NCBI RefSeq assembly: GCF_027497355.1
Contig: NZ_CP114909.1
Span: 2,356,001 to 2,420,000, forward strand
DNA length: 64,000 bases
Origin: Micromonospora sp. WMMA1947
GTDB lineage: Bacteria > Actinomycetota > Actinomycetes > Mycobacteriales > Micromonosporaceae
Direction: 5' to 3'
Position 1 is the stretch's first letter; each line of letters begins with the position of its first letter. The translations under genes and the position numbers were made by a program. Shown here one piece after another: positions 1 to 64,000 of the stretch. The notes beneath the pieces were generated by a model. That model was not told the DNA's origin. It saw only the letters and a list, made by a program, of their open reading frames with translations, and ran no database searches.

Positions 1-18
1 GCTCCGCCGCCCGCGGGT

Positions 19-73
19 AAGGAAGGGCCCCCTGTTAACGCATTCGGAGGTGGAAGGGCCCCTTATTAACACC
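19..73 (+). repeat. Dimeric palindromic interspersed repeat, copy 1
   Basis: Two imperfect copies of a 20-base unit (consensus GGAAGGGGCCCTTGTTAACG) lie head-to-tail, at about 20-41 and 51-72, separated by a short linker containing CGG. Each unit has a palindromic AAGGGGCCCTT-like core and ends in the palindrome GTTAAC (ATTAAC in the second unit). The same dimer recurs at 33003-33060, 33105-33161 (inverted) and 42856-42912. It lies just upstream of the beta-propeller gene. Confidence 0.85.
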
Positions 74-126
74 CCGGACCATGCAAGAAGCGCCGCGACA
101 CGCACCGCACGCGGCACGAGGGACCG

Positions 127-1578
127 GTGATCGTCGCTACCGTGTGCGGTGTGAAGGGCCTAGGGATACGCGGCTGGTTGCTGCTCGGGCTCGTCACCGT
201 GGTCGTCCTCGCCGCGACAGGCGTCTGGAACCCGTTCCCGGCGCTCTGGGACTGGGTCGACCGCAGCAAGCCGATAAGCGAGCCGGACGTGGTCTGGCAG
301 CAGCGCGTCGGCGGCACGCCGCGCAGCGTCACCATCGCTGGCGACACCGTGATCGTCGAGCAGCGCACCCGCATCGAGGCGCGCAACCTCGCCGACGGCG
401 GCCAGCTGTGGGAGCGCAAGGCCGACTGGTCGGCGGTCGCGGGCAACGGCCGGGAGTCGGTCGTCGCCGTGGGCAAGCTGCTCGACAAGGGGTACGAGGT
501 GCTCGACCCGGTCAGCGGCGTGACCCGTCGCCGCGACGACCGCGCGATTGCCGTCTGGACCTACCGGAACCTGCTGCTCGACGCGTACTGCGTGCAGGCC
601 ACCGACTGCACGCTGCGCGCCTGGGACCCGCGCGGCACCGCTCCGCTGTGGAGCGCGTTCCTGCCCGGCGTGCACAGCGGCGTACTCGCCGACAACCCGG
701 AACTCCTCGGCACCCGGCGGCTCGGCGCCACCCGGATCGACGGCGGGGTGGCCGGGCCGGAGTCCGTCCCGCCGCTGCTCGGCTTCCCGGTCGACGGCCG
801 GGTGCACGTGGTGGACACCGCCACCGGGCGGGTGCTCCAGAACGTCCAGCCGGGCCGGGAGGAGCGGCTCGCCGTGGTCGGCGGGCGGCTGCTGCGGATC
901 GCGGCCACCTCCCGCGACGGGAGCTGCTCCTACGCGGTCACCGCGGTGGACCCGGCGACCGGCCAGCAGGTGTGGCGGCGTACCGGGATCAACCTGCGCA
1001 CCGCCGACTACGCCGGCTGCGTGCAGCGGGAGGATCCGCAGGGCGGTCGCAACGTGATCATCGGGGTCGCCCCGGACGGGCGGGAGGCGGTGCTCGACGG
1101 GTACGACGGCCGGCTGCTGCAGGTCGGCGCGGACGGCGAGAAGCTGCTCGCCGTGGACGACCGCTACGCGGTGGTGCGCAGCGCCGACAAGGACTCGCTG
1201 CTGGGCCGGGAACTGTCGGCCGACCGGACCCGCTGGACCCGGCCGGCGGGTGGCAAGAGCGGTGCGGCACTCACCCCGTACGCGGCGGTGATCAGCGAGG
1301 AGAAGCCGTCCCGGCTGATCGCGGTCGAGCCGCGGGAGGGCCGGGTGCTGGTCGAGCTGCGGACCTCGGCGAACGCGCTGGCGGTCGGCCCGAACGGCAT
1401 GATCATCGGCGAGGGGCGGGAGATCGGGTACGTCCGCTGGGGCGCCGGCACGGGCGAGGCGCCGGGGCCGGGCCAGGACGGCGCTCCGGTGGCGCCGGAC
1501 CCGGACGGAAGCTGGCGGCCGCCGAGCGACCAGGGCAGTTGCGGGCCGAAACGGGAACTCTGCGCTGACGGCAAGTGA
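127..1578 (+). CDS. Membrane-anchored PQQ-like beta-propeller protein
   Basis: The 483-residue product has one N-terminal membrane helix (about residues 15-34) and an extracytoplasmic domain made of repeated propeller blades. Blade-like segments with the pattern hydrophobic-x-D/A-x-x-x-G-x-x-x-W are visible, for example RAWDPRGTAPLW, VDTATGRVL, VDPATGQQVWRR and VEPREGRVL, so roughly six PQQ/YVTN-like repeats. Proteins of this type in actinobacteria have no assigned enzymatic role; a binding or scaffold function outside the membrane is inference. The start is ambiguous: GTG at 127, 142 or 151 would all keep the helix, and no clear ribosome binding site decides it. It reads toward the fumarase gene 76 bases downstream. 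Confidence 0.8.
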   Translation: MIVATVCGVKGLGIRGWLLLGLVTVVVLAATGVWNPFPALWDWVDRSKPISEPDVVWQQRVGGTPRSVTIAGDTVIVEQRTRIEARNLADGGQLWERKADWSAVAGNGRESVVAVGKLLDKGYEVLDPVSGVTRRRDDRAIAVWTYRNLLLDAYCVQATDCTLRAWDPRGTAPLWSAFLPGVHSGVLADNPELLGTRRLGATRIDGGVAGPESVPPLLGFPVDGRVHVVDTATGRVLQNVQPGREERLAVVGGRLLRIAATSRDGSCSYAVTAVDPATGQQVWRRTGINLRTADYAGCVQREDPQGGRNVIIGVAPDGREAVLDGYDGRLLQVGADGEKLLAVDDRYAVVRSADKDSLLGRELSADRTRWTRPAGGKSGAALTPYAAVISEEKPSRLIAVEPREGRVLVELRTSANALAVGPNGMIIGEGREIGYVRWGAGTGEAPGPGQDGAPVAPDPDGSWRPPSDQGSCGPKRELCADGK

Positions 1579-1640
1579 CACCGGGTGAGAGCGTCGTCCC
1601 ACGACCCACCTGCGGGTGTCACCGATCGACGGCTCTGCCC

Positions 1641-1646
1641 TAGGCT
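1641..1646 (+). promoter_or_regulatory. Leaderless -10 box for class I fumarase
   Basis: TAGGCT ends 8 bases before the ATG at 1655 and no Shine-Dalgarno sequence precedes that ATG, so transcription probably starts at or next to the start codon. Confidence 0.5.
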
Positions 1647-1654
1647 TTTCGGTC

Positions 1655-3322
<1,668 letters not shown>

Positions 3323-3336
3323 GTTCGGACGTACGC

Positions 3337-3370
3337 GAGGGGCGCCCGGGAGTGAACCCGGGCGCCCCTC
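3337..3370 (+). terminator. Hairpin terminator after class I fumarase
   Basis: A 14-base-pair perfect stem (arms 3337-3350 and 3357-3370) with a 6-base loop, 15 bases after the fumarase stop codon. There is no U-tract, as is usual in GC-rich actinobacteria. Confidence 0.7.
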
Positions 3371-3395
3371 GGCGTGTCCGTCGTGCATCGACATC

Positions 3396-3431
3396 GGTGC
3401 GCCTGCCGACCGAGCGGCCGACAGGCGCACC
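3396..3431. other. Inverted repeat between terminator and SARP promoter
   Basis: GGTGCGCCTG (3396-3405) is matched by CAGGCGCACC (3422-3431) around a 16-base loop. It may be a second terminator or a structured element upstream of the SARP gene; the sequence alone does not distinguish these. Confidence 0.4.
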
Positions 3432-3480
3432 GCCCCCGTCGGATGTCGTCACCGACAACCCGCGACGAGTCTGGGTGCCG

Positions 3481-3509
3481 TCGCTATCGGATCGCTATCG
3501 CCTCGACGA
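3481..3509 (+). promoter_or_regulatory. Candidate SARP box (direct heptamer repeats)
   Basis: TCGCTAT at 3481-3487 is repeated exactly at 3492-3498 with a 4-base spacer, giving the 11-base periodicity typical of SARP binding sites. A degenerate third unit, TCGACGA, follows at 3503-3509 in the same phase. A -10-like TACGCT lies at 3531-3536, placing the third unit near the -35 region of the SARP gene's promoter. Autoregulation is inference. Confidence 0.5.
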
Positions 3510-3548
3510 GGCGTTCGGTGACCGTAGGGCTACGCTGCTGGAAGTTGC

Positions 3549-6542
3549 ATGCGGCGGGCGGGGGCGCGGGTGCGGTTCGGGATCTTGGGACCCTTACGGC
3601 TTGGCGGTGGCGAAGCCACAGTTACCGCGGGCCGGGACCGGACCGTGCTCGCCATGCTGTTGCTGCGCCCGGGCCGTGTGGTGCCGGTGGAGGACCTGGT
3701 CGACGCCGTCTGGGAGGAACGCCCTCCGGCCACCGCGCGGACCCAGCTCCAGATCTGTGTGTCGCGACTGCGGCAGCGGTTCGCGGCGCTCGGGCTGCCG
3801 GCTGACACGATCGTCACCGACCCGGCCGGCTACGGCTTGCGGGTGGGGCCGGACGACCTCGACGCGGAGACGTTCGCCCGTACCGTCGAGGCGGCCCGAG
3901 CCGAGGCCGCCACCGGCCGGCTGACCGACGCGCGGCACCGCTTCCGGGCCGCCCTGGATCTCTGGCGCGGCCCGGCGCTGGCGGGCATACCCGCCCAGAG
4001 TGTGCGGCGGCGAGCCCAGGCGCTCGACGAGCAGCGGCTCGCCGTGCTGGAGGAGTGCGTCGACGTCGAGCTGCGGCTACGCCGAGCGGCGGAGCTGGTC
4101 GACGAGCTGACCGAGGCGGTCGACCGCAACCCGCTGCGGGAACGGCTCCGGGGGCAGCTCATGCTGGCCCTCTCGACGGTCGGCCGCCACGCGGACGCGC
4201 TTGCCGTCTACCGGGAGGGCCGGCGGATCTACGCCGAGGAACTGGGCATCGAGCCCGGCGCGGCGTTGCAGGAACTGCACCAGCGGCTGCTCGCCGGTGA
4301 CCTGGCGCTGGGCGGGCCGGAGAGCCGGACCGGCGCCCCGGTGCGGGCGCTGCCACGGGCGATCGGCGACTTCACCGGACGGCGGCAGACCGTGGCCCGG
4401 CTGGTGAAGGAGATCGAGGAGGAGGCAATCCGCGTCCAGCTCATCGACGGCATGGCGGGCAGTGGCAAGACGACGCTCGCCGTCCAGGTGGCCGGCGCGG
4501 TCGCCGACCGGTTTCCCGACGCGCAACTCTTCATCGACCTGCACGGGCACAGCGAACGCAGCCCGGTGGCCACGACCGCGGCCGTGGCCACCCTGCTCCG
4601 GCAGCTCGGCGTACCCCCCGAGCGGGTGCCGGTCGACCTGGCGGACCGGCTGGCGACGTGGCGTTCGGAGCTGGCCGGCCGGCGGGCCGTGGTGGTGCTC
4701 GACAACGCCGCCGACGCCGGCCAGGTCGCGCCGTTGCTGCCCAACGGGCCGGACTGCCTGGTGCTGATCACCAGCCGCCGCCGGCTGGTCGGCCTGGACG
4801 CGGGCCGGCCGTCCTCGCTGCCGGTGCTCGACAGCGACGAGGCGGTCGAGCTGCTGGCTCGGGTGGCCGGCGTGGAGCGGGTCACCGCCGAGCCCGAGGC
4901 GGCGGCGGAGGTGGCCCGGCGCTGCGGTCATCTGCCGCTCGCCCTGCGGCTGGCCGGGGCCCGGCTCGCGCACCGGCCGCGCTGGCGGGTGGCCGATCTG
5001 GCCGAGCGGCTGGCCGGGGCGTCCGACCCGCTGGCCGAGCTGGTCGCCGGCGAACGCTCGGTGGCCCGGGCCTTCGCGCTGTCGTACGAGCAGGTGTCAC
5101 CGGTCGCGCAGCGGGTCTTCCGGCTGCTCGGGCTGCACCCGGGCGTCCACGCCGACAACCGGGTGCCGGCGGTGCTCGCGGAGCTGCCGCTGCCGGCGGC
5201 CCAGGACGCGCTCGACGAGCTGGTCGACGCGCACCTCGTCGAGGAGACGGAACCGGGCCGCTACCGGCTGCACGACCTGATCCGGGAGTACGCCCGGATG
5301 CTCGGCGCGCAACGCGAGTCGCCCGAGGAGCGGAGGGCGGCGACGGCCCGGCTCCTCGACTTTCACCTGCACGTCGCCGCGATCCTCGTGAAGTCGCTGG
5401 AGCCGGTCGTCCTGCACCCCCTGCCGGAACCGGCGCGGCCCGACCTGGTGGCGGCGGCCACCGGCCTCGGCCGTCAGTGGCTGGAGGAGAACAGGCCGAC
5501 CATGACGGCGCTCGTCCGGTTGGCCGAGAACGAGGGTTTCCTCCGGCAGTGCTGGCAGCTCGCCCGGGTCGGCTGGGCGATGAACTTCTACGGCGGTCAT
5601 CTCGACGATCTGGTGGAGACACACCAGATCGGACTGCGTGCCGCCGAGCGTCTGGGTGACGACGAGGCCGTGGCGACGATGCTCAACTATCTGGCTTCGG
5701 CGGACTACCGCCGGGGGCGGTTCGCCGAAGCCGTCCGGCGGATGGAGGTGGCGGTCGGCATCTACCGGCGGCTCGGCCGCCCGGACGAGTTGAGCAGGGC
5801 GCTCGGCAACCTCGGCACGGCGTACGGAGTCGACGGGCATCCTCGGCTGGCCATCGAGGTGTTCGAGTCGTTGGCGGTGCTCACCCGCCGGCTGGCGGAC
5901 CCGACCGCGCTGATCAACTGGCTCAACAACCTGTCGTTCACCCTGATCGGGATCGGCCGCTACGACGAGGCCGCGCGGATATGCCGCAACCAGATGGCCC
6001 TGGCTCGGCAACGCGGCGACCTGCGGCAGCTCGGCAATGCGATCGGCCACCTCGGCATGGCGCGGCACCGGCGTGGGGAGTGCGGCCCCGCGCTCCGGCT
6101 CCTGCGTGCCGCCCTGGGACTCAAGCGCCGGGTGGGCAACCGCTACGGCGAGGGTGAGCTGCTCAACGAGCTGGGCGCGCTGGAGCGCGAGGAGGGCCGG
6201 CCGGAGTCGGCCGCCCGGCTGCACTGGGAGGGGCTCGTCGCCATGACCGACGCGGGGGATCTGGTCGGGCAGTGCGCGTCCCGGAACCTGCTGGCCCGGG
6301 CGATCCTCGACCAGGGCGACGTCGCCAGCGCGCTGGACCTGCACCGTCGGGTGCTCAGCGACGCCACCCGGCTCAGCGCCCGCTACGAGCAGGCCCGCGC
6401 GCTCGACGGCATGGCCCGCTGCATGGGGCACACCGACGCCGACCAGGCCCGCCGGTACGCCGGCCGCGCGCTGGCGCTGTTCCGCCAGGTCGAGTCGCCG
6501 GACGGGCGGGAGACCGAGGAGCTGCTGGCGGAGCTGGGCTGA
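3549..6542 (+). CDS. AfsR-like SARP regulator with NB-ARC and TPR domains
   Basis: This 997-residue cytoplasmic transcription activator has the AfsR layout. It begins with an OmpR-type winged-helix DNA-binding domain (about residues 8-95), followed by a bacterial transcriptional activation domain (about 100-245). Next is an NB-ARC ATPase with P-loop GSGKT at about 304-308 and the Walker B-like VVVLDNA, then TPR repeats through about residues 660-990. Such proteins couple ATP binding and TPR-mediated sensing to activation of secondary-metabolism genes. The start may be ATG 3549 or GTG 3570 (RFGILGPL is the usual beginning of the domain). No biosynthetic cluster is present here; it sits alone between two fumarase genes. 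A SARP-box-like direct repeat lies in its own promoter. Confidence 0.9.
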
Positions 6543-6586
6543 GGGCCGCGCCACTTTCCCTGCACACCGCCGGGAGGCGCGGCAGG

Positions 6587-7996
6587 ATGGTAGGCGTGAC
6601 GACTCCAGAGGCGACCGGCTACCGGATCGAACGCGACTCGATGGGCGAGGTGGAGGTGCCCGCCGAGGCGCTGTGGCGGGCGCAGACCCAGCGCGCGGTG
6701 CAGAACTTCCCGATCTCGGGGCGCGGGCTGGAACCGGCCCAGATCAAGGCCCTGGCGCAGATCAAGGGGGCGGCGGCCCTGGTCAACGGGGAGCTGGGGG
6801 TGATCGACGCGGACGTGGCGCAGGCGATCGCCACCGCCGCCGCGCACGTGGCCGAGGGCGGCTACGACGACCAGTTCCCGGTGGACGTGTTCCAGACCGG
6901 CTCCGGCACCTCGTCCAACATGAACACCAACGAGGTGATCGCCACCCTGGCGAGCCGCGAGCTGGGCCGGGACGTGCACCCGAACGACCACGTCAACGCG
7001 TCGCAGTCCAGCAACGACGTCTTCCCCACCTCGATCCACCTGGCCGCCACCCAGTTCGTGGTGGAGGATCTGATCCCGTCGCTGAAGCAGCTCGCGGGCG
7101 CGCTGGAGGAGAAGGCGGCCGAGTTCGAGACGGTGGTCAAGGCCGGGCGTACCCACCTGATGGACGCCACGCCGGTCACGCTCGGGCAGGAGTTCGGCGG
7201 CTACGCCGCGCAGGTCCGCTACGGCGTCGAGCGGCTGGAGTCGGCGCTGCCCCGGCTGGCCGAGCTGCCGCTGGGCGGCACCGCCGTCGGCACCGGCATC
7301 AACACGCCGCTGGGGTTCGCCGACCGGGTGATCGGCAAGCTGCGGGAGTCGACCGGTCTGCCGCTGACCGAGGCGCGCAACCACTTCGAGGCGCAGGGTG
7401 CCCGGGACGCGCTGGTGGAGACGTCCGGCCAGCTCCGTACCATCGCGGTCGGCCTCTACAAGATCGCCAACGACGTGCGCTGGATGGGCTCCGGGCCGCG
7501 CGCCGGGCTGCGTGAACTGCGCATCCCCGACCTCCAGCCGGGGTCGTCGATCATGCCGGGCAAGGTGAACCCGGTGGTGGCCGAGGCGATGCGGCAGGTC
7601 TGCGCCCAGGTGGTCGGCAACGACGCGGCGGTGGCGTTCGCCGGGTCGCAGGGCGACTTCGAGCTGAACGTGATGCTCCCGGTGATGGGCCGCAACCTGC
7701 TGGAGTCGATCAAGCTGATCGCCGCGTCCAGCCGGCTGTTCGCCGAGCGGCTGGTGGCCGGCCTGGTCGCGGACGCCGAGGTCTGCCTGGCGTACGCGGA
7801 GGGCTCGCCGTCGATCGTCACCCCGCTCAACCGCCACCTCGGGTACGACGAGGCCGCCTCGATCGCCAAGGAGGCGCTGGCCAAGCAGGTGTCCATCCGC
7901 GAGGTGGTGATCTCGCGGGGTCACGTCGACTCGGGCACGCTCACCGAGACCCAGCTGGACGAGGCGCTGGACCTGCTCCGGATGACCCACCCCTGA
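6587..7996 (+). CDS. fumC: Fumarate hydratase class II
   Basis: Cofactor-independent tetrameric fumarase of the fumarase/aspartase superfamily. The superfamily signature [11 protein letters not shown] is at about residues 319-329, and the substrate-binding SGTSSNMN and [15 protein letters not shown] segments are present. At 469 residues it has the usual length of about 465. ATG 6587 has GGGAGG 9 bases upstream; GTG 6596 is an alternative start with a leaderless-type CAGGAT box 7 bases upstream. It follows the SARP gene by 44 bases with no obvious terminator. It would allow malate formation when the iron-sulfur fumarase at 1655 is damaged by oxygen. Confidence 0.96.
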
Positions 7997-8039
7997 GGGC
8001 GGCGCCGGTAATTGCCTCGACCCGTCACCGTGCGCGCGG

Positions 8040-8045
8040 CATGAT
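8040..8045 (+). promoter_or_regulatory. Leaderless -10 box for GNAT gene
   Basis: CATGAT ends 6 bases before GTG 8052, with no ribosome binding site between. Confidence 0.4.
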
Positions 8046-8051
8046 CCGACC

Positions 8052-8651
8052 GTGCGTGACGACGGTGGCGTGTTGCTGGAGACCGCGCGGCTGACGCTGC
8101 GCCGGTTCACGACGGACGATGTGGACCGGCTGGTGGCGCTGGACGCCGACCCGGAGGTCATGCGCTTCCTGACGGGCGGCGTGCCGACCCCGGCCGGGAC
8201 GTTCCGGGACGAGGTGCTGCCCCGGGTGCTCGCGCAGTACGACAGGTTCCCCGGGCTCGGCCGCTGGGCGACGCTCGACCGGTTCACCGGCGAGTTCCTC
8301 GGCTGGCACTCGCTCGACCCGTCCGACGACGGCGCCGAGGCGGAACTGGGCTACCGGCTGCGCCGCGCGACGTGGGGGCACGGGCTGGCCACCGAGGGCG
8401 CGCGGGCGCTGGTGCGCCACGCGTTCGACACGGTCGGCGTCCGCCGGGTGTGGGCGCAGACGATGGCGGTGAACGACCGTTCCCGTGCGGTCATGGCCCG
8501 CGCGGGGTTGCGCTACGTCCGCACGTTCCACCTGGCCTTCGACGACCCGATCCCGGGTACGGAGCACGGCGAGGTGGAGTACGAACTGCGCCGCGACGCC
8601 TGGCCCGCGATCCGTCAGGAGTGGGACGCGGCGGCCCTGCGGGCCCGGTAG
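8052..8651 (+). CDS. GNAT acetyltransferase, RimJ/RimL type
   Basis: This 199-residue protein has the RimJ/RimL-like opening (LLETARLTLRRFTTDD) and the acetyl-CoA-binding region around GLATEGARALVRHAFD. A second conserved segment, MAVNDRSRAVMARAGLRYV, is typical of acetyltransferases acting on protein N-termini or small amines. The substrate cannot be told from sequence. It probably starts at a leaderless GTG. Its 3' end overlaps the convergent CGNR regulator gene by 37 bases, so the two transcripts would be mutually antisense at their ends. Confidence 0.85.
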   Translation: MRDDGGVLLETARLTLRRFTTDDVDRLVALDADPEVMRFLTGGVPTPAGTFRDEVLPRVLAQYDRFPGLGRWATLDRFTGEFLGWHSLDPSDDGAEAELGYRLRRATWGHGLATEGARALVRHAFDTVGVRRVWAQTMAVNDRSRAVMARAGLRYVRTFHLAFDDPIPGTEHGEVEYELRRDAWPAIRQEWDAAALRAR

Positions 8652-9163
8652 GCGCTCACCGCAGCCCGGTTGCCGCAACCGGCGTCGCAGAACCGGCGGG
8701 ACCGGTTCCGGGACAGGTCGACCAGCACGTTGTCGCAGTCGGGGTGGTCGCAGTGCCGCAGCCGGCTCAGTTCGCCCATCCGGACCAGGTCGGCCATCGC
8801 CATCGCGGCTTCGACAGCCATCCGGGTCGCCAGCGGTGCGTCCTGTGGTACGGCGTGCACGTGGTACGGCTCGTCGTCGTGCCGGACGAGTTGCGGCAGC
8901 GCGTGCGACTCGCGCAGCAGTCCGTTGACGATCGCCACCACCTCGTCGATGTCGGCGTACCAGATGCGGCGCAGCCGGGGCCGCAGCGCGCGGACCTGAC
9001 GCAGTTCGGTCTCGGAGTGCTCGTGTCGGCCGCTCCACCCGTGCATGGTGAAGAAGCCGTCGAGGGCGGTCACGTCGGGCAGCCCCTCCCGGCCGTTGCC
9101 GGCGGTGTTCACCAGCGCGGCGGCGGCGACGAGCGCGCATTCGGTGTCATGAGCAAAAAGCAA
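8615..9163 (-). CDS. CGNR zinc-finger (ABATE domain) transcription regulator
   Basis: This 182-residue protein has the two-part architecture of the CGNR family. An N-terminal ABATE-type ligand/stress domain comes first (about residues 1-125, with the characteristic ALVNT near the start), then a C-terminal zinc-finger helix with C-x4-C...C-x3-C spacing ending in CGNRAAVSAYRARR, the motif that names the family. These act as DNA-binding regulators, often next to transporter genes. The TTG start at 9163 is supported by AGGAG 5 bases upstream. It is divergent from the EamA transporter gene 72 bases away, so it plausibly regulates that exporter; this is inference. Confidence 0.88.
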   Translation of the reverse strand: MLFAHDTECALVAAAALVNTAGNGREGLPDVTALDGFFTMHGWSGRHEHSETELRQVRALRPRLRRIWYADIDEVVAIVNGLLRESHALPQLVRHDDEPYHVHAVPQDAPLATRMAVEAAMAMADLVRMGELSRLRHCDHPDCDNVLVDLSRNRSRRFCDAGCGNRAAVSAYRARRAAASHS

Positions 9164-9164
9164 C

Positions 9165-9194
9165 TTGACTCCTGTCAGGGGCTCCGCCTAGCGT
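9165..9194 (+). promoter_or_regulatory. Promoter of the EamA-HAD pair
   Basis: TTGACT (9165-9170) and TAGCGT (9189-9194) are separated by 18 bases in the CGNR/EamA divergent interval. The -35 box overlaps the ribosome binding site of the CGNR gene on the other strand, so use of the two directions should interfere. Confidence 0.5.
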
Positions 9195-9235
9195 CATCAG
9201 CATAACCTTCCTTCACTCATGACCGGGAGATGCCG

Positions 9236-10192
9236 ATGCGGGAACGGTCAAGCGTCGGGCTCAGCCTGGCACTGCTGTCCGCGATCACGTTCGCCACCTC
9301 GGGCACCTTTGCCCGTCCGCTGATCACCGGTGAGTGGTCGGCGGTCGCTGTGGTGATCGCCCGGGTCGGCATCGCCGCCCTGGTGCTCGCCGTCCCCGCG
9401 GTGCTGGCACTGCGCGGCAGGTGGGCGGTGCTGCGCCGCAACGCGGGCACCGTCGTGCTGTTCGGGCTGCTCGGCGTGGCCACGGCGCAGGCGTGCTTCT
9501 TCAACGCGGTCCGCTACCTCCCGGTCGGCGTGGCGCTGCTGCTGGAATACCTCGGCATCGTGCTCGTGGTCGGATGGATGTGGCTGGTCCACGGGCAGCG
9601 CCCCCGGCTGCTCACCGTGGCCGGCTCGGTCACCGCCCTGTGTGGACTGGGACTCGTCCTCGACCTCACCGGCGCCGCGCGACTGGACCCGGTGGGCGTG
9701 CTGTGGGGCCTGGGTGCGGGCGTCGGGCTGGCCGGTTACTTCGTCATCGCCGGCCGGATCGACGCGGGCCTGCCCTCGGTGGTGATGGCCAGCGGCGGCA
9801 TGGCCGTCGGCGCGCTGGTGCTGCTCCTGCTCGGCGGCCTGGGAGCGCTGCCGCTCGCGGCCGGCACCGCCGACGTCACCTTCGGCGGGCACCGGGTGAG
9901 CTGGCTGGTGCCGATCGCCGGGCTGTCGCTCATCGCCGCAGTGGTCGCGTACCTTTCCGGGGTCGCCGGCACCCGGCTGCTCGGTGCGCGGCTGTCCTCC
10001 TTCGTGGGGCTGACCGAGGTGATGTTCGCGGTGCTGATCGCCTGGCTGGTGCTCGACGAACTGCCCAGCCTGATCCAGCTGGCCGGCGGCGTGCTGATCC
10101 TCGGCGGCGTCGCGCTGGTCCGGGCGGACGAACTGCGGGGCACACCGTCGGCGCCTTCGCCAGCCGAGCCGGTGCTGGCAGGCGACCGATGA
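9236..10192 (+). CDS. EamA/DMT-family transporter
   Basis: The 318-residue inner-membrane protein has about ten hydrophobic segments in two homologous EamA halves; the second half begins near residue 150 (PVGVLWGLGAGVGLAGYFVIAG). Members export or import metabolites such as amino acids; the substrate is unknown. ATG 9236 has GGGAG at a good distance, whereas ATG 9230 overlaps that site. The stop codon overlaps the start of the HAD gene in an ATGA arrangement, so the two are translationally coupled. The adjacent divergent CGNR regulator is the likely controller. Confidence 0.9.
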   Translation: MRERSSVGLSLALLSAITFATSGTFARPLITGEWSAVAVVIARVGIAALVLAVPAVLALRGRWAVLRRNAGTVVLFGLLGVATAQACFFNAVRYLPVGVALLLEYLGIVLVVGWMWLVHGQRPRLLTVAGSVTALCGLGLVLDLTGAARLDPVGVLWGLGAGVGLAGYFVIAGRIDAGLPSVVMASGGMAVGALVLLLLGGLGALPLAAGTADVTFGGHRVSWLVPIAGLSLIAAVVAYLSGVAGTRLLGARLSSFVGLTEVMFAVLIAWLVLDELPSLIQLAGGVLILGGVALVRADELRGTPSAPSPAEPVLAGDR

Positions 10193-10887
10193 GCGAGCCG
10201 CGTGGCGCTGTCGTCTTCGACGCGGACGAGACACTCGTCGACCTGCGCCCGGCGGTCACCGGTGCCCTCGTCGCCGTACTGGAGGAGATGCGGCGGCGGA
10301 CGCCGGCGGCGGCCGGGGTGGTGCTCGCGGACCTGGAGGGGGACTGGGGTGCCGTCTTCGGCGCGCTCAGCGCCGCCCCGGTGCAGGAGATCCGGCGGGC
10401 CGCGCTGGCCCGCTCGCTGGCCCGGGCCGGGCTGGAGGCGGACCTGGACGAGTTCGCGGCGTTGTTCTTCGCCCGCCGGTACGCGCTGAGCCGGCCCTTC
10501 CCCGACGCGCTGCCCGCGCTGGCGGCGCTGCGCCCGCACCACCTGCTGGGCTTCGCCACGAACGGCAACAGCCGCGCCGAACGCTGCGGCCTCGCCGGGC
10601 AGTTCGCCTTCGAGCTGTACGCGCACGAGGGTGGCCTGCCCAAGAAACCGGCGCCGGAGTTCTTCGCGGCGGTGGTGGCGGCGACCGGGCTGCCCGCCGC
10701 GCGCATCGTCCACGTGGGCGACTCGCCGGCACACGACGTGGCCGCCGCCCAGCGGGCCGGGCTGCGCGCGGTCTGGCTCAACCGGGCCGGGCTGCCCCGC
10801 CCGCGCGGCCTCGAACCGGATGCCGAGGTGTCCACCCTGGCCGGACTGTCCACGGTGCTCGACACCTTGACAAACGCGAATGCCTAG
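10189..10887 (+). CDS. HAD-superfamily hydrolase
   Basis: This 232-residue cytoplasmic phosphatase-like enzyme has HAD motif I as DADET (nucleophile D11, acid/base D13), a helical cap of about 100 residues, motif III lysine in LPKKPAPEFF and motif IV VHVGDSPAHD. It resembles the haloacid dehalogenase/phosphoglycolate phosphatase-like subgroup that acts on small phosphorylated metabolites; the substrate is not predictable. Its ATG overlaps the EamA stop codon by 4 bases. Coupling with a transporter suggests dephosphorylation of a compound that the transporter handles, but that is inference. Confidence 0.88.
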   Translation: MSEPRGAVVFDADETLVDLRPAVTGALVAVLEEMRRRTPAAAGVVLADLEGDWGAVFGALSAAPVQEIRRAALARSLARAGLEADLDEFAALFFARRYALSRPFPDALPALAALRPHHLLGFATNGNSRAERCGLAGQFAFELYAHEGGLPKKPAPEFFAAVVAATGLPAARIVHVGDSPAHDVAAAQRAGLRAVWLNRAGLPRPRGLEPDAEVSTLAGLSTVLDTLTNANA

Positions 10888-10975
10888 TTGAGGCCGATAA
10901 CGGACGTCGATCTGGCGGAACCGGCTCCCGTGATGTGGGATGACACCACGTCCCTCAACGAGAGGATCTGATGTG

Positions 10976-12664
10976 GTGAGCAAGCGCTTCACCGTCGGCG
11001 CGGTCGCGGCTGCGGCCTCGCTGGCACTCACGGTGACCGGCCTGAGCATCCCGGCGAACGCCGCGCCGTCGGAGTTCCGGACCTTCACCGTGCTGGCCGA
11101 GAGCGGCGTCTCCAGCGACGCCGCGGTCGCCGCGATCACCGCCGCCGGCGGCAAGGTCGTCGCCCGCACCGACGACGTCGGCCTGTTCCAGGTCACCAGC
11201 GACCGGGCGGACTTCGCCAGCCGGGCCACCGCAGCGGGCGCGCTCGTCGGCGCGGCCGAGGAGAAGGCGATCGGCCGCAAGCCGAAGCTGGACCGGGTCG
11301 AGCAGGAGCACCTGCTGGCCGCCGCGGCGACCAAGGGCAAGGCCGCCAAGGGCAACGGCAAGAAGATGGACCCGCTCGACGACAAGCTCTGGGGTCTGGA
11401 CATGATCCGGGCCGACAAGGCCCGCAAGATCGAGCCGGGCGACCGCCGGGTCACCGTCGGCATCCTGGACACCGGCGTCGACGCCAGCCAGCCCGACCTT
11501 GCGCCGAACTTCAACTGGGCGCTGTCGCGCAACTTCGCCCCGGACATCCCCGAGGTCGACGGCCCGTGCGAGGTGGCGAGCTGCCTCGACCCGGTCGGCA
11601 CCGACGACGGCGGACACGGCACGCACGTGGCCGGCACCATCGGCGCCGCCGCGAACGGCTTCGGCCTCTCCGGCGTGGCCCCGAACGTCTCCCTGGTCGA
11701 GCTGAAGGGTGGCCAGGACAGCGGCTACTTCTTCCTCAACCCGGTGGTGAACGCCCTGGTGCACGCGGGCCGGTCCGGGCTGGACGTGGTGAACATGTCC
11801 TTCTACGTCGACCCGTGGCTCTACAACTGCACCGCCAACCCGGCCGACTCGCCGGAGGCGCAGGCCGAGCAGCGCACCGTCATCGAGGCCATGAAGCGGG
11901 CGCTCAACTTCGCGCACCGCAAGGGCGTCACGCTCGTCGGCTCGCTCGGCAACAACCACGAGGACCTGGGCGCGCCGCGCACCGACGTGAGCAGCCCGGA
12001 CTACGGCGCGGACCCGTACCCGCGCCCGATCGACAACGCGACCTGCTGGGACCTGCCGGTCGAGGGTCCGCACGTGATCGGCGTGTCGGCGGTCGGCCCG
12101 TCCGGCAAGAAGTCCGACTACTCGAACTACGGCACCGAGCAGATCTCGGTGGCGGCGCCGGGTGGCTGGTTCCGCGACGGCTTCGGCACCGACACGTACC
12201 GCACCGACGCCAACATGATCCTCTCCACGTACCCGAAGAAGGTGCTGCAGGAGGAGGGGTCGGTCGACGAGAACGGCAACATCGTCGCCGGCTTCGAGAA
12301 CTCGGTGTTCAAGCAGTGCACCGCCAAGGGTGAGTGTGGCTACTACACCTACCTGCAGGGCACCTCGATGGCATCGCCGCACGTCTCGGGCGTGGCGGCG
12401 CTGATCGTCAGCAAGCACGGCAAGAAGGAGGGCCGCAACGGCTACGGCATGGCGCCGAACCTGGTCGAGCAGCACCTCTACCGGACGGCGGCCGAGCACG
12501 CCTGCCCGGAGCCGCGGCTGCAGAGCTACACCAACGAGGGCCGGGACGCCGAGTTCGACGCGTACTGCGCGGGCTCGCTGAACTTCAACGGCTTCTACGG
12601 CTACGGCATCGTCGACGCCTACGCCGCCGTGAAGACCCCGGTCAAGCCGAACATCCGGCCGTAA
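10976..12664 (+). CDS. Secreted subtilisin-family serine protease (S8)
   Basis: This 562-residue exported protease has a signal peptide (residues 1 to about 30, ending IPANA-AP) and an inhibitor I9-like propeptide region (about 35-125). The S8 catalytic domain carries D165 (GILDTGVDAS), H214 (GGHGTHVAG) and S464 (GTSMASPHVSG). The domain has a long insertion between the His and Ser blocks and ends close to the C-terminus without extra binding domains. GTG 10976 or GTG 10973 follows AGAGGA at a normal spacing; an upstream in-frame ATG (10940) would add a non-signal extension. A strong hairpin follows. Likely role: extracellular protein degradation. Confidence 0.94.
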   Translation: MSKRFTVGAVAAAASLALTVTGLSIPANAAPSEFRTFTVLAESGVSSDAAVAAITAAGGKVVARTDDVGLFQVTSDRADFASRATAAGALVGAAEEKAIGRKPKLDRVEQEHLLAAAATKGKAAKGNGKKMDPLDDKLWGLDMIRADKARKIEPGDRRVTVGILDTGVDASQPDLAPNFNWALSRNFAPDIPEVDGPCEVASCLDPVGTDDGGHGTHVAGTIGAAANGFGLSGVAPNVSLVELKGGQDSGYFFLNPVVNALVHAGRSGLDVVNMSFYVDPWLYNCTANPADSPEAQAEQRTVIEAMKRALNFAHRKGVTLVGSLGNNHEDLGAPRTDVSSPDYGADPYPRPIDNATCWDLPVEGPHVIGVSAVGPSGKKSDYSNYGTEQISVAAPGGWFRDGFGTDTYRTDANMILSTYPKKVLQEEGSVDENGNIVAGFENSVFKQCTAKGECGYYTYLQGTSMASPHVSGVAALIVSKHGKKEGRNGYGMAPNLVEQHLYRTAAEHACPEPRLQSYTNEGRDAEFDAYCAGSLNFNGFYGYGIVDAYAAVKTPVKPNIRP

Positions 12665-12676
12665 CGAGCGTTTCTC

Positions 12677-12716
12677 CGAGGTGGCGGTGTCCGGTGGTCC
12701 CGACGCCGCCACCTCG
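12677..12716. terminator. Bidirectional hairpin terminator
   Basis: The arm CGAGGTGGCGG (12677-12687) pairs with CCGCCACCTCG (12706-12716). It lies between the subtilase and the convergent DUF559 gene. Confidence 0.7.
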
Positions 12717-12731
12717 GCGTTCCGGCCCGCT

Positions 12732-13751
12732 TCACGGCCGCCACCCCCGGGCCACCAGTGCGGCGCGGATCTCCCGGACCAGGACGGGGAACTCCTTGCG
12801 CAGACGGCGGCCGGTCACGTGCAGCACCAGCCAGCCGGCCGCGACGAGCTGGTTGAGCCGCCGCCGGTCGAGGTGCGTCCGGTCCGCGTCGGCGTGCCAT
12901 TGACCGTCGTACTCGACGGCGACCCGGAACTCCGGCCAGGCCAGGTCGGGGTGCAGGATCAGCCCGGTCGACACCCGCACCGGATACTGGGCCACCGCGC
13001 GAGGCAGGCCGGCGAGGACGAGACGGACCCGCAGGTGGGACTCGGGCGGGGACTGGGCCAGCCCGTCGGTCAGGCCGAACACCCAGGCCGCCCGCCGCCC
13101 ACCGGGGCGGGATGCGTTCCGGGCCGCCTCGCTCGCCAGCGCCGACCGGTTCACCGAGCCGGTACGCAGCAGCCCGTCGATGATGCCGACCGCCTCCACC
13201 GGATCGGCCCAGACCGCAGTCTCCCAGGCGCAGGCGGCCGGCTCGGTGCGTGGCGGAGGCCCGGTCAGGATCATCGCCGCGCCGGGAGGCGACTCCGCGA
13301 ACGGGTTCGATGCGGCGGCGGAAGCCGCCGAGACGGTCCGGCCGTGCGGTCCGGGCCCCCTCGCGGCGCTGCCGACGGGGACCAGAAGACCGCTGCGTGT
13401 GCTCGACATCGGGGCGTGGTGCACCCGGACACCCGGCTGCGAGTCGGCCCGGACCGTGGCCGGCAGGAGCACGTGCACGTCGTCGGTGAAGCCCGCGGCG
13501 TGCTCGACCCCGTGCAGGTAGGCAGCCGACGGACCGGCTATGGCCGCGCCGGGTGGCAGGCGCAGCAGCGCCGCGCGGCAGGCGAGCGCGTGGTCGCGGT
13601 CCAGTCGCGCGTCGGCGTAGACGTCCTGCCGGAGCCGGATCCAGGAGGCGCCGCGTAGATGATGCCGGGACAGCAGCCCGCGCCGGATCGCTTCCGAGCC
13701 CCGGAAGACCTGCCAGGCCAACTCCGGCGGTCGATGAGGATGAGGTGGCAT
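12732..13751 (-). CDS. DUF559 protein with AbiEi-like N-terminal domain
   Basis: The 339-residue protein starts with a winged-helix-like region (about 5-60; FRGSEAIRRGLLSRHHLRG...W..L...VY) similar to the N-terminus of AbiEi antitoxin-type proteins. It ends in a DUF559 domain of the Vsr/PD-(D/E)XK endonuclease fold (about 265-335) with VEYDGQWH at 279-286. The middle segment (about 120-175) is low in conservation. Such proteins are frequent in actinobacteria, usually without a partner toxin, and their activity is not established. No AbiEii-like nucleotidyltransferase gene is adjacent. I chose ATG 13751; a longer in-frame start exists at 13844. Confidence 0.75.
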   Translation of the reverse strand: MPPHPHRPPELAWQVFRGSEAIRRGLLSRHHLRGASWIRLRQDVYADARLDRDHALACRAALLRLPPGAAIAGPSAAYLHGVEHAAGFTDDVHVLLPATVRADSQPGVRVHHAPMSSTRSGLLVPVGSAARGPGPHGRTVSAASAAASNPFAESPPGAAMILTGPPPRTEPAACAWETAVWADPVEAVGIIDGLLRTGSVNRSALASEAARNASRPGGRRAAWVFGLTDGLAQSPPESHLRVRLVLAGLPRAVAQYPVRVSTGLILHPDLAWPEFRVAVEYDGQWHADADRTHLDRRRLNQLVAAGWLVLHVTGRRLRKEFPVLVREIRAALVARGWRP

Positions 13752-13961
13752 GGGATGAGCGTGGCGGCGCACGGGTCGAGATCGGTACCCCTGTGGACAG
13801 CCGCCACCGTGCCGTCCTCCGCGCCCTGTGGACAACCCCCGCACGGCCCTGTCCGCGTGCTATAGACCCTCGGCCTGTCCATGATCGGCTCCAGCTCGGG
13901 GAGGTGGTGGTGTCCGGGGCGTGTTGATGCAGCCACTTCGCCGAGCTGACGTCGGGGCCGG

Positions 13962-14609
13962 TCAGGAGAGCGCGGCGGCAACCGCCTCGGCGGCTGCGGT
14001 GACCTGGGCGCCGACGTCCGCCACGTCGAGCGGGGTCAGCGACACCACCCCGACGCTGCCCTCCAGACCCGGTACGCCGAGCACCGGCGCCGCCACCCCG
14101 TACGCGCCCGACTGAAGCTCACCGCTGGTGCTCACCGGCCCCGGATCACCGGCCCGCCCGGCGAGCACCGCCCGGCCGGCGGCCCCGCGTTCCAGCGGAT
14201 GCCGGGTCCCCGTCCGATACGCCACGTGGAAGGACGTCCAGCTCGGCTCGACCACAGCGAGCGCGACACCCTCGCCGCCCTCGACCACCGTCAGGTGGGC
14301 GGTCGCACCGGTGCCCTCGGCGAGCCGGCGCAGCGCCGGCAGCGCACCCTCGGCCAGCAGCGGCTGGGCGCGGCGGGCCAGGTGCAGCACGCCCACGCCG
14401 ATGCGCAGGCGGCCCTCACCGTCGCGCCGCAGCATCCCGTGGCCGGTCAGCGCGCCGACCAGCCGGTAGACGGCCGCCCGGCCGATGCCCAGCCGGTGCG
14501 CCGCCTCGGTGACCGTCAGCCCGCCCGGCGCGTCCGCGACCAGGTGCAGCAGCCGCAGGCCCCGGTCCAGGGTCTGTGCCGTCTCTCCCGCGCGCGCCGC
14601 CGTGTCCAC
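13962..14609 (-). CDS. IclR-family transcription regulator (short form)
   Basis: This 215-residue regulator has an N-terminal winged helix (about 15-75; LTVTEAAHRLGIGRAAVYRLVGALTGHGML) and a reduced C-terminal IclR effector domain. Typical IclR proteins are about 250 residues, so the ligand domain is shortened. GTG 14609 follows a leaderless-type TACGCT box at 14622-14617 on this strand. It is divergent from cysS with only 63 bases between start codons, so repression by this protein could affect cysS transcription. No catabolic enzyme gene that would reveal its ligand is adjacent. Confidence 0.86.
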   Translation of the reverse strand: MDTAARAGETAQTLDRGLRLLHLVADAPGGLTVTEAAHRLGIGRAAVYRLVGALTGHGMLRRDGEGRLRIGVGVLHLARRAQPLLAEGALPALRRLAEGTGATAHLTVVEGGEGVALAVVEPSWTSFHVAYRTGTRHPLERGAAGRAVLAGRAGDPGPVSTSGELQSGAYGVAAPVLGVPGLEGSVGVVSLTPLDVADVGAQVTAAAEAVAAALS

Positions 14610-14616
14610 AGCACGC

Positions 14617-14622
14617 AGCGTA
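14617..14622 (-). promoter_or_regulatory. Leaderless -10 box for IclR gene
   Basis: On the minus strand TACGCT lies 7 bases upstream of GTG 14609. Confidence 0.45.
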
Positions 14623-14660
14623 CGACCCGGCTCCGGCCAACCCGGAAATGTGCGGACGGC

Positions 14661-14666
14661 TACCCT
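14661..14666 (+). promoter_or_regulatory. Leaderless -10 box for cysS
   Basis: TACCCT lies 6 bases upstream of GTG 14673. The only purine-rich stretch (GGGAG) directly abuts the start codon and is too close to act as a ribosome binding site. Confidence 0.5.
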
Positions 14667-14672
14667 TGGGAG

Positions 14673-16087
<1,415 letters not shown>

Positions 16088-16088
<1 letters not shown>

Positions 16089-17209
16089 TGGCCGGCAACT
16101 CGCAGCGCCGTGGCCGGCGACTGACGCCGAAGGCGGGTGCCCCCAAGGGCACCGGTGGCAAGAACAAGGACTCGCTCGCCGGGCGGGGCCGCACGCTGCC
16201 CGCCGACGAGCGGCCGTGGCACAAGGCGTACTCGGGCACGGAGAAGCTGCCCCAGCGCACCGCCTGGAAGCAGGACAAGGAGCGCCGCGCCGCCGCCGAG
16301 GAGGGCCGCGCGCCCAAGATCGGCCAGCCCGGCACGAAGGACACCACCTGGGGCAAGGGCGGTGGCCGGGGCACGCCCACGACCAAGGGCCGGGGCGGCA
16401 AGCCGGCCGCCGGCCGGGGCGGTCCCCGGGTCGCGCCGGGCCGCAAGGCCAACCCGGCGAAGGACAGCCCGGAACTGCTTGTCGGACGCAACCCGGTGCT
16501 GGAGGCGTTGCGCACCCAGGTGCCCGCGACCGCGCTCTACACCGCGCACGGCATCGACATCGACGACCGGGTCAAGGAGATCGTCCGCACCGCCGCCGAC
16601 CGGGGGATCGCGATCCTCGAGGTCAGCCGCGCCGAGCTGGACCGGATGACCGGCGGCGTGCTGCACCAGGGCGTCGGTCTCCAGGTGCCGCCGTTCGCCT
16701 ACGAGCCCTTCGACGACCTGGTCGCCGCCGCGCTGGAACAGGCCGCCCCGCTGCTCGTCGCGCTGGACGGCGTCACCGACCCGCGCAACCTCGGCGCGGT
16801 CATCCGGTCGGCCGCCGCGTTCGGCGCGCAGGGTGTCTTCGTACCCGAACGGCGTGCCGCCGGGATCACCGCGACCGCCTGGCGCACCAGCGCCGGCGCG
16901 GCCGCGCGCGTGCCCGTCGCCCAGGTCACCAACCTGACCCGGTCGCTGAAGGCGTGCAAGGAGGCCGGCTTCGTCGTGGTCGGCCTGGACGCCGACGGGC
17001 AGACCGATCTGTACGACCTGGAAGCAGCCGTCGGCCCGCTCGTCGTGGTGGTCGGCTCGGAGGGGCGCGGGCTGTCCCGCCTGGTCGGGGAGACCTGCGA
17101 CCTGACCGTCAGCATCCCGATGGTCTCCGACGTGGAGTCGCTCAACGCCAGCGTCGCCGCCGCGGTCACGCTCGCCGAGGTCGCCCGCCGCCGGTCCGTC
17201 GAGGGCTGA
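16088..17209 (+). CDS. rlmB: 23S rRNA 2'-O-ribose methyltransferase, TrmH/RlmB family
   Basis: SPOUT-class SAM-dependent methyltransferase expected to modify a guanosine in 23S rRNA. The 373-residue protein has an unusually long basic, Gly/Lys/Arg-rich N-terminal extension (about residues 1-125) compared with the 245-residue E. coli RlmB. A substrate-binding domain follows (about 130-205), then the SpoU catalytic domain with the motifs [34 protein letters not shown] and [18 protein letters not shown]. The extension probably binds RNA; it is common in actinobacterial members. ATG 16088 overlaps the cysS stop and follows a GGAG/AGGA-rich stretch. A terminator hairpin follows. Confidence 0.93.
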
Positions 17210-17223
17210 TCGAGAGCAACGAG

Positions 17224-17255
17224 AAGGGGCGGTCCGCCGTGGCGGGCCGCCCCTT
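17224..17255. terminator. Bidirectional terminator between rlmB and the ABC ATPase gene
   Basis: The arm AAGGGGCGG (17224-17232) pairs with CCGCCCCTT (17247-17255), extended by an inner CGCC/GGCG stem. It is followed by TT on the plus strand and preceded by AGAA, and separates convergent genes. Confidence 0.8.
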
Positions 17256-17269
17256 TTCGCGTACGTACG

Positions 17270-18361
<1,092 letters not shown>

Positions 18362-18496
18362 GATGGAGCGCTTCCTTTCACCGGCAGGAACGTGCCGGAC
18401 GATCCGAGTGAAGGAGCGACCGGCGCCCAAGGCACCGGCCAACGGGGTCGTCGCTCAGGCAGCCGAGGCCGGCCGGAGTGTCGTCCGTGTCACTGC

Positions 18497-18525
18497 ACGG
18501 TAAACGGCTTTCGCGATCGTGCCAA
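18497..18525 (-). promoter_or_regulatory. Promoter of the MsiK-type ATPase gene
   Basis: Reading the minus strand, TTGGCA (18525-18520) and TACCGT (18502-18497) are separated by 17 bases, giving a leader of about 130 bases before ATG 18361. The rest of the 364-base interval up to the tRNA shows no gene. The T-rich stretch around 18700 precedes the tRNA with a TATGCT -10-like box at 18705-18710. Confidence 0.55.
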
Positions 18526-18725
18526 GACGTGGCGCTCGGGATGGGATGGACGGCATACACATAACGGTCAGTCGGGCACTGCGAGGCATCAATCTCCCGG
18601 TTGGGAGCGTGACCAGGTGATGATCCATCGGCCGCGCCGGTCGGGATGCCGACGTTTTCCGTGCTCGGGAGCCCTGCGAGGCGGGATTTCCGGGGGCAAG
18701 TCGCTATGCTGAGCGCGACGCACGC

Positions 18726-18802
18726 GCCCCTGTAGCTCAGCTGGCCAGAGCACTCGCCTTGTAAGCGAGATGTCGCCGGTTCGATCCCGGCCGGGGGCTC
18801 CA
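18726..18802 (+). tRNA. tRNA-Thr (anticodon TGT)
   Basis: A full cloverleaf can be folded. The 7-bp acceptor is GCCCCTG/CGGGGGC with one U-G pair. The D-arm is GCTC...GAGC. The anticodon stem CTCGC/GCGAG encloses the loop CTTGTAA (anticodon TGT, reading ACA). The T-arm is GCCGG/CCGGC with loop TTCGATC, then discriminator T. The CCA end (18800-18802) is encoded. A -10-like TATGCT lies at 18705-18710. Confidence 0.97.
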
Positions 18803-18886
18803 ATTCCATCAGGCGTTTCGCGGCGGCAGCCGCTGCGATCCGGCCGGATGACAGCAACGAGGGTCACGACCGCCCGTCACAGGCCC

Positions 18887-18892
18887 TAGCCT
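18887..18892 (+). promoter_or_regulatory. Leaderless -10 box for the 18900 gene
   Basis: TAGCCT ends 7 bases before ATG 18900, with no ribosome binding site between. Confidence 0.45.
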
Positions 18893-18899
18893 GACGGCC

Positions 18900-19727
18900 A
18901 TGACTCTTGATCTCATCCTGCTACCCGAGCCCGTCGGACAGCCCTCGCTGAAGGCGTCGGACGGCGAACGGAAGGGTGCGGGTGAGCCGTCCGACTCGCA
19001 GGCATGGGACGCCATCGTTTCCGGCGTACGGGACGTCGTCGGCGAGGTGGTTCTGGGCGAGGACGGCCCGAGCCGCACGCTGACGCACCAGCCCAGCGGC
19101 ATTACGGTGCGCTACCGGTCCGGTGAGACGGCCATCAATCTGCCGTTCTGGCACAGTGGCAGTGACGTGGATGCTGAAGGGCTCGTCCGGACCATGTACC
19201 GGATCGGGCACGTGGTGGCGGACGCGACGGGCCTGGTCGCCCATGTTTCGCAACTGGGTGTGCCGCTGACCGAAGCTGAGTCCAGGATCGACGCTGCGGT
19301 CGATCTGCTGTTGGACGATCCCGTTTCGTCTCACCTCTGGCCGCGCGATGGGTTCCGGGTCTACTTCACCGGGTCCGTCACCCTTGCCGACGCCGTGCAG
19401 CGCCTGAAGTCGATGGTGGTGGCCGAGGAGAGCGACCGATTCATCGTCCAATGGTCCGATGGTCCCCAGCTGGAGGTGACCTTCGACGCGGGGCCACGGA
19501 TTGTCGCTGAGGCCGCTGAGGTCGCCGAGGACTATGGCATCCCCGAGATGGCTACCTACGACCGCCGGTTCCAGGTCACGTTCGACGATCTCGACGAGGT
19601 GCTCCAGGAAGTCAACACCCTGATCGAGGTCAACCTACAGCTCCAGGACCTCACCGGAGGTTACGTGAAACGTTCCTGGAACGACGAGGTGTCGCCGCCG
19701 TACGACGACCCGGTGGACGGCAGCTAA
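18900..19727 (+). CDS. Protein of unknown function downstream of tRNA-Thr
   Basis: I do not recognise this 275-residue acidic, soluble-looking protein. It has no signal peptide or membrane helix. The sequence is rich in Asp/Glu/Val with predicted alternating strands and helices, and contains a C-terminal VTFDDLDEVLQEVNTLIEVNLQLQDL helix. Codon use is less extreme in third-position GC than in neighbouring genes (several codons such as GTT, GAT, ATT, TCT), which may indicate recent acquisition. It starts at a leaderless ATG and is the first of a run of poorly conserved genes after the tRNA. Confidence 0.75.
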   Translation: MTLDLILLPEPVGQPSLKASDGERKGAGEPSDSQAWDAIVSGVRDVVGEVVLGEDGPSRTLTHQPSGITVRYRSGETAINLPFWHSGSDVDAEGLVRTMYRIGHVVADATGLVAHVSQLGVPLTEAESRIDAAVDLLLDDPVSSHLWPRDGFRVYFTGSVTLADAVQRLKSMVVAEESDRFIVQWSDGPQLEVTFDAGPRIVAEAAEVAEDYGIPEMATYDRRFQVTFDDLDEVLQEVNTLIEVNLQLQDLTGGYVKRSWNDEVSPPYDDPVDGS

Positions 19728-20182
19728 CGGACCTGCGGGCGATCGAAGCCTCGCCACACTGCTCGCCCTCCGGACAGGCGCCGACAGCACCGCAGGTCAG
19801 CTGACGGATCACAACCTGCCGCTCTGGTCCGTGAGGAACATGCCGGTCACGCCCACCACGGCCAGGGCCACGGCGACCGCGCGCCTACTGCAACAGGTCG
19901 ACGGCCTTCCGGTAGTCCTCCGCCGCGGCGGCGCGTTCCTCCGCGCTGACCTGCTTCCGCCTCCTGCGGCCACCGGCGCCCCGACCCCCGCTCACGCCGC
20001 AGAAGATACAACTACCGTCACGCCGCCGCTGCCCTGAGTGACGCGGGCGGAGTCGGCGCGTCGGCGGTGCGGGGCGGCTCGGTGCTCGACAACCGGACAG
20101 CTGTTCTTTACAGGGACGCCGATCGATGGACATGATCGTCAGGGAAGGTTGCTGTCACTTTCCTCGACGAAGGGTCGCCGTC
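19728..20182. other. 455-base interval without a convincing gene
   Basis: No ORF here has a good start, ribosome binding site and codon pattern. On the minus strand, a frame closing at 19885 ends in a protein-like stretch, SAEERAAAAEDYRKAVDLLQ, with basic GGRRRRKQ before it. This could be a degraded gene end or a small helical protein, but the upstream part looks like random GC-rich translation. Third-position composition is mixed. The interval ends with the ribosome binding site of the secreted nuclease gene. Confidence 0.4.
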
Positions 20183-20854
20183 ATGCCGATCACGTCCGTC
20201 ACCCTCACCCCGCGTGCCTGGCGCCGTGCCGCCGCGATCACTGTCGCCGCCCTCGCAGCCGCCGTTCTCGCCGCCGTGAACGCGCAGCCGGCCTCGGCCA
20301 CCCCTCCCGGCATCCCCTCCCGGGCAACGGCGCAGTCGCAGCTCAACGCGCTGACAGTGGCAGCACAGGGCTCGATGGCCGGCTACTCGCGGGACCTGTT
20401 TCCCCACTGGATCACCATCACCGGCGCCTGCAACACCCGCGAGCAGGTCCTCAAGCGTGACGGCACGTCCGTCGTGGTCGACAGCTCCTGTGCCGCTACG
20501 TCCGGCCGCTGGTACAGCCCCTACGACGGTGCGACCTGGTACGCCGCCTCCGACGTCGACATCGACCACGTCGTGCCCCTGGCGGAGGCGTGGCGGTCCG
20601 GAGCCAACTCCTGGACGACGAGCCGTCGGCAGAGCTTCGCCAACGACCTGACCCGCCCGCAGTTGATCGCGGTCACCGACAACGTCAACCAGGCCAAGGG
20701 CGACCAGGACCCCTCGACGTGGCAGCCGCCGCTGACGTCGTACCGCTGCACCTACAGCAAGATGTGGATCACCGTGAAGTACAACTGGGGCCTGACGCTC
20801 CAATCATCCGAGAAGTCCGCGCTGCAGAGCATGCTCGGCACCTGCGCCTCGTGA
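20183..20854 (+). CDS. Secreted HNH nuclease (DUF1524/GmrSD C-terminal type)
   Basis: This 223-residue exported protein has a signal peptide (about residues 1-39, cleavage after PASA) and a mature domain with the HNH-type core DVDIDHVVPLAEAW followed by NDLTRPQLIAVTDNVNQAKGDQDPSTW. That pattern is shared by actinobacterial secreted HNH proteins related to the GmrSD C-terminal nuclease. Cysteines at about C74, C95 and near the C-terminus could form disulfides. Probable role: extracellular nucleic acid degradation. ATG 20183 is preceded by GAAGGG 9 bases upstream; longer in-frame starts would not give a signal peptide. A 20-bp hairpin terminator follows. Confidence 0.88.
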   Translation: MPITSVTLTPRAWRRAAAITVAALAAAVLAAVNAQPASATPPGIPSRATAQSQLNALTVAAQGSMAGYSRDLFPHWITITGACNTREQVLKRDGTSVVVDSSCAATSGRWYSPYDGATWYAASDVDIDHVVPLAEAWRSGANSWTTSRRQSFANDLTRPQLIAVTDNVNQAKGDQDPSTWQPPLTSYRCTYSKMWITVKYNWGLTLQSSEKSALQSMLGTCAS

Positions 20855-20902
20855 CCGCAGGAGCCGTCGCTCGGGCCGGATGACAGCAGCGCGCACACCA
20901 GG

Positions 20903-20946
20903 GGCCGCCCCCGCCCCGGTGGGAAACCACCGGGGCGGGGGCGGCC
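20903..20946. terminator. Perfect 20-bp hairpin terminator with GAAA loop
   Basis: Arms at 20903-20922 and 20927-20946 are perfectly complementary and enclose a GNRA-type GAAA tetraloop. It lies between the convergent nuclease gene and the secreted protein gene at 20965-21879. Confidence 0.85.
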
Positions 20947-20964
20947 GAAAACGGGTGGTGCGGG

Positions 20965-21879
20965 TCAGGGCGCCTCGACCGTGCTGACGGTGAACGTGAT
21001 GCGGTTGTCCGCCGGGTCGACGTCCGGAGCGATCGCCCGGAACAGGTGGAACTGGATGTCGACCAGGCCCAGTTCCCCGACCGGGGTGTCGGCGGGCGCG
21101 TTGACGATCAGCGTGAGCGAGCGCTCCTCGCCGGTCATGAACGCGCCGCCCTCGACACAGTTGATCCCGCAGCCCTCGGTCCAGGGCTCCCCGACGCCGT
21201 CCGGCAGGCGTTCCACGGAGTACCAGACGGAATCGTGCGGCGCGTCTCCGGCGTACCGCAGGGTGACCGGCAACCGGCCCTCGAACATGCCGTCGGGCTG
21301 CCGTACCAGGGTGACCGCGTCGGGGGCGGTCACGCGCAGGTCGGGCTGCCGGTCACGCACGTAGGGCCGGGGGTCGGCGAGTGAGCCGGTCGTCGAGCGG
21401 AAGCGGGTGGAGAAGGTCTCGTCGGTAACGGTCCTGCCGCCGACGATGACGGCGAGGCGGCCCGCCCCGGCCTTCATCGCGTAGGGGCGCGTCGGGGTGA
21501 GGACCACGAAGTCGATGGTGAAGCTGCGCCGTTCCCCAGGGGTCAGCTCACCTCCGGGTACGTCGCACTCGACCCGGGTCCGCCCGTCGGGGAGGACGTC
21601 TCCGCTGCTGTAGCAGCTGATGCCCCACTCCACGTTCTCGTAGGAGCCGGGAATCGGCTCGGTGATCACGTAACTGGCCCGGCCGGGCTCGGCGGCCCGA
21701 TAGGTCAGGTCGACAGTGAGCGAGCCGCGGTAGCCCCGCTCGGTCGGCTCCAGCACGAGCCGGTCGGCCACCGAGGCGGTCGACGGCCGCGCGGCCGCCG
21801 AGGCAGGTGCCGCCGCGACGGGCAGTGCCGCGACCAGGCCGACCAGTCCGGCCAGGGCGGTGAGTCTTCTGATGCGCAT
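20965..21879 (-). CDS. Secreted protein of unknown function
   Basis: The 304-residue product has a signal peptide (MRIRRL...ASA, about residues 1-31) and a mature part made of two related immunoglobulin-like/DUF11-like beta domains (about 35-165 and 175-300). Each contains a Cys pair (GISCYSSGD...VECDV; EGCGINCVEG) and a closing segment such as RSFTIDF or RSLTLIV. No catalytic motif is visible. A surface or extracellular adhesion/structural role is inference. ATG 21879 follows a G-rich ribosome binding site; longer upstream frames lack a signal sequence at their N-terminus. Confidence 0.82.
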   Translation of the reverse strand: MRIRRLTALAGLVGLVAALPVAAAPASAAARPSTASVADRLVLEPTERGYRGSLTVDLTYRAAEPGRASYVITEPIPGSYENVEWGISCYSSGDVLPDGRTRVECDVPGGELTPGERRSFTIDFVVLTPTRPYAMKAGAGRLAVIVGGRTVTDETFSTRFRSTTGSLADPRPYVRDRQPDLRVTAPDAVTLVRQPDGMFEGRLPVTLRYAGDAPHDSVWYSVERLPDGVGEPWTEGCGINCVEGGAFMTGEERSLTLIVNAPADTPVGELGLVDIQFHLFRAIAPDVDPADNRITFTVSTVEAP

Positions 21880-22104
21880 CAAGAACCCCCGTTCTTCGAT
21901 CCACGGCAGGCGATCCGCCGCGAACGGATTGATGCTCGCACCTGCCGTCGGCGTGCGTGGTCCCGCGATGACATCGGGTAACCGACACGTCTTCGCTGCA
22001 ACCGCACGGCGACTGGCGCGTAGGCCCAGGTGGACAGCGGTGGTCCGGCATCGGGGGCCGTGTTCGGGGTCGCTTCTCGGTAGGCTGGCCGGCGGGGGGA
22101 CGGC

Positions 22105-22506
22105 GTGAGCAGAGCGGTCGAGGAGTCCAATCGGGCGATGCTGCGGGCCCGCGACGCGATGGACCGGGCGTACGCGCAGCCGCTGGACATCGCCGCGCTG
22201 GCCCGGATCGCCCACGTGTCCGAGGCGCACTTCATCCGTACCTTCCGGGCCACCTTCGGCGAGACCCCGCACCGCTACCTGCAACGCCGCCGGGTCGAGC
22301 GGGCCATGGCCCTGCTGCTGGAGACCGACCGCGACGTCACCGACATCTGCCTCGCCGTCGGCTTCAACAGCCTCGGCACGTTCAGCCGGACGTTCCACGG
22401 CATCGTCGGTGCGTCGCCCTCGGCCTTCCGGCGTCGCCGGGCCGCGCCGCCGGACGTGCCGAGCTGCTTCGCCAAGTCCTGGACCAGACCGAGCAGTTTT
22501 GGATAA
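22105..22506 (+). CDS. AraC-family DNA-binding domain protein
   Basis: The 133-residue protein consists essentially of one AraC/XylS double helix-turn-helix domain (about 12-112; IAALARIAHVSEAHFIRTFRATFGETPHRYLQRRRVERA and DVTDICLAVGFNSLGTFSRTF) with no separate ligand domain. It starts at GTG 22105 after a TAGGCT box (22081-22086) and a G-rich ribosome binding site. The VOC-family gene begins 36 bases after its stop from its own leaderless promoter, and stand-alone AraC domains of this kind are often paired with glyoxalase-like genes. Regulation of that gene is likely but inferred. Confidence 0.9.
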   Translation: MSRAVEESNRAMLRARDAMDRAYAQPLDIAALARIAHVSEAHFIRTFRATFGETPHRYLQRRRVERAMALLLETDRDVTDICLAVGFNSLGTFSRTFHGIVGASPSAFRRRRAAPPDVPSCFAKSWTRPSSFG

Positions 22507-22528
22507 GCAGCAGGTCAGGCCGCTGCTC

Positions 22529-22534
22529 TAGCGT
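22529..22534 (+). promoter_or_regulatory. Leaderless -10 box for VOC gene
   Basis: TAGCGT ends 7 bases before ATG 22542, with no ribosome binding site. Confidence 0.5.
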
Positions 22535-22541
22535 CGTCGGC

Positions 22542-22961
22542 ATGACGATGACTTCGACTTCCCGCTCGCAGATCTACGTGCTCGACCAGGACGAGGCGCT
22601 CGACTTCTACGTCGGGAAGCTGGGCCTGGAGGTCAGCACCGACCAGGACCTCGGCTTCATGCGCTGGCTCACCGTGAACGTGCCGGGGGACCCGGGCCGG
22701 GAGATCCTGCTGGAGAAGCCGGGCCCGCCGGCCCTGGACCCGAAGACCGCCGAGCAGGTCCGGGAACTGCTCACCAAGGGCGCCGCGGGCGGTTTCCTGT
22801 TCTTCACCACCGACGACGCGCACAAGACGTACGCGGACCTGGTCGCGAAGGGCGTCGAGGTGACCGACGAGCCGACCGACCGGCCGTACGGGATCGACTT
22901 CGGCATCCGCGACCCGTTCGGCAACCGCATCCGGATCGGGCAGATGCACCAGGGGCAGTGA
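22542..22961 (+). CDS. VOC-family (glyoxalase/bleomycin-resistance fold) protein
   Basis: This 139-residue protein has the paired beta-alpha-beta-beta-beta modules of the vicinal oxygen chelate fold: YVLDQDEALDFYVGKLGLEV at the start and the closing YGIDFGIRDPFGNRIRI. Such proteins act as dioxygenases, glyoxalases or drug-binding proteins; the substrate is unknown. It is transcribed just after the AraC-type gene, which is probably its regulator. Confidence 0.9.
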   Translation: MTMTSTSRSQIYVLDQDEALDFYVGKLGLEVSTDQDLGFMRWLTVNVPGDPGREILLEKPGPPALDPKTAEQVRELLTKGAAGGFLFFTTDDAHKTYADLVAKGVEVTDEPTDRPYGIDFGIRDPFGNRIRIGQMHQGQ

Positions 22962-23010
22962 ACGGCGCGGCGGCGGGCTAGTCTCGCGGTCCCCGACCGT
23001 GGAGGCGCCG

Positions 23011-23622
23011 ATGCCCAGCCGCCTGCTCTACCTGGTCCGCCACGGCGAGCAGGACCGCGCGGACCAGGAGGCCGACACCGGCCTGTCCGAGCGCGGCCGG
23101 CGGCAGGCGACGCTGCTGGGTGAACGGCTGCGCGGCACGCGCTTCGCCGCCGTACACCATGGGTCGGCCCGCCGGGCCGCGGAGACCGCCGCGCTGGTCG
23201 CGGCGTCGCTGCCGGGTGTTCCGGTACGCGAGGACGACCGGGCCGGCGACCACGTGCCGCACGACACAGACCCGGCCGACCTGCCGGAGTCGTACGCGGC
23301 GTTCCTGGCCGGCTTCACCGAGCGGGAGCGGCGCGACGGGCCGCGCGTGACAGCGGAGGCGGTGGCCCGGTTCGCCGCCGCCCCCGCGGAGGGTGACGTA
23401 CGCGAGCTGGTCGTCACCCACAACTTCCTGGTCGCCTGGCTGGTGCTGAACGCGCTGGAGGCGCCGCCGCACCGGTGGATCGGGCTCAACCAGCAGAACT
23501 GCGGGCTCACCGTGATCCGCTACAGCTCGGGCGGCCCGCCGACGCTCGTCGCGCACAACGACGTCGCCCACCTGCCGCCCGAGCTGCGTGCCACCAGCCT
23601 GCCCGACGACTACCGGTTCTGA
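23011..23622 (+). CDS. Histidine phosphatase-family protein
   Basis: This 203-residue branch-1 histidine phosphatase (phosphoglycerate mutase-like) has the phosphohistidine motif RHGEQ at 10-14, the conserved second Arg near HHGSARRAAETA, and the second catalytic His in VVTHNFLVAWLV. The substrate is not predictable. ATG 23011 has GGAGG 5 bases upstream; a TAGTCT -10 box at 22979-22984 would give a short leader. GTG 22999 is a weaker alternative. It is convergent with the DJ-1/PfpI gene 7 bases away. Confidence 0.9.
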   Translation: MPSRLLYLVRHGEQDRADQEADTGLSERGRRQATLLGERLRGTRFAAVHHGSARRAAETAALVAASLPGVPVREDDRAGDHVPHDTDPADLPESYAAFLAGFTERERRDGPRVTAEAVARFAAAPAEGDVRELVVTHNFLVAWLVLNALEAPPHRWIGLNQQNCGLTVIRYSSGGPPTLVAHNDVAHLPPELRATSLPDDYRF

Positions 23623-23629
23623 CCGGCGC

Positions 23630-24286
23630 TCAGGGGATCAGCTTCACCACGGCGTCGGCGACGGCGCGGGCGGACTGCGGGTTCTGGCCGGTGACCAGGC
23701 GCCCGTCGACCACGACGTGCTCGGTGAAGTCAGGTGCCGGCACGTGCTGCGCGCCCGCCTCGCCGAGCTTGTCGGCGAGCAGGAAGGGCACCTCGTCGGT
23801 GAGCCCGACGGCCGCCTCCTCGCTGTTGGTGAACCCGGCCACCCGCTTGCCGGCGACGAGCCGGGAGCCGTCTGTGAGGGTGAGGTTCACCAGCGCCGAC
23901 GGGCCGTGGCAGACGGCGGCCACCACGCCGCCGCGCTCGTAGACCGAGCGGGCGATCCGGGCCAGGTCGGGGTCGTCGGGGAAGTCCCACATGGTGCCGT
24001 GGCCGCCGGCGAAGAGGATCACGTCGTACCCGGCCGGGTCGACGTCGGCGGCCTTCGGGGTGTCCGTGACGCCGGCGGTGGCGAGGAAGTCGTTCTGGGT
24101 GCTGTCGTTCTCGTCCCGCCCGTCGACGGGCGGCTCCCCGCCGGCCACGGAGACCAGGTCGACGTCGTACCCGGCGGCCCGGAACACCTCCCACGGCTCG
24201 GCGGCCTCGCCGACGTAGTAGCCGGTCGAGCGGCCGGTGCGGCCCAGCTCGGAGTGACTGGTCAGAGCGATGAGTGCACGAGTCAT
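23630..24286 (-). CDS. DJ-1/PfpI-family protein (class I glutamine amidotransferase-like)
   Basis: This 218-residue protein has the nucleophile elbow AVCHGPSAL (C126, H127) and an acidic residue near E30, as in Hsp31/YajL-type chaperone-glyoxalases. The FAGGHGTMWDFPDD segment is typical of the Hsp31-like subgroup. Family members act as glyoxalase III or as holding chaperones under stress; which applies here is unknown. I chose ATG 24286 (MTRALIALTSHSE) because the family starts there; the GGAAGG stretch sits unusually close to this ATG. Confidence 0.88.
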   Translation of the reverse strand: MTRALIALTSHSELGRTGRSTGYYVGEAAEPWEVFRAAGYDVDLVSVAGGEPPVDGRDENDSTQNDFLATAGVTDTPKAADVDPAGYDVILFAGGHGTMWDFPDDPDLARIARSVYERGGVVAAVCHGPSALVNLTLTDGSRLVAGKRVAGFTNSEEAAVGLTDEVPFLLADKLGEAGAQHVPAPDFTEHVVVDGRLVTGQNPQSARAVADAVVKLIP

Positions 24287-24362
24287 GCCTTCCATGCTGG
24301 CCTCGTCGCCCGTCCGCCGGCCATAGGTCGATGTCACAGCGACAGCGGGTTTGAGAGCCGGG

Positions 24363-24857
24363 TCAGCCGGTGGCGCGGGTGAGCAGCTCGACCACCTCGG
24401 CGGTGACGGCCGGCGGCCGGGCGGCGGGCCCGCAGTCCACGTACCCGCTCTCGGCCGGGCCGACGGTGAGCCGGTAGGTGAACCCGTCGGCGCAGTTGTC
24501 CGGGCCCTTGGTCTCGGTGGCCTCGGCGGCCAGCCGGGGGTCGGTGGCGAGCTGTCGCAGCCGGGCGGCGTCCGCCTCGGCGAGCCGGCCCTCCTGGGAG
24601 GCGCCGGTCCGGTCGGTCTTCGTCCAGTGGCCGTCCGGCCGCACGGTGACGGTGTCCTTCACTCCGGCGATGCCGCCCGACTTCACGAGCACGACCTCGG
24701 TAGCGGGCAGCGGCGAGGGCCCGTCCGTGAGGACGGGCGGGGCGTCGGTGCGGGCGCAGCCGGCGAGCGGGACGAGAAGGGCGGCGGCGGCCGCCGCGGC
24801 GAGGGCAGCTCTCATACCGGATCGGACGCGCGACGGGACCACCCGGTTCCTGCCCAC
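24363..24857 (-). CDS. Emfourin-like lipoprotein (putative M4 protease inhibitor)
   Basis: This 164-residue lipoprotein has a signal peptide with lipobox LAGC (C34 would be lipidated). The mature domain resembles emfourin, the protealysin inhibitor: the strand-turn VVLVKSGGIAGVKDTVTV, a helix EADAARLRQLATDP, then DGFTYRLTV and a C-terminal helix VTAEVVELL. It is divergent from the secreted M4 metalloprotease gene, 129 bases away, matching the emfourin/M4 gene pairing known in other bacteria. A membrane-tethered inhibitor could protect the cell envelope. GTG 24857 is supported by the very strong AGGAGGAG just upstream; ATG 24815 is an alternative. An extra Cys pair (C136, C154) may form a disulfide. 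Confidence 0.72.
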   Translation of the reverse strand: MGRNRVVPSRVRSGMRAALAAAAAAALLVPLAGCARTDAPPVLTDGPSPLPATEVVLVKSGGIAGVKDTVTVRPDGHWTKTDRTGASQEGRLAEADAARLRQLATDPRLAAEATETKGPDNCADGFTYRLTVGPAESGYVDCGPAARPPAVTAEVVELLTRATG

Positions 24858-24923
24858 CGGCTCCTCCTCATCCGTTCGGTCAATGTCTCCGGCGGGATCT
24901 CGCCAGCCTCTTTCACGTTCTTC

Positions 24924-24945
24924 GATGTATCGCTATATCTACATC
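24924..24945. promoter_or_regulatory. Inverted repeat in the emfourin/M4 divergent promoter
   Basis: GATGTA (24924-24929) is mirrored by TACATC (24940-24945) around an AT-rich centre in an otherwise GC-rich region. The centre includes TATATC, which could be the -10 of the protease gene. A regulator bound here could control both genes. Confidence 0.45.
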
Positions 24946-24986
24946 AGTGACTACCCCCGTCACAACTTCGCCTTCCAGGAGGGCCC

Positions 24987-27386
24987 GTGAAAAGATCCGT
25001 CGCCGCCGTCAGCGCAGCGCTGCTCACCAGCGGCGTGCTGGCCTGCGTCACCACCTCGGCGCAAGCGGCAGCGCCAAGCGCCCCCAGCCCCGAGACCTCG
25101 GCCGCAGCCCAGGCCGCGAGCCTGCTGCGCGCCAACCCCGGCGTCGTCCAGGGCGCCAACGGTGAGGCCTATCAGGCCGTCCGCACCAAGGTCGACCCCT
25201 CCGGGGCGGCGCACACCCGGTACAGCCGGACCTACCAGGGTCTGCGGGTGTACGGCGGTGACTTCGTCATCCACACCGCCCCGAACGGCACCATGACCAG
25301 CGCGTCGGTCAGCCTGTCCGCCCCGCTGACCCTGAGCACCAACGCCAAGGTCGGCGCGGACGCGGCGAAGGCCAGCGCCCGCAAGACGTTCTCCGGCTCC
25401 CTCACCTCGGTCGGCACCCCGGAGCTGTTCGTCGACGCCAGCAGCGGCAAGGGCCGCCTCGCCTGGGAGACCGTCGCGACCGGCTGGAAGGCGGACAAGC
25501 AGACGCCGTCGAAGCTGCACGTCATCACCGACGCCACCACCGGCAAGGTGATCGGCTCGTACGACGAGATCGAGACGGTGGCCGGCACCGGCCAGGGCAT
25601 CTACACCGGCTCGGTCACCATCGACACGACGCTCTCCGGCAGCACGTACCAGATGATCGACCCGGTACGCGGCAACGGCCGTACCTGCGACATGAACAAC
25701 GGGACCTCCACCTGCACCACGTTCACCGACGCGGACAACGCGTGGGGCAACGGCGCCACCTCGAACCGGCAGTCGGCCGCCGTGGACGCCCACTTCGGCG
25801 CCGCCAAGACGTTCGACTACTTCAAGAACGTGCACGGCCGCAACGGCATCTTCGGCAACGGCCAGGGTGTGCCGAGCCGGGTGCACTACGGCAACAACTA
25901 CGTCAACGCGTTCTGGGACGGCTCCCAGATGACCTACGGCGACGGCTCGGGCAACTCCCGTCCGCTGGTCTCGCTGGACGTGGCCGGGCACGAGATGAGC
26001 CACGGCGTCACCGAGGCGCTGGCCGGGCTGGTCTACTCCGGTGAGTCCGGTGGCCTCAACGAGTCCACCAGCGACATCTTCGGCAACATGGTGGAGTTCT
26101 ACGCCGCCGCGCCGAGCGACCCGGGTGACTACCAGGTCGGTGAGAAGATCAACATCAACGGCAACGGTACGCCGCTGCGCTACATGTACAACCCGTCGCT
26201 GGACGGCTCGTCCGACTCCTGCTGGTCCACCAGCACGAAGAACAAGGACGTGCACTACTCCTCCGGCGTCGGCAACCACTTCTTCTTCAACCTCGCCGAG
26301 GGCACCGGCGCCACCGCGTACGGCACCTCGCCGGTCTGCGGCTCGGCCCCGGCGGTCACCGGCATCGGCCGCGCCAAGGCGGAGAAGATCTGGTACCGGG
26401 CGCTCGACGTGTACTTCACCTCGAACACCTCGTACGTCAACACCAGCAACCCGGCCAACACCGCCCGCGCGTACACCCTGCGGGCCGCGACCGACCTGTA
26501 CGGCAACTGCTCCACCGAGTACAAGACCGTCCAGGCCGCGTGGACCGCGGTGAACGTGGCCGGCAACGACGCGCCGTGCAGCTCGACCGGCAACGACTTC
26601 TCCGTCTCGCTCTCGCCGACCGCCGGTTCGGTGACCGCGGGTGGTTCGGTCTCCGCCACCGTCGCCACGTCCACCACCAGCGGGACCGCGCAGACCGTGA
26701 CGTTCTCCGCGTCCGGCCTGCCGACCGGCGCCACCGCGTCGTTCAGCCCCTCCTCGGTGACCTCGGGCGGCTCGTCCACGCTCACCATCTCCACCAGCTC
26801 CAGCACCCCGAGCGGCACCTACTCGGTGACCGTCAACGGCAGCGCGGCGTCCGGCGCGAAGACCGCCACGTACTCGCTGACCGTGAGCAGCGTCGGCGGC
26901 GGCTGCACCGGCGCCGGCCAGAAGCTCGGCAACCCCGGCTTCGAGTCCGGCAACACGGTCTGGGCCACCACCTCCGGCGTCATCGGCCAGTACGGCTCGC
27001 AGGGCCAGCCGACCCGCACCGGTACGTGGAACGCGTGGCTGAACGGCTACGGCAGCACCCGCACCGACACGCTGTCGCAGTCGGTGAGCCTGCCGAGCGG
27101 CTGCTCCGCGTACTCCCTCTCGTTCTGGCTGCACATCGACTCGGCCGAGAGCACCAGCAGCGTCCAGTACGACAAGCTGAACGTGCAGGTGCTCAACTCG
27201 TCCGGCTCGGTGCTGGCCACGCTGGCGACCTACTCGAACCTGAACAAGGCCAGCGGCTACAGCCAGAAGTCGTTCAACCTGGCCGCGTACGCCGGGCAGA
27301 CCGTCACGCTGAAGTTCACCGGCACCGAGGACAGCTCGCTGCAGACCTCGTTCGTGATCGACGACACCGCGCTCAACGTCTCCTGA
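24987..27386 (+). CDS. Secreted M4 (thermolysin-type) metalloprotease with C-terminal beta domains
   Basis: This 799-residue extracellular zinc endopeptidase has a signal peptide (about 1-28), an FTP/PepSY propeptide (about 45-205), and a peptidase M4 domain with zinc motif HEMSH at 335-339 and the third ligand E359 in GGLNESTSD. The M4 C-terminal helical domain runs to about 530. Two accessory beta domains follow: an Ig-like/TIG-like Ser/Thr-rich module (about 535-635) and a jelly-roll module (about 645-799) starting after a Gly/Cys linker and likely to bind substrate or polymer. GTG 24987 follows AGGAGG at ideal spacing. The divergent emfourin-like lipoprotein is the probable cognate inhibitor. 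A strong terminator follows. Confidence 0.95.
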   Translation: MKRSVAAVSAALLTSGVLACVTTSAQAAAPSAPSPETSAAAQAASLLRANPGVVQGANGEAYQAVRTKVDPSGAAHTRYSRTYQGLRVYGGDFVIHTAPNGTMTSASVSLSAPLTLSTNAKVGADAAKASARKTFSGSLTSVGTPELFVDASSGKGRLAWETVATGWKADKQTPSKLHVITDATTGKVIGSYDEIETVAGTGQGIYTGSVTIDTTLSGSTYQMIDPVRGNGRTCDMNNGTSTCTTFTDADNAWGNGATSNRQSAAVDAHFGAAKTFDYFKNVHGRNGIFGNGQGVPSRVHYGNNYVNAFWDGSQMTYGDGSGNSRPLVSLDVAGHEMSHGVTEALAGLVYSGESGGLNESTSDIFGNMVEFYAAAPSDPGDYQVGEKININGNGTPLRYMYNPSLDGSSDSCWSTSTKNKDVHYSSGVGNHFFFNLAEGTGATAYGTSPVCGSAPAVTGIGRAKAEKIWYRALDVYFTSNTSYVNTSNPANTARAYTLRAATDLYGNCSTEYKTVQAAWTAVNVAGNDAPCSSTGNDFSVSLSPTAGSVTAGGSVSATVATSTTSGTAQTVTFSASGLPTGATASFSPSSVTSGGSSTLTISTSSSTPSGTYSVTVNGSAASGAKTATYSLTVSSVGGGCTGAGQKLGNPGFESGNTVWATTSGVIGQYGSQGQPTRTGTWNAWLNGYGSTRTDTLSQSVSLPSGCSAYSLSFWLHIDSAESTSSVQYDKLNVQVLNSSGSVLATLATYSNLNKASGYSQKSFNLAAYAGQTVTLKFTGTEDSSLQTSFVIDDTALNVS

Positions 27387-27402
27387 CCTGACCGCCCGAC
27401 CC

Positions 27403-27444
27403 CGGGGCCCGGCGGCCACCCACGCGGGTGGTCGCCGGGCCCCG
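27403..27444 (+). terminator. Hairpin terminator after the M4 protease
   Basis: 19-base arms (27403-27421 and 27426-27444) with one G-U pair around an ACGC loop. Confidence 0.8.
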
Positions 27445-27449
27445 CCCGT

Positions 27450-27455
27450 TACGGT
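27450..27455 (+). promoter_or_regulatory. Leaderless -10 box for enoyl-CoA hydratase
   Basis: TACGGT ends 6 bases before ATG 27462. It lies immediately after the previous terminator, so this is an independent transcription unit. Confidence 0.5.
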
Positions 27456-27461
27456 CGGCCC

Positions 27462-28226
27462 ATGTCCGACGCGGAACTGACTGTCACCCTGGACGGCCCG
27501 GTGGCCACTGTCGTCATCCACAACCCGGCCCGGCGCAACGCCATGACCCCGGCCATGTGGCGGCAGCTCCCGGTGCTGCTCGACGGACTGGAGGCCGACC
27601 CTGCGGTACGGGTGCTGGTGCTCACCGGAGCAGGCGGCACGTTCTGCGCCGGTGCCGACCTGGGCGACCTGGACGAGCTGCTGGCCGCCGGTGACGGCAG
27701 CATCGCGGTGGCCGCCGAGGAACGGCTCGCCGCGTTCGGCCGCCCCACTGTGGCCGCGATCGAGGGCGCCTGCGTGGGCGGCGGCTGCCAGCTCGCCGTC
27801 GCCTGCGACCTGCGGCTGGCCTCGGCCGGCGCCCGGTTCGGCGTACCCCCGGCCCGGCTCGGCCTGGTCTACCCGGCGCCGACCACGCGGCGGCTGGCCG
27901 CGCTGGTCGGGCCGTCCGCCGCCAAGCACCTGCTGTTCACCAGCGAGCTGGTCGACGCCGAGCGGGCACTGCGGATCGGTCTGGTGGACGAGGTGCTGCC
28001 GGCCGGCGATCTGGCCGGGCGGGTGGCGGCGCTGACCGCCAGCATCGCCGAGCGCTCCCGGCTCACCGTGACCGCCGCGAAGGAGATCGTGGACGGGCGC
28101 GCCGACGCCGACCGGCTGGCCTGGTGGCACGGCCAGGTGCGGGACAGCGGCGAGGCCCGCGAGGGGGTGGCGGCGATCAACGAGCGCCGGCCACCGCACT
28201 TCGGCTGGATTCCGCCCGCCGTCTGA
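27462..28226 (+). CDS. Enoyl-CoA hydratase/isomerase family protein
   Basis: This 254-residue crotonase-fold enzyme has the oxyanion-hole segments GTFCAGADLGDL and GACVGGGCQLAVACDLRLAS, followed by FGVPPARLGLVYPAPTTRRL. One of the two usual catalytic glutamates is replaced at the second site (the ARLGLVYP region), so hydration, isomerisation or another crotonase reaction is possible. Fatty acid or branched-chain acyl-CoA metabolism is the likely context. Single-gene transcription unit. Confidence 0.9.
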   Translation: MSDAELTVTLDGPVATVVIHNPARRNAMTPAMWRQLPVLLDGLEADPAVRVLVLTGAGGTFCAGADLGDLDELLAAGDGSIAVAAEERLAAFGRPTVAAIEGACVGGGCQLAVACDLRLASAGARFGVPPARLGLVYPAPTTRRLAALVGPSAAKHLLFTSELVDAERALRIGLVDEVLPAGDLAGRVAALTASIAERSRLTVTAAKEIVDGRADADRLAWWHGQVRDSGEAREGVAAINERRPPHFGWIPPAV

Positions 28227-28260
28227 CCGGACCGCCCGCGCCCGCCATGCCGGTCAGCGG

Positions 28261-28812
28261 TCACCGCGCCGACCGGCTCTGACTCACCTGGGCCAGCAAC
28301 TCGTCCACCGACCACTGGTCGGAGGCGTGTTCACCGTGCTTCGCGGCGAGCACCCGCCCGTCCGGCGCGATCAGGAAGTCGGCCGGCAGCCCGAGCCGCC
28401 CGCCGTGCGGCGAGGTGGACGGCAGCTTCTCCCGGCCGCGCAGCACATGCCAGGTGCCGGTCACCACTGCTCGCAGGATCGGCAGCCAGGCGCGCGGGTC
28501 GAGCAGCGACCGCCGCGCCGACTCCACACCGAACTCCCGGTAGAGCCGCCGGTCCGGATCGGCCACCACGGCGAACGGCAGGTCGGTGACGTGCTCGCGC
28601 AGTTCGTCGGCGGGGGAGTGGAAGAGCACCACCTCGCGTACGCCCGCCGCCTCGATCTCGGCGTGCCGGCGGACGATCGAGCGCAGGTGGAGGTTGCAGA
28701 CCGGGCAGCCGGCGAATCGCCGGAACTGGAGGTGGACCAGGCGGTCCGGATCCGGCAGGTCGATTCCGGTGCCGGTCACGCTGGTCAGGTGGCGGGGGGT
28801 GACGACGTCCAT
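28261..28812 (-). CDS. Peroxiredoxin-like (AhpC/TSA) redoxin
   Basis: The 183-residue thioredoxin-fold protein has a CxxC-type active site, FAGCPVCNLHLR (C36 and C39), followed by REVVLFHSPADELREHV and a long helical insertion. It belongs to the AhpC/TSA-like redoxin group often annotated as peroxiredoxin-like. A peroxide- or disulfide-reducing role is inferred. ATG 28812 has GGGAG 5 bases upstream. It is divergent from a TetR gene; a nearly perfect palindrome lies directly before its ribosome binding site, so it is almost certainly a TetR target. Confidence 0.87.
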   Translation of the reverse strand: MDVVTPRHLTSVTGTGIDLPDPDRLVHLQFRRFAGCPVCNLHLRSIVRRHAEIEAAGVREVVLFHSPADELREHVTDLPFAVVADPDRRLYREFGVESARRSLLDPRAWLPILRAVVTGTWHVLRGREKLPSTSPHGGRLGLPADFLIAPDGRVLAAKHGEHASDQWSVDELLAQVSQSRSAR

Positions 28813-28822
28813 GCGCGCTCCC

Positions 28823-28851
28823 GTTGTAGGCGTACGACGTACTCCTACAAC
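28823..28851. promoter_or_regulatory. TetR operator between redoxin and TetR genes
   Basis: A 29-base palindrome with arms GTTGTAGG-c-GTACG and CGTAC-t-CCTACAAC around a central A; 13 of 14 positions match. A half-site-like GTAGGCGTA follows at 28853-28861. It overlaps the promoter region of both divergent genes; a -10-like TACGCT (28867-28872) serves the TetR gene. Confidence 0.75.
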
Positions 28852-28881
28852 CGTAGGCGTATCTTGTACGCTGTCAAGGCC

Positions 28882-29505
28882 ATGCCCCGTCCCCGTTCCC
28901 TGACCCCGGCCCAGCTCGCCGACGCGGCGCTCGCGGTGCTCGACCGGGACGGCCTCACCGGCCTCACCATGCGCGCGGTCGGCGCGCAGCTCGGCACCAG
29001 CACGATGGGCCTCTACCGCTACGTCGCCGACCGCGACGAGTTGGAGGCGCTCGTCGTCGAGCGGGTCCTCGAACCGGTCGACACCCGCCCGCCGCCCGAC
29101 GTCCCGTGGGCGGACGGCATCCGCGACCTGGCCGAGCGGGTACGCCGCGCGGTCGGCGTCCACCCGGCAGTGGTGCCGTTGCTCCCCGCGTACCGGCACC
29201 GCTCGCCGACGATCCTGCGCTGGGGCGAGGCGGTGCTCGCGGTGCTGACCGGGGCCGGCTTCACCGGCACCGGACGGGTGATCGCGTTCCGCGCCCTGCT
29301 CGGCTACGTGATCGGCGCGATCCAGATGGAACACCTCGGCGCGCTCGCCGGCCCCGGCACGGCTGTCATCGCGGCGCTGCCCCGCGACGAGTTCCCCCTG
29401 CTCGCCGAAACCGCGCGCGTGGCCGGCGCGGTCGCACCGGAGGACGAGTTCGGTGGCGGGCTGGACCTCCTGCTCGACGGCCTGGCCCGGCGTCTCGGCA
29501 GCTAG
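28882..29505 (+). CDS. TetR-family transcription repressor
   Basis: This 207-residue regulator has an N-terminal TetR helix-turn-helix (about 10-55; LTMRAVGAQLGTSTMGLYRYVADRDELEAL) and an all-helical C-terminal ligand domain related to the TetR_C/TetR-C11 type. It follows a TACGCT -10 box and the palindrome at 28823-28851 and is divergent from the redoxin gene. It probably represses both itself and the redoxin gene until a ligand binds. ATG 28882 is the first start that gives a normal N-terminus. Confidence 0.92.
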   Translation: MPRPRSLTPAQLADAALAVLDRDGLTGLTMRAVGAQLGTSTMGLYRYVADRDELEALVVERVLEPVDTRPPPDVPWADGIRDLAERVRRAVGVHPAVVPLLPAYRHRSPTILRWGEAVLAVLTGAGFTGTGRVIAFRALLGYVIGAIQMEHLGALAGPGTAVIAALPRDEFPLLAETARVAGAVAPEDEFGGGLDLLLDGLARRLGS

Positions 29506-29572
29506 ACGGGACCGGCGGGCGCGGCGCCGGGGCGTACCCCCGACACCGCCCCCTGTGCCCGCCGGCCGTCGG

Positions 29573-30013
29573 TCACCGCGCCAGCGCGGCCCAGCTCGGC
29601 GTCACCGGCTCCCGCCGCAGCGGCATGCCCGCCTCGGCCGGGGTCCGGTCACCCTTGCGCTGGTTGCACGCGTAGCAGGCGGCGGTGGTGTTCCCCCAGG
29701 TGTTCCGGCCACCGCGCGAGCGGGGCAGGATGTGGTCGATCGTGCTCGCCGTGCCGTCGCAGTAGGCGCACCGCCGCCGGTCGCGCGCCAGCACCCCGGC
29801 CCGGGACCAGGCCGGGCCGGCGCTGAACCGCCAGCGGGTCACCACGTACCGGACGAGGCGGACCACCCGCGGCAGCGGGAAGACGCCGATCACCCGGTCG
29901 GGCTCGGCCTCGTGGATCTCGGCGACCCGGCGGCAGAGCATCCGGATCGCGTGTTTGACGGTGACCCGGTGCAGCGGGCCGAGGTCGGCGTTTATGACGA
30001 GGACGGCGTCCAC
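29573..30013 (-). CDS. HNH endonuclease-domain protein
   Basis: The 146-residue cytoplasmic protein has an N-terminal region typical of actinobacterial HNH proteins (VLVINADLGPLHRVTVKHAIRML) and a C-terminal HNH nuclease domain. The domain has zinc cysteines C82, C85, C113 and C116, catalytic D93-H94 (STIDHILPRSRGG) and N107/N109. These are single-gene, widely conserved proteins without a known phage or restriction partner. GTG 30013 follows GGGAGAG. It is separated from the upstream mini-gene by a strong terminator. Confidence 0.9.
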   Translation of the reverse strand: MDAVLVINADLGPLHRVTVKHAIRMLCRRVAEIHEAEPDRVIGVFPLPRVVRLVRYVVTRWRFSAGPAWSRAGVLARDRRRCAYCDGTASTIDHILPRSRGGRNTWGNTTAACYACNQRKGDRTPAEAGMPLRREPVTPSWAALAR

Positions 30014-30047
30014 CGGGCTCTCCCTTCACGATCGGCGGTACGGCGAC

Positions 30048-30080
30048 GAAAAAGCCGCCCGGTCCACGGGACCGGGCGGC
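30048..30080 (-). terminator. Intrinsic terminator (minus strand)
   Basis: Reading the minus strand, a 12-bp perfect stem (30080-30069 with 30065-30054) with a 3-base loop is followed by TTTTT at 30053-30049. This is the only U-tract terminator I see in the window. It ends the transcript that carries the 29-codon ORF and the upstream membrane protein gene. Confidence 0.85.
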
Positions 30081-30103
30081 GACGACGGGACGCGCGACGC
30101 GCG

Positions 30104-30193
30104 TCAGTCGTGCCCTCCGGGCCAGGGACCGTGTTCCCGGCAGCCGTCGCCGAGCAGCCACGACGTCATCGTGGTGGCGTATCGCAGCGACAT
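30104..30193 (-). CDS. 29-residue mini-protein
   Basis: The ORF starts at ATG 30193, preceded by AGGAG 6 bases upstream (the best-placed Shine-Dalgarno in the region), and ends 24 bases before a U-tract terminator. The peptide MSLRYATTMTSWLLGDG (first 17 residues) continues into a CREHGPWPGGHD tail. It has a short hydrophobic segment, one Cys, and three His/Asp-rich positions, and could bind metal or associate with the membrane. It lies 35 bases downstream of the membrane protein gene on the same strand, so it is probably the last gene of that operon. I do not recognise the family. Confidence 0.5.
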   Translation of the reverse strand: MSLRYATTMTSWLLGDGCREHGPWPGGHD

Positions 30194-30228
30194 CGACGGC
30201 TCCTGGAACGGTGGTTGACCTTGCGCGC

Positions 30229-31362
30229 TCACGGTAGATCGATCCGGGAGTCGTGGCCAACGTATTTCGATCCGTCGTCGGGCCGCCGCTGCCGTCCGGC
30301 CCGCCCGGCACGTCTCGCGGCGGTGAGCGGCCGGTCGATCCGGGCGGTCATCTGCACCACCAGCTCGCTGTCCAGCAGCGGGCGGTTCACCTCGGACGCC
30401 ACCGACAGCGTGGGCGTGGAGATCGACCGCCAGATCGCGGTGAGCCCGGCGCCGAGGCCGACGAGCGCCACCGCAGCCCGGGTGGTGGGGGAGCCGGCCG
30501 CCGCGGCGGCGCTGACCCCCACGACCGCGAGCAGCACCACCAGCAGGGGTGCCAGCACCGGCCAGAAGATGCCCCGGGCCGCCTGCGCCACCAGCTTCCG
30601 GTCCCGGATGACGACGTTGCGGGCGATCACCGCCCAGTTCTCCTCGTCCAGCAGGTCGCGCGGGTGCAGGCCGCCGGTCAGCACGTCCTGCCACAGGTCG
30701 CCCTGGTTGCGCAGCTCGCGGGCCAGCTCGGCGAGCCCGGCCTCGCCCGGGTCACCCACCGTGGCCCGGCCGACAGCCGTGGCCCAGGCGGCGAGCGAGC
30801 GGCGCACCACGGCTGCCGAATACGGCGGCAGCACGCTCGCCAGCTCGTCCAGCCACCTGCTGATCTGGAGGTGCCGGCCACCGAAGCGCGCGGCCAGTTG
30901 GTCGGCGTCGCCACGTCGCACGGTGTCGGCGAGCGAGCGCCCCAGCCGGTACGCCACGCCCACCCGGTGGTTCGTCGCCATCGTCCAGCGCAGCACGTCG
31001 ATGTTGAGGTCGTCGAGCGCGCGCAGCAGCGGCTCCCGGTCGGCGCCGGTGGCGCGGCGGGCGGCGGCGGTGGACGGCACCGTACGGCCCGCCGGGGTCA
31101 GTGGCGCGATCTGCGCCAGCGCCACGTCCACGCCGTCCAGATACATGCCGAGCCGGTGCCATCCGGCCAGCTCGGTCAGGTTCGACAGCTTCGGCGGCGC
31201 GGCCACCGGCCGGTTCCCGCCGTCGGTCAGGTCGGCGGTCTGCGCGTGGTGGTAGGCGTCCGCCATCGACCAGCCGAGTCGCAGCGCGGTGACCACCGCG
31301 GTCCGTTCGTCCCGCGGTGTCCCGTGCTCCTCGTCGCGCCGCTCCCGTGTCGCGGTGCTCAC
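30229..31362 (-). CDS. Membrane protein of unknown function
   Basis: The 377-residue protein has a large soluble N-terminal part (about 1-275) rich in helices with conserved-looking Trp/His (WSMADAYHHAQTADL, WHRLGMYLDGVDVAL, RWTMATNHRVGVAYRLGRSLADTV). Two C-terminal membrane helices (about 280-305 and 310-330) and a basic cytoplasmic tail follow. I do not recognise the family. GTG 31362 is preceded by GGGAGG. The 29-codon ORF follows 35 bases downstream and shares the terminator, which suggests a two-gene operon. Confidence 0.8.
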   Translation of the reverse strand: MSTATRERRDEEHGTPRDERTAVVTALRLGWSMADAYHHAQTADLTDGGNRPVAAPPKLSNLTELAGWHRLGMYLDGVDVALAQIAPLTPAGRTVPSTAAARRATGADREPLLRALDDLNIDVLRWTMATNHRVGVAYRLGRSLADTVRRGDADQLAARFGGRHLQISRWLDELASVLPPYSAAVVRRSLAAWATAVGRATVGDPGEAGLAELARELRNQGDLWQDVLTGGLHPRDLLDEENWAVIARNVVIRDRKLVAQAARGIFWPVLAPLLVVLLAVVGVSAAAAAGSPTTRAAVALVGLGAGLTAIWRSISTPTLSVASEVNRPLLDSELVVQMTARIDRPLTAARRAGRAGRQRRPDDGSKYVGHDSRIDLP

Positions 31363-31416
31363 CGCCCGACCTCCCGTGTCACCGGATCAGTCGAGCGTAG
31401 AGCCGTTTTCGACCGC

Positions 31417-32961
31417 CTAAGGGCGTTTTGTAGGGGTGCGACCGGCCAGCAGGCCGCGCGGACGGATCGACCGGACCGGCTCGGCCGCCGCCCCCTCGGC
31501 CCGCAGGATGTGGTTCGCCGCGACGATCCCGGTGGCCGCCGACCGTTCCATCAACGCACTCGGGAACTCCGTGCGGATGCCGTCCCCGGCCAGGTAGAGG
31601 CCCGGCGCGTCGGTCTCCACCCCGGGACGCCAGGCATGGCTACCCGGCGTGAACGCCGGCGCCTGCGCCTCCACCCGGGCGCGCAGTTCGCGTACCCGCA
31701 GGCCGGCCACCTCCGGCCAGAGCGCGGTCAGCTCCCGCAGCATCCGCGCGGCCAGCTCGTCGGCGGGCACGTCCGGCTCGCAGGCGTACGCGTGCAGCTC
31801 CACCACCGAGCCGCCGGTCCGCTCGGCCCAGCGGCGCGGTTCGTCCTCCAGCCGGTGGTAGAGCGTCACCGAGTCCAGCGTGGGCTGCCGGGAGACGCCG
31901 CTGAACACGGCACGGTCCGCCCGGACGTCCCCGTCCATCCAGTAGCGCGCCACCGCGTACGGCGGCCCGGGCGTGCCGAACGCGGGCATCCGCGCCACCA
32001 GCTCGGGTGCCGCCGCGACCAGGCCGGGCGAGGCGCCGACCAGCGCGGCGAGTGCGGGCGGATCCACCGCGAGCACCACGTGCGGCGCCTCCCAGACGTC
32101 ACCGTCGGCGCCGGTCACCCGCCACCCCGCCGGGGTACGGTCCAGCCGGGCCGCCGCCGCGCCGGTCGTCACCCGGCCGCCGTGCTTCTCCACGTACCGG
32201 GTCAGCGGCTCCCAGATCGCCGTGCCGTAGTCCCGATCAGGGCAGTCGAACGCCAGCCCCTCCGGATTGCCGAGCAGGTAGAAGTGGAACTGCGCGATCA
32301 TCTCGGCGGCCGACATCTCCGCCTCGTGGTTGAAGAACGAGTGGGAGAAGACCTCGAACAGCATGGCCCGCGCCCGGTCCGGCAGCCGCAGCGAGGCGAG
32401 CAGTTCGTCAGCCGTGCGCTCGTCGAACTCCTCGTAGGTGCGTACCGGGTCGTAGGTGAGCAACGGCAGCGCGGCGTCCCGGTCCATCGTGCGCAGGTCC
32501 GCCAGGCGCAGGCTCGGGCTGCGCAGCAGCAGCGCCAGCAGGTTCGCCGGCGGCGCCGGCGGCAGCTTGCCGAACTCCTCCGTCGGCCACTGCTCGGACA
32601 GGATCGGGTAGCCCGGGATCGGCTTGAGGAAACCCAGTTCCGGGTCGACCCGGCGCAGGATCGACCGCCAGTTCCAGTACTGCCGGAAGAACGCGTGGAA
32701 GCCGTGCTCGTTGCGCTGGACGCCGTCGGGCAGCTCCTCCGGCCACGCGCCGAGCCGCCCGCCGAGGTGCGGCGCCGCCTCCAGCACCGTCACCGCCACG
32801 CCGCGCTCGGCCAGCACCACAGCCGCCGACATGCCGGCGATGCCGCCGCCCACCACCAGCGCCGGGACCGGTCGCGGCACGCGGTCCGCGCCACCGCCGC
32901 CCGGGTCAACCACGTGCTCGCGTACGCCGATCAGGCGACCTACCACTTGCGACAGACTCAC
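31417..32961 (-). CDS. FAD-dependent amine oxidase/phytoene desaturase-like oxidoreductase
   Basis: The 514-residue flavoprotein has a Rossmann dinucleotide motif GGGIAG (38-43 in ALVVGGGIAGMSAAVVLAERG) and the second flavin segment HLGGRLGAW. Its C-terminal FAD motif is GLYLAGDGIRTEFPSALMERSAATGIVAANHI. The overall layout is that of carotenoid isomerase/phytoene desaturase and hydroxysqualene dehydroxylase relatives, but no carotenoid or hopanoid synthesis genes are nearby, so the substrate is unknown. GTG 32961 follows AAGGA at 8 bases. Longer frames run into the repeat cluster at 33003-33161 and are artefacts. Confidence 0.85.
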   Translation of the reverse strand: MSLSQVVGRLIGVREHVVDPGGGGADRVPRPVPALVVGGGIAGMSAAVVLAERGVAVTVLEAAPHLGGRLGAWPEELPDGVQRNEHGFHAFFRQYWNWRSILRRVDPELGFLKPIPGYPILSEQWPTEEFGKLPPAPPANLLALLLRSPSLRLADLRTMDRDAALPLLTYDPVRTYEEFDERTADELLASLRLPDRARAMLFEVFSHSFFNHEAEMSAAEMIAQFHFYLLGNPEGLAFDCPDRDYGTAIWEPLTRYVEKHGGRVTTGAAAARLDRTPAGWRVTGADGDVWEAPHVVLAVDPPALAALVGASPGLVAAAPELVARMPAFGTPGPPYAVARYWMDGDVRADRAVFSGVSRQPTLDSVTLYHRLEDEPRRWAERTGGSVVELHAYACEPDVPADELAARMLRELTALWPEVAGLRVRELRARVEAQAPAFTPGSHAWRPGVETDAPGLYLAGDGIRTEFPSALMERSAATGIVAANHILRAEGAAAEPVRSIRPRGLLAGRTPTKRP

Positions 32962-33002
32962 GGGGGCATCCTTCAGTCGGTGGTCCCCCCAGTCTGCCCG
33001 AG

Positions 33003-33060
33003 GTGAAAGGAAGGGGCCCTTTTTAACGCATACGGATGTGCGGGGGCCCTTCTTAACGCC
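33003..33060 (+). repeat. Dimeric palindromic interspersed repeat, copy 2
   Basis: Two head-to-tail units (about 33006-33029 and 33041-33060) of the element described at 19-73. The first begins GTGAAAGGAAGGGGCCC. It faces copy 3, which is inverted 45 bases away. Confidence 0.85.
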
Positions 33061-33104
33061 GGGCGGCCCGCGCGCTGCCTGCGCAGGGTGGGGGTGGAGG
33101 CCAG

Positions 33105-33161
33105 GTGTTAACAAGGGGCCCTTCCTCTACCGGAGGCGTTAACAAGGGGCCCTTCCTTTCA
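33105..33161 (-). repeat. Dimeric palindromic interspersed repeat, copy 3 (inverted)
   Basis: Two units (about 33105-33127 and 33137-33160) on the minus strand. Read 5'-3' on that strand it begins TGAAAGGAAGGGGCCC, and its first TGA is the stop codon of the gene at 33159-33638. With copy 2 it forms a long inverted repeat with a loop of about 45 bases. Confidence 0.85.
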
Positions 33162-33638
33162 CGGCAGGCAGCGGCGGGGGCGGTCGGACGGGGGCCAGAC
33201 GTACTCCAGGTCGGGGGAGACGTCGGTGAACAACCGTGCATAGTGGGCGGGGTCCTTGCGCAGCAACGAGGATCGGTGGCTGCGGTGCAGGTCGTCGCGG
33301 CCCAGCCAGGGCGGCAGCTCACCGGCGGCGGCCAGCTCGTCCTGGGTGCGGATCAGCGAGATGCCGCAGGCGGCGGCGAGGTCGGTGGCGAGCGTGCCGG
33401 CACAGGTGTCGGCCCGGCCCGGCTCGCACCACACCGCGCACATGTCCAGCCCGTACCGGGTCAGCGCCTCCTCGTACCCGGCCCACATCTTCACCGCCGG
33501 GTGGTTGCGCCAGCCGTAGTCCGGCCGGGTCAGCCCGCGCAGCACCTGGATCGTCTCCACGCGCTGTTTGCCCAGCCGCTTCTGGTCCAGCGTGCGCGCG
33601 CTGGCCAGGAAGTCCGGATACGGCAGGAACGTCTGCAT
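33159..33638 (-). CDS. MSMEG_6728-family protein (pyrimidine-dimer glycosylase-like)
   Basis: The 159-residue protein begins MQTFLPYPDFLASARTLDQKRLGKQRVE and contains PDYGWRNHPAVKMW and a C-terminal SHRSSLLRKDPAHYARLF. This pattern, with a near-N-terminal Thr and a basic DNA-contact segment, belongs to a conserved actinobacterial family that I relate to pyrimidine dimer DNA glycosylase/endonuclease V. A DNA repair role is inference. A TAGAGC box lies 6 bases upstream of ATG 33638, resembling the leaderless promoters elsewhere. The stop codon is the first triplet of repeat copy 3. Confidence 0.8.
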   Translation of the reverse strand: MQTFLPYPDFLASARTLDQKRLGKQRVETIQVLRGLTRPDYGWRNHPAVKMWAGYEEALTRYGLDMCAVWCEPGRADTCAGTLATDLAAACGISLIRTQDELAAAGELPPWLGRDDLHRSHRSSLLRKDPAHYARLFTDVSPDLEYVWPPSDRPRRCLP

Positions 33639-33713
33639 GCCGGTGCTCTACCCGTACCCGGCCCCACCATGCGTTCATGATCGCCGGGGCTGCGCGGATC
33701 GCGAGCGGCTGAC

Positions 33714-33719
33714 TACGAT
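33714..33719 (+). promoter_or_regulatory. Leaderless -10 box for the RCK channel gene
   Basis: TACGAT ends 6 bases before ATG 33726. Confidence 0.5.
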
Positions 33720-33725
33720 CCGGGC

Positions 33726-35498
33726 ATGGCCGAGCCTCTGCGCGACCGCGCGCGCCGCGCGACCGGCTGGCGGCTCCGGATGAACGGTGACGAACGCCCC
33801 CACTACGTCGTCTGCGGCTCGGACCCGCTCGCCTACTGGGTGGTCCGGTCGCTGCTCGCCACCGACAACGCCGACGGCCGGGTGCGGGTCACGCTCGTGG
33901 TGCCGGGCCGCCGCCGGTCCGAGGGCCCCGACGGCCGGGACGTGCCGGGGGTACGGGTGGTCACGGCGGAACGTCTCGACGAGGCCGCGTTCCGCCGGGC
34001 CGGGCTGGCCGGCGCGGCCGGGCTGGCCCTGTTGCACCAGGACGACGTGGGCAACATGCACGCCGCGCTCTGCGCCCAGGAGGTCGAGTCGCGGCTGCGC
34101 CTGGTGGTGCGGATGTTCAACACCAACCTGGCGGACGGGCTGCGGCAGCTCTTTCCCGACTCGGCGGTGCTCTCCGACGCCTCGATGGCCGCGCCCGCCT
34201 TCGTGGCCGCCGCGCTGGGCGAGGTGGCGCCGACGCACTTCCGGCACGCGGGGCGCACGCTCTACGTGGCCCGCCGCGACGACGTACGCCCGCAGGACGT
34301 GGTCTGCGGCCTGGCCGTGACCACGGATCCGGACCTGGTCCGGGTGCTGCCCGCGGACGAGGCGACGGCCGACGTGGTGCTGGCCGAGGCGACCGGGCGA
34401 CCGGCGGGCACCGAGGTCGCCGCGCGGCGGCTGGTACGGGCGCGACGGCGCCGGCAGCCGATGGCCGTGCTGCTGCGCGCGGTCCGCCACTTCGCCACCC
34501 GCAAGATCGGTATCGCGGTGCTGGTGCTGCTCGGGGTGATCGCGGCGCTGGGCTGGCTCAACGCCCGGGCCGCGGACGTGAGCTGGAGCGAGGCGGTCTA
34601 CCTGACGCTGGTCACCACGCTCACCGGGCAGGACCCGGACGTCAACAAGCCGGTCGCCGCGCAGGTGATGCAGGTCGTGCTCAATCTGGCCGGGCTGGCG
34701 CTGATCCCGCTGATCACGGCCGCCGTGGTCGACGGCGTCGTGAACGCGCGGCTGGCGTTGCACGCCGGCCGGGTCCAGCCGGACCGCTCCGGGCACGTGG
34801 TGATGGTCGGTCTGGGCAACATCGGCACCCGGGTGATGGCGCAGCTGCACGACTTCGGCGTCGAGGTGGTGGCGATCGACAAGAACCCGGACGCGCGCGG
34901 CGCCGCGCTGGCGCGCCGGCTGGGCGTGCCGGTGATCGTGGGCGACGCGGGCCGGGAGGAGACGCTCCGGTCCGCCTCGGTGGACACCTGCCAGGCGCTC
35001 GTCGTGGTGTCCACCGACGACGGGACGAACCTGCGGGCCGCGCTGATCGCCCGGTCCCTCGACCGGGATCTGCGGGTGGTGCTGCGACTGTTCGACGGCG
35101 ACTTCGCCGAGCGGATCCAGCAGGCGTTCGGCATCGGCATCTCGCGCAGCGTGTCCTATCTGGCCGCGCCGGCGTTCGCGGTGGCCCTGCTGGACCGCGC
35201 GGTGATCGCCACCATCCCGGTCGACAGGCACGCGCTGCTGGTCACCGAGGTGCCGGTGGTGGCCGGTTCGCCGCTGGACGGGCGTCCGCTGAGCGCGGTG
35301 GCCCGGCCGGGCGAGGTGCGCCTGCTCGCGCACGCCCGGCCGAACCAGAAGGCCGACTGGTCGGCCGACCCGCGCATGGTGATCCAGGCCGGTGACCGGC
35401 TGACCGTGGTGGCCCGGCGGTCCGGGCTGACCGCGCTGCTCCGGGAGACCACGCCGGCGCCCGCCGGTCCACCCGCCGCGCGCCGCCCACAGGAGTGA
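33726..35498 (+). CDS. RCK-pore-RCK cation channel-like protein (TrkA-N domains)
   Basis: The 590-residue membrane protein has an unusual order. An N-terminal NAD-binding RCK/TrkA-N domain (about 18-235) is followed by a two-helix pore module (helices about 262-282 and 312-338) and a second RCK domain (about 350-480; GHVVMVGLGNIGTRVMAQLHDFGVEVVAIDKNPDARG) with a TrkA-C region (about 490-575). The segment where a potassium channel would carry TVGYG reads TTLTGQDPD, so ion selectivity is uncertain; the layout resembles CASTOR/POLLUX-type channels more than KcsA or MthK. It is leaderless and convergent with the APC permease gene, 9 bases apart. Confidence 0.85.
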   Translation: MAEPLRDRARRATGWRLRMNGDERPHYVVCGSDPLAYWVVRSLLATDNADGRVRVTLVVPGRRRSEGPDGRDVPGVRVVTAERLDEAAFRRAGLAGAAGLALLHQDDVGNMHAALCAQEVESRLRLVVRMFNTNLADGLRQLFPDSAVLSDASMAAPAFVAAALGEVAPTHFRHAGRTLYVARRDDVRPQDVVCGLAVTTDPDLVRVLPADEATADVVLAEATGRPAGTEVAARRLVRARRRRQPMAVLLRAVRHFATRKIGIAVLVLLGVIAALGWLNARAADVSWSEAVYLTLVTTLTGQDPDVNKPVAAQVMQVVLNLAGLALIPLITAAVVDGVVNARLALHAGRVQPDRSGHVVMVGLGNIGTRVMAQLHDFGVEVVAIDKNPDARGAALARRLGVPVIVGDAGREETLRSASVDTCQALVVVSTDDGTNLRAALIARSLDRDLRVVLRLFDGDFAERIQQAFGIGISRSVSYLAAPAFAVALLDRAVIATIPVDRHALLVTEVPVVAGSPLDGRPLSAVARPGEVRLLAHARPNQKADWSADPRMVIQAGDRLTVVARRSGLTALLRETTPAPAGPPAARRPQE

Positions 35499-35507
35499 CC
35501 GGCTGCG

Positions 35508-36749
35508 TCAGGCAGGTCGACGACGGCGGCGGATCGCGTACCCGAGTGCGCCGAGGGCGAGCACGCCGAACCCGGCGAGCACGCTCGGCAGCGGCAGGTT
35601 GACCGCCAGCACCAGGCAGCCGACGAGCCCGAGCGCGGCGAGCAGCCGTACCGGGACGCGTCGGGCCGGTTCCGGGCCGAGGGTCAGCGCGGACGCGTTG
35701 GTGATCGCGTAGTAGACCAGCACGGTGCAGCTGGAGAAGCCGATCGCGCCCCGGACGTCGCCGACGGTCACGACGGCGATCACCACGGCGGCCACCGCCA
35801 GTTCGGCGCGGTGCGGCACCCGGTGGCGCGGATGGACCGCCGCGAGCACACCGGGTAGGTCCCGGCGGCGGGCCATCGCCAGTGTGGTCCGGCCGACGCC
35901 CGCCAGCAGCGACAGCAGCACCCCGGTCACCGCGACGGCGGCACCGGCCCGGACCAGCCAGGCCAGCCCCGGGTGCCCGGCGGCGGTCACCACCTCGACC
36001 AGCGGCGCGTCGGTGGCGGCCAGCCGGTCGGCGCCGAGCACGCCGAGCGCGACCACCGCGAGCGCCAGGTAGATTGCCAGCACCGCGCCGAGCGCCAGCG
36101 GCACCGCCCGGGGGATGGTGCGCTCCGGGTCGCGTACCTCCTCGCCCAGCGTGGCGATCCGCGCGTACCCGGCGAAGGCGAAGAACAGCAGCCCGGCGGC
36201 GGTGAGCACACCGCGTACCCCGAGGTCGGCGGGGGCGGTGAGCCGGTCGGCGGCCACCTGCGGCGCGCCGGTCACCGCCACCACGGCGAGCACGGTGAGC
36301 ACCACCGCGACGAGGACCCGGGTGGCGGCGGCGGTCTTGCCGATGCCGCGCAGGTTCACCGCCGTCACCGCCACCACCGCGAGGACTGCGACGAGCCGCG
36401 CCCGCCCCGGCCACAGGTACGCCCCGACGGTCAGCGCCATGGCCGCGCAGCTCGCGGTCTTGCCGACCACGAAGCCCCAGCCGGCCAGGAATCCCGCGAA
36501 CGGGTGCAGCCGTTCCCGGCCGTAGACGTAGGTGCCGCCGGACTCGGGGTAGCGGGCGGCGAGCCGGGCCGAGCTGGTCGCGTTGCAGTAGGCGATGAAC
36601 CCGGCGACCGCCAGCGCGACCAGCAGGCCGAGGCCGCCGGCTGCCGCGGCGGCGGGGGCGAAGACCACGAAGACGCCCGCGCCGAGCATCGAGCCGAGAC
36701 CGATGACGACCGCGTCGGGTACGCCGAGGCGCCGCGCCAGCTGTTCCAC
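35508..36749 (-). CDS. APC-family amino acid/amine permease
   Basis: The 413-residue inner-membrane protein has about 11-12 hydrophobic segments and the APC N-terminal motif GLGSMLGAGVFVVFAPAAAAAG plus YPESGGTYVYGRERLHPFAGFLAGW. It imports or exchanges amino acids or polyamines; the substrate is unknown. GTG 36749 has a leaderless TAGGCT box (36761-36756). The gene lies 47 bases downstream of the PAP2 phosphatase gene on the same strand, but its own promoter suggests separate transcription. Confidence 0.9.
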   Translation of the reverse strand: MEQLARRLGVPDAVVIGLGSMLGAGVFVVFAPAAAAAGGLGLLVALAVAGFIAYCNATSSARLAARYPESGGTYVYGRERLHPFAGFLAGWGFVVGKTASCAAMALTVGAYLWPGRARLVAVLAVVAVTAVNLRGIGKTAAATRVLVAVVLTVLAVVAVTGAPQVAADRLTAPADLGVRGVLTAAGLLFFAFAGYARIATLGEEVRDPERTIPRAVPLALGAVLAIYLALAVVALGVLGADRLAATDAPLVEVVTAAGHPGLAWLVRAGAAVAVTGVLLSLLAGVGRTTLAMARRRDLPGVLAAVHPRHRVPHRAELAVAAVVIAVVTVGDVRGAIGFSSCTVLVYYAITNASALTLGPEPARRVPVRLLAALGLVGCLVLAVNLPLPSVLAGFGVLALGALGYAIRRRRRPA

Positions 36750-36755
36750 ACCGGA

Positions 36756-36761
36756 AGCCTA
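36756..36761 (-). promoter_or_regulatory. Leaderless -10 box for APC permease
   Basis: On the minus strand TAGGCT lies 6 bases upstream of GTG 36749. Confidence 0.5.
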
Positions 36762-36796
36762 GGAGCCCGGGGTGAACAGCGGGTGCCGTCGTCCGC

Positions 36797-37570
36797 TCAG
36801 CGCGGCGCGGACCAGGCGACCGGGCGGCCCCAGTGGCCGAGGCGGCGGGGCAGCGGCAGGTCGTCCCAGGGCACCCGGTGCAGCAGGCGGTCCAGCAGCA
36901 GGCCGAGCAGCAGCCCGGCGACCGAGTCGGTCAGCCAGTGCCAGCCCAGGTAGACGGTGGTGCAGAAGACCACCGCCGGGGGCACCACCCGGACCACAGT
37001 GACCAGCCGGGGCGGGACGGTACGGCCGAAGGACCGTACGAGCGGGGCCAGCAGCAGAGCCAGTACGCCGTACCAGACGATCGCGTTGGCGACGTGGCCG
37101 GACGGGTACGACTGCGCGAAACGCACCGGCAGGTCGTGCTGGAACAGCGGCAGCGTCTGCTCGGGCGACAGGAACGGCTCCTTGACCGAGGCGCTCGGCG
37201 CCGGACGGGCCGTCCACACCTTCAGCGGGCCGATCGTGAAGAACGTGAGCACGAACCCGACCACCGGCGGCAGCAGCGGCCGTACCGAGCGCAGCCGCAG
37301 CGCCAGCAGCACGCCCAGCCCGGCCGCGAGCAGCGTCAGCGGGGTGCCCTGGCCGAGCAGGTTCAGCGTGATCGCCACCCAGCGGGCGGCGGCCGGGCGG
37401 TTGTCGTCGGACCAGTCGGCCACCGCCCGGTCGAGCCCGAACAGGTGACCGGAGGCGAGTGCCACGGTGATCGCCACCACGGACGCGAGCAGCAGCCCGT
37501 CGAACCACCACCCGGCCGGCCGGACCGGCCGCAGCCGCAGGTCACCGCGTACCCCTGAGGTCTGACGCAC
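36797..37570 (-). CDS. PAP2-family membrane phosphatase
   Basis: The 257-residue protein has five to six membrane helices and the three phosphatase motifs of the PAP2 superfamily: KVWTARPAPS (motif 1), SYPSGHVANA (motif 2) and YLGWHWLTDSVAG (motif 3, catalytic His). It dephosphorylates lipid phosphates such as undecaprenyl pyrophosphate or phosphatidic acid on the outer face of the membrane; the exact substrate is unknown. GTG 37570 has a leaderless TAGCGT box 6 bases upstream. It is divergent from the DUF4032 gene. Confidence 0.92.
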   Translation of the reverse strand: MRQTSGVRGDLRLRPVRPAGWWFDGLLLASVVAITVALASGHLFGLDRAVADWSDDNRPAAARWVAITLNLLGQGTPLTLLAAGLGVLLALRLRSVRPLLPPVVGFVLTFFTIGPLKVWTARPAPSASVKEPFLSPEQTLPLFQHDLPVRFAQSYPSGHVANAIVWYGVLALLLAPLVRSFGRTVPPRLVTVVRVVPPAVVFCTTVYLGWHWLTDSVAGLLLGLLLDRLLHRVPWDDLPLPRRLGHWGRPVAWSAPR

Positions 37571-37576
37571 GCGACC

Positions 37577-37582
37577 ACGCTA
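37577..37582 (-). promoter_or_regulatory. Leaderless -10 box for PAP2 gene
   Basis: On the minus strand TAGCGT lies 6 bases upstream of GTG 37570. Confidence 0.5.
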
Positions 37583-37668
37583 CCGGCCGCCGGCGGTGGC
37601 CGGGCGGCGCGGGCATCGGCGGCTGTGTGCCCAGCCACGAAGGGAAGCGCGGCGCGGGGGTCAGCGGT

Positions 37669-37674
37669 CACACT
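37669..37674 (+). promoter_or_regulatory. Leaderless -10 box for DUF4032 gene
   Basis: CACACT ends 7 bases before GTG 37682. This is weaker than its counterparts but has the conserved A and final T. Confidence 0.35.
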
Positions 37675-37681
37675 GGTTGCC

Positions 37682-38890
37682 GTGCGGATCACCTCGGCCC
37701 TCGTCGACCCGGCGCTGCTCGACCTCCCCTGGTCGACACCGCTGGAGCAGTGGCCTGCCGAGCACCTGGTGGCGCTGCCCCAGGGCATCTCGCGGCACAT
37801 CGTGCGGTTCGTCCGGCTCGGCGGGTACGTCTACGCGGTGAAGGAGACCGGCGAGCGGGTCGCCGAGCGCGAGTACGACCTGCTGCGGGCGCTGGAGCGG
37901 ATCGACTTCCCGTCGGTCGAGGCCATCGCGATCGTGGCCGACCGGCAGACCGACGACGGCGAGCCGCTGGACCCGGTGCTGATCACCCGGCACCTGCAGT
38001 TCTCGCTGCCCTACCGGGCGTTGTTCTCCAACACGCTGCGCCCGGAGACGATGAACCGGCTGCTGGACGCGCTGGCCGCGCTCATCGTGCGGATGCACCT
38101 GACCGGGTTCTTCTGGGGCGACTGCTCGCTGTCGAACACCCTGTTCCGGCGGGACGCGGGCGCGTTCGCCGCCTACCTGGTCGACGCCGAGACCGGCGCG
38201 CTGCACCCGTCGCTGTCGAACGGCCAGCGCGGCGAGGACCTGGAGATCGCCCGGGTCAACATCTTCGGCGAGGCGCTCGACCTCCAGGCCGCCGGCCTGC
38301 TGCACGAGTCGATCGACCCGGAGGTAGTCTGCGAGGAGGTCGTGCAGCGCTACGAGCGGCTCTGGCACGAGATCACCTACGAGCAGCAGGTGGAGCGCGC
38401 CGCCCGGCACGACATCGAGCGCCGCATCCGCCGCCTCAACGAGCTGGGCTTCGACGTGGCCGAGGTGGCCATGTCGACTGTCGACAACGGGCGCTACCTG
38501 GTCCGGCCGAAGGTGGTCGACGCCGGCTACCACACCCGGCGGCTGCTGCGCCTGACCGGCCTGGACGCCGAGGAGAACCAGGCCCGCCGGCTCCTCAACG
38601 ACCTGGACGCCTACCGGCTGGAGAGCGACCTGACCGACGAGCAGCAGGCGGCGCACCGCTGGCTGACCGAGGTCTTCGAGCCGGTGGTCCGGGCGGTGCC
38701 CGGGCACCTGCGCCGCAAGCTGGAGCCGCAGGAACTGTTCGCCCAGATCATCGAGCACAAGTGGCTGCTCTCCGAGCAGGCCGGGCGGGACGTCGGAATG
38801 CGCCGGGCGGTGCAGTCGTACCTGGCCGACGTGCTGGTGCACCGGCCGGACGAGCAGGCCGTGCTCGGCGTCGAGGTGCCCACCAGCTGA
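37682..38890 (+). CDS. DUF4032 protein with protein-kinase-like fold
   Basis: The 402-residue soluble protein contains kinase-like landmarks: the ATP-site Lys in YAVKETGERVAEREYDLL, a catalytic-loop equivalent GFFWGDCSLSNTLF (WGD in place of HRD, with a following Asn), and a metal-site equivalent YLVDAETGAL. This matches the actinobacterial DUF4032/lipopolysaccharide kinase-like group. Whether it phosphorylates a protein or small molecule is not known. The C-terminal part (about 225-395) is helical DUF4032. The start at GTG 37682 is preferred because the N-terminus RITSALVDPALLDLPW is the normal one and a leaderless box precedes it. Confidence 0.85.
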   Translation: MRITSALVDPALLDLPWSTPLEQWPAEHLVALPQGISRHIVRFVRLGGYVYAVKETGERVAEREYDLLRALERIDFPSVEAIAIVADRQTDDGEPLDPVLITRHLQFSLPYRALFSNTLRPETMNRLLDALAALIVRMHLTGFFWGDCSLSNTLFRRDAGAFAAYLVDAETGALHPSLSNGQRGEDLEIARVNIFGEALDLQAAGLLHESIDPEVVCEEVVQRYERLWHEITYEQQVERAARHDIERRIRRLNELGFDVAEVAMSTVDNGRYLVRPKVVDAGYHTRRLLRLTGLDAEENQARRLLNDLDAYRLESDLTDEQQAAHRWLTEVFEPVVRAVPGHLRRKLEPQELFAQIIEHKWLLSEQAGRDVGMRRAVQSYLADVLVHRPDEQAVLGVEVPTS

Positions 38891-38902
38891 CGGCCGGGCG
38901 GG

Positions 38903-40012
38903 TCACTCCACCCAGTCGCCGCCGCGCATCACCCGTACCACGTTCAGGTCGTCGTCCAGCATCACCAGATCGGCGCGCAGGCCGGTGCGCAGCGCGCCCA
39001 CCCGGTCGCCGAGGCCGATCGCGCGGGCCGGGGTGGTGGCGACCATCCGGCAGGCGTCCGGCAGGGCCACGCCCGCGCCGACCGCGTGCCGCAGCGCCGC
39101 GTCCATGGTGAGGGTGCTGCCGGCGATCGCGCCGTCGCGGCTCAGCCGGGCCACCCCGTCGGCCACTGTGACCGCCTGGCCGCCCAGCTCGTACTCGCCG
39201 TCCGGCATCCCGGCGGCGGCCATCGCGTCGGTGATCAGCGCGGCCCGGTCCGGGCCCGCCACCGAGGTGGCGAAACCGAGCATGCCGTCGTGCAGGTGCA
39301 CCCCGTCGGCGACCAGCTCGCACACCACGTTCGGGGCCTCCAGCAGCGCCACCACCGGGCCGGGCTCGCGGTGGTGCACCGGGCGCATCCCGTTGAACAG
39401 GTGGGTGCCGACGGTCGCGCCCGCAGCCACCGCCGCCCGGGTCTGCTCCCAGGTGGCGTCGGTGTGCCCGATCGCCGCCACCACGCCGCTCGCCACCAGC
39501 AGCTCGATCGCCTTGGTGGCGCCGTCCCGCTCGGGCGCGAGCGTCACCATGCGTACGGCGCCGCCGCCCAGCTCGATCAGCTCGGTCAGCTCGGCGGTGG
39601 ACGGGTCGCGCAGGAACTCCGGGTTCTGCGCGCCGCAGCGGTCGCCGGACAGGTACGGGCCCTCGTAGTGGACGCCGGCCAGCACGCCGGACTCCACCAG
39701 CGGGCGGAAGGCGGCGGTGGCGTCGCGCATCAGCTCGAACGGGGAACTGACCAGGCTCGCCAGGAGCGTGGTGGTGCCGTGAGCGAGGTGGAACGCGGCG
39801 GCCTGCCGCGCCGACTCCGGGTCGCCCGTGGTGAACGTGTGCCCGCCGCCGCCGTGGGTGTGCATGTCCACGAAGCCCGGCACGATCCAGTGGCCGTCGC
39901 GCACCGACGGGTACTCGGCGACAGCGGTGATCCGCCCGTCCGCGATCTCCACGCAACCCTGCCGGATGACGCCGGTCGGGGTCACCACCTTGCCGGTCAC
40001 GCGCCGGGTCAT
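38903..40012 (-). CDS. nagA: N-acetylglucosamine-6-phosphate deacetylase
   Basis: This 369-residue amidohydrolase-superfamily enzyme produces glucosamine-6-phosphate. The metal and active-site elements are visible: HTHGGGGHTF near the start, EGPYLS (metal-binding Glu), GHTDA and HLFNGMRPVHHREPG (metal His and substrate contact), and the catalytic Asp in LITDAMAAAGM. Its ATG overlaps the ROK kinase stop by 4 bases, as the third gene of a coupled operon (SIS protein - ROK kinase - NagA). The set would convert GlcNAc to a glycolytic intermediate by phosphorylation, deacetylation and deamination. Confidence 0.95.
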   Translation of the reverse strand: MTRRVTGKVVTPTGVIRQGCVEIADGRITAVAEYPSVRDGHWIVPGFVDMHTHGGGGHTFTTGDPESARQAAAFHLAHGTTTLLASLVSSPFELMRDATAAFRPLVESGVLAGVHYEGPYLSGDRCGAQNPEFLRDPSTAELTELIELGGGAVRMVTLAPERDGATKAIELLVASGVVAAIGHTDATWEQTRAAVAAGATVGTHLFNGMRPVHHREPGPVVALLEAPNVVCELVADGVHLHDGMLGFATSVAGPDRAALITDAMAAAGMPDGEYELGGQAVTVADGVARLSRDGAIAGSTLTMDAALRHAVGAGVALPDACRMVATTPARAIGLGDRVGALRTGLRADLVMLDDDLNVVRVMRGGDWVE

Positions 40013-40941
40013 CGACTCTCCTTCGCCAGGGTGTCCAGGGCCAGCAGGGCGGCGCCCAGGCAGCCGGCCTCGTCACCGAGGTCGGCCGCGACCAGGCGCG
40101 GCTCGCGGTGGAACGTCAGCCGCTCGCGCAACGCCGTCCGCAGCGGGTCGAACAGCCGGGGACCGGCCTGGGCCAGCCCGCCGCCGAGCACCACTGTCGA
40201 CACATCGTAGAGCGCCTGCCCGGTGGCGAGTCCGTCGGCGAGCGCCTCGACCGCGTCCTGCCACACCTCGACGGCGAGCGGTTCACCGGAGGCGGCCCGG
40301 TCGGCCACCTCGGCGGCGGTGGTGGGCGCGCCGGACAGCTCCGCGTACCGGCGCCCGATCGCCGAGGCCGACGACACCGCCTCCAGGCAGCCGGCCCGCC
40401 CGCACCCGCAGCGCGGGCCGCCGGGGCGTACCAGGATGTGGCCGATCTCCCCGGCGGCGCCGTGCGCGCCGGTGGCGGCCGACCCGTCGACCACGTGGGC
40501 GGCGGCGATGCCGGTGCCGATCGCGACGAAGAGCACGTGCCCGGCGTCCCGCCCGGCGCCGAGCCGCGCCTCGGCCAGGCCGCCGGCACGCACGTCGTGG
40601 CCGAGCGCCGCGGGCAGTCCCAGCCGCGTGCCCGCCAGCTCCCGCAGGGGTACGTCCCGGAAGCCCACGTTCGCCGACCAGACCGCCACGCCACGCGCCT
40701 CGTCGACCACACCGGGTACGGCGATGCCGCAGGCCACCGGGGTACGACCGTCGGCGCGGGCCTTGCCGGCCAGCCCTTCGGCCACGTCGAGGATGGTGCC
40801 GACCACCGCCTCCGGGCCGCGCTGCGCGCCGGTGGCGTGCCGTTCGGTGTGCACAGTCGTGCCGTCCGGCCGGACCAGGGCGCACTTCATCCCGGTGCCG
40901 CCCACGTCCAGCGCGACGACGACCTCGTCGCCGCGGCTCAT
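40009..40941 (-). CDS. ROK-family sugar kinase, probable N-acetylglucosamine kinase
   Basis: This 310-residue ROK kinase has the phosphate-binding DVGGTGMKCALV at the N-terminus, a sugar-binding/catalytic region around NVGFRDVPL and GHDVRAGGLAEA, and the ROK zinc signature PRCGCGRAGCLEAVSS with the preceding GEIGH. Because nagA and a SIS-type sugar phosphate protein are in the same operon, GlcNAc or a related amino sugar is the likely substrate; glucose kinase activity is the alternative. It is coupled to both neighbours by 4-base overlaps. Confidence 0.88.
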   Translation of the reverse strand: MSRGDEVVVALDVGGTGMKCALVRPDGTTVHTERHATGAQRGPEAVVGTILDVAEGLAGKARADGRTPVACGIAVPGVVDEARGVAVWSANVGFRDVPLRELAGTRLGLPAALGHDVRAGGLAEARLGAGRDAGHVLFVAIGTGIAAAHVVDGSAATGAHGAAGEIGHILVRPGGPRCGCGRAGCLEAVSSASAIGRRYAELSGAPTTAAEVADRAASGEPLAVEVWQDAVEALADGLATGQALYDVSTVVLGGGLAQAGPRLFDPLRTALRERLTFHREPRLVAADLGDEAGCLGAALLALDTLAKESR

Positions 40942-41867
40942 GCCAGAACCACGGACCGGGTGAGATGGCGCGGCGCGTCCGGGTCGAGGCCCCGGGTGGT
41001 GGCGAGCGCGACCGCGAAGCGCTGGGCCAGGATCAGGTCGGCCATCGGGTCGACCGGGTTGCGGCCTGCGGACCAGCTCGTCAGCACCGTACGCCAGCCG
41101 TGCGTGCGGCTGTGCACGAACGCGGCGCCGGTGGCGGCCACGTCCTCGGGCAGGCCGTCCGGGATCTCGCCGAGCGCCCAGACCAGGCGGCTGGGCGCGG
41201 CGACCGAGATCGGGCCGTGGCGGTAGTCCATGGCCGGGTACGCCTCGGCCCAGAACGTGGCCGCCTCGCGGCACTTCAGCGCCGCCTCCTGGGCCAGCCC
41301 GACGGTCCAGCCGCGACCGAGGAAGGTGACCTGCTCGATGCCGGCCGGGTCGATCGGCAGCGGGGCCCGTACGGCCACCTCGGCGTCGGCGGCCAGCCGC
41401 CCGAGGTCCTCCCCGAGGTGGGCGCGCAGCAGCGCGAGCGCGGTGGTGGCGAAGCGGGTCTGCACCACCGCCCGCTCGTCGGCGAAGGGCAGCGCGACGG
41501 TGGCGTCGGCGAGCGTCACGGCGGCCGAGTCCGGGTCGCCGACCAGGACCGTGGTGGGGATCTCCCCGCGCAGCGCGGTGAGCAGGTCGAGCACCTCGGT
41601 GGTGGTGCCGGAGCGGGTGATCGCGATCAGCCGGTCGTAGCGGCGGCCGGCCGGGAACTCGCTGGCCTGGAAGGCGTCGGTCTCGCCCTGGCCGGCGGCC
41701 TCGCGCAGCCCGGCGTACGCCATGGCCATGAACCACGACGTGCCGCAACCGACCACGGCGACCCGCTCGCCGGGGCGCGGCAGGTGCGTCGCGACGGTCG
41801 GGGCGAGTCGCGCCGCCTCCCGCCAGCAGTCGGGCTGGCTCGCGATCTCCGCGTGCACGTACGCCAT
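40938..41867 (-). CDS. SIS-domain sugar-phosphate isomerase/deaminase (AgaS/NagB-II type)
   Basis: The 309-residue protein has two SIS domains: VAVVGCGTSWFMAMAYAGLREA with ITRSGTTTEVLDLL in the first, and VTFLGRGWTVGLAQEAALKCREAATFWAEAYPAMDYRHGP in the second. This is the isomerase half of GlmS without its glutaminase domain, as in AgaS and the NagB-II glucosamine-6-phosphate deaminases. It is the first gene of the operon with the ROK kinase and nagA, where no classical NagB is present, so glucosamine-6-phosphate deamination is the best inference. ATG 41867 follows GAGGAG. The DeoR regulator is divergent. Confidence 0.87.
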   Translation of the reverse strand: MAYVHAEIASQPDCWREAARLAPTVATHLPRPGERVAVVGCGTSWFMAMAYAGLREAAGQGETDAFQASEFPAGRRYDRLIAITRSGTTTEVLDLLTALRGEIPTTVLVGDPDSAAVTLADATVALPFADERAVVQTRFATTALALLRAHLGEDLGRLAADAEVAVRAPLPIDPAGIEQVTFLGRGWTVGLAQEAALKCREAATFWAEAYPAMDYRHGPISVAAPSRLVWALGEIPDGLPEDVAATGAAFVHSRTHGWRTVLTSWSAGRNPVDPMADLILAQRFAVALATTRGLDPDAPRHLTRSVVLA

Positions 41868-41891
41868 GACAACTCCTCGCCGGGGAAACCC

Positions 41892-42045
41892 TTGCGCAAT
41901 ACGGCGCGATACTGCCGTCTTTCGCGCGTCATTCTGCGCGAAGCGGCGTGGTTGTGGCAACTGTCTCCAAGTTCGCGCAGCGAAGGCTTTTGCGCGGACC
42001 GAGTTTCGCGCACTAGTGTGCACGCAACCGATCACCGTTCACGCA
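41892..42045. promoter_or_regulatory. Array of TTCGCGCA motifs, candidate DeoR operator
   Basis: In the 199-base divergent interval, the octamer TTCGCGCA occurs exactly at 41972-41979 and 42005-42012 and in inverse orientation at 41935-41942. Near-copies lie at 41892-41898 (TTGCGCA), 41920-41927 (TTTCGCGC), 41989-41996 (TTTGCGCG) and 42038-42045 (TTCACGCA). Seven copies in about 150 bases is far denser than elsewhere in the window and fits operator arrays of DeoR-family repressors. Confidence 0.65.
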
Positions 42046-42066
42046 CAGTCAGGGGAGGGCCCCGCG

Positions 42067-42852
42067 GTGGACCGCTACGCGCGCTGGAACGCGCTGCTGG
42101 AGATGCTGACCGACAGCGGCCGGGTCAGCGTCGAGGAGGCGGCCGGGCGGCTCGAGGTCTCCCAGGCCACCATCCGGCGCGACTTCGACCAGCTCGCCCA
42201 GCAGCAGATGATCACCCGTACCCGGGGTGGCGCGGTCGCCAACGGTGTCTCCTACGACCTGCCGCTGCGCTACAAGACGGCGAAGCACTCGGCCGAGAAG
42301 CAGCGGATCGGCGCCGCCGCCGCCGCGCTGGTGTCGCCGGGCACCGTGGTCGGCCTCAACGGCGGCACCACGAGCACCGAGGTGGCGCGGGCGCTCGCCG
42401 TCCGCCCGGACCTCAACACCAGCGCCGAAGGCGCCCAGCTCACCGTGGTCACCAACGCGCTGAACATCGCCAACGAGCTGCTGGTGCGCTCGCGGATGAA
42501 GGTGGTGGTGGCCGGCGGCGTGGTCCGGCCCAAGTCGTTCGAGCTGGTCGGCCCGCTCGGCGGGGCGCTGCTGCGCGAGGTCACGCTCGACGTCGCGCTG
42601 CTCGGCGTGGACGCGATCGACCCGCAGCTCGGCGCCGCCGCGCACCACGAGGGCGAGGCGGCCATGAACAGCCTCATGGTGGCCCGGGCCAAGCGGGTCG
42701 TGGTGATAGCCGATTCGTCGAAGCTCGGTGGGCACGCGTTCGCCCGGATCTGCCCGGTGGACCGGATCGAGACGCTGGTGACCGACTCCGGCGCGTCGCC
42801 GGACGTGGTGGCGGCGTTCCGTGACGCCGGAGTGCACGTCGTCTGCGCCTGA
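42067..42852 (+). CDS. DeoR-family regulator of the amino-sugar operon
   Basis: This 261-residue repressor has an N-terminal DeoR helix-turn-helix (about 18-58; VSVEEAAGRLEVSQATIRRDFDQLAQQQMITRTRGG) and a C-terminal sugar-phosphate sensor domain with the family's GGTTSTEVARAL, VVVAGGVVRPKSFELVGP and D-x-A-x-LG-x-DAID segments. It is divergent from the SIS-ROK-nagA operon, so a phosphorylated amino sugar is its likely effector. GTG 42067 has GGGAGG 9 bases upstream. Repeat copy 4 follows the gene. Confidence 0.93.
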   Translation: MDRYARWNALLEMLTDSGRVSVEEAAGRLEVSQATIRRDFDQLAQQQMITRTRGGAVANGVSYDLPLRYKTAKHSAEKQRIGAAAAALVSPGTVVGLNGGTTSTEVARALAVRPDLNTSAEGAQLTVVTNALNIANELLVRSRMKVVVAGGVVRPKSFELVGPLGGALLREVTLDVALLGVDAIDPQLGAAAHHEGEAAMNSLMVARAKRVVVIADSSKLGGHAFARICPVDRIETLVTDSGASPDVVAAFRDAGVHVVCA

Positions 42853-42855
42853 CGT

Positions 42856-42912
42856 GCAAGGAAGGGCCCCTTCTTAACGCCTGCGGTAGAGGCGGGGCCC
42901 CCTTTTAACACG
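42856..42912 (+). repeat. Dimeric palindromic interspersed repeat, copy 4
   Basis: Two head-to-tail units (about 42857-42880 and 42893-42912) with linker TGCGGTAGAG. This linker is nearly the same as in copy 3, which supports a common dimeric ancestor. It sits between the DeoR stop codon and the ABC transporter promoter. Confidence 0.85.
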
Positions 42913-42930
42913 CCTTGACACGCCGACACT

Positions 42931-42970
42931 GCATACCGGGTATTGCCTTCCGGTGCATACCGCGTATGGT
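42931..42970. promoter_or_regulatory. Promoter and twin inverted repeats before ABC-2 exporter
   Basis: Two GCATACC-x-GGTAT-like palindromes occur: GCATACCGGGTATTGC (42931-42946) and GCATACCGCGTATGGT (42955-42970), 24 bases apart, on the same face of the helix. The second overlaps the -10 TATGGT (42965-42970), whose -35 TTGCCT (42943-42948) overlaps the end of the first. A repressor bound here would block the promoter. No regulator gene adjoins it, so it is regulated in trans. Confidence 0.6.
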
Positions 42971-43004
42971 GTCGCTGACGCCTACTTATCGGGGGAGGTC
43001 AGCT

Positions 43005-44003
43005 GTGTCGGCTGTCCTGGAGATCGAAGGTCTCCGCAAGACGTACCGGAGCCGGAAGCGCGGGGTTCGCCACGCGCTCGACGGCTTCGACATGCGAGTG
43101 GAAGCCGGCCAGGTGCACGGCTTCCTCGGCCCGAACGGTTCGGGCAAGACCACCACGCTGCGTACGCTGCTCGGCCTGATCAAGCCGAACGGCGGCCGGA
43201 TGGCGATCCTCGGTCAGGAGCTGCCGCACGCGCTGCCGGCCGTCGCCGGGCAGGTCGGTGCCATCGTGGAGAGTCCGCAGTTCTTCCCGCACTTCAGCGC
43301 GCGGGACACGCTGGGCCTGCTCGCCCAGGCGGGTGAGCTGCCCAAGCAGCGCGTGGACGAGGTGCTGGAGCTGGTCGGGCTGCGCGACCGGGCGGGTGAG
43401 CGGGTCAAGACCTACTCGCTCGGCATGAAGCAGCGCCTCGCGGTCGCGTCCGCGCTGCTCAAGAACCCCAAGCTGCTGATCCTCGACGAGCCGGCGAACG
43501 GCCTCGACCCGGGCGGCATCCGGGAGATGCGCGGGCTGATGCGGGAGCTGTCCGAGGCCGGGATGACTGTGGTGCTCTCCAGCCACATCCTGGGCGAGAT
43601 CCAGCTCATCTGTGACTCGGTCACCATCATCTCGCTCGGCCGCCGGGTCGCGTTCGGCCCGGTCGACCAGGTGCTCGCGGCCCACTCCCAGGGCGCCGTG
43701 CGGGTACGCCTGGAGGCGGTCGACGATCTGCCCCAGGCCGCCGACGCGCTCAGCCGTGCCGGGGTCCGCGTGACCGCCGAGCCGGACCACCTGATGCTGT
43801 CCGGCGTGGACAAGCCGGCCACCGTCAGCCGGCTGCTCGCCGAGCAGGGCCTGTACGTCAGCGAGCTCACCCCGGTCGCCGTCGACCTGGAGAGCGTCTT
43901 CCTCGAACTGACCGCCACCGCGCCGGTCCCCGGCCAGCACCGTCAGGTCGATCAGTCCGCCAAGGTCGACCAGACCGGCACCGCAGGAGGTTGGGGCGCA
44001 TGA
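43005..44003 (+). CDS. ABC transporter ATPase (ABC-2 type export system)
   Basis: This 332-residue ATPase has Walker A GPNGSGKT (42-49), signature YSLGMKQRLAVA, Walker B LLILDEPANGLDP, H-loop SSHILGE and a C-terminal CcmA/DUF4162-like domain. It belongs to the CcmA/DrrA group that pairs with ABC-2 permeases for export of drugs, lipids or peptides. GTG 43005 follows GGGGGAGG at 7 bases. The stop codon overlaps the permease start (ATGA). The promoter carries twin palindromes. Confidence 0.94.
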   Translation: MSAVLEIEGLRKTYRSRKRGVRHALDGFDMRVEAGQVHGFLGPNGSGKTTTLRTLLGLIKPNGGRMAILGQELPHALPAVAGQVGAIVESPQFFPHFSARDTLGLLAQAGELPKQRVDEVLELVGLRDRAGERVKTYSLGMKQRLAVASALLKNPKLLILDEPANGLDPGGIREMRGLMRELSEAGMTVVLSSHILGEIQLICDSVTIISLGRRVAFGPVDQVLAAHSQGAVRVRLEAVDDLPQAADALSRAGVRVTAEPDHLMLSGVDKPATVSRLLAEQGLYVSELTPVAVDLESVFLELTATAPVPGQHRQVDQSAKVDQTGTAGGWGA

Positions 44004-45013
44004 GCCTGTTCGTCACCGAGCTGCGCCGGCTCGGCAAGCGCCGGGTGACCCGGCTGATGCTCGTGCTGCTGGTGCTCGGCCTGGCCACCGTCGCGACCGC
44101 GTTCAGTTTCTCCAGCGAGAAGCTCTCGCCCGTGGTGGTGGCCGAGGCCGAGGCCAAGGCGAACAACGACTACCAGTCCGCGATGACGGACTGGAAGCGT
44201 AACGTCGCGGAGTGCGAGGCGGCCCAGGCGCGCGGCGAGAAGACCGAGGAGCGGTACGGCCCGAACTGCGGCAAGGACTACCAGCCGCAGCCCGACATGT
44301 TCGAGGCGAAGTGGTACCTGCCGTACCAGTTCGACTTCCGGGCCGAGTTCCCCATGTTCATCGCCGTGTTCGCCGCCTCCGTGGCGCTGTTCGGCTTCAT
44401 CGTCGGCGCCTCCTTCGTGGGCGCCGAGTGGAACACCGGCGGGATGATGAACCTGCTGCTGTGGCGACCGAAGCGGCTGACCGTGCTGGGCACGAAGCTG
44501 GCCGCCCTGCTGACCACGGTGTTCGGCCTGACCGTGGTGCTCGGCGCGCTCTGGACGGCGGCGTTCTGGCTGATCGCCGGCCAGCGGGGCAGCACCGCGA
44601 AGATGACCGCCGGGGTGTGGCAGTCGATCGGGCTGGACGGGCTGCGCGCGCTGGGCATGACGCTCCTCGTGGCGGCGGTCGGGTTCGCGCTGGCCTCGCT
44701 GGGCCGGCACACGGCGATGGCGCTCGGCGCGGCGGTGGGCATCTTCGCGGTGAGTGAGATCGGCATCCGGATCGCGGTCGCCGTGCTCGGGGTGCAGTTC
44801 GGCGACCGGTACGTGCTCTCCACGTACGCCCAGTCGTGGTTCCTGAAGCAGGCGGAACTGTTCGACTACGACACCTGTCAGTTCTCCCAGGGCGCCTGCG
44901 AGCCGGCCACGTACGTGGTCACCTGGCAGCAGTCGGCTGTGGTGTTCGGCGTGGCCCTGGTGGGCGCGGTCGTGGCCGCGTTCGGGACGATGCGGCGGCG
45001 GGACATCGCCTGA
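44000..45013 (+). CDS. ABC-2 type permease
   Basis: The 337-residue membrane protein has six predicted helices. The first (about 15-35) is followed by a long, charged external loop (about 40-105) containing two Cys residues (VAECEAAQ, YGPNCGKDY) that may be disulfide-linked; the other five helices lie between about 110 and 330. It pairs with the ATPase at 43005 by a 4-base overlap and AGGAGG upstream. The exported substrate is unknown. A hairpin terminator follows the stop codon. Confidence 0.9.
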   Translation: MSLFVTELRRLGKRRVTRLMLVLLVLGLATVATAFSFSSEKLSPVVVAEAEAKANNDYQSAMTDWKRNVAECEAAQARGEKTEERYGPNCGKDYQPQPDMFEAKWYLPYQFDFRAEFPMFIAVFAASVALFGFIVGASFVGAEWNTGGMMNLLLWRPKRLTVLGTKLAALLTTVFGLTVVLGALWTAAFWLIAGQRGSTAKMTAGVWQSIGLDGLRALGMTLLVAAVGFALASLGRHTAMALGAAVGIFAVSEIGIRIAVAVLGVQFGDRYVLSTYAQSWFLKQAELFDYDTCQFSQGACEPATYVVTWQQSAVVFGVALVGAVVAAFGTMRRRDIA

Positions 45014-45016
45014 CCT

Positions 45017-45052
45017 GGTCCGCGCCGCCGGCTCCCCCCGGCGGCGCGGACC
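45017..45052 (+). terminator. Hairpin terminator after ABC-2 permease
   Basis: 15-bp perfect stem (45017-45031 and 45038-45052) with a CTCCCC loop, 4 bases after the stop codon. Confidence 0.8.
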
Positions 45053-45149
45053 CCGCGTCCGATGCGGCCGGGGGCGGCCCTGGTTACGCTGGGGCTCCCC
45101 CGGCCGGCGCGCTCCGCGTGCCGGTCACCCGCCGTCGGAGAGGAGCGCC

Positions 45150-45614
45150 ATGTCCGCCGACGCCTCGCAGCGGGCCGCCGTCGACCCGTCCGGCCCGGCA
45201 GCGGGTACGCGCCACGCGGGCGGGACGGTTCCGCCACCGCGCACCGCTCCGCCCGTCGAGTCCACCGCACCGTCGGAGCCGTCGGAGTCCGTTCGGCCCG
45301 GGTCGCCGCCTGTCGAGTCCACCGCGCCGGTCGAGCAGCCCGGTGCGGAAGCGGCGGATACGGGCGCCGCGAGCACGACGCCGGCCGGCCTCACCGAGCG
45401 GGAGCAGCGGATCCTCGCCTTCGAGGCGCAGTGGTGGAAGCACGCCGGCGCCAAGGAACAGGCCATCCGGGACACGTTCGGGCTCTCCGCGACCCGCTAC
45501 TACCAGCTGCTCAATGCTCTGCTCGACCACCCGGCCGCGCTCGCCGCCGAGCCGGTGCTGATCGGCCGGCTGCGCCGGCTGCGCTCGTCGCGTGCCCGTA
45601 ACCGGCGACGCTGA
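45150..45614 (+). CDS. DUF3263 protein
   Basis: The 154-residue protein has a disordered Pro/Ser/Glu-rich N-terminal half (about 1-80), in which the segment PPVESTAP is repeated (about 34-41 and 53-60). The C-terminal half is a DUF3263 domain (about 82-145; GLTEREQRILAFEAQWWKHAGAKEQAIRDTFGLSATRYYQLLNALLD), a small helix-turn-helix-like domain confined to actinobacteria. It is probably DNA-binding, but no target is known. ATG 45150 follows GAGAGGAG. It is convergent with a small membrane-protein gene 6 bases away. Confidence 0.88.
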   Translation: MSADASQRAAVDPSGPAAGTRHAGGTVPPPRTAPPVESTAPSEPSESVRPGSPPVESTAPVEQPGAEAADTGAASTTPAGLTEREQRILAFEAQWWKHAGAKEQAIRDTFGLSATRYYQLLNALLDHPAALAAEPVLIGRLRRLRSSRARNRRR

Positions 45615-45620
45615 CCGGCC

Positions 45621-45833
45621 TCACTTCTCGTACGTGCGCAGCCCGTTGCCGATGGCGAAGAACGTCGGCGCCCACTCGCCGATGAAGATGCCCCAGCGGT
45701 CCGCCCGCGCCACCCCGGCGCGCTCCATGTGCTTGGAGAGGAACCAGCTGGTGACCGAGAGGCCGATGCTGACGAATCCGGCGAGGTAGGCGTGCTCCGC
45801 CCGGATGCCACCTTCGTGCAACCGCTCCAACAT
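45621..45833 (-). CDS. Small hydrophobic protein (70 residues)
   Basis: A 70-residue protein with a hydrophobic segment (about 16-33; AYLAGFVSIGLSVTSWFLSK) and a second weakly hydrophobic one (about 46-63; WGIFIGEWAPTFFAIGNGL). It is probably an integral or peripheral membrane protein conserved in actinobacteria. ATG 45833 follows a G-rich ribosome binding site (GGGGGT). A TAGCGT -10-like box lies about 45 bases upstream. Function unknown. Confidence 0.8.
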   Translation of the reverse strand: MLERLHEGGIRAEHAYLAGFVSIGLSVTSWFLSKHMERAGVARADRWGIFIGEWAPTFFAIGNGLRTYEK

Positions 45834-45985
45834 GTCGTACCCCCTGTCACCGGGACCGACCCGGTCGCATCCGACGCTACCGAAGGTCCGGAGAGGATGA
45901 CGCACGGTTACCACGATCGGGGTCGGCGGCGGATGACCGGGCGCGGTCCGGGTAGGCGGCCGGCGACGACGAACGGAGGCCGACG

Positions 45986-46888
45986 ATGGGGGCACCAGAC
46001 CGCCGGTACGCGATCGGCAGCAGCCCGGCGCGCCCGGCTGCGGAGGCACCGGTGATGCGGGTGCGTTCCGCGTCCGACCCGGCGCCCGGTCGTCCGGAGA
46101 ACGAGGACGTCGTCTTCCGGTTCGGCCCGCTCGTCGGCGTCCTCGACGGGGCCACCGTGCCCGAGGGATTCGACACCGGCTGCGTGCACGGTCCCGCCTG
46201 GTACGTCCGGCACCTGGCCGCCCGGATCGGCCTGGCGGTCGCGGCCCGCCCCGCGGCCACGCTGATGAGCAGCCTCGCGGCGGCGATCCTCGCGGTACGG
46301 GCCGACCACGGCGGGATGTGCGACCTCGATCATCCGGGCACCCCGTCGTCCACCGTCTGCCTGCTCCGGCACAGCGGCGACCGGGTCGACCACCTGGTGC
46401 TCTGCGACAGCCCGCTGGTGCTCGACACCGACCGGGGGATCGAGGTGGTCACCGACGACCGGCTCGCGGACGCGGTGGCGGACCTGCGCCGCAGCGCCGC
46501 CGCGCTGCCCGACGGCGACACCGACCCGGCCACCCGGTTCCGGCGCGCCACGACCGTGCAGCGCACCCGGATGAACCGCACCCACGGCTACTGGGCGGCG
46601 GCGAGCGATCCGGACGCCGCGTACCACGCGCTCACCGGGACGCTTCCGCTGCGCGGTCCGGGAGCGCTGCGCCGGGCCGCGCTGCTCAGCGACGGGGCGT
46701 CCTGCGCGGTCGACCAGTTCGGCCTGTTCGACTGGGCCGGGCTGCTGGAGGTGCTGGCGGTGGAAGGTCCGGAAGGGCTGATCGACCGGGTCCGCGTGGC
46801 CGAGCGGGACCACCCGGACCGGCTGCGCCGGCGCAAGCGCACCGATGACGCCTCGGTGGTGCTCTGCGAGTTCGGCCCGTCGACGTGA
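45986..46888 (+). CDS. PP2C-like protein phosphatase domain protein
   Basis: This 300-residue soluble protein has degenerate PP2C landmarks: an N-terminal RPENEDVVFRFGPLVGVLDGATVPEG (metal Asp in LDGAT), a central HLVLCDSPLVLDT, a SDGASCAVDQFGLFDW segment equivalent to the second metal site, and the closing KRTDDASVVLCEF with paired Asp. Most manganese-binding Asp residues are therefore retained, and Ser/Thr phosphatase activity is plausible. It has no receptor or membrane domain. ATG 45986 follows GGAGG. No partner kinase gene is adjacent. Confidence 0.82.
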   Translation: MGAPDRRYAIGSSPARPAAEAPVMRVRSASDPAPGRPENEDVVFRFGPLVGVLDGATVPEGFDTGCVHGPAWYVRHLAARIGLAVAARPAATLMSSLAAAILAVRADHGGMCDLDHPGTPSSTVCLLRHSGDRVDHLVLCDSPLVLDTDRGIEVVTDDRLADAVADLRRSAAALPDGDTDPATRFRRATTVQRTRMNRTHGYWAAASDPDAAYHALTGTLPLRGPGALRRAALLSDGASCAVDQFGLFDWAGLLEVLAVEGPEGLIDRVRVAERDHPDRLRRRKRTDDASVVLCEFGPST

Positions 46889-47025
46889 CCACACTCACCC
46901 CGGAACGACCGGTCGGATGACAACGCAGCGTGAGGCGGGAACACCCCGGGGGTACGACCGGACGAGGCGATCGGCCATAGCGGCAATCCCTCCCCAAAGC
47001 GGTGGACGACCCGGACGACGGGCGG

Positions 47026-47031
47026 CAGACT
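47026..47031 (+). promoter_or_regulatory. Leaderless -10 box for GNAT gene
   Basis: CAGACT ends 7 bases before GTG 47039. Confidence 0.35.
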
Positions 47032-47038
47032 GCGCGAC

Positions 47039-47548
47039 GTGACGGGTGCGGTACGGCTGGAGCCGGTAGACGAACGGAACCTGGAACCGTTGCTCTCCGT
47101 AGCGGCGGCTGAGGCGGAACCGGAGGACGTCATGCCTCCGGTGGACGCCCCGGCGGGCTGGTCGCTGGCCCGCCGTGACGCGTTCCGCGAGTTCCACCGC
47201 GCCAGCCTCGGCGGGCTCAACGGCCCGACCGGCACGGCCATGTACGCGATCGTCTCCGGCGGTGAGGTGGTCGGCATGGTGCGGATGACCCGCCGGGACG
47301 AGCCGGGCACCGTGGAGACCGGCATGTGGCTCGGCCGGTCCGCGCGAGGCCGGGGCCTGGGTGCCGCCGCGCTGCGGCAGTTGCTGCACGCCGCCGCCGC
47401 GGCCGGGATGCACACGGTGGTCGCGGACACCACGCCGGACAACGCGGGCGCGATCTCGGTGCTGCGCAAATGCGGCGCGGAATTACGCGAGGAAGACGGA
47501 AAACTGCACGCCCGAATGTCGCTGGATTCCGCCCTGCCGATCCGCTGA
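47039..47548 (+). CDS. GNAT-family acetyltransferase
   Basis: The 169-residue acetyltransferase has the acetyl-CoA motif MWLGRSARGRGLGAAALRQLLHAAAAAGMHTVVADTTPDNAGAISVLRKCGAE, typical of RimJ/RimL-like GNATs. The substrate is unknown. The last 90 bases and the following 160 bases have clearly lower GC at third positions (AAA, TTA, GAA, TTC) than the rest of the gene, suggesting a recombination junction or a region under different selection. It is probably a leaderless GTG start. Confidence 0.85.
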   Translation: MTGAVRLEPVDERNLEPLLSVAAAEAEPEDVMPPVDAPAGWSLARRDAFREFHRASLGGLNGPTGTAMYAIVSGGEVVGMVRMTRRDEPGTVETGMWLGRSARGRGLGAAALRQLLHAAAAAGMHTVVADTTPDNAGAISVLRKCGAELREEDGKLHARMSLDSALPIR

Positions 47549-47712
47549 CCCGCTTCTCTCCGCATTCACCCCGGCTGCTTTTCTCCTGCTCAGAGCCGCC
47601 TTGCTGGGCGATTTCGCGCTCCTGCGGAAATGTTTTCTCCATGGGATGACGGGTACTGCCCGCCTCTCCGGGAGCGCGACGCCCGCCTCCCGGGGAGTGC
47701 GAAGGAGTCCGG

Positions 47713-48126
47713 ATGAAAAGCGGAGCACGAGTGGCGTTGGCGGTGGGGTTCGGCTACCTGCTGGGTCGCCGCAGGAAGATGCGTACCGCGCTGACGCTCG
47801 CCGCGGCGGTCGCCGCCGGGCGGGCCAGCCAGCGCCCGGGGGGCCTCAAGCAGCTCGGCGCGAACCTGGTCGCCGCGAACCCGCAACTACGTAACCTCGG
47901 CGGGCTGGGCCCGCCGCTGGTGGCCGCCGGGCGGGCTGCCGCGACCGCCGCTGCCGGCAACGGCATCGACGCCATCGGCGGACGCCTGCGCGGGGGTGCC
48001 GACGCGTTGCGCCGCAGGAGCGGCACGGGGAGGCCGGACGCCGAGCGTTCCGCGCCCGACGAGGAGCCGGAGCTGGACGACCAGCCCGACGCGCCGGTGC
48101 CCGCCCGAGCCGATCGGGGGCGGTGA
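47713..48126 (+). CDS. Small protein with N-terminal membrane segment, paired with SRPBCC protein
   Basis: A 137-residue protein starting MKSGARVALAVGFGYLLGRRRKMRTALTLAAAVAAGR, with a hydrophobic stretch then a basic turn and a second hydrophobic stretch, followed by an Ala/Gly-rich helix and an acidic C-terminus. I recall similar proteins next to SRPBCC genes in actinobacterial gas vesicle clusters; no gvp structural gene is present here. ATG 47713 has AGGAG. It is 3 bases upstream of the SRPBCC gene and certainly co-transcribed. Confidence 0.78.
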   Translation: MKSGARVALAVGFGYLLGRRRKMRTALTLAAAVAAGRASQRPGGLKQLGANLVAANPQLRNLGGLGPPLVAAGRAAATAAAGNGIDAIGGRLRGGADALRRRSGTGRPDAERSAPDEEPELDDQPDAPVPARADRGR

Positions 48127-48129
48127 GTC

Positions 48130-49161
48130 GTGGCGACGAGCAACCTCACCGACCGGGTACGCGACGAGATCGGCGGCGAGCTGCGCAACCTCGCCACGGC
48201 CCTCGGTGAACGCGCCGTGCAGGCGGTCACCGATCGGGTCACCGATGCCACCGGGCGGCTCAGCGAGTACGCGAAGCAGGGCGGCGACCCGGGCCTGGTC
48301 GCCGCGGCCACCGGCGCGCAGCGGCTCGCCGGTGGCGCCTCCCCGGTGAAGGCCATGTTCCATGCCGGCGTGGCCGGCGGTAAGGAGAAGCTGATGGCGG
48401 CGTTCGGTCGCAAGGGTGGCCGGGACGGCGGCAAGACGCTCAAGGTCACCAACATCGTCGAGACAATCGAGGTCGGCGTGCCGGTCCGGGTCGCCTACAA
48501 CCAGTGGACGACGTTCGGTGACTTCCCGAGCTTCATGAAGAAGGTCGAGCAGGCCGACTGCGACGCCGACGAGAAGATGACCTGGAAGGCGCAGGTGCTC
48601 TGGTCGCACCGGACCTGGGAGTCGACGATCGTCCGGCAGATCCCGGACCGGCTGATCCACTGGCGGTCCAAGGGCGAGAAGGGCTCGGTCGACGGCACGG
48701 TGAGCTTCCACGAGGTCGCCCCGGAGCTGACCCGGATCCTGGTCGTGCTGGAGTACCACCCGCAGGGCTTCTTCGAGCACACCGGCAACCTGTGGCGCGC
48801 CCAGGGCCGCCGGGTCCGGCTGGAGCTGAAGCACTTCGTCCGGCACGTGATGACCCGGACCGTGCTCGACCCGGACGCGGTCGAGGGCTGGCGCGGCGAG
48901 ATCGAGGACTCGCAGGTCGTCAAGGACCACGAGACCGCGCTGCGGGAGGAGCGGGGCGACGCCGGGGCGGCCGACGACGAGTACGCCGCCTACGACGAGG
49001 GCGAGGACTTCGACGACGACGAGTACGCCGACGAGCCGGTCCTCACCGCGCCGGAGCGTGCCCGCAGCAGGCCGGTACGCGCACAGCGTGAATCCGAGCG
49101 CCGCCGCCGCGTCCCGGAGCGGCCCCGCCGCCCCGCCGCCCGCCGCCGCGACGAGAGCTGA
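48130..49161 (+). CDS. SRPBCC-domain (polyketide cyclase/START-like) protein
   Basis: The 343-residue protein has a helical N-terminal region (about 1-100), then a SRPBCC/polyketide cyclase-type lipid-binding domain (about 115-255; ETIEVGVPVRVAYNQWTTFGDFPSFMKKVEQ...WKAQVLWSHRTWESTIVRQIPDRLIHWRS). A long acidic then Arg-rich tail (about 270-343) follows. The family occurs near gas vesicle genes in streptomycetes, but here it stands with only one small partner. The stop codon lies inside a 22-base tandem duplication, so the C-terminus may vary between strains. Confidence 0.85.
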   Translation: MATSNLTDRVRDEIGGELRNLATALGERAVQAVTDRVTDATGRLSEYAKQGGDPGLVAAATGAQRLAGGASPVKAMFHAGVAGGKEKLMAAFGRKGGRDGGKTLKVTNIVETIEVGVPVRVAYNQWTTFGDFPSFMKKVEQADCDADEKMTWKAQVLWSHRTWESTIVRQIPDRLIHWRSKGEKGSVDGTVSFHEVAPELTRILVVLEYHPQGFFEHTGNLWRAQGRRVRLELKHFVRHVMTRTVLDPDAVEGWRGEIEDSQVVKDHETALREERGDAGAADDEYAAYDEGEDFDDDEYADEPVLTAPERARSRPVRAQRESERRRRVPERPRRPAARRRDES

Positions 49162-49184
49162 CCGCCGCCGCGACGAGAGCTGAC
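49141..49184 (+). repeat. 22-base tandem duplication across a stop codon
   Basis: Positions 49141-49162 are repeated exactly at 49163-49184. The unit includes the end of the SRPBCC reading frame with its TGA, so the second copy is non-coding 3' sequence. Confidence 0.9.
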
Positions 49185-49198
49185 CGCCGGGCGGCCCG

Positions 49199-51442
49199 TC
49201 AGGACCGGCCGGCGGCGTACGACTCGAGGTGCGCGAGTTGCACCGGGTCCAGCGAGGGCCGGACACGGTTCCGGGCCGCCTCGACGTGCGCGGCGGTCAC
49301 CGTGCTCGCCTCCAGCGACTCCCGCATGGCGGCCAGCGCCGCCTCCCGGATCAGCGCGGCGCAGTCGGCGGCGGAGAAGCCGTCCAGCTCGGTGCCGAGC
49401 GCGTCGAGGTCCACGTCCGGGGCGAGCGGGACGTCCCGGGCGGAGGCGCGGAGGATCTCCGTGCGGGCCGGGCCGTCCGGTGGCGGCACGTAGACGAGGC
49501 GTTCCAGCCGGCCGGGGCGCAGCAGCGCCGGGTCGACCAGCTCCGGCCGGTTGGTCGCGCCGACCACCACCACGTTGCGCAGCGCCTCCACGCCGTCCAG
49601 TTCGGTGAGCAGCGCCGCCACCACCCGGTCGGTCGTGCCGCCGTCGGTGGCCTGCCCGCGTACCGGGGCCAGCGCGTCCACCTCGTCGAGGAAGACGAGC
49701 GTGGGCGCGGCCTGGCGGGCGCGGCGGAACAGCTCCCGGACCGCCCGTTCGCTCTCACCCACCCACTTCGAGAGCAGCTCCGCGCCCTTCACCGACAGCA
49801 CGTTGGCCCGCCCGGACCCGGCCAGCGCGGTCACCAGGTAGGTCTTGCCGCAGCCGGGCGGGCCGTAGAGCAGCACCCCACGCGGCGGCGTCACGCCCAG
49901 CCGGGCGAACGTGTCCGGATAGGTCAGCGGCCAGAGCACCGACTCGGTGAGCGTCTGCTTGACCTCGTGCAGCCCGCCCACGTCGTCCAGCGTCACCGAC
50001 GCCAGCTCCAGCGTGGACGCCGACATCGTGGTCGGGCGGACCACTTCCAGCGCGGCGGTGAAGTCGGCCATCGCCACCGTCGGCGTCTCCGCCGTCTTCT
50101 GCCGCAGCGCCGCGCGGACCCCGGCCTCGCGCACCAGCGCCGCCAGGTCCGCCGCGACGAACCCGGGCGTACGGGCGGCCACCTCGTCCAGCCGGACGTC
50201 ACCGGCGAGCGGCACCTCACGGGTCAACACCGTCAGCTGTTCCCGGCGCAACGCCGCGTCGGGCAGCGGCACGGTGATCCGCAGCGCGAGCAGGTCCGGG
50301 CCGCGCAGCGCCGGGTCCACCGCCTCGGGGCGCCCGCTGGTGCACACCACTGCGGCGCCGGCCCGCAGCGTCTCGGCCACCACCTGGCGGAACACCGTGG
50401 CCAGCGGACCCGGCTCGTCGGCCGGGGCGATCGACTCCACGTCGGTGACCAGCAGCACGGCGGGACCACCGGCGCGTACGGCCGAGGCCGCCTCGCGCAG
50501 CCGGCGGGCCGCCGCGTCGTTGCTGAGCGCTGCCAGTTCCGGTGCCCAGAGCGGCCGGACGCCCGCACCGACCTTTGCGGCGACGGCACGCACGAGCGCG
50601 GACTTGCCCGAGCCGGCCGGGCCCTCCACCAGCACGCCGAGCGAGACGGTGGTGCCGAGCCGGCCCAGCACCTCGCGGTGGTGGAAGCCCAGGTCCAGCA
50701 GTTCGGTCAGCTCCTCGGCCTGGGCGCGCAGGCCGGGCAGCTCGTCCACGTCGGGCGCGTCCTCCGGGCCGAGCAGGTCCCCGGCGGCTCCCGTTCCGCC
50801 CGACGCGATGGAGGGGGCGGCGTCCCGCGCGGTGGAGGCCGAGGTCGCCGGGCCGGAGCCGCGGGTGGCGGGGCCGTGTTCCCAGCCCACCACCGTGTCC
50901 ATGGTGACGAGTGCGCCGACCGCCGGTTCGGCCGACACGACGGTGAGCAGCGTGCTGGTCCAGGCGTACCCGACGGAACTGGCGAGACTGCGCCGCGCGG
51001 CCTCGATCAGGCCGCGCACGGCGGCGTCCGGCAACACGTCCTGCGGCAGCAGCGAGACGTCGTCCCCGGCGGTGACCATCTTGCCGAGCAGCGCGAGCCG
51101 CAGCATCTCCGGCGGGACCGCGGCGACCACCGCAGCCGGGCCGGACAGGGTGAGCCGGCGTGCCGGGGTCGCCGGTAGCGGGCTCACCGTGACCTGGCCG
51201 CCGGCCCGCAGGCCGAGGTTGCCCAGGAGCAGGTCGTCGGCGTGCAGCAGGGCGCCGCTGGTGCTCGCCTCGGCGGCGGCCGCGATGCCGGCGGTGACGC
51301 GCCGGCCGGTGAGGCGTACCGGGTCGCCGGGGCGCAGCGCCAGCGCGGTGAGCACCTCGGGGTGCAGGCGCACCACGCCGCGACGGGCGTCGAGCGCGGC
51401 CGGCCGCAGCGTCGCGGTCAGGGTCAGGTCGGGTTCGGCCAC
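49199..51442 (-). CDS. CDC48/p97-like AAA ATPase with degenerate first AAA site
   Basis: This 747-residue ATPase has a CDC48 N-domain (double-psi barrel, about 8-95; RRGVVRLHPEVLTALALRPGDPVRL), a variable region, and two AAA modules. D1 has Walker A GPAGSGKS (274-281), but its Walker B reads LLVTDVES (D334, no adjacent Glu). D2 has complete Walker A GPPGCGKT (527-534), Walker B LVFLDEVDA (D586, E587) and arginine fingers in LLRPGRLERL. Such proteins unfold or remodel substrates, possibly with the proteasome in actinobacteria. GTG 51442 has a leaderless TACTGT box 6 bases upstream. Confidence 0.93.
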   Translation of the reverse strand: MAEPDLTLTATLRPAALDARRGVVRLHPEVLTALALRPGDPVRLTGRRVTAGIAAAAEASTSGALLHADDLLLGNLGLRAGGQVTVSPLPATPARRLTLSGPAAVVAAVPPEMLRLALLGKMVTAGDDVSLLPQDVLPDAAVRGLIEAARRSLASSVGYAWTSTLLTVVSAEPAVGALVTMDTVVGWEHGPATRGSGPATSASTARDAAPSIASGGTGAAGDLLGPEDAPDVDELPGLRAQAEELTELLDLGFHHREVLGRLGTTVSLGVLVEGPAGSGKSALVRAVAAKVGAGVRPLWAPELAALSNDAAARRLREAASAVRAGGPAVLLVTDVESIAPADEPGPLATVFRQVVAETLRAGAAVVCTSGRPEAVDPALRGPDLLALRITVPLPDAALRREQLTVLTREVPLAGDVRLDEVAARTPGFVAADLAALVREAGVRAALRQKTAETPTVAMADFTAALEVVRPTTMSASTLELASVTLDDVGGLHEVKQTLTESVLWPLTYPDTFARLGVTPPRGVLLYGPPGCGKTYLVTALAGSGRANVLSVKGAELLSKWVGESERAVRELFRRARQAAPTLVFLDEVDALAPVRGQATDGGTTDRVVAALLTELDGVEALRNVVVVGATNRPELVDPALLRPGRLERLVYVPPPDGPARTEILRASARDVPLAPDVDLDALGTELDGFSAADCAALIREAALAAMRESLEASTVTAAHVEAARNRVRPSLDPVQLAHLESYAAGRS

Positions 51443-51448
51443 CCGCCG

Positions 51449-51454
51449 ACAGTA
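51449..51454 (-). promoter_or_regulatory. Leaderless -10 box for the AAA ATPase
   Basis: On the minus strand TACTGT lies 6 bases upstream of GTG 51442. Confidence 0.45.
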
Positions 51455-51479
51455 GCCGCCCCGATCATCGGGTGCCGGG

Positions 51480-51974
51480 TCAGCGCGGGCCCGGGTCGTC
51501 CAGCAGCGAGGGGTCGCGGCGGATCATCTCGGCCAGCCGGGCCGCCGGGTCGGTCTCCAGCGGGTCGTGGCCGGGTGCGGGCACCGTCTTCACCGACATG
51601 GGCCACGCGGGCGGCGGCGCGGGCGGTGCCGCCGCGCCCACCGTCACGGCCGCGCCGGACCAGGAGACCCGCAGCGGGTACGCCTGCTCGCCCAGTTCCA
51701 CGCGCAGCGTCACGGCGAGCCCGGGGTGGTCGGCCACCACCCGCCGGACCGCCTCGGCGACCTCCTCGACCGGGTCGCGCCGCACCGGCGCCTCACCACC
51801 GCGCAGCCGGTACGCGCCGTGCCCCGCCCGCCCGTCGGCCGGCTCGTCCGCCGCCTCCGCGGGCACGTCCCGCTCGGGCGTCCCGCCCGGCTCGCCGGGC
51901 ATCGGCGCCCGGCGGCGCAGCGCCTCCTCGCGCCGTGCCATCCGGGCCAGTGTCTCGTCCAGATCACCTCTCAT
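51480..51974 (-). CDS. Unknown protein downstream of the conservon
   Basis: The 164-residue protein begins MRGDLDETLARMARREEALRRR, followed by a Pro/Gly/Glu-rich linker, a helix-strand segment (about 68-110; DPVEEVAEAVRRVVADHPGLAVTLRVELGEQAYPLRVSW) and the tail AARLAEMIRRDPSLLDDPGPR. No family is recognised. It lies 47 bases downstream of cvnD on the same strand and may be the last gene of the conservon operon. I chose ATG 51974; longer frames overlap cvnD. Confidence 0.7.
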   Translation of the reverse strand: MRGDLDETLARMARREEALRRRAPMPGEPGGTPERDVPAEAADEPADGRAGHGAYRLRGGEAPVRRDPVEEVAEAVRRVVADHPGLAVTLRVELGEQAYPLRVSWSGAAVTVGAAAPPAPPPAWPMSVKTVPAPGHDPLETDPAARLAEMIRRDPSLLDDPGPR

Positions 51975-52021
51975 GGCGTCCACCCCTTCGCCAGACAACG
52001 GATCGAAACGACTGCCAGTTC

Positions 52022-52783
52022 TCAGCCTGCCCGGGATCGGGTGGCCCGGTCCAGCGCGCGGTCCAGGACGACGAGCAGGGCGTCCCGCACCGAGAGGCGG
52101 TCCCGGGCGTCGAACTGCACCAGCGGTACGTGCTCGGCGATCGCCAGCGCCCAGCGGATCGACGGCAGGTCCAGGGCCAGCCGGCCGTCGAAGGCGTTGA
52201 CGCCCACCGCGAACGGCAGCCCGGACCGCTCGAAGAAGTCGATCGCCGGGTAGCAGTCGTCGAGCCGGGCGCTGTCCACCACCACGAGCGCGCCGAGCGC
52301 GCCCCGGGCCAGGTCGTCCCACATGAACCCGAAGCGCGCCTGGCCCGGCGTACCGAAGAGGTAGAGCTTCAGGCTGCGGTCGATGGTCACGCAGCCGAAG
52401 TCCATGGCCACGGTGGTGGTGGTCTTCCCGTCGACCCCGCCCGGGTCGTCGATGCCGATGCCGGCGGTGGTCATCTCCGCCTCGGTGGTCAGCGGCGCGA
52501 TCTCGGAGATCGCGCCGACGGTGGTGGTCTTGCCGACCCCGAAGCCGCCGGCGATGAGGATCTTGACCGGGATCGGCGGCCGGGGCGCCGGCACCCGGCT
52601 GACGATCGGAGCCGGTTCGGCCGGCGGCGCGCCGGGCGGCAGGTACGGCAGCGGCGGGGTGGGCGGGGGCGGCGTGGCCCGGCCGATGAGCGGCGCCGGG
52701 CCGCCGTAGCGGCTCGGGGCGCTGTTCGCGGCCGGACCGCCCGTGGCGGCCGCCGGCCATTCAGGAGATCGCACGAAGTCCAT
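52022..52783 (-). CDS. cvnD: Conservon GTPase-like protein CvnD
   Basis: The 253-residue small GTP-binding protein has a Pro-rich N-terminal extension (about 25-72) before the P-loop AGGFGVGKTTTVG (about 78-90), switch region with TTTTVAMDFGCV, the G3 segment YLFGTPGQARF (DxxG changed to GTPGQ) and a VVVDSARLDD strand. This is the CvnD family that works with CvnA/B/C at the membrane. ATG 52783 starts inside cvnC (23-base overlap); the codon before it is TTG. It is part of a five-gene unit reading from 57613 downward. Confidence 0.94.
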   Translation of the reverse strand: MDFVRSPEWPAAATGGPAANSAPSRYGGPAPLIGRATPPPPTPPLPYLPPGAPPAEPAPIVSRVPAPRPPIPVKILIAGGFGVGKTTTVGAISEIAPLTTEAEMTTAGIGIDDPGGVDGKTTTTVAMDFGCVTIDRSLKLYLFGTPGQARFGFMWDDLARGALGALVVVDSARLDDCYPAIDFFERSGLPFAVGVNAFDGRLALDLPSIRWALAIAEHVPLVQFDARDRLSVRDALLVVLDRALDRATRSRAG

Positions 52784-53210
52784 CAATCACTCGCAGGATG
52801 ATGTCGGGATCGAGGGCGTCGTCGACGTCCGCGACGTGCACGTCGAGATGGCCGGCGGCCCGGAGGTCGCCGACCAGCACCCGGGTCACCCCGAAGTGCA
52901 TCCGGGTCCGGGCGGAGATCTCGGCCACCGAGACAGGCTCGGCGCAGATCGCGACGATCGCCGCCAGTTCCGGGGCCAACCGGGCGGTCACCGCCCACGA
53001 TGTGCTGCCCGGACGAGCGGTGACCTGGGTCTCCAGGCCGATCGCCGGGTCGCCGTCCACCCGTCCGGAGGTCAGCACGAAGGGGCGTGGGCCGGTCGGC
53101 TCCCCGTCGCCCGCGTCCGGCTCCGGCGCCGGAGCGGACGCGTTCAGGAAGGGGCGGATCCGGACGCCGGGCTCCGGCTCCGGGTCCGCGCCGGCGGCCC
53201 CTGGGATCAT
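52761..53210 (-). CDS. cvnC: Conservon DUF742 protein CvnC
   Basis: This 149-residue protein has the DUF742 winged-helix-like domain (about 40-149; RPFVLTSGRVDGDP...LAPELAAIVAICAEPVSVAEISARTRMHFGVTRVLVGDLRAAGHLDVH). In conservons it associates with the GTPase and roadblock proteins. Its ATG overlaps the cvnB stop by 4 bases, and cvnD begins within its last codons. Confidence 0.94.
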   Translation of the reverse strand: MIPGAAGADPEPEPGVRIRPFLNASAPAPEPDAGDGEPTGPRPFVLTSGRVDGDPAIGLETQVTARPGSTSWAVTARLAPELAAIVAICAEPVSVAEISARTRMHFGVTRVLVGDLRAAGHLDVHVADVDDALDPDIILRVIDGLRAIS

Positions 53211-53671
53211 TGCTGTACGGCGTTCTTCAGTTCGGCTATCAGGCGCGGACTCAGGGCACCGCCGGCGCGGCCGGCGAACAGCGTCATCTCGTACGCCACG
53301 GTGCCCAGGTTCGCCGTGCGGTCGGCGACGACGCCGAGTACCGAGCCGCTGCTGATCGCGCTGATCAGCAGGTATCCCTCGGCCATGTCGACGATCACCC
53401 GGTTGAGCGCGCCTAGTGCGTACCAGCTCGCGGCACCGCCGGCGAGGCTCGTCATGCCGGAGACCACCGCGGCGAGTCGTTCCGCGTTGGACCGGTCCTT
53501 GATCGCGGACATGGCCATCAGCAGCCCGTCCGAGGAGACCGCGATCGCCTCCATCACCCCGGCGGTGCTGGAGGTGAACGAGTCGAGCAGCCAGTTGAAG
53601 GTGCGTGCCTCGGGACTGAGGTCCCCTGTGGTGCTCTGTTCGACGTTCTCGTGGAGGAAGGGGCTGGTCAC
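53207..53671 (-). CDS. cvnB: Conservon roadblock/LC7 protein CvnB
   Basis: The 154-residue roadblock/LC7-fold protein (about 22-125; FNWLLDSFTSSTAGVMEAIAVSSDGLLMAMS...LGALNRVIVDMAEGYLLISAISSGSVLGVVADRTANLGTVAYEM) is the MglB-like regulator thought to act on the CvnD GTPase. GTG 53671 overlaps the cvnA stop (GTGA). Confidence 0.95.
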   Translation of the reverse strand: MTSPFLHENVEQSTTGDLSPEARTFNWLLDSFTSSTAGVMEAIAVSSDGLLMAMSAIKDRSNAERLAAVVSGMTSLAGGAASWYALGALNRVIVDMAEGYLLISAISSGSVLGVVADRTANLGTVAYEMTLFAGRAGGALSPRLIAELKNAVQQ

Positions 53672-56445
53672 CGTGATGGGTCCTCTTCGTAGCGGCGGTC
53701 GGTACTGACTTCGCGCAGAGCACGGGCGACGCCCGCCTCGAACTCGCTGATCCGGTTGCGGACCTCGACGGGGTCGCCGGGGTCGGAACTGGTGGGTGGC
53801 ACGGACTGGGTCGGTGCCACGGACAGGTTCGCGCCCGGCACTCGGCGGCTGAGCCGGGGCCGTTCCGCCGCCGGGGGCGTGGGATCGACCGCGCCCTCGG
53901 CCCGTCGTACGCCGTCCTGGAACGCCTCGACCAGTGCTCGGACGCTCGACGGATCCGCCGGTACGCCGATCAGCGGCCCGCCGGTGGCCGGTCCGGCCGG
54001 ACCGGCGGGTGGGGCAGGTGGAGCAGGTGGGGCGGCCGGCAGGTTCGCGCCGGGTACCCGTTGCCGGATCGGCGACCGGGTACCGGGCCGGCCGGCGGGC
54101 GGGCCGACCGGGTTGGGTCCGGTCGGCGCCGGCACGGCGGCCGGCCCGGCCGGTGCGGGCGGGCGGGCGGCACCGGGCGGCGGCGCGAGCGCCGGACGGT
54201 GCTGCGGCGCGACCCCCGGACCGTGCTGCGGTGCGAGCGCCGGACGGGTGGCCGGCGGTGACAGGGTCGGGCCGGTCGCCGGCCCGGCGGCCGGGGGAGC
54301 GGCCGGGGCCGGGCCGGCGACCGGGGTCGGCGGGGCGAGGTGCGCGGGACGCGCCGGCGGTACGGCCGACGGCGGCCAGGCCGGCGGCGGACCGCCCGCG
54401 CTCGGGCCGTGGTCCTCGGCGGGCTCCGCGGTGTCGGCCTGGTTGCCGAAGGCGTTCCACGGGTCGCCGCTGGACATGCTGCGGGTGGCCCGGCTGAGCA
54501 GTTCGGCGTCGAAGCCGGTCGGCGCCTCGGCGGCCGGTGGCTCCGGGGCGTGGGTGCCGGGCACGGCGGCCCGGCCGGCGCCGACGCCGACCGGCTCGGG
54601 CCGGCGGATCACGAGCGAGGCGCCCGGGATCTCCAGGGCCGCGGTGACGCCGCCACCAGGGGTGTGGCTGAGCCGGACGCTCCAGCCGTGCCGGCGGGCC
54701 AGCCGGCCGACCACGAACAGGCCGAGTACCTCGGTCGGGGCGAGGTCGAGGCGTTCCCGCCGGGTGAACCGGGCGTTCTCCTCGGCCATCCGGTCCCCGG
54801 TCAGGCCGATGCCGTGGTCGACCACGACCAGCCGGGCTCCGCCGTCGGTCAGCTCACCGGTCACCACCACGCGAGTGTGCGGCGGCGAGAACGAGGTGGC
54901 GTTCTCCATCAGCTCGGCGAGCGTCAGCACCAGGTCGCCGGCGATGGCGGGGGCCGCCGCCACGCCGGGCGGGACCTCCACGTCGACGCGGGTGTAGTCC
55001 TCGATCTCACCGAGCGCGAGCCGGACCACGTCGGCCAGCGGGACCGGCGCCACGTGACCGTCCGAGCCGGTGGCGCCGGAGAGCACCACCAGGCTGCCCG
55101 CGTTGCGGCGCAACCGGCTGGAGATGTGGTCCAGCCGGTAGAGGTGCTCCAGGCGGCCCGGGTCGGTCTCCTGCCGTTCCAGCCGGTCGATGAGCGCGAT
55201 CTGGCGGCCGACCAGGTTCTGCGTACGCCGGCCGACGTGGCCGAACATCTGCGCCACGTTGCGCCGCCCGGCGACCTGCCGCTCGACCAGGCGGGCGGCG
55301 GTGTGCTGCACCCGGTCGAACGCGCGGGCCAGCTCGCCGATCTCGTCCCGGGCGCTGACCTCCACCGGGTCGAGGCGTACCGGGGGGACCGTTTCGGACT
55401 CGTCGTCGGCGACCCGGGTCAGCTCGGCCTCGGTGACCCGGGCGACCCGCTCGGCGGAGCGGGTCAGCCGGCTCAGCGGCCGGGCGACCGTCCGCGCCAC
55501 AGTCATGCTCAGCAGCACCACGACGAGCAGGATGGCCGCCGCCGCCAGGCTGACCAGCCAGGCCGCGGTCAGGGCCTCCCGTTCCCGGGCGCGGGTCTCC
55601 GCGATGACGTCCGCGACGACCTTCTTCTCCACGAACTGGCCCAGCGTGATCATCGACCGGGCCGAGGGGAACAGCACGTCCAGCGGCACCGGCGCGATCG
55701 CTCCGACCGGGTCCCGGAGGCTGTCCACCAGGAACGTCGGGCTGGTCCGGGCGGCCACCGCCGCGTCGTCCAGCTCGGCCACCTTCAGCTGCTCGGGCGT
55801 GATCAGCTTGCGGAACCGCCGGTTGTCGACGTTGAGCCCCGCCATGCACGCCACGAACGACCGCGCCACCAGCGGATCGCCCGTCGCCTTGACCAGCACG
55901 ATCTGGGTGGTGCACGAGCTCAGTGCCTCGTCGACGCGCAGCAGCGCGTCCAGGGCGAGCACCTGCCGTCCGGCCGCGGTGTCGGTGTCCACCTGGAAGG
56001 GCAGCCGCAACGCGTCGATCAGGGCGGTGTCGACCTCGCCGAACACGGTCAGGATCTGCTGCGGCGTGGCCCGGCCGGCGAGCGTGGCGTTCCGGACGTC
56101 CTCCAGCCGGCGTACCCCGTCGAGGCTCTCCCGGACCGGCGCGGGCAGCGACTCGGCGCGTAGGTCGGCGACCCGGTCGTCGACGGTGGCCGACTTCTGG
56201 ATCAGCTCGGTGCGGCTCACCCGCCCGAGCAGCAGACCGACCGAGAGCAGGCGTTCCTGCTGCATGTCCTGGACCAGGCTGCCGACCCGGCTGGCGATGC
56301 GGACGGTCTCGGCGGTGTCGGCGGCCCGCTGGGCCGTGGACACCCGGTCGATGACGACCGGTACGGCCAGCCCGACCATGCTGAGCAGGGGGATGATCAC
56401 CAGCAGGGCGAGCTTGCCCCGGATGCGTAACTTACCGAGCAGCAT
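53668..56445 (-). CDS. cvnA: Conservon sensor kinase-like protein CvnA
   Basis: The 925-residue membrane protein has two helices (about 11-32 and 290-320) flanking a nitrate/nitrite-sensor-type (NIT) extracellular helical domain. A HAMP-like segment (about 320-400), a dimerisation helix region with LDHISSRLRRNAGSLVVL, and a HATPase domain (about 500-620; ELMENATSFSPPHTRV, VVDHGIGLT, GLFVVGRLARRHGWSV) follow. The remaining approx. 300-residue tail is Pro/Ala-rich with repeated PGANL motifs. Phosphorylation and a response regulator are not expected in conservons; it is thought to recruit CvnB-D. ATG 56445 has GGAGG and overlaps the upstream sensor gene by 14 bases. Confidence 0.94.
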   Translation of the reverse strand: MLLGKLRIRGKLALLVIIPLLSMVGLAVPVVIDRVSTAQRAADTAETVRIASRVGSLVQDMQQERLLSVGLLLGRVSRTELIQKSATVDDRVADLRAESLPAPVRESLDGVRRLEDVRNATLAGRATPQQILTVFGEVDTALIDALRLPFQVDTDTAAGRQVLALDALLRVDEALSSCTTQIVLVKATGDPLVARSFVACMAGLNVDNRRFRKLITPEQLKVAELDDAAVAARTSPTFLVDSLRDPVGAIAPVPLDVLFPSARSMITLGQFVEKKVVADVIAETRAREREALTAAWLVSLAAAAILLVVVLLSMTVARTVARPLSRLTRSAERVARVTEAELTRVADDESETVPPVRLDPVEVSARDEIGELARAFDRVQHTAARLVERQVAGRRNVAQMFGHVGRRTQNLVGRQIALIDRLERQETDPGRLEHLYRLDHISSRLRRNAGSLVVLSGATGSDGHVAPVPLADVVRLALGEIEDYTRVDVEVPPGVAAAPAIAGDLVLTLAELMENATSFSPPHTRVVVTGELTDGGARLVVVDHGIGLTGDRMAEENARFTRRERLDLAPTEVLGLFVVGRLARRHGWSVRLSHTPGGGVTAALEIPGASLVIRRPEPVGVGAGRAAVPGTHAPEPPAAEAPTGFDAELLSRATRSMSSGDPWNAFGNQADTAEPAEDHGPSAGGPPPAWPPSAVPPARPAHLAPPTPVAGPAPAAPPAAGPATGPTLSPPATRPALAPQHGPGVAPQHRPALAPPPGAARPPAPAGPAAVPAPTGPNPVGPPAGRPGTRSPIRQRVPGANLPAAPPAPPAPPAGPAGPATGGPLIGVPADPSSVRALVEAFQDGVRRAEGAVDPTPPAAERPRLSRRVPGANLSVAPTQSVPPTSSDPGDPVEVRNRISEFEAGVARALREVSTDRRYEEDPSR

Positions 56446-57613
56446 CGAACGGCCTCCACCGATCGGCGTCGCCACCGTGTCCCACCGCGACCGGCTGGCG
56501 GTCGGCGTCGGACGCGGCGGGCGGCGGGGCGGCGTGGACGGTCGGCGCCGGTCCGGCAGCGGCCGGCTCCCGTCCGGTCGGTGCGGTGCCCCGGGACCGG
56601 TCCCGGCGCGCCGCGACCACATGCAGCGCCACGATCCCGGCGATCAGCGCCACCGCCGCCCCGGCGGCGATCCGGCCGAGCAGCCGGTCCCGCTCGAGGG
56701 CCTCGAGCCGTTCTCTCAGCAGCTTGTCGAGCTGGTCGAGGATGACGGTGCGGAGCTGCTTGGCGGCGTTCTGCGCGCTGAGCCCGGCGCGGGTGAGCTG
56801 GTCGGTGCCCGGGGCGGACCGGCCGGCGCCGGGCGCCGAGTAGACCGAGAACGTCTCGAGTGAACGCTGGTAGGTGTCCAGCGGGGTGAGCACGTTGGCG
56901 CCCAGTTCGGTGCTCTCCGAGTTGTCCACCGCCGACCGCAGGTCCGCGACCAGGTCGGTGGCGGGGCCGAGCGCGGCGACCCGCAGTTCGGCCAGCTCCG
57001 CGCCCGTCCGCGCGCGGTCGGCGGCGGGGCGCTTGGCGGACAGCCGGGCCAGGTCGACGAGGCGGCCGGCCAGCACCGTCGCGGTGGGCAGGTCCCCACC
57101 GATGCCGTCCTGGAGGAAGAACGAGTCGGAGCGGGGGTCGCGGATCAGGCCGGAACTCTCCCGCACCTTGCGGTAGAGCGCCAGGAGCAGGTCGGACGCC
57201 TCGCCGTAGGCCCGGTACGCCGACTCGGCGTCACCGAACCCGCGGTCCGGCAGCGCCTCCAGCTTGGCCCGCAGCCCGGCCCAGCGCTCGTGGGTGCGCA
57301 GTTCGTCGCCGACGGCGCTGTCCACCGCCGCGACGCCCTCGATGGCGGTGGCGAGCGAGGCCCGGGAGACGGCCCCCTCGGCGACGGCGATGGCCTGGGC
57401 CTCCACCAGGGAGTCGGTGATCGGCCCGAGGGCCCGCAGGTAGCGGACGCCGAGGCGTTCCCGGCTCACCAGGTCGTGGTCGTCGGCGTAGTCGCGTTCG
57501 GCCTGGACGAAGATCAGCCCGAGCGGGGCCAGCAACGCCAGCACCAGAACCAGGGCGAGCGTACGGCCCGGTACGGCGGGCCGCCGACGGACCCGCGGCG
57601 CGGGGACTGTCAT
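56432..57613 (-). CDS. Membrane sensor-like protein heading the conservon
   Basis: The 393-residue protein has a first helix (about 18-40), an extracytoplasmic all-helical region of about 280 residues, and a second helix (about 325-345) followed by a short Pro/Ala-rich cytoplasmic tail without any signalling domain. The extracytoplasmic part resembles helical-bundle sensor domains of chemoreceptors and NIT proteins. Its stop lies 14 bases inside cvnA, so it is translated as part of the same operon. A ligand-sensing subunit for CvnA is the natural inference. ATG 57613 follows GGAGGAG. Family not named with certainty. Confidence 0.8.
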   Translation of the reverse strand: MTVPAPRVRRRPAVPGRTLALVLVLALLAPLGLIFVQAERDYADDHDLVSRERLGVRYLRALGPITDSLVEAQAIAVAEGAVSRASLATAIEGVAAVDSAVGDELRTHERWAGLRAKLEALPDRGFGDAESAYRAYGEASDLLLALYRKVRESSGLIRDPRSDSFFLQDGIGGDLPTATVLAGRLVDLARLSAKRPAADRARTGAELAELRVAALGPATDLVADLRSAVDNSESTELGANVLTPLDTYQRSLETFSVYSAPGAGRSAPGTDQLTRAGLSAQNAAKQLRTVILDQLDKLLRERLEALERDRLLGRIAAGAAVALIAGIVALHVVAARRDRSRGTAPTGREPAAAGPAPTVHAAPPPAASDADRQPVAVGHGGDADRWRPFDAAR

Positions 57614-57985
57614 GGTGTGTCTCCTCCGGCGACGGCGGGGCGATCGGTGCCCCGGGAGGTCGCCGTACGCAGTCCCGTGCACCGGACCGGAAAAGTAGCC
57701 GAACCGGACGCGGGTGAGACCTCGGCCGATGAGTCGGCTTCACGTCAGTCCATTTTGGGTGACCGTGTGTCAGGGCGAAAGGTACGTAGCGTGTGATCGT
57801 GTTGCCGAGAAATGACATCGACGATGGTTTGCGCCCTAGATGTGAATTCACATGATCCGAATTCGCCGCGCTGGGATGCTCTGGACCTTTGGCGGATGAC
57901 GCACGCTACGCGACGAACGGTGCAACCGGACAGACGTACGGCGGATCTCAGCGAATGCTCAGCCGCCGGCCCGTACCGTGTGCGC
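57614..57985. promoter_or_regulatory. 372-base divergent interval between conservon and hydrolase-ABC operon
   Basis: The interval contains AT-richer stretches (57740-57780 and 57810-57865) likely to hold both promoters. It also holds a perfect 14-base palindrome ATGTGAATTCACAT (57840-57853) and the leaderless TACCGT box at 57974-57979 for the downstream gene. No coding sequence is convincing; an in-frame ATG at 57812 would add 58 non-conserved residues. Confidence 0.6.
57840..57853. promoter_or_regulatory. Perfect palindrome ATGTGAATTCACAT
   Basis: A 14-base perfect palindrome containing an EcoRI-type GAATTC centre, unusual in a GC-rich genome. It is located midway between two divergent operons and may be an operator for either. 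It resembles a CRP site only partially, because the spacer is 2 rather than 6 bases. Confidence 0.45.
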
Positions 57986-60850
57986 ATGAGATCAACCGCC
58001 GCGCGGCTCCGGCGCGCCCTGGCCGGCCGTCCGCGCCGCACCGTCGCCGCCGTGGTGGTGGTCGTCCTCGTCGCCGCCGCGCTGGTCTGGGCGGCCCGGC
58101 CGCAGGGCTCGGACTTCCGGACCGAGTCGGCGCTGGTGACCGTACGCTCCGGCCCTTCCGGGGACGAGCCGGTGGACCTGGACACCACGCTCTACCTGCC
58201 GGAGGGCGCCTCGTCGTCGAACCGGGTGCCGGCGGTGCTGCTGGCGCACGGCTTCGGCGGGACCAAGGACTCGGTCCGCTCCGACGCCGAGGACCTGGTG
58301 GCCCGCGGGTACGCGGTGCTCACCTGGACCGCCCGCGGCTTCGGGCGCAGCGGCGGCCAGATCCACCTGGACAACCCCGACTACGAGGTGCGGGACGCGC
58401 AGCGCCTGCTCGACCGGCTGGCGCAGCGGCCGGACATCCGCCTCGACGCGGCCGGCGACCCTCGGGTCGGTGTGGTCGGTGGCTCGTACGGCGGCGGCCT
58501 GGCGCTGCTGCTGGCCGCGCGGGACCAGCGGGTCGACGCGATCGTCCCGATGATCACCTGGAACGACCTGTCCCGCGCCTTCCTGCCGGAGAGCACCGGC
58601 CGGCAGCCCACCGACGGCGTGTTCAAGAAGGGCTGGGCCGGCATCTTCTTCGGTGGCGGCGGCAACGCCGGCTCCGGTCCGGCCGGGCTCTCCGGGGCCA
58701 CCGCCGCCGCGCCGGAGGGCGCGCCCGAGTCCGCCGGTCCGCCGAGCCCGCAGCCGGGCGCCGGCCCGGGCACCGGCTCCGGTCGCGCGCCGGCCGGCGC
58801 CGCCGACCCGTCCTGCGGCCGCTTCGCCGCCGACGTCTGCGCCGCGTACCTGCGCATCGCCACCACCGGCCGGGCCGACGCGGCGGCGGTCGAACTGCTG
58901 CGCCGGTCGTCGCCGGCCGGAGTGCTGGACCGGATCAAGTCCCCGACGCTGCTGGTCCAGGGCGAGGCGGACACGCTGTTCCCGCTGGCCGAGGCGGACG
59001 CCAACGCCCGGGGCATCGCCGCGGCCGGCACGCCGGTGCGGGTCGCCTGGTTCACCGGCGGCCACGACGGTGGCTCCGGGCCCACCTCCGACTCGGACCG
59101 GGTGAAGTTCCTGACCGCGCAGTGGCTGGACCACTACGTCAAGGGCGACGGGGCGGCCCCCGGCGACACGTTCACGTTCTCCCGGATCGCCGGTTTCGAC
59201 GCGCTCGACCGGGGCCTGGTGGCGACCGGCTTCCGCATCGCCGACTACCCCGGCCTGGCCGGGCAGGAGCGCCGCGAGGTGACGCTCGCCGGGCCGCCCC
59301 AGCCGGTCGCCGTACCGCCGAACGGCAACCCGGCGGCGATCTCCTCGGTGCCGTTCGCGGGCGCGCTCGGCTCGCTGCTCGACGGCGTGGCGGGGGACAT
59401 CCCCGGCCAGCACGCGCGCTTCGAGTCGGCGCCGCTGGACGAGCCGGTCGACGTGGTGGGCGCGCCCACGGTGCGGATCAGGGCGGCCTCACCGACCGGT
59501 GAGGCGGTGCTGTTCGTGAAGCTCTACGACGTGGACCCGCAGGGCGCGTCCACGCTGCCGTCCGGCCTGGTCGCGCCGGTGCGCCTGACCGGCCTGCCGG
59601 CCACCGTCGAGGCGGCCACGCCGGTCACCGTCACGCTGCCGGGGATCGTCCGGCGGGTCGAGGCCGGGCACCGGCTGCGGCTCGTGGTGGCGACGTCGGA
59701 CCAGGCGTACGCCTCGCCGGCCGAACCGGCGGTGCTCACCGTGGCGCTCGCGGACGGACCGCTCGCGCTGCCCACCGTCGACGCCACGCCGATCCCCACC
59801 ACCGCCACGATCTGGCGCTGGGCGCTGGCCGGCCTGCTCGCCGTGATCGTGGCCGGGCTCGTCGTGGTCGTGCTGCTCACCCGCCGCCGGCACCGCCGCC
59901 AGGACGACTCCGTGCACCCGGAGTACGCGGGCGTCCCGCTCGCCGTGCGCAACCTGCGCAAGGAGTACGCGGACGGGTTCGTCGCGGTCTCCGACGTGGA
60001 CTTCGAGGTGCACCCCGGTCAGGTGGTCGGCCTGCTCGGGCCCAACGGCGCGGGCAAGACGACCACGCTGCGGGTGCTGATGGGGCTGACCCAGCCCACC
60101 GCCGGGGAGATCTACGTCTTCGGTCACCGGCTGGTGCCGGGCTCACCGGTGCTGTCCCGGATCGGCGCGCTGGTCGAGGGGCCGGGCTTCCTGCCCCACC
60201 TGTCCGGCCTGGACAACCTGAAGGCGTACTGGCGGGCGACCGGGCGGCCGTGGGAGGACGCGCACTTCGACGAGGCGCTGGAGATCGCCGGCCTGGGTGA
60301 CTCGGTGCACCGGCGGACGAAGAAGTACAGCCACGGCATGCGGCAGCGGCTGGCCATCGCCCAGGCCATGCTGGGCCTGCCCGAGCTGCTCGTGCTGGAC
60401 GAGCCGACGGACGGGCTGGACCCGCCGCAGATCGCCGAGATGCGCCGGGTGCTCCAGCGCTACGCCACCGACGGCCGGGCGGTGCTGGTCTCCAGCCACC
60501 TGCTGGCCGAGGTGGAGCAGACCTGCACGCACGCGGTGGTGGTGAACAAGGGGCGGATCGTGGCGTCCGGCCCGGTGGAGGACATCGTCGGCGAGTCGCC
60601 GAGCGTGCTGTTCGAGGTGAGCGACCCGGACGCGGCGCGTACGGTGCTCGACCGGCTCGACGGCGTACGGGTGTTGCCCGACACCGAGGGCGGGCTGGTG
60701 GTCGACACGAACGGCACCGCCCGCAGCGAGGTGGTGGCCGAACTGGTCCGGGCCGGCATCGGGGTGGACCGGGTGGTGCCCCGGCGCCGCCTGGAGGACG
60801 CGTTCCTCGCCCTGGTGGGCCAGAACTCTCGGGGAAGCGGGGACCGGTGA
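57986..60850 (+). CDS. S15/CocE-type hydrolase fused to ABC transporter ATPase
   Basis: This 954-residue protein joins two enzymes across the membrane. After helix 1 (about 18-40), an extracytoplasmic alpha/beta hydrolase (about 55-370) carries the triad S167 (GGSYGGG), D329 (GEADTL) and H360 (GGHDGG). A PepX_C-like beta domain (about 470-600; FVKLYDVDPQG) follows. Helix 2 (about 610-632) leads to a cytoplasmic ABC ATPase (about 650-890) with Walker A GPNGAGKT (685-692), signature YSHGMRQRLAIA and Walker B LVLDEPTDGLDP. The next gene encodes the ABC-2 permease. Hydrolysis of an exported ester or peptide coupled to its own transporter is inference. ATG 57986 has a leaderless TACCGT box. Confidence 0.93.
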   Translation: MRSTAARLRRALAGRPRRTVAAVVVVVLVAAALVWAARPQGSDFRTESALVTVRSGPSGDEPVDLDTTLYLPEGASSSNRVPAVLLAHGFGGTKDSVRSDAEDLVARGYAVLTWTARGFGRSGGQIHLDNPDYEVRDAQRLLDRLAQRPDIRLDAAGDPRVGVVGGSYGGGLALLLAARDQRVDAIVPMITWNDLSRAFLPESTGRQPTDGVFKKGWAGIFFGGGGNAGSGPAGLSGATAAAPEGAPESAGPPSPQPGAGPGTGSGRAPAGAADPSCGRFAADVCAAYLRIATTGRADAAAVELLRRSSPAGVLDRIKSPTLLVQGEADTLFPLAEADANARGIAAAGTPVRVAWFTGGHDGGSGPTSDSDRVKFLTAQWLDHYVKGDGAAPGDTFTFSRIAGFDALDRGLVATGFRIADYPGLAGQERREVTLAGPPQPVAVPPNGNPAAISSVPFAGALGSLLDGVAGDIPGQHARFESAPLDEPVDVVGAPTVRIRAASPTGEAVLFVKLYDVDPQGASTLPSGLVAPVRLTGLPATVEAATPVTVTLPGIVRRVEAGHRLRLVVATSDQAYASPAEPAVLTVALADGPLALPTVDATPIPTTATIWRWALAGLLAVIVAGLVVVVLLTRRRHRRQDDSVHPEYAGVPLAVRNLRKEYADGFVAVSDVDFEVHPGQVVGLLGPNGAGKTTTLRVLMGLTQPTAGEIYVFGHRLVPGSPVLSRIGALVEGPGFLPHLSGLDNLKAYWRATGRPWEDAHFDEALEIAGLGDSVHRRTKKYSHGMRQRLAIAQAMLGLPELLVLDEPTDGLDPPQIAEMRRVLQRYATDGRAVLVSSHLLAEVEQTCTHAVVVNKGRIVASGPVEDIVGESPSVLFEVSDPDAARTVLDRLDGVRVLPDTEGGLVVDTNGTARSEVVAELVRAGIGVDRVVPRRRLEDAFLALVGQNSRGSGDR

Positions 60851-61767
60851 TGGCGGGTTCGTCTGTGGCATCGTCGCCTGGTGGCGGCACGTCCGGTACG
60901 GCGGCGCCGGGCCCCGGCGGCGCGGCGGCCGGTTACCGGCCCTCGGCCACGCTCCCGTTCGCGGCGGAGTTCCGGCGGCAGGCGTCGCGCCGGCGTACCC
61001 AGCTCGCGCTGGGCTTCATGGTGCTGCTGCCGCTGATCATCCTGGTGGCGTTCCAGTTCGACGCCGGGGACGACGACGGCGGCGGGCGGGGCGAGTTCTC
61101 CAGCCTGGCCGACCTGGCCACCTCGGGCGGGCTCAACTTTACCCTGTTCTCGATCCTGGTGTCCGCGTCGTTCCTGCTGGTCGTGGTGGTGGCGCTGTTC
61201 TGCGGCGACACGGTGGCGAGCGAGGCGAGCTGGGGCAGCCTGCGCTACCTGCTGGCGGTGCCGGTGCCCCGGGCCCGGCTGCTCGCGGTGAAGCTGGTCG
61301 TCGCGCTCGCGTACTCCGGACTGGCCCTGCTGTTGCTCGCCGGCACCGCGCTGCTCGCCGGCACGCTCCGGTACGGCTGGAAGCCGCTGAGCAGCCAGGT
61401 GTCGGCGGAGCTGGCCCCGGCCGACGGGTTGCTACGGCTGCTCGGCGTGCTCGGCTACCTGGCGGTCGTGCTGCTGGTGGTGGCCGGGCTGGCGTTCCTG
61501 CTGTCGGTGACCACCGATGCCGCGCTGGGCGCGGTCGGCGGGGCGGTGCTGCTCTGGATCCTGTCCAGCATCCTGGACCAGATCACCGCGTTGGGCGGGC
61601 TGCGGAACCTGCTGCCGACCCACTACAGCAGCGCCTGGCTGGGGTTGCTGTCGACGCCGATGCAGACCGACGACGTGGTCAAGGGCGCGTTCTCGGCGGT
61701 CGTCTACGCCACGTTGTTCTGGGGCGTGGCCTTCTGGCGTTTCACCCGTAAGGACGTCACGAGCTGA
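60850..61767 (+). CDS. ABC-2 permease partner of the hydrolase-ATPase fusion
   Basis: The 305-residue membrane protein has a Gly/Ala-rich cytoplasmic N-terminus (about 1-45) and six helices, the first at about 52-68. A hydrophilic external loop (about 70-95; FDAGDDDGGGRGEF) follows the first helix. It is translationally coupled to the fusion gene by TGATG (alternative GTG at 60847, overlapping GTGA). Together they form a complete exporter whose ATPase subunit carries an external hydrolase. Substrate unknown. Confidence 0.88.
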   Translation: MAGSSVASSPGGGTSGTAAPGPGGAAAGYRPSATLPFAAEFRRQASRRRTQLALGFMVLLPLIILVAFQFDAGDDDGGGRGEFSSLADLATSGGLNFTLFSILVSASFLLVVVVALFCGDTVASEASWGSLRYLLAVPVPRARLLAVKLVVALAYSGLALLLLAGTALLAGTLRYGWKPLSSQVSAELAPADGLLRLLGVLGYLAVVLLVVAGLAFLLSVTTDAALGAVGGAVLLWILSSILDQITALGGLRNLLPTHYSSAWLGLLSTPMQTDDVVKGAFSAVVYATLFWGVAFWRFTRKDVTS

Positions 61768-61811
61768 GGTGACCCGGGAGGGGGTCGCGTCAGCGGCGGC
61801 CCGGCCCATAT

Positions 61812-61829
61812 CATGGGAGCGTTCCCATG
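61812..61829. promoter_or_regulatory. CebR/LacI-type operator
   Basis: TGGGAGCGTTCCCA (61814-61827) differs by one base from the CebR/CelR consensus TGGGAGCGCTCCCA; the palindrome extends to CATG...CATG. It lies about 90 bases before the DoxX gene, with no sugar-utilisation gene in reach. Confidence 0.6.
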
Positions 61830-61919
61830 CAATTGTCCCGCCTGCAAAGAAATCGATTAACATCGATACGTGTGATCGCCATCCTGGAGCCGTCAAACAC
61901 TCGTCCCAGGAGGTCACAC

Positions 61920-62366
61920 ATGATCCCGACCCAGCTCAGCGGCCCTGTCCTGTCCCTGTTCCGCGTGGTGGTGGGGTTGCTGTTCCTATGCCACGGCGCG
62001 GCGTCGATATTCGGCGTCCTCGGCGGCAACCGAGGCTCCGGCGAGGCCGTCCCGTTCGCCACCTGGCCCGGCTGGTGGGCGGCGCTGATCCAGCTCGTGT
62101 GCGGCGCGCTGGTGCTCGTCGGCCTGTTCACCCGGCCGGCAGCGCTGCTCGCCTCCGGCTCGATGGCGTACGCGTACTTCGTGGTGCACCAGCCGCACCA
62201 CCTGATGCCGATGCAGAACGGCGGCGAACTGGCCGCGCTCTTCTGCTGGTCGTTCCTGCTGGTCGCGGTGCTCGGCCCGGGGAACTGGGCGCTCGACGCG
62301 CTGCTGAACCGCCGGCGGGCCACCACGGCGGAGCCCACCGTGGCCCCGGCCTCGGTCCCGGTCTGA
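61920..62366 (+). CDS. DoxX-family membrane protein
   Basis: The 148-residue protein has four membrane helices of the DoxX/SURF4-like family: FRVVVGLLFLCHGAASIFG first, then LVCGALVLVGLFTRPAALLASGSMAYAYFVVH and FLLVAVLGPGNWALDALL. Related proteins contribute to redox or thiol stress functions in actinobacteria. ATG 61920 has AGGAGG 6 bases upstream. The leader contains a CebR-like box and an ATCGAT...ATCGAT inverted repeat (61852-61867). A hairpin terminator is shared with the convergent lipoprotein gene. Confidence 0.9.
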   Translation: MIPTQLSGPVLSLFRVVVGLLFLCHGAASIFGVLGGNRGSGEAVPFATWPGWWAALIQLVCGALVLVGLFTRPAALLASGSMAYAYFVVHQPHHLMPMQNGGELAALFCWSFLLVAVLGPGNWALDALLNRRRATTAEPTVAPASVPV

Positions 62367-62378
62367 GTCGTCGCCCGC

Positions 62379-62424
62379 GCACCAGATCCCGGCCGGGACG
62401 CGCTCCCGTGCCGGGCTCTGGTGC
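62379..62424. terminator. Bidirectional hairpin terminator
   Basis: 15-base arms (62379-62393 and 62410-62424) with one mismatch, between the convergent DoxX and DUF4232 genes. Confidence 0.75.
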
Positions 62425-63074
62425 TACAGCGGATTGACCGGCGGAGTCGTGGGCGACGGCGGGGCGGCCGGCGTGGGCGCGTCGGCGGACGGCTTGCTGC
62501 GCTTCCACGCGCTGACACCCAGCCGGCCGGTGTTGCCGAGGTCGATCGGCCCGCTCAGGGCGACCGGGTACGCCGGCCGGCCGCCGATCGGGGCGACGTC
62601 GAGTTCGGTGCCGTTCGTCGCCGGCACCGTCGCGTCGGTGACCAGGTTCCGCCAGATCAGTGCCGCGCCGGCCCGCTCGCCGGGGGCCAGCACGATCCGG
62701 GTGGGCGGGGCGTCGAAACCGGAGGTGATCGGCTTGGCGCCCGGGAGGATCCGCACCGTGACCGGGTCGCCGTCGGCGTCCCGGAGCGCGACCGCCGGAT
62801 AGCCGCGCAGTTCGTACGGCCGGTCGCCGCAGTTGACCAGCTCCAGGCCCATCGCCCGCAGCCCCATCGCGGCGCTGACCCCGCGTTCGGTGATCGCGAT
62901 GCCCTCCGGGGAGCAGGTGGCGGCGGGAGTCGGCTCGGCGGTGAGGGGGGCCGGTCGCGGCGGCGCCGTGGAAAGCGCGTCGGGCGGTCCGTCGGCAGGT
63001 CTCTGGGCGGGGGCGCAGGCGGCCATCAGCGTCACGCCGCTGAGGGCGCCGATCAGGAGCGCCGTTCTCCGCAT
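62424..63074 (-). CDS. DUF4232 lipoprotein
   Basis: The 216-residue protein has a lipoprotein signal with lipobox MAAC (Cys at about 20), a Pro-rich linker (about 25-52), and a DUF4232 domain (about 53-190; CSPEGIAITERGVSAAMGLRAMGLELVNCGDRPYELRGYPAVALRDADGDPV). The two Cys residues in this domain probably form a disulfide. A second Pro-rich stretch ends the protein. It is an extracytoplasmic protein of unknown function. It lies 7 bases downstream of the ArsR-type regulator gene on the same strand, so the two are co-transcribed. Confidence 0.87.
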   Translation of the reverse strand: MRRTALLIGALSGVTLMAACAPAQRPADGPPDALSTAPPRPAPLTAEPTPAATCSPEGIAITERGVSAAMGLRAMGLELVNCGDRPYELRGYPAVALRDADGDPVTVRILPGAKPITSGFDAPPTRIVLAPGERAGAALIWRNLVTDATVPATNGTELDVAPIGGRPAYPVALSGPIDLGNTGRLGVSAWKRSKPSADAPTPAAPPSPTTPPVNPL

Positions 63075-63081
63075 CCGGCGA

Positions 63082-63390
63082 TCATGCCACCCGGCCGCGC
63101 TCGGCGAGGACCGCGTCGAGCAGGCCCGGGTAGAGGCGGTCCAGCTCCTCGCGGCGCAGCCGTACGTAGCGGGTGGTGCCGGCGACCCGGGTGCGGGTCA
63201 GGCCGGCCTCCCGCAACACCTTGAGGTGGTGGCTGCGGGTGGCCTTGGAGACGCCGAACTCGAACGACCCGCAGGCGTGTTCCCCGCCCGGCGCGAGTGC
63301 GCGCACGATCTGCAGCCGGACGTCGTCGGCCAGCGCCGCCAGGACGGCGGTGACCGGCACCTCGCGCAGCTCGGGCTCGTGCAGCTCCAT
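63082..63390 (-). CDS. ArsR-family winged-helix regulator
   Basis: The 102-residue protein consists of a single winged helix-turn-helix domain (about 8-85; AVLAALADDVRLQIVRALAPGGEHACGSFEFGVSKATRSHHLKVLREAGL). One cysteine is present (C40), so metal sensing of the classical type is uncertain. Its promoter region shared with the divergent EamA gene carries two TTCGA-N8-TCGAA palindromes. A leaderless TATCGT box lies 6 bases upstream of ATG 63390. It likely represses both itself and the exporter. Confidence 0.9.
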   Translation of the reverse strand: MELHEPELREVPVTAVLAALADDVRLQIVRALAPGGEHACGSFEFGVSKATRSHHLKVLREAGLTRTRVAGTTRYVRLRREELDRLYPGLLDAVLAERGRVA

Positions 63391-63396
63391 GTGACA

Positions 63397-63402
63397 ACGA
63401 TA
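63397..63402 (-). promoter_or_regulatory. Leaderless -10 box for the ArsR-type gene
   Basis: On the minus strand TATCGT lies 6 bases upstream of ATG 63390. Confidence 0.5.
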
Positions 63403-63408
63403 ACCCAT

Positions 63409-63467
63409 GTTCGACAATCGTCGAACAAGTTCCTAGAGTCGGGGCGTTGGTTCGACGGTACTCGAAC
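63409..63467. promoter_or_regulatory. Paired ArsR-type operators
   Basis: Two palindromes share the arms GTTCGA and TCGAAC with a 6-base centre: GTTCGACAATCGTCGAAC (63409-63426) and GTTCGACGGTACTCGAAC (63450-63467), with centres 41 bases apart. A -10-like TAGAGT (63434-63439) for the exporter lies between them. Confidence 0.75.
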
Positions 63468-63479
63468 ATAGGAGCTGCG

Positions 63480-64000
63480 ATGCGTTCCCGTCACGCCACC
63501 CTCCCGATCTTCGCCGCGGTCAGCTGGGGCGTCATGTTCCCGGTGCTCGCCAGCGCGCTCACCCGCGTGGACGCGCTCAACCTGACCGCCGCCCGGTACG
63601 TGCTCGCCACCGCCGTGCTGCTCGCCCTCCTGCTGGCCCGCGAGGGGGTGGCCGCCCTGGCCACCCGGCGGCGCGGCCTCGAGGTGGTGCTCCTCGGCGC
63701 GCTCGGCTTCGCCGGGTTCAACACGCTGATGAACCTCGCCCTCGGCCACGCCGCGCCGCAGCAGATCGCGCTGTTCGCGGCCACCGTGCCGCTGGTCACC
63801 CAGTTCGTCCGCTGGGCGCGCGACGGCGTCCGCCCGCGTCCGGCGCTGCTCGGCATCTCCCTCGTCGCCCTGGCCGGTGTCGGCCTGGTGATCACCCGCG
63901 GCCGGCTCGACGGGCTGGGCCAGTTCGGCTGGGGCGGGCTGCTCATGATCGGCGCGGTGCTCGGCTGGGCGTTCTACACCCACGGCGCGAGCCGGTTCCC
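63480..64000 (+). CDS. EamA/DMT-family transporter (truncated by window end)
   Basis: The ORF starts at ATG 63480, preceded by AGGAG 5 bases upstream, and is open to the end of the window (173 complete codons). It encodes at least five membrane helices of the EamA type, beginning MRSRHATLPIFAAVSWGVMFPV. It is divergent from the ArsR-type regulator and directly downstream of the paired operators, so it is probably the regulated exporter. The substrate is unknown. Confidence 0.88.
   Translation, partial: MRSRHATLPIFAAVSWGVMFPVLASALTRVDALNLTAARYVLATAVLLALLLAREGVAALATRRRGLEVVLLGALGFAGFNTLMNLALGHAAPQQIALFAATVPLVTQFVRWARDGVRPRPALLGISLVALAGVGLVITRGRLDGLGQFGWGGLLMIGAVLGWAFYTHGASRF

What the first reader, a model, noticed from the sequence alone, without database searches (positions are those of the whole stretch)
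57986..61767. Extracellular hydrolase fused to an ABC ATPase, with a coupled permease
One polypeptide carries an external S15/CocE-type catalytic domain (S167, D329, H360), a PepX_C-like domain, a membrane helix and a complete cytoplasmic ABC ATPase; the next gene is its ABC-2 permease with a TGATG overlap. I have seen such proteins annotated only generically, and I know of no described function. The architecture suggests an exporter whose energy-coupling subunit processes the exported ester or peptide at the cell surface, or a sensor that gates transport by hydrolysis.
Basis: partly seen in the sequence, partly recalled or inferred. Interest (0 to 1): 0.85.

Follow-up and report, generated by a model that had tools for sequence, protein, structure and literature searches.

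The report
Surface esterase fused to ABC ATPase
A bacterial membrane pump component appears to carry its own enzyme on the outside of the cell, in a two-gene unit kept across many actinobacteria, and what it pumps or cuts is not known.

Summary
ORF 57986-60850 encodes 954 residues: TM1 (19-37), an alpha/beta-hydrolase with S167/D329/H360, a PepX_C-type beta-sandwich, TM2 (613-631) and a complete ABC ATPase. An ABC-2 permease gene follows with a TGATG overlap. It is no frame artefact: the triad and sampled ATPase residues are invariant in 357 of 357 listed full-length proteins, and all 55 fused loci examined have a cognate permease next door. Of 22 unfused relatives, 20 have no detectable ABC ATPase in the fetched stretch and two have a weak one. 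Fused ATPases and fused ectodomains each form one clade. Flanking charges and a conserved cysteine pair place the hydrolase outside. Its nearest solved relative is the lipase PaL (8yzn), ahead of cocaine esterase and X-Pro peptidases. 74 of 81 family genomes match and a 1.3-Mb genome keeps the unit, so it probably does not serve one biosynthetic cluster only. Most likely it is an ABC-2 exporter whose ATPase subunit cleaves an ester at the outer face. Substrate, direction and coupling are unproven. Ten searches of an open-access library gave no description.

The parts
57986..60850 (+). fused gene: TM1 - extracytoplasmic alpha/beta-hydrolase - PepX_C-like beta-sandwich - TM2 - ABC ATPase, 954 aa
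58040..58096 (+). TM1 (residues 19-37), N-terminal anchor or signal sequence; positively charged N-side
58106..59185 (+). alpha/beta-hydrolase domain (about residues 41-400) with S167, D329, H360 and cysteine pair C277/C285
58661..58798 (+). Gly/Ala/Pro-rich loop (about residues 226-271), mostly low model confidence, variable among homologues
59186..59785 (+). linker and PepX_C-type beta-sandwich (about residues 401-600)
59804..59902 (+). helix 607-639 containing TM2 (613-631) and an Arg-rich stretch on the cytoplasmic side
59933..60820 (+). ABC ATPase domain (about residues 650-945): Walker A GPNGAGKT from 685, signature SHGMRQR from 782, Walker B LLVLDEPT from 801, H-loop H838
60850..61767 (+). 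cognate ABC-2 permease, 305 aa from the ATG (GTG at 60847 is the alternative start); TGATG overlap with the fused gene

Best explanation
A two-gene ABC-2 exporter. Two copies of the fused subunit are expected to pair with two copies of the permease: the ATPase domains dimerise in the cytoplasm, and TM1 and TM2 tether a serine esterase above the permease exit on the outer face. ATP drives an ester-containing (lipid-like or acylated small) substrate through the permease, and the tethered esterase cleaves it as it leaves, releasing or maturing the product and making export one-way. Shown by sequence and comparison: the fusion, intact catalytic residues in both enzyme halves, the permease gene partnership, and clustering of the fused forms as one clade. 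Strongly inferred: outward topology. Inferred only: 2+2 assembly, direction of transport, ester substrate, and cleavage coupled to export.
Against: No substrate, transport assay or complex structure. The ten neighbour proteins scanned show no shared functional theme, so nothing points to a cargo. The permease model is unusable (pLDDT 46.7). The 357 proteins are the best hits of three searches, which favours complete relatives. The ten cysteine-less proteins are 90% or more identical to one another, so the all-or-none pattern may rest on a single loss. Conservation of both active sites fits a gated-hydrolase machine equally well.
Confidence: 0.45

Rival explanations
1. ATP-gated surface hydrolase: the ABC cycle moves no substrate but acts through TM2 and the permease to switch the outer esterase on and off, in the manner of FtsEX-type mechanotransmission (recalled).
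For: One continuous predicted helix (607-639) joins the beta-sandwich side to the ATPase side, a plausible mechanical link; both active sites are fully conserved in the set compared.
Against: The partner matches only ABC2_membrane families, and ABC-2 permeases normally transport (recalled).
Confidence: 0.2
2. Detoxification unit: the system expels and hydrolyses foreign ester-containing or acylated compounds, so the hydrolase adds inactivation to efflux.
For: Best-scoring ATPase models are lantibiotic-protection and daunorubicin-resistance subfamilies, though far below cut-off; esterase-like fold.
Against: 74 of 81 family genomes have it, each with one fused-type place, and a 1.3-Mb genome keeps it, which fits a core role better than a variable resistance trait. 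None of the ten neighbour proteins scanned is a recognised resistance protein.
Confidence: 0.15
3. Hydrolysis-coupled uptake or salvage: the surface enzyme cleaves an outer ester and the transporter takes the product in.
For: Enzyme outside and transporter at the membrane are the expected parts; 9 of 11 unfused relatives have a hydrophobic stretch ahead of the hydrolase domain, as secreted or anchored enzymes would.
Against: Permease and ATPase are of ABC-2 type, typical of exporters (recalled); no substrate-binding protein among the ten neighbour proteins scanned.
Confidence: 0.1
4. Frame error or annotation artefact joining two genes.
For: None in the window. One draft genome (G257, completeness given as 74) has hydrolase and ATPase pieces in separate frames (L205).
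Against: 55 fused loci read from DNA and 356 of 356 listed homologues matching all three query segments.
Confidence: 0.01

Closest known systems
ABC-2 exporters with a one-ATPase, one-permease gene pair (DrrAB type and lantibiotic-protection type; recalled)
   Same: ATPase motifs, ABC2_membrane permease, overlapping gene pair
   Different: their ATPase subunits are cytoplasmic (recalled); here the ATPase subunit has two membrane helices and an enzyme outside, and scores below both subfamily cut-offs
PaL lipase (PDB 8yzn/8yzo), a two-domain alpha/beta-hydrolase plus beta-sandwich
   Same: fold over the ectodomain, order of the triad motifs, closest solved relative by profile
   Different: no ATPase part in the 505-residue chain; 22-23% identity; substrate of the present protein unknown
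Cocaine esterase CocE, alpha-amino-acid ester hydrolase and X-Pro dipeptidyl peptidases (S15 fold)
   Same: Pfam S15 plus PepX_C, S-D-H triad, beta-sandwich
   Different: lower Z than PaL (27.6, 27.0 and 26.9/26.0 against 32.4); lacks the N-terminal domain of X-Pro dipeptidyl peptidases
Peptidase-containing ABC transporters, PCAT (recalled)
   Same: one transporter carrying its own hydrolase
   Different: recalled to use a cytoplasmic cysteine peptidase fused to permease and ATPase in one chain; here a serine hydrolase lies outside and is fused to the ATPase only
FtsEX and MacB type mechanotransmitters (recalled)
   Same: an ATPase could control an extracytoplasmic hydrolase
   Different: permease is ABC-2 type, and the hydrolase is part of the ATPase chain

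Membership tests
ABC-2 type exporter | complete ABC ATPase motifs (Walker A, signature, Walker B, H-loop) | tested here: met
ABC-2 type exporter | partner permease of an ABC2_membrane family | tested here: met
   for the window; homologous permease beside 55 of 55 fused genes
ABC-2 type exporter | ATP-driven outward transport | not testable with these tools
   needs vesicle or cell assays
Peptidase_S15/CocE-NonD hydrolases | Pfam S15 and PepX_C domains above cut-off | tested here: met
Peptidase_S15/CocE-NonD hydrolases | Ser-Asp-His triad in that order | tested here: met
Peptidase_S15/CocE-NonD hydrolases | oxyanion-hole tyrosine known from CocE (recalled) | tested here: inconclusive
   the residue I take to be equivalent, F90, is F in 354, W in 2 and Y in 1 of 357, but no residue-level alignment to CocE was made
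X-Pro dipeptidyl aminopeptidase proper | N-terminal domain ahead of the catalytic domain | tested here: not met
   model residues 42-43 onward align from chain residue 163 (1lns) and 179 (6nff); no PepX_N hit at E up to 0.01
X-Pro dipeptidyl aminopeptidase proper | X-Pro dipeptidase activity | not testable with these tools
   needs an enzyme assay
Peptidase-containing ABC transporters (PCAT; features recalled) | N-terminal C39 cysteine peptidase in the cytoplasm | tested here: not met
   no C39 hit; the hydrolase is a serine alpha/beta-hydrolase predicted outside
FtsEX/MacB mechanotransmitters | FtsX/MacB-type permease partner | tested here: not met
   only ABC2_membrane families matched, E up to 0.01
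DrrA or lantibiotic-protection ATPase subfamilies | NCBIfam subfamily score above cut-off | tested here: not met
   164.0 bits against 312.45 and 169.6 against 309.75

The most novel reading that the evidence does not exclude
A distinct class of ABC machine in which the energy-coupling subunit is itself a membrane-spanning ectoenzyme. ATP binding and hydrolysis inside are linked through TM2 to ester cleavage outside, so that transport and surface processing, or transmembrane gating of an enzyme, form one cycle. It would serve a conserved envelope function across Actinomycetota, retained even in a 1.3-Mb genome.
Probability: 0.3. Interest if true: 0.82.

Novelty: new variant of a known kind. 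Interest (0 to 1): 0.62.

Why it matters
ATPase subunits of two-gene ABC exporters are cytoplasmic in the systems I recall. Here a widespread, usually single-copy actinobacterial unit has an ATPase subunit that crosses the membrane and carries an intact-looking enzyme outside. Names given by sources were generic, such as alpha/beta fold hydrolase, CocE/NonD family hydrolase or ABC-2 type transport system ATP-binding protein. The unit offers a compact system for asking whether ATP turnover inside can be coupled to catalysis outside, and marks an unexplored envelope or export function in antibiotic-producing bacteria.

Tried and rejected
Recalled lead SCO3110/SCO3111: the papers describe other ABC pairs, one called FtsX-like and one pair linked to bacitracin resistance; not this family (passages only). 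Second recalled lead, that the Streptomyces orthologue lies near msdA because Streptomyces loci have iolD-like and mmsA-like genes close by: one search listed two papers, one was opened (passage) and names MsdA only. Glycoproteome paper PMC6593405 (abstract, outline and passages): nothing recognisable as this protein. Literature: ten searches of the open PMC library. That no description turned up rests on listings, abstract starts and passages of six papers (PMC3123327, PMC6009599, PMC4416010, PMC11878206, PMC8062868, PMC6593405); none was read whole. One search was about PaL; no paper from it was opened, and the species of PaL is recalled, not checked.

Neighbours: a CDC48-like AAA ATPase, a threonine-synthase-like enzyme, PaaN, GNAT proteins, GroEL and a NapA-like protein in Micromonosporaceae and kin; iolD-like, mmsA-like and VWA genes in Streptomyces-like loci (ten representatives scanned). 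No shared theme, so dropped as a functional clue. My simple gene caller picked an antisense frame instead of the permease in several loci; the counts use a profile search of all frames instead. Anti-phage library: hits confined to the ATPase part (best mad3, E 4.5e-25), taken as generic ATPase similarity. Permease model too poor to use. Genome-contig scan with alignment A1: 3 of the 80 kept loci match across both halves, the rest match the ATPase part only or nearly so, because the search patterns fell on ATPase motifs.

Limits: the proteins are the best-scoring listed hits, enriched for full-length relatives; the loci were picked by me from match lists and are not a random sample; genomes outside Actinomycetota were not searched.
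Full report
What is there. The frame 57986-60850 (+) encodes 954 residues. Pfam finds Peptidase_S15, PepX_C and ABC_tran above cut-off, and the following gene matches ABC2_membrane_2. The stop of the first gene and the ATG of the second share an A, giving TGATG at 60848-60852.

It is conserved and not an artefact. All 356 match the hydrolase, PepX_C-region and ABC segments of the window protein. In an alignment of these with the window protein, S167, D329, H360 and the sampled ATPase residues (G690, K691, T692, S782, G784, Q787, D805, E806, D812, H838) are invariant in 357 of 357, which fall into 65 clusters below 80% identity. Eight further copies taken from genome DNA, 44-52% identical to the window's, keep all three catalytic residues too.

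Distribution, using the hydrolase-to-TM2 part as query. Family: 74 of 81 genomes match at E <= 1e-40; 71 of the 74 have a frame of at least 844 aa, the other three 684, 583 and 433 aa, and two genomes also have a second, unfused-length place. The ABC half was confirmed in the 20 of these that were fetched. Order: 65 of 81 match; leaving out two with only unfused-length frames (G236, G265) and the broken copy (G257) leaves 62 with a frame of at least 849 aa, of which 13 loci were fetched and confirmed fused. Class: 14 of 60 match, 11 shown fused by domain search. Phylum: 33 of 149 match at E <= 1e-20, 9 shown fused, five of them outside the class. In the order sample one unnamed family (code f2) has it in 1 of 8 genomes. 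A 1.3-Mb genome, completeness 99 (G321), keeps the fusion and permease, while its genus-mate G337 has no match. Holders named in the listings include Micromonospora, Streptomyces, Salsipaludibacter, Euzebya and Actinoplanes, and a Tsukamurella plasmid. Genomes of other phyla were not searched.

The gene pair. In 55 of 55 fused loci a homologue of the window's permease lies directly downstream on the same strand, and in 46 of the 55 a permease-frame start codon overlaps the fused stop; the other nine are L166, L179, L190, L193, L196, L214, L215, L216 and L218. Of 22 loci with an unfused hydrolase, 20 have no ABC hit in the fetched stretch. Two have a weak one: L048 (59 bits, opposite strand, about 2.7 kb away) and L052 (42 bits, same strand, about 1.1 kb upstream). 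Against 300 or more bits for the fused ATPases outside the family, these look like other ABC proteins. Some stretches are short (L055 has about 1.2 kb per side). One broken copy (L205) has hydrolase and ATPase pieces in separate frames and was left out of both counts.

One origin. ABC domains of 34 fused proteins form one side of a branch against 86 unfused relatives, SH-aLRT 99. Ectodomains of 33 fused proteins do so against 17 unfused hydrolases, SH-aLRT 99. Both are quick, unrooted trees without bootstrap, so a single fusion is supported, not proved.

Topology. Mean K+R is 5.8 before TM1 and 2.5 after it, 0.4 before TM2 and 4.5 after it, which places both chain ends inside and the hydrolase outside. 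The ectodomain contains exactly the two cysteines C277 and C285 in 347 of 357 proteins and none in the other 10. A lone conserved pair is what a disulfide predicts, and disulfides form outside the cytoplasm. Against over-reading this: the ten without cysteines are 90% or more identical to one another, so their joint loss may be one event; and in the unfused set C is found at each of the two positions in 9 of 17. Whether TM1 is cleaved is unknown; with TM2 kept, the ectodomain would be outside either way.

How it probably works. The parts fit an ABC-2 exporter with an esterase fixed at the exit. ATP turnover expels a substrate, and cleavage outside makes the step one-way or matures the product. 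Transport, direction, 2+2 assembly and substrate are inferred. The main rival is a machine in which the ATPase gates the outer enzyme through the TM2 helix; present data cannot separate the two. A resistance role is less likely because the unit is usually single-copy and nearly universal in its family.

Known or new. Names given by sources were generic. Ten searches of the open PMC library showed me no description of this architecture; most subscription papers are not covered. A 2024 classification of alpha/beta hydrolases describes PepX_C and PepX_N as partners of PF02129, and none of the 12 passages shown mentions an ABC fusion (PMC11878206, passages only). I rate it a new variant of a known kind.

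Noticed in passing
53668-57682: Divergent neighbours: a NIT-HAMP-HATPase sensor kinase (984 aa) and a 416-aa protein with no Pfam hit; relatives of both sit beside the fused gene in 8 of the 20 fetched loci of the same family (L160-L162, L164-L168).
   Followed up: partly
49199-51442: A CDC48-like double AAA ATPase (747 aa) on the minus strand; its cluster occurs in 22 of the 64 loci compared, window included.
   Followed up: partly
L213 and L214: One class genome (G313) carries two different fused genes, each with its own permease.
   Followed up: no
L206: The fused gene and permease also lie on a Tsukamurella plasmid, annotated as alpha/beta fold hydrolase (2376 bases) and ABC transporter permease.
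   Followed up: no
L205: In a draft genome with completeness 74 the hydrolase and ATPase parts lie in separate frames: a broken copy or assembly errors.
   Followed up: no
whole-genome search, genus code g129: Three of three genomes of one genus in the family show no match (G159, G197, G217), a possible loss.
   Followed up: no
58661-58798: The Gly/Ala/Pro-rich loop is absent or short in the three Streptomyces-like copies L045-L047 and mostly of low confidence in the model.
   Followed up: partly
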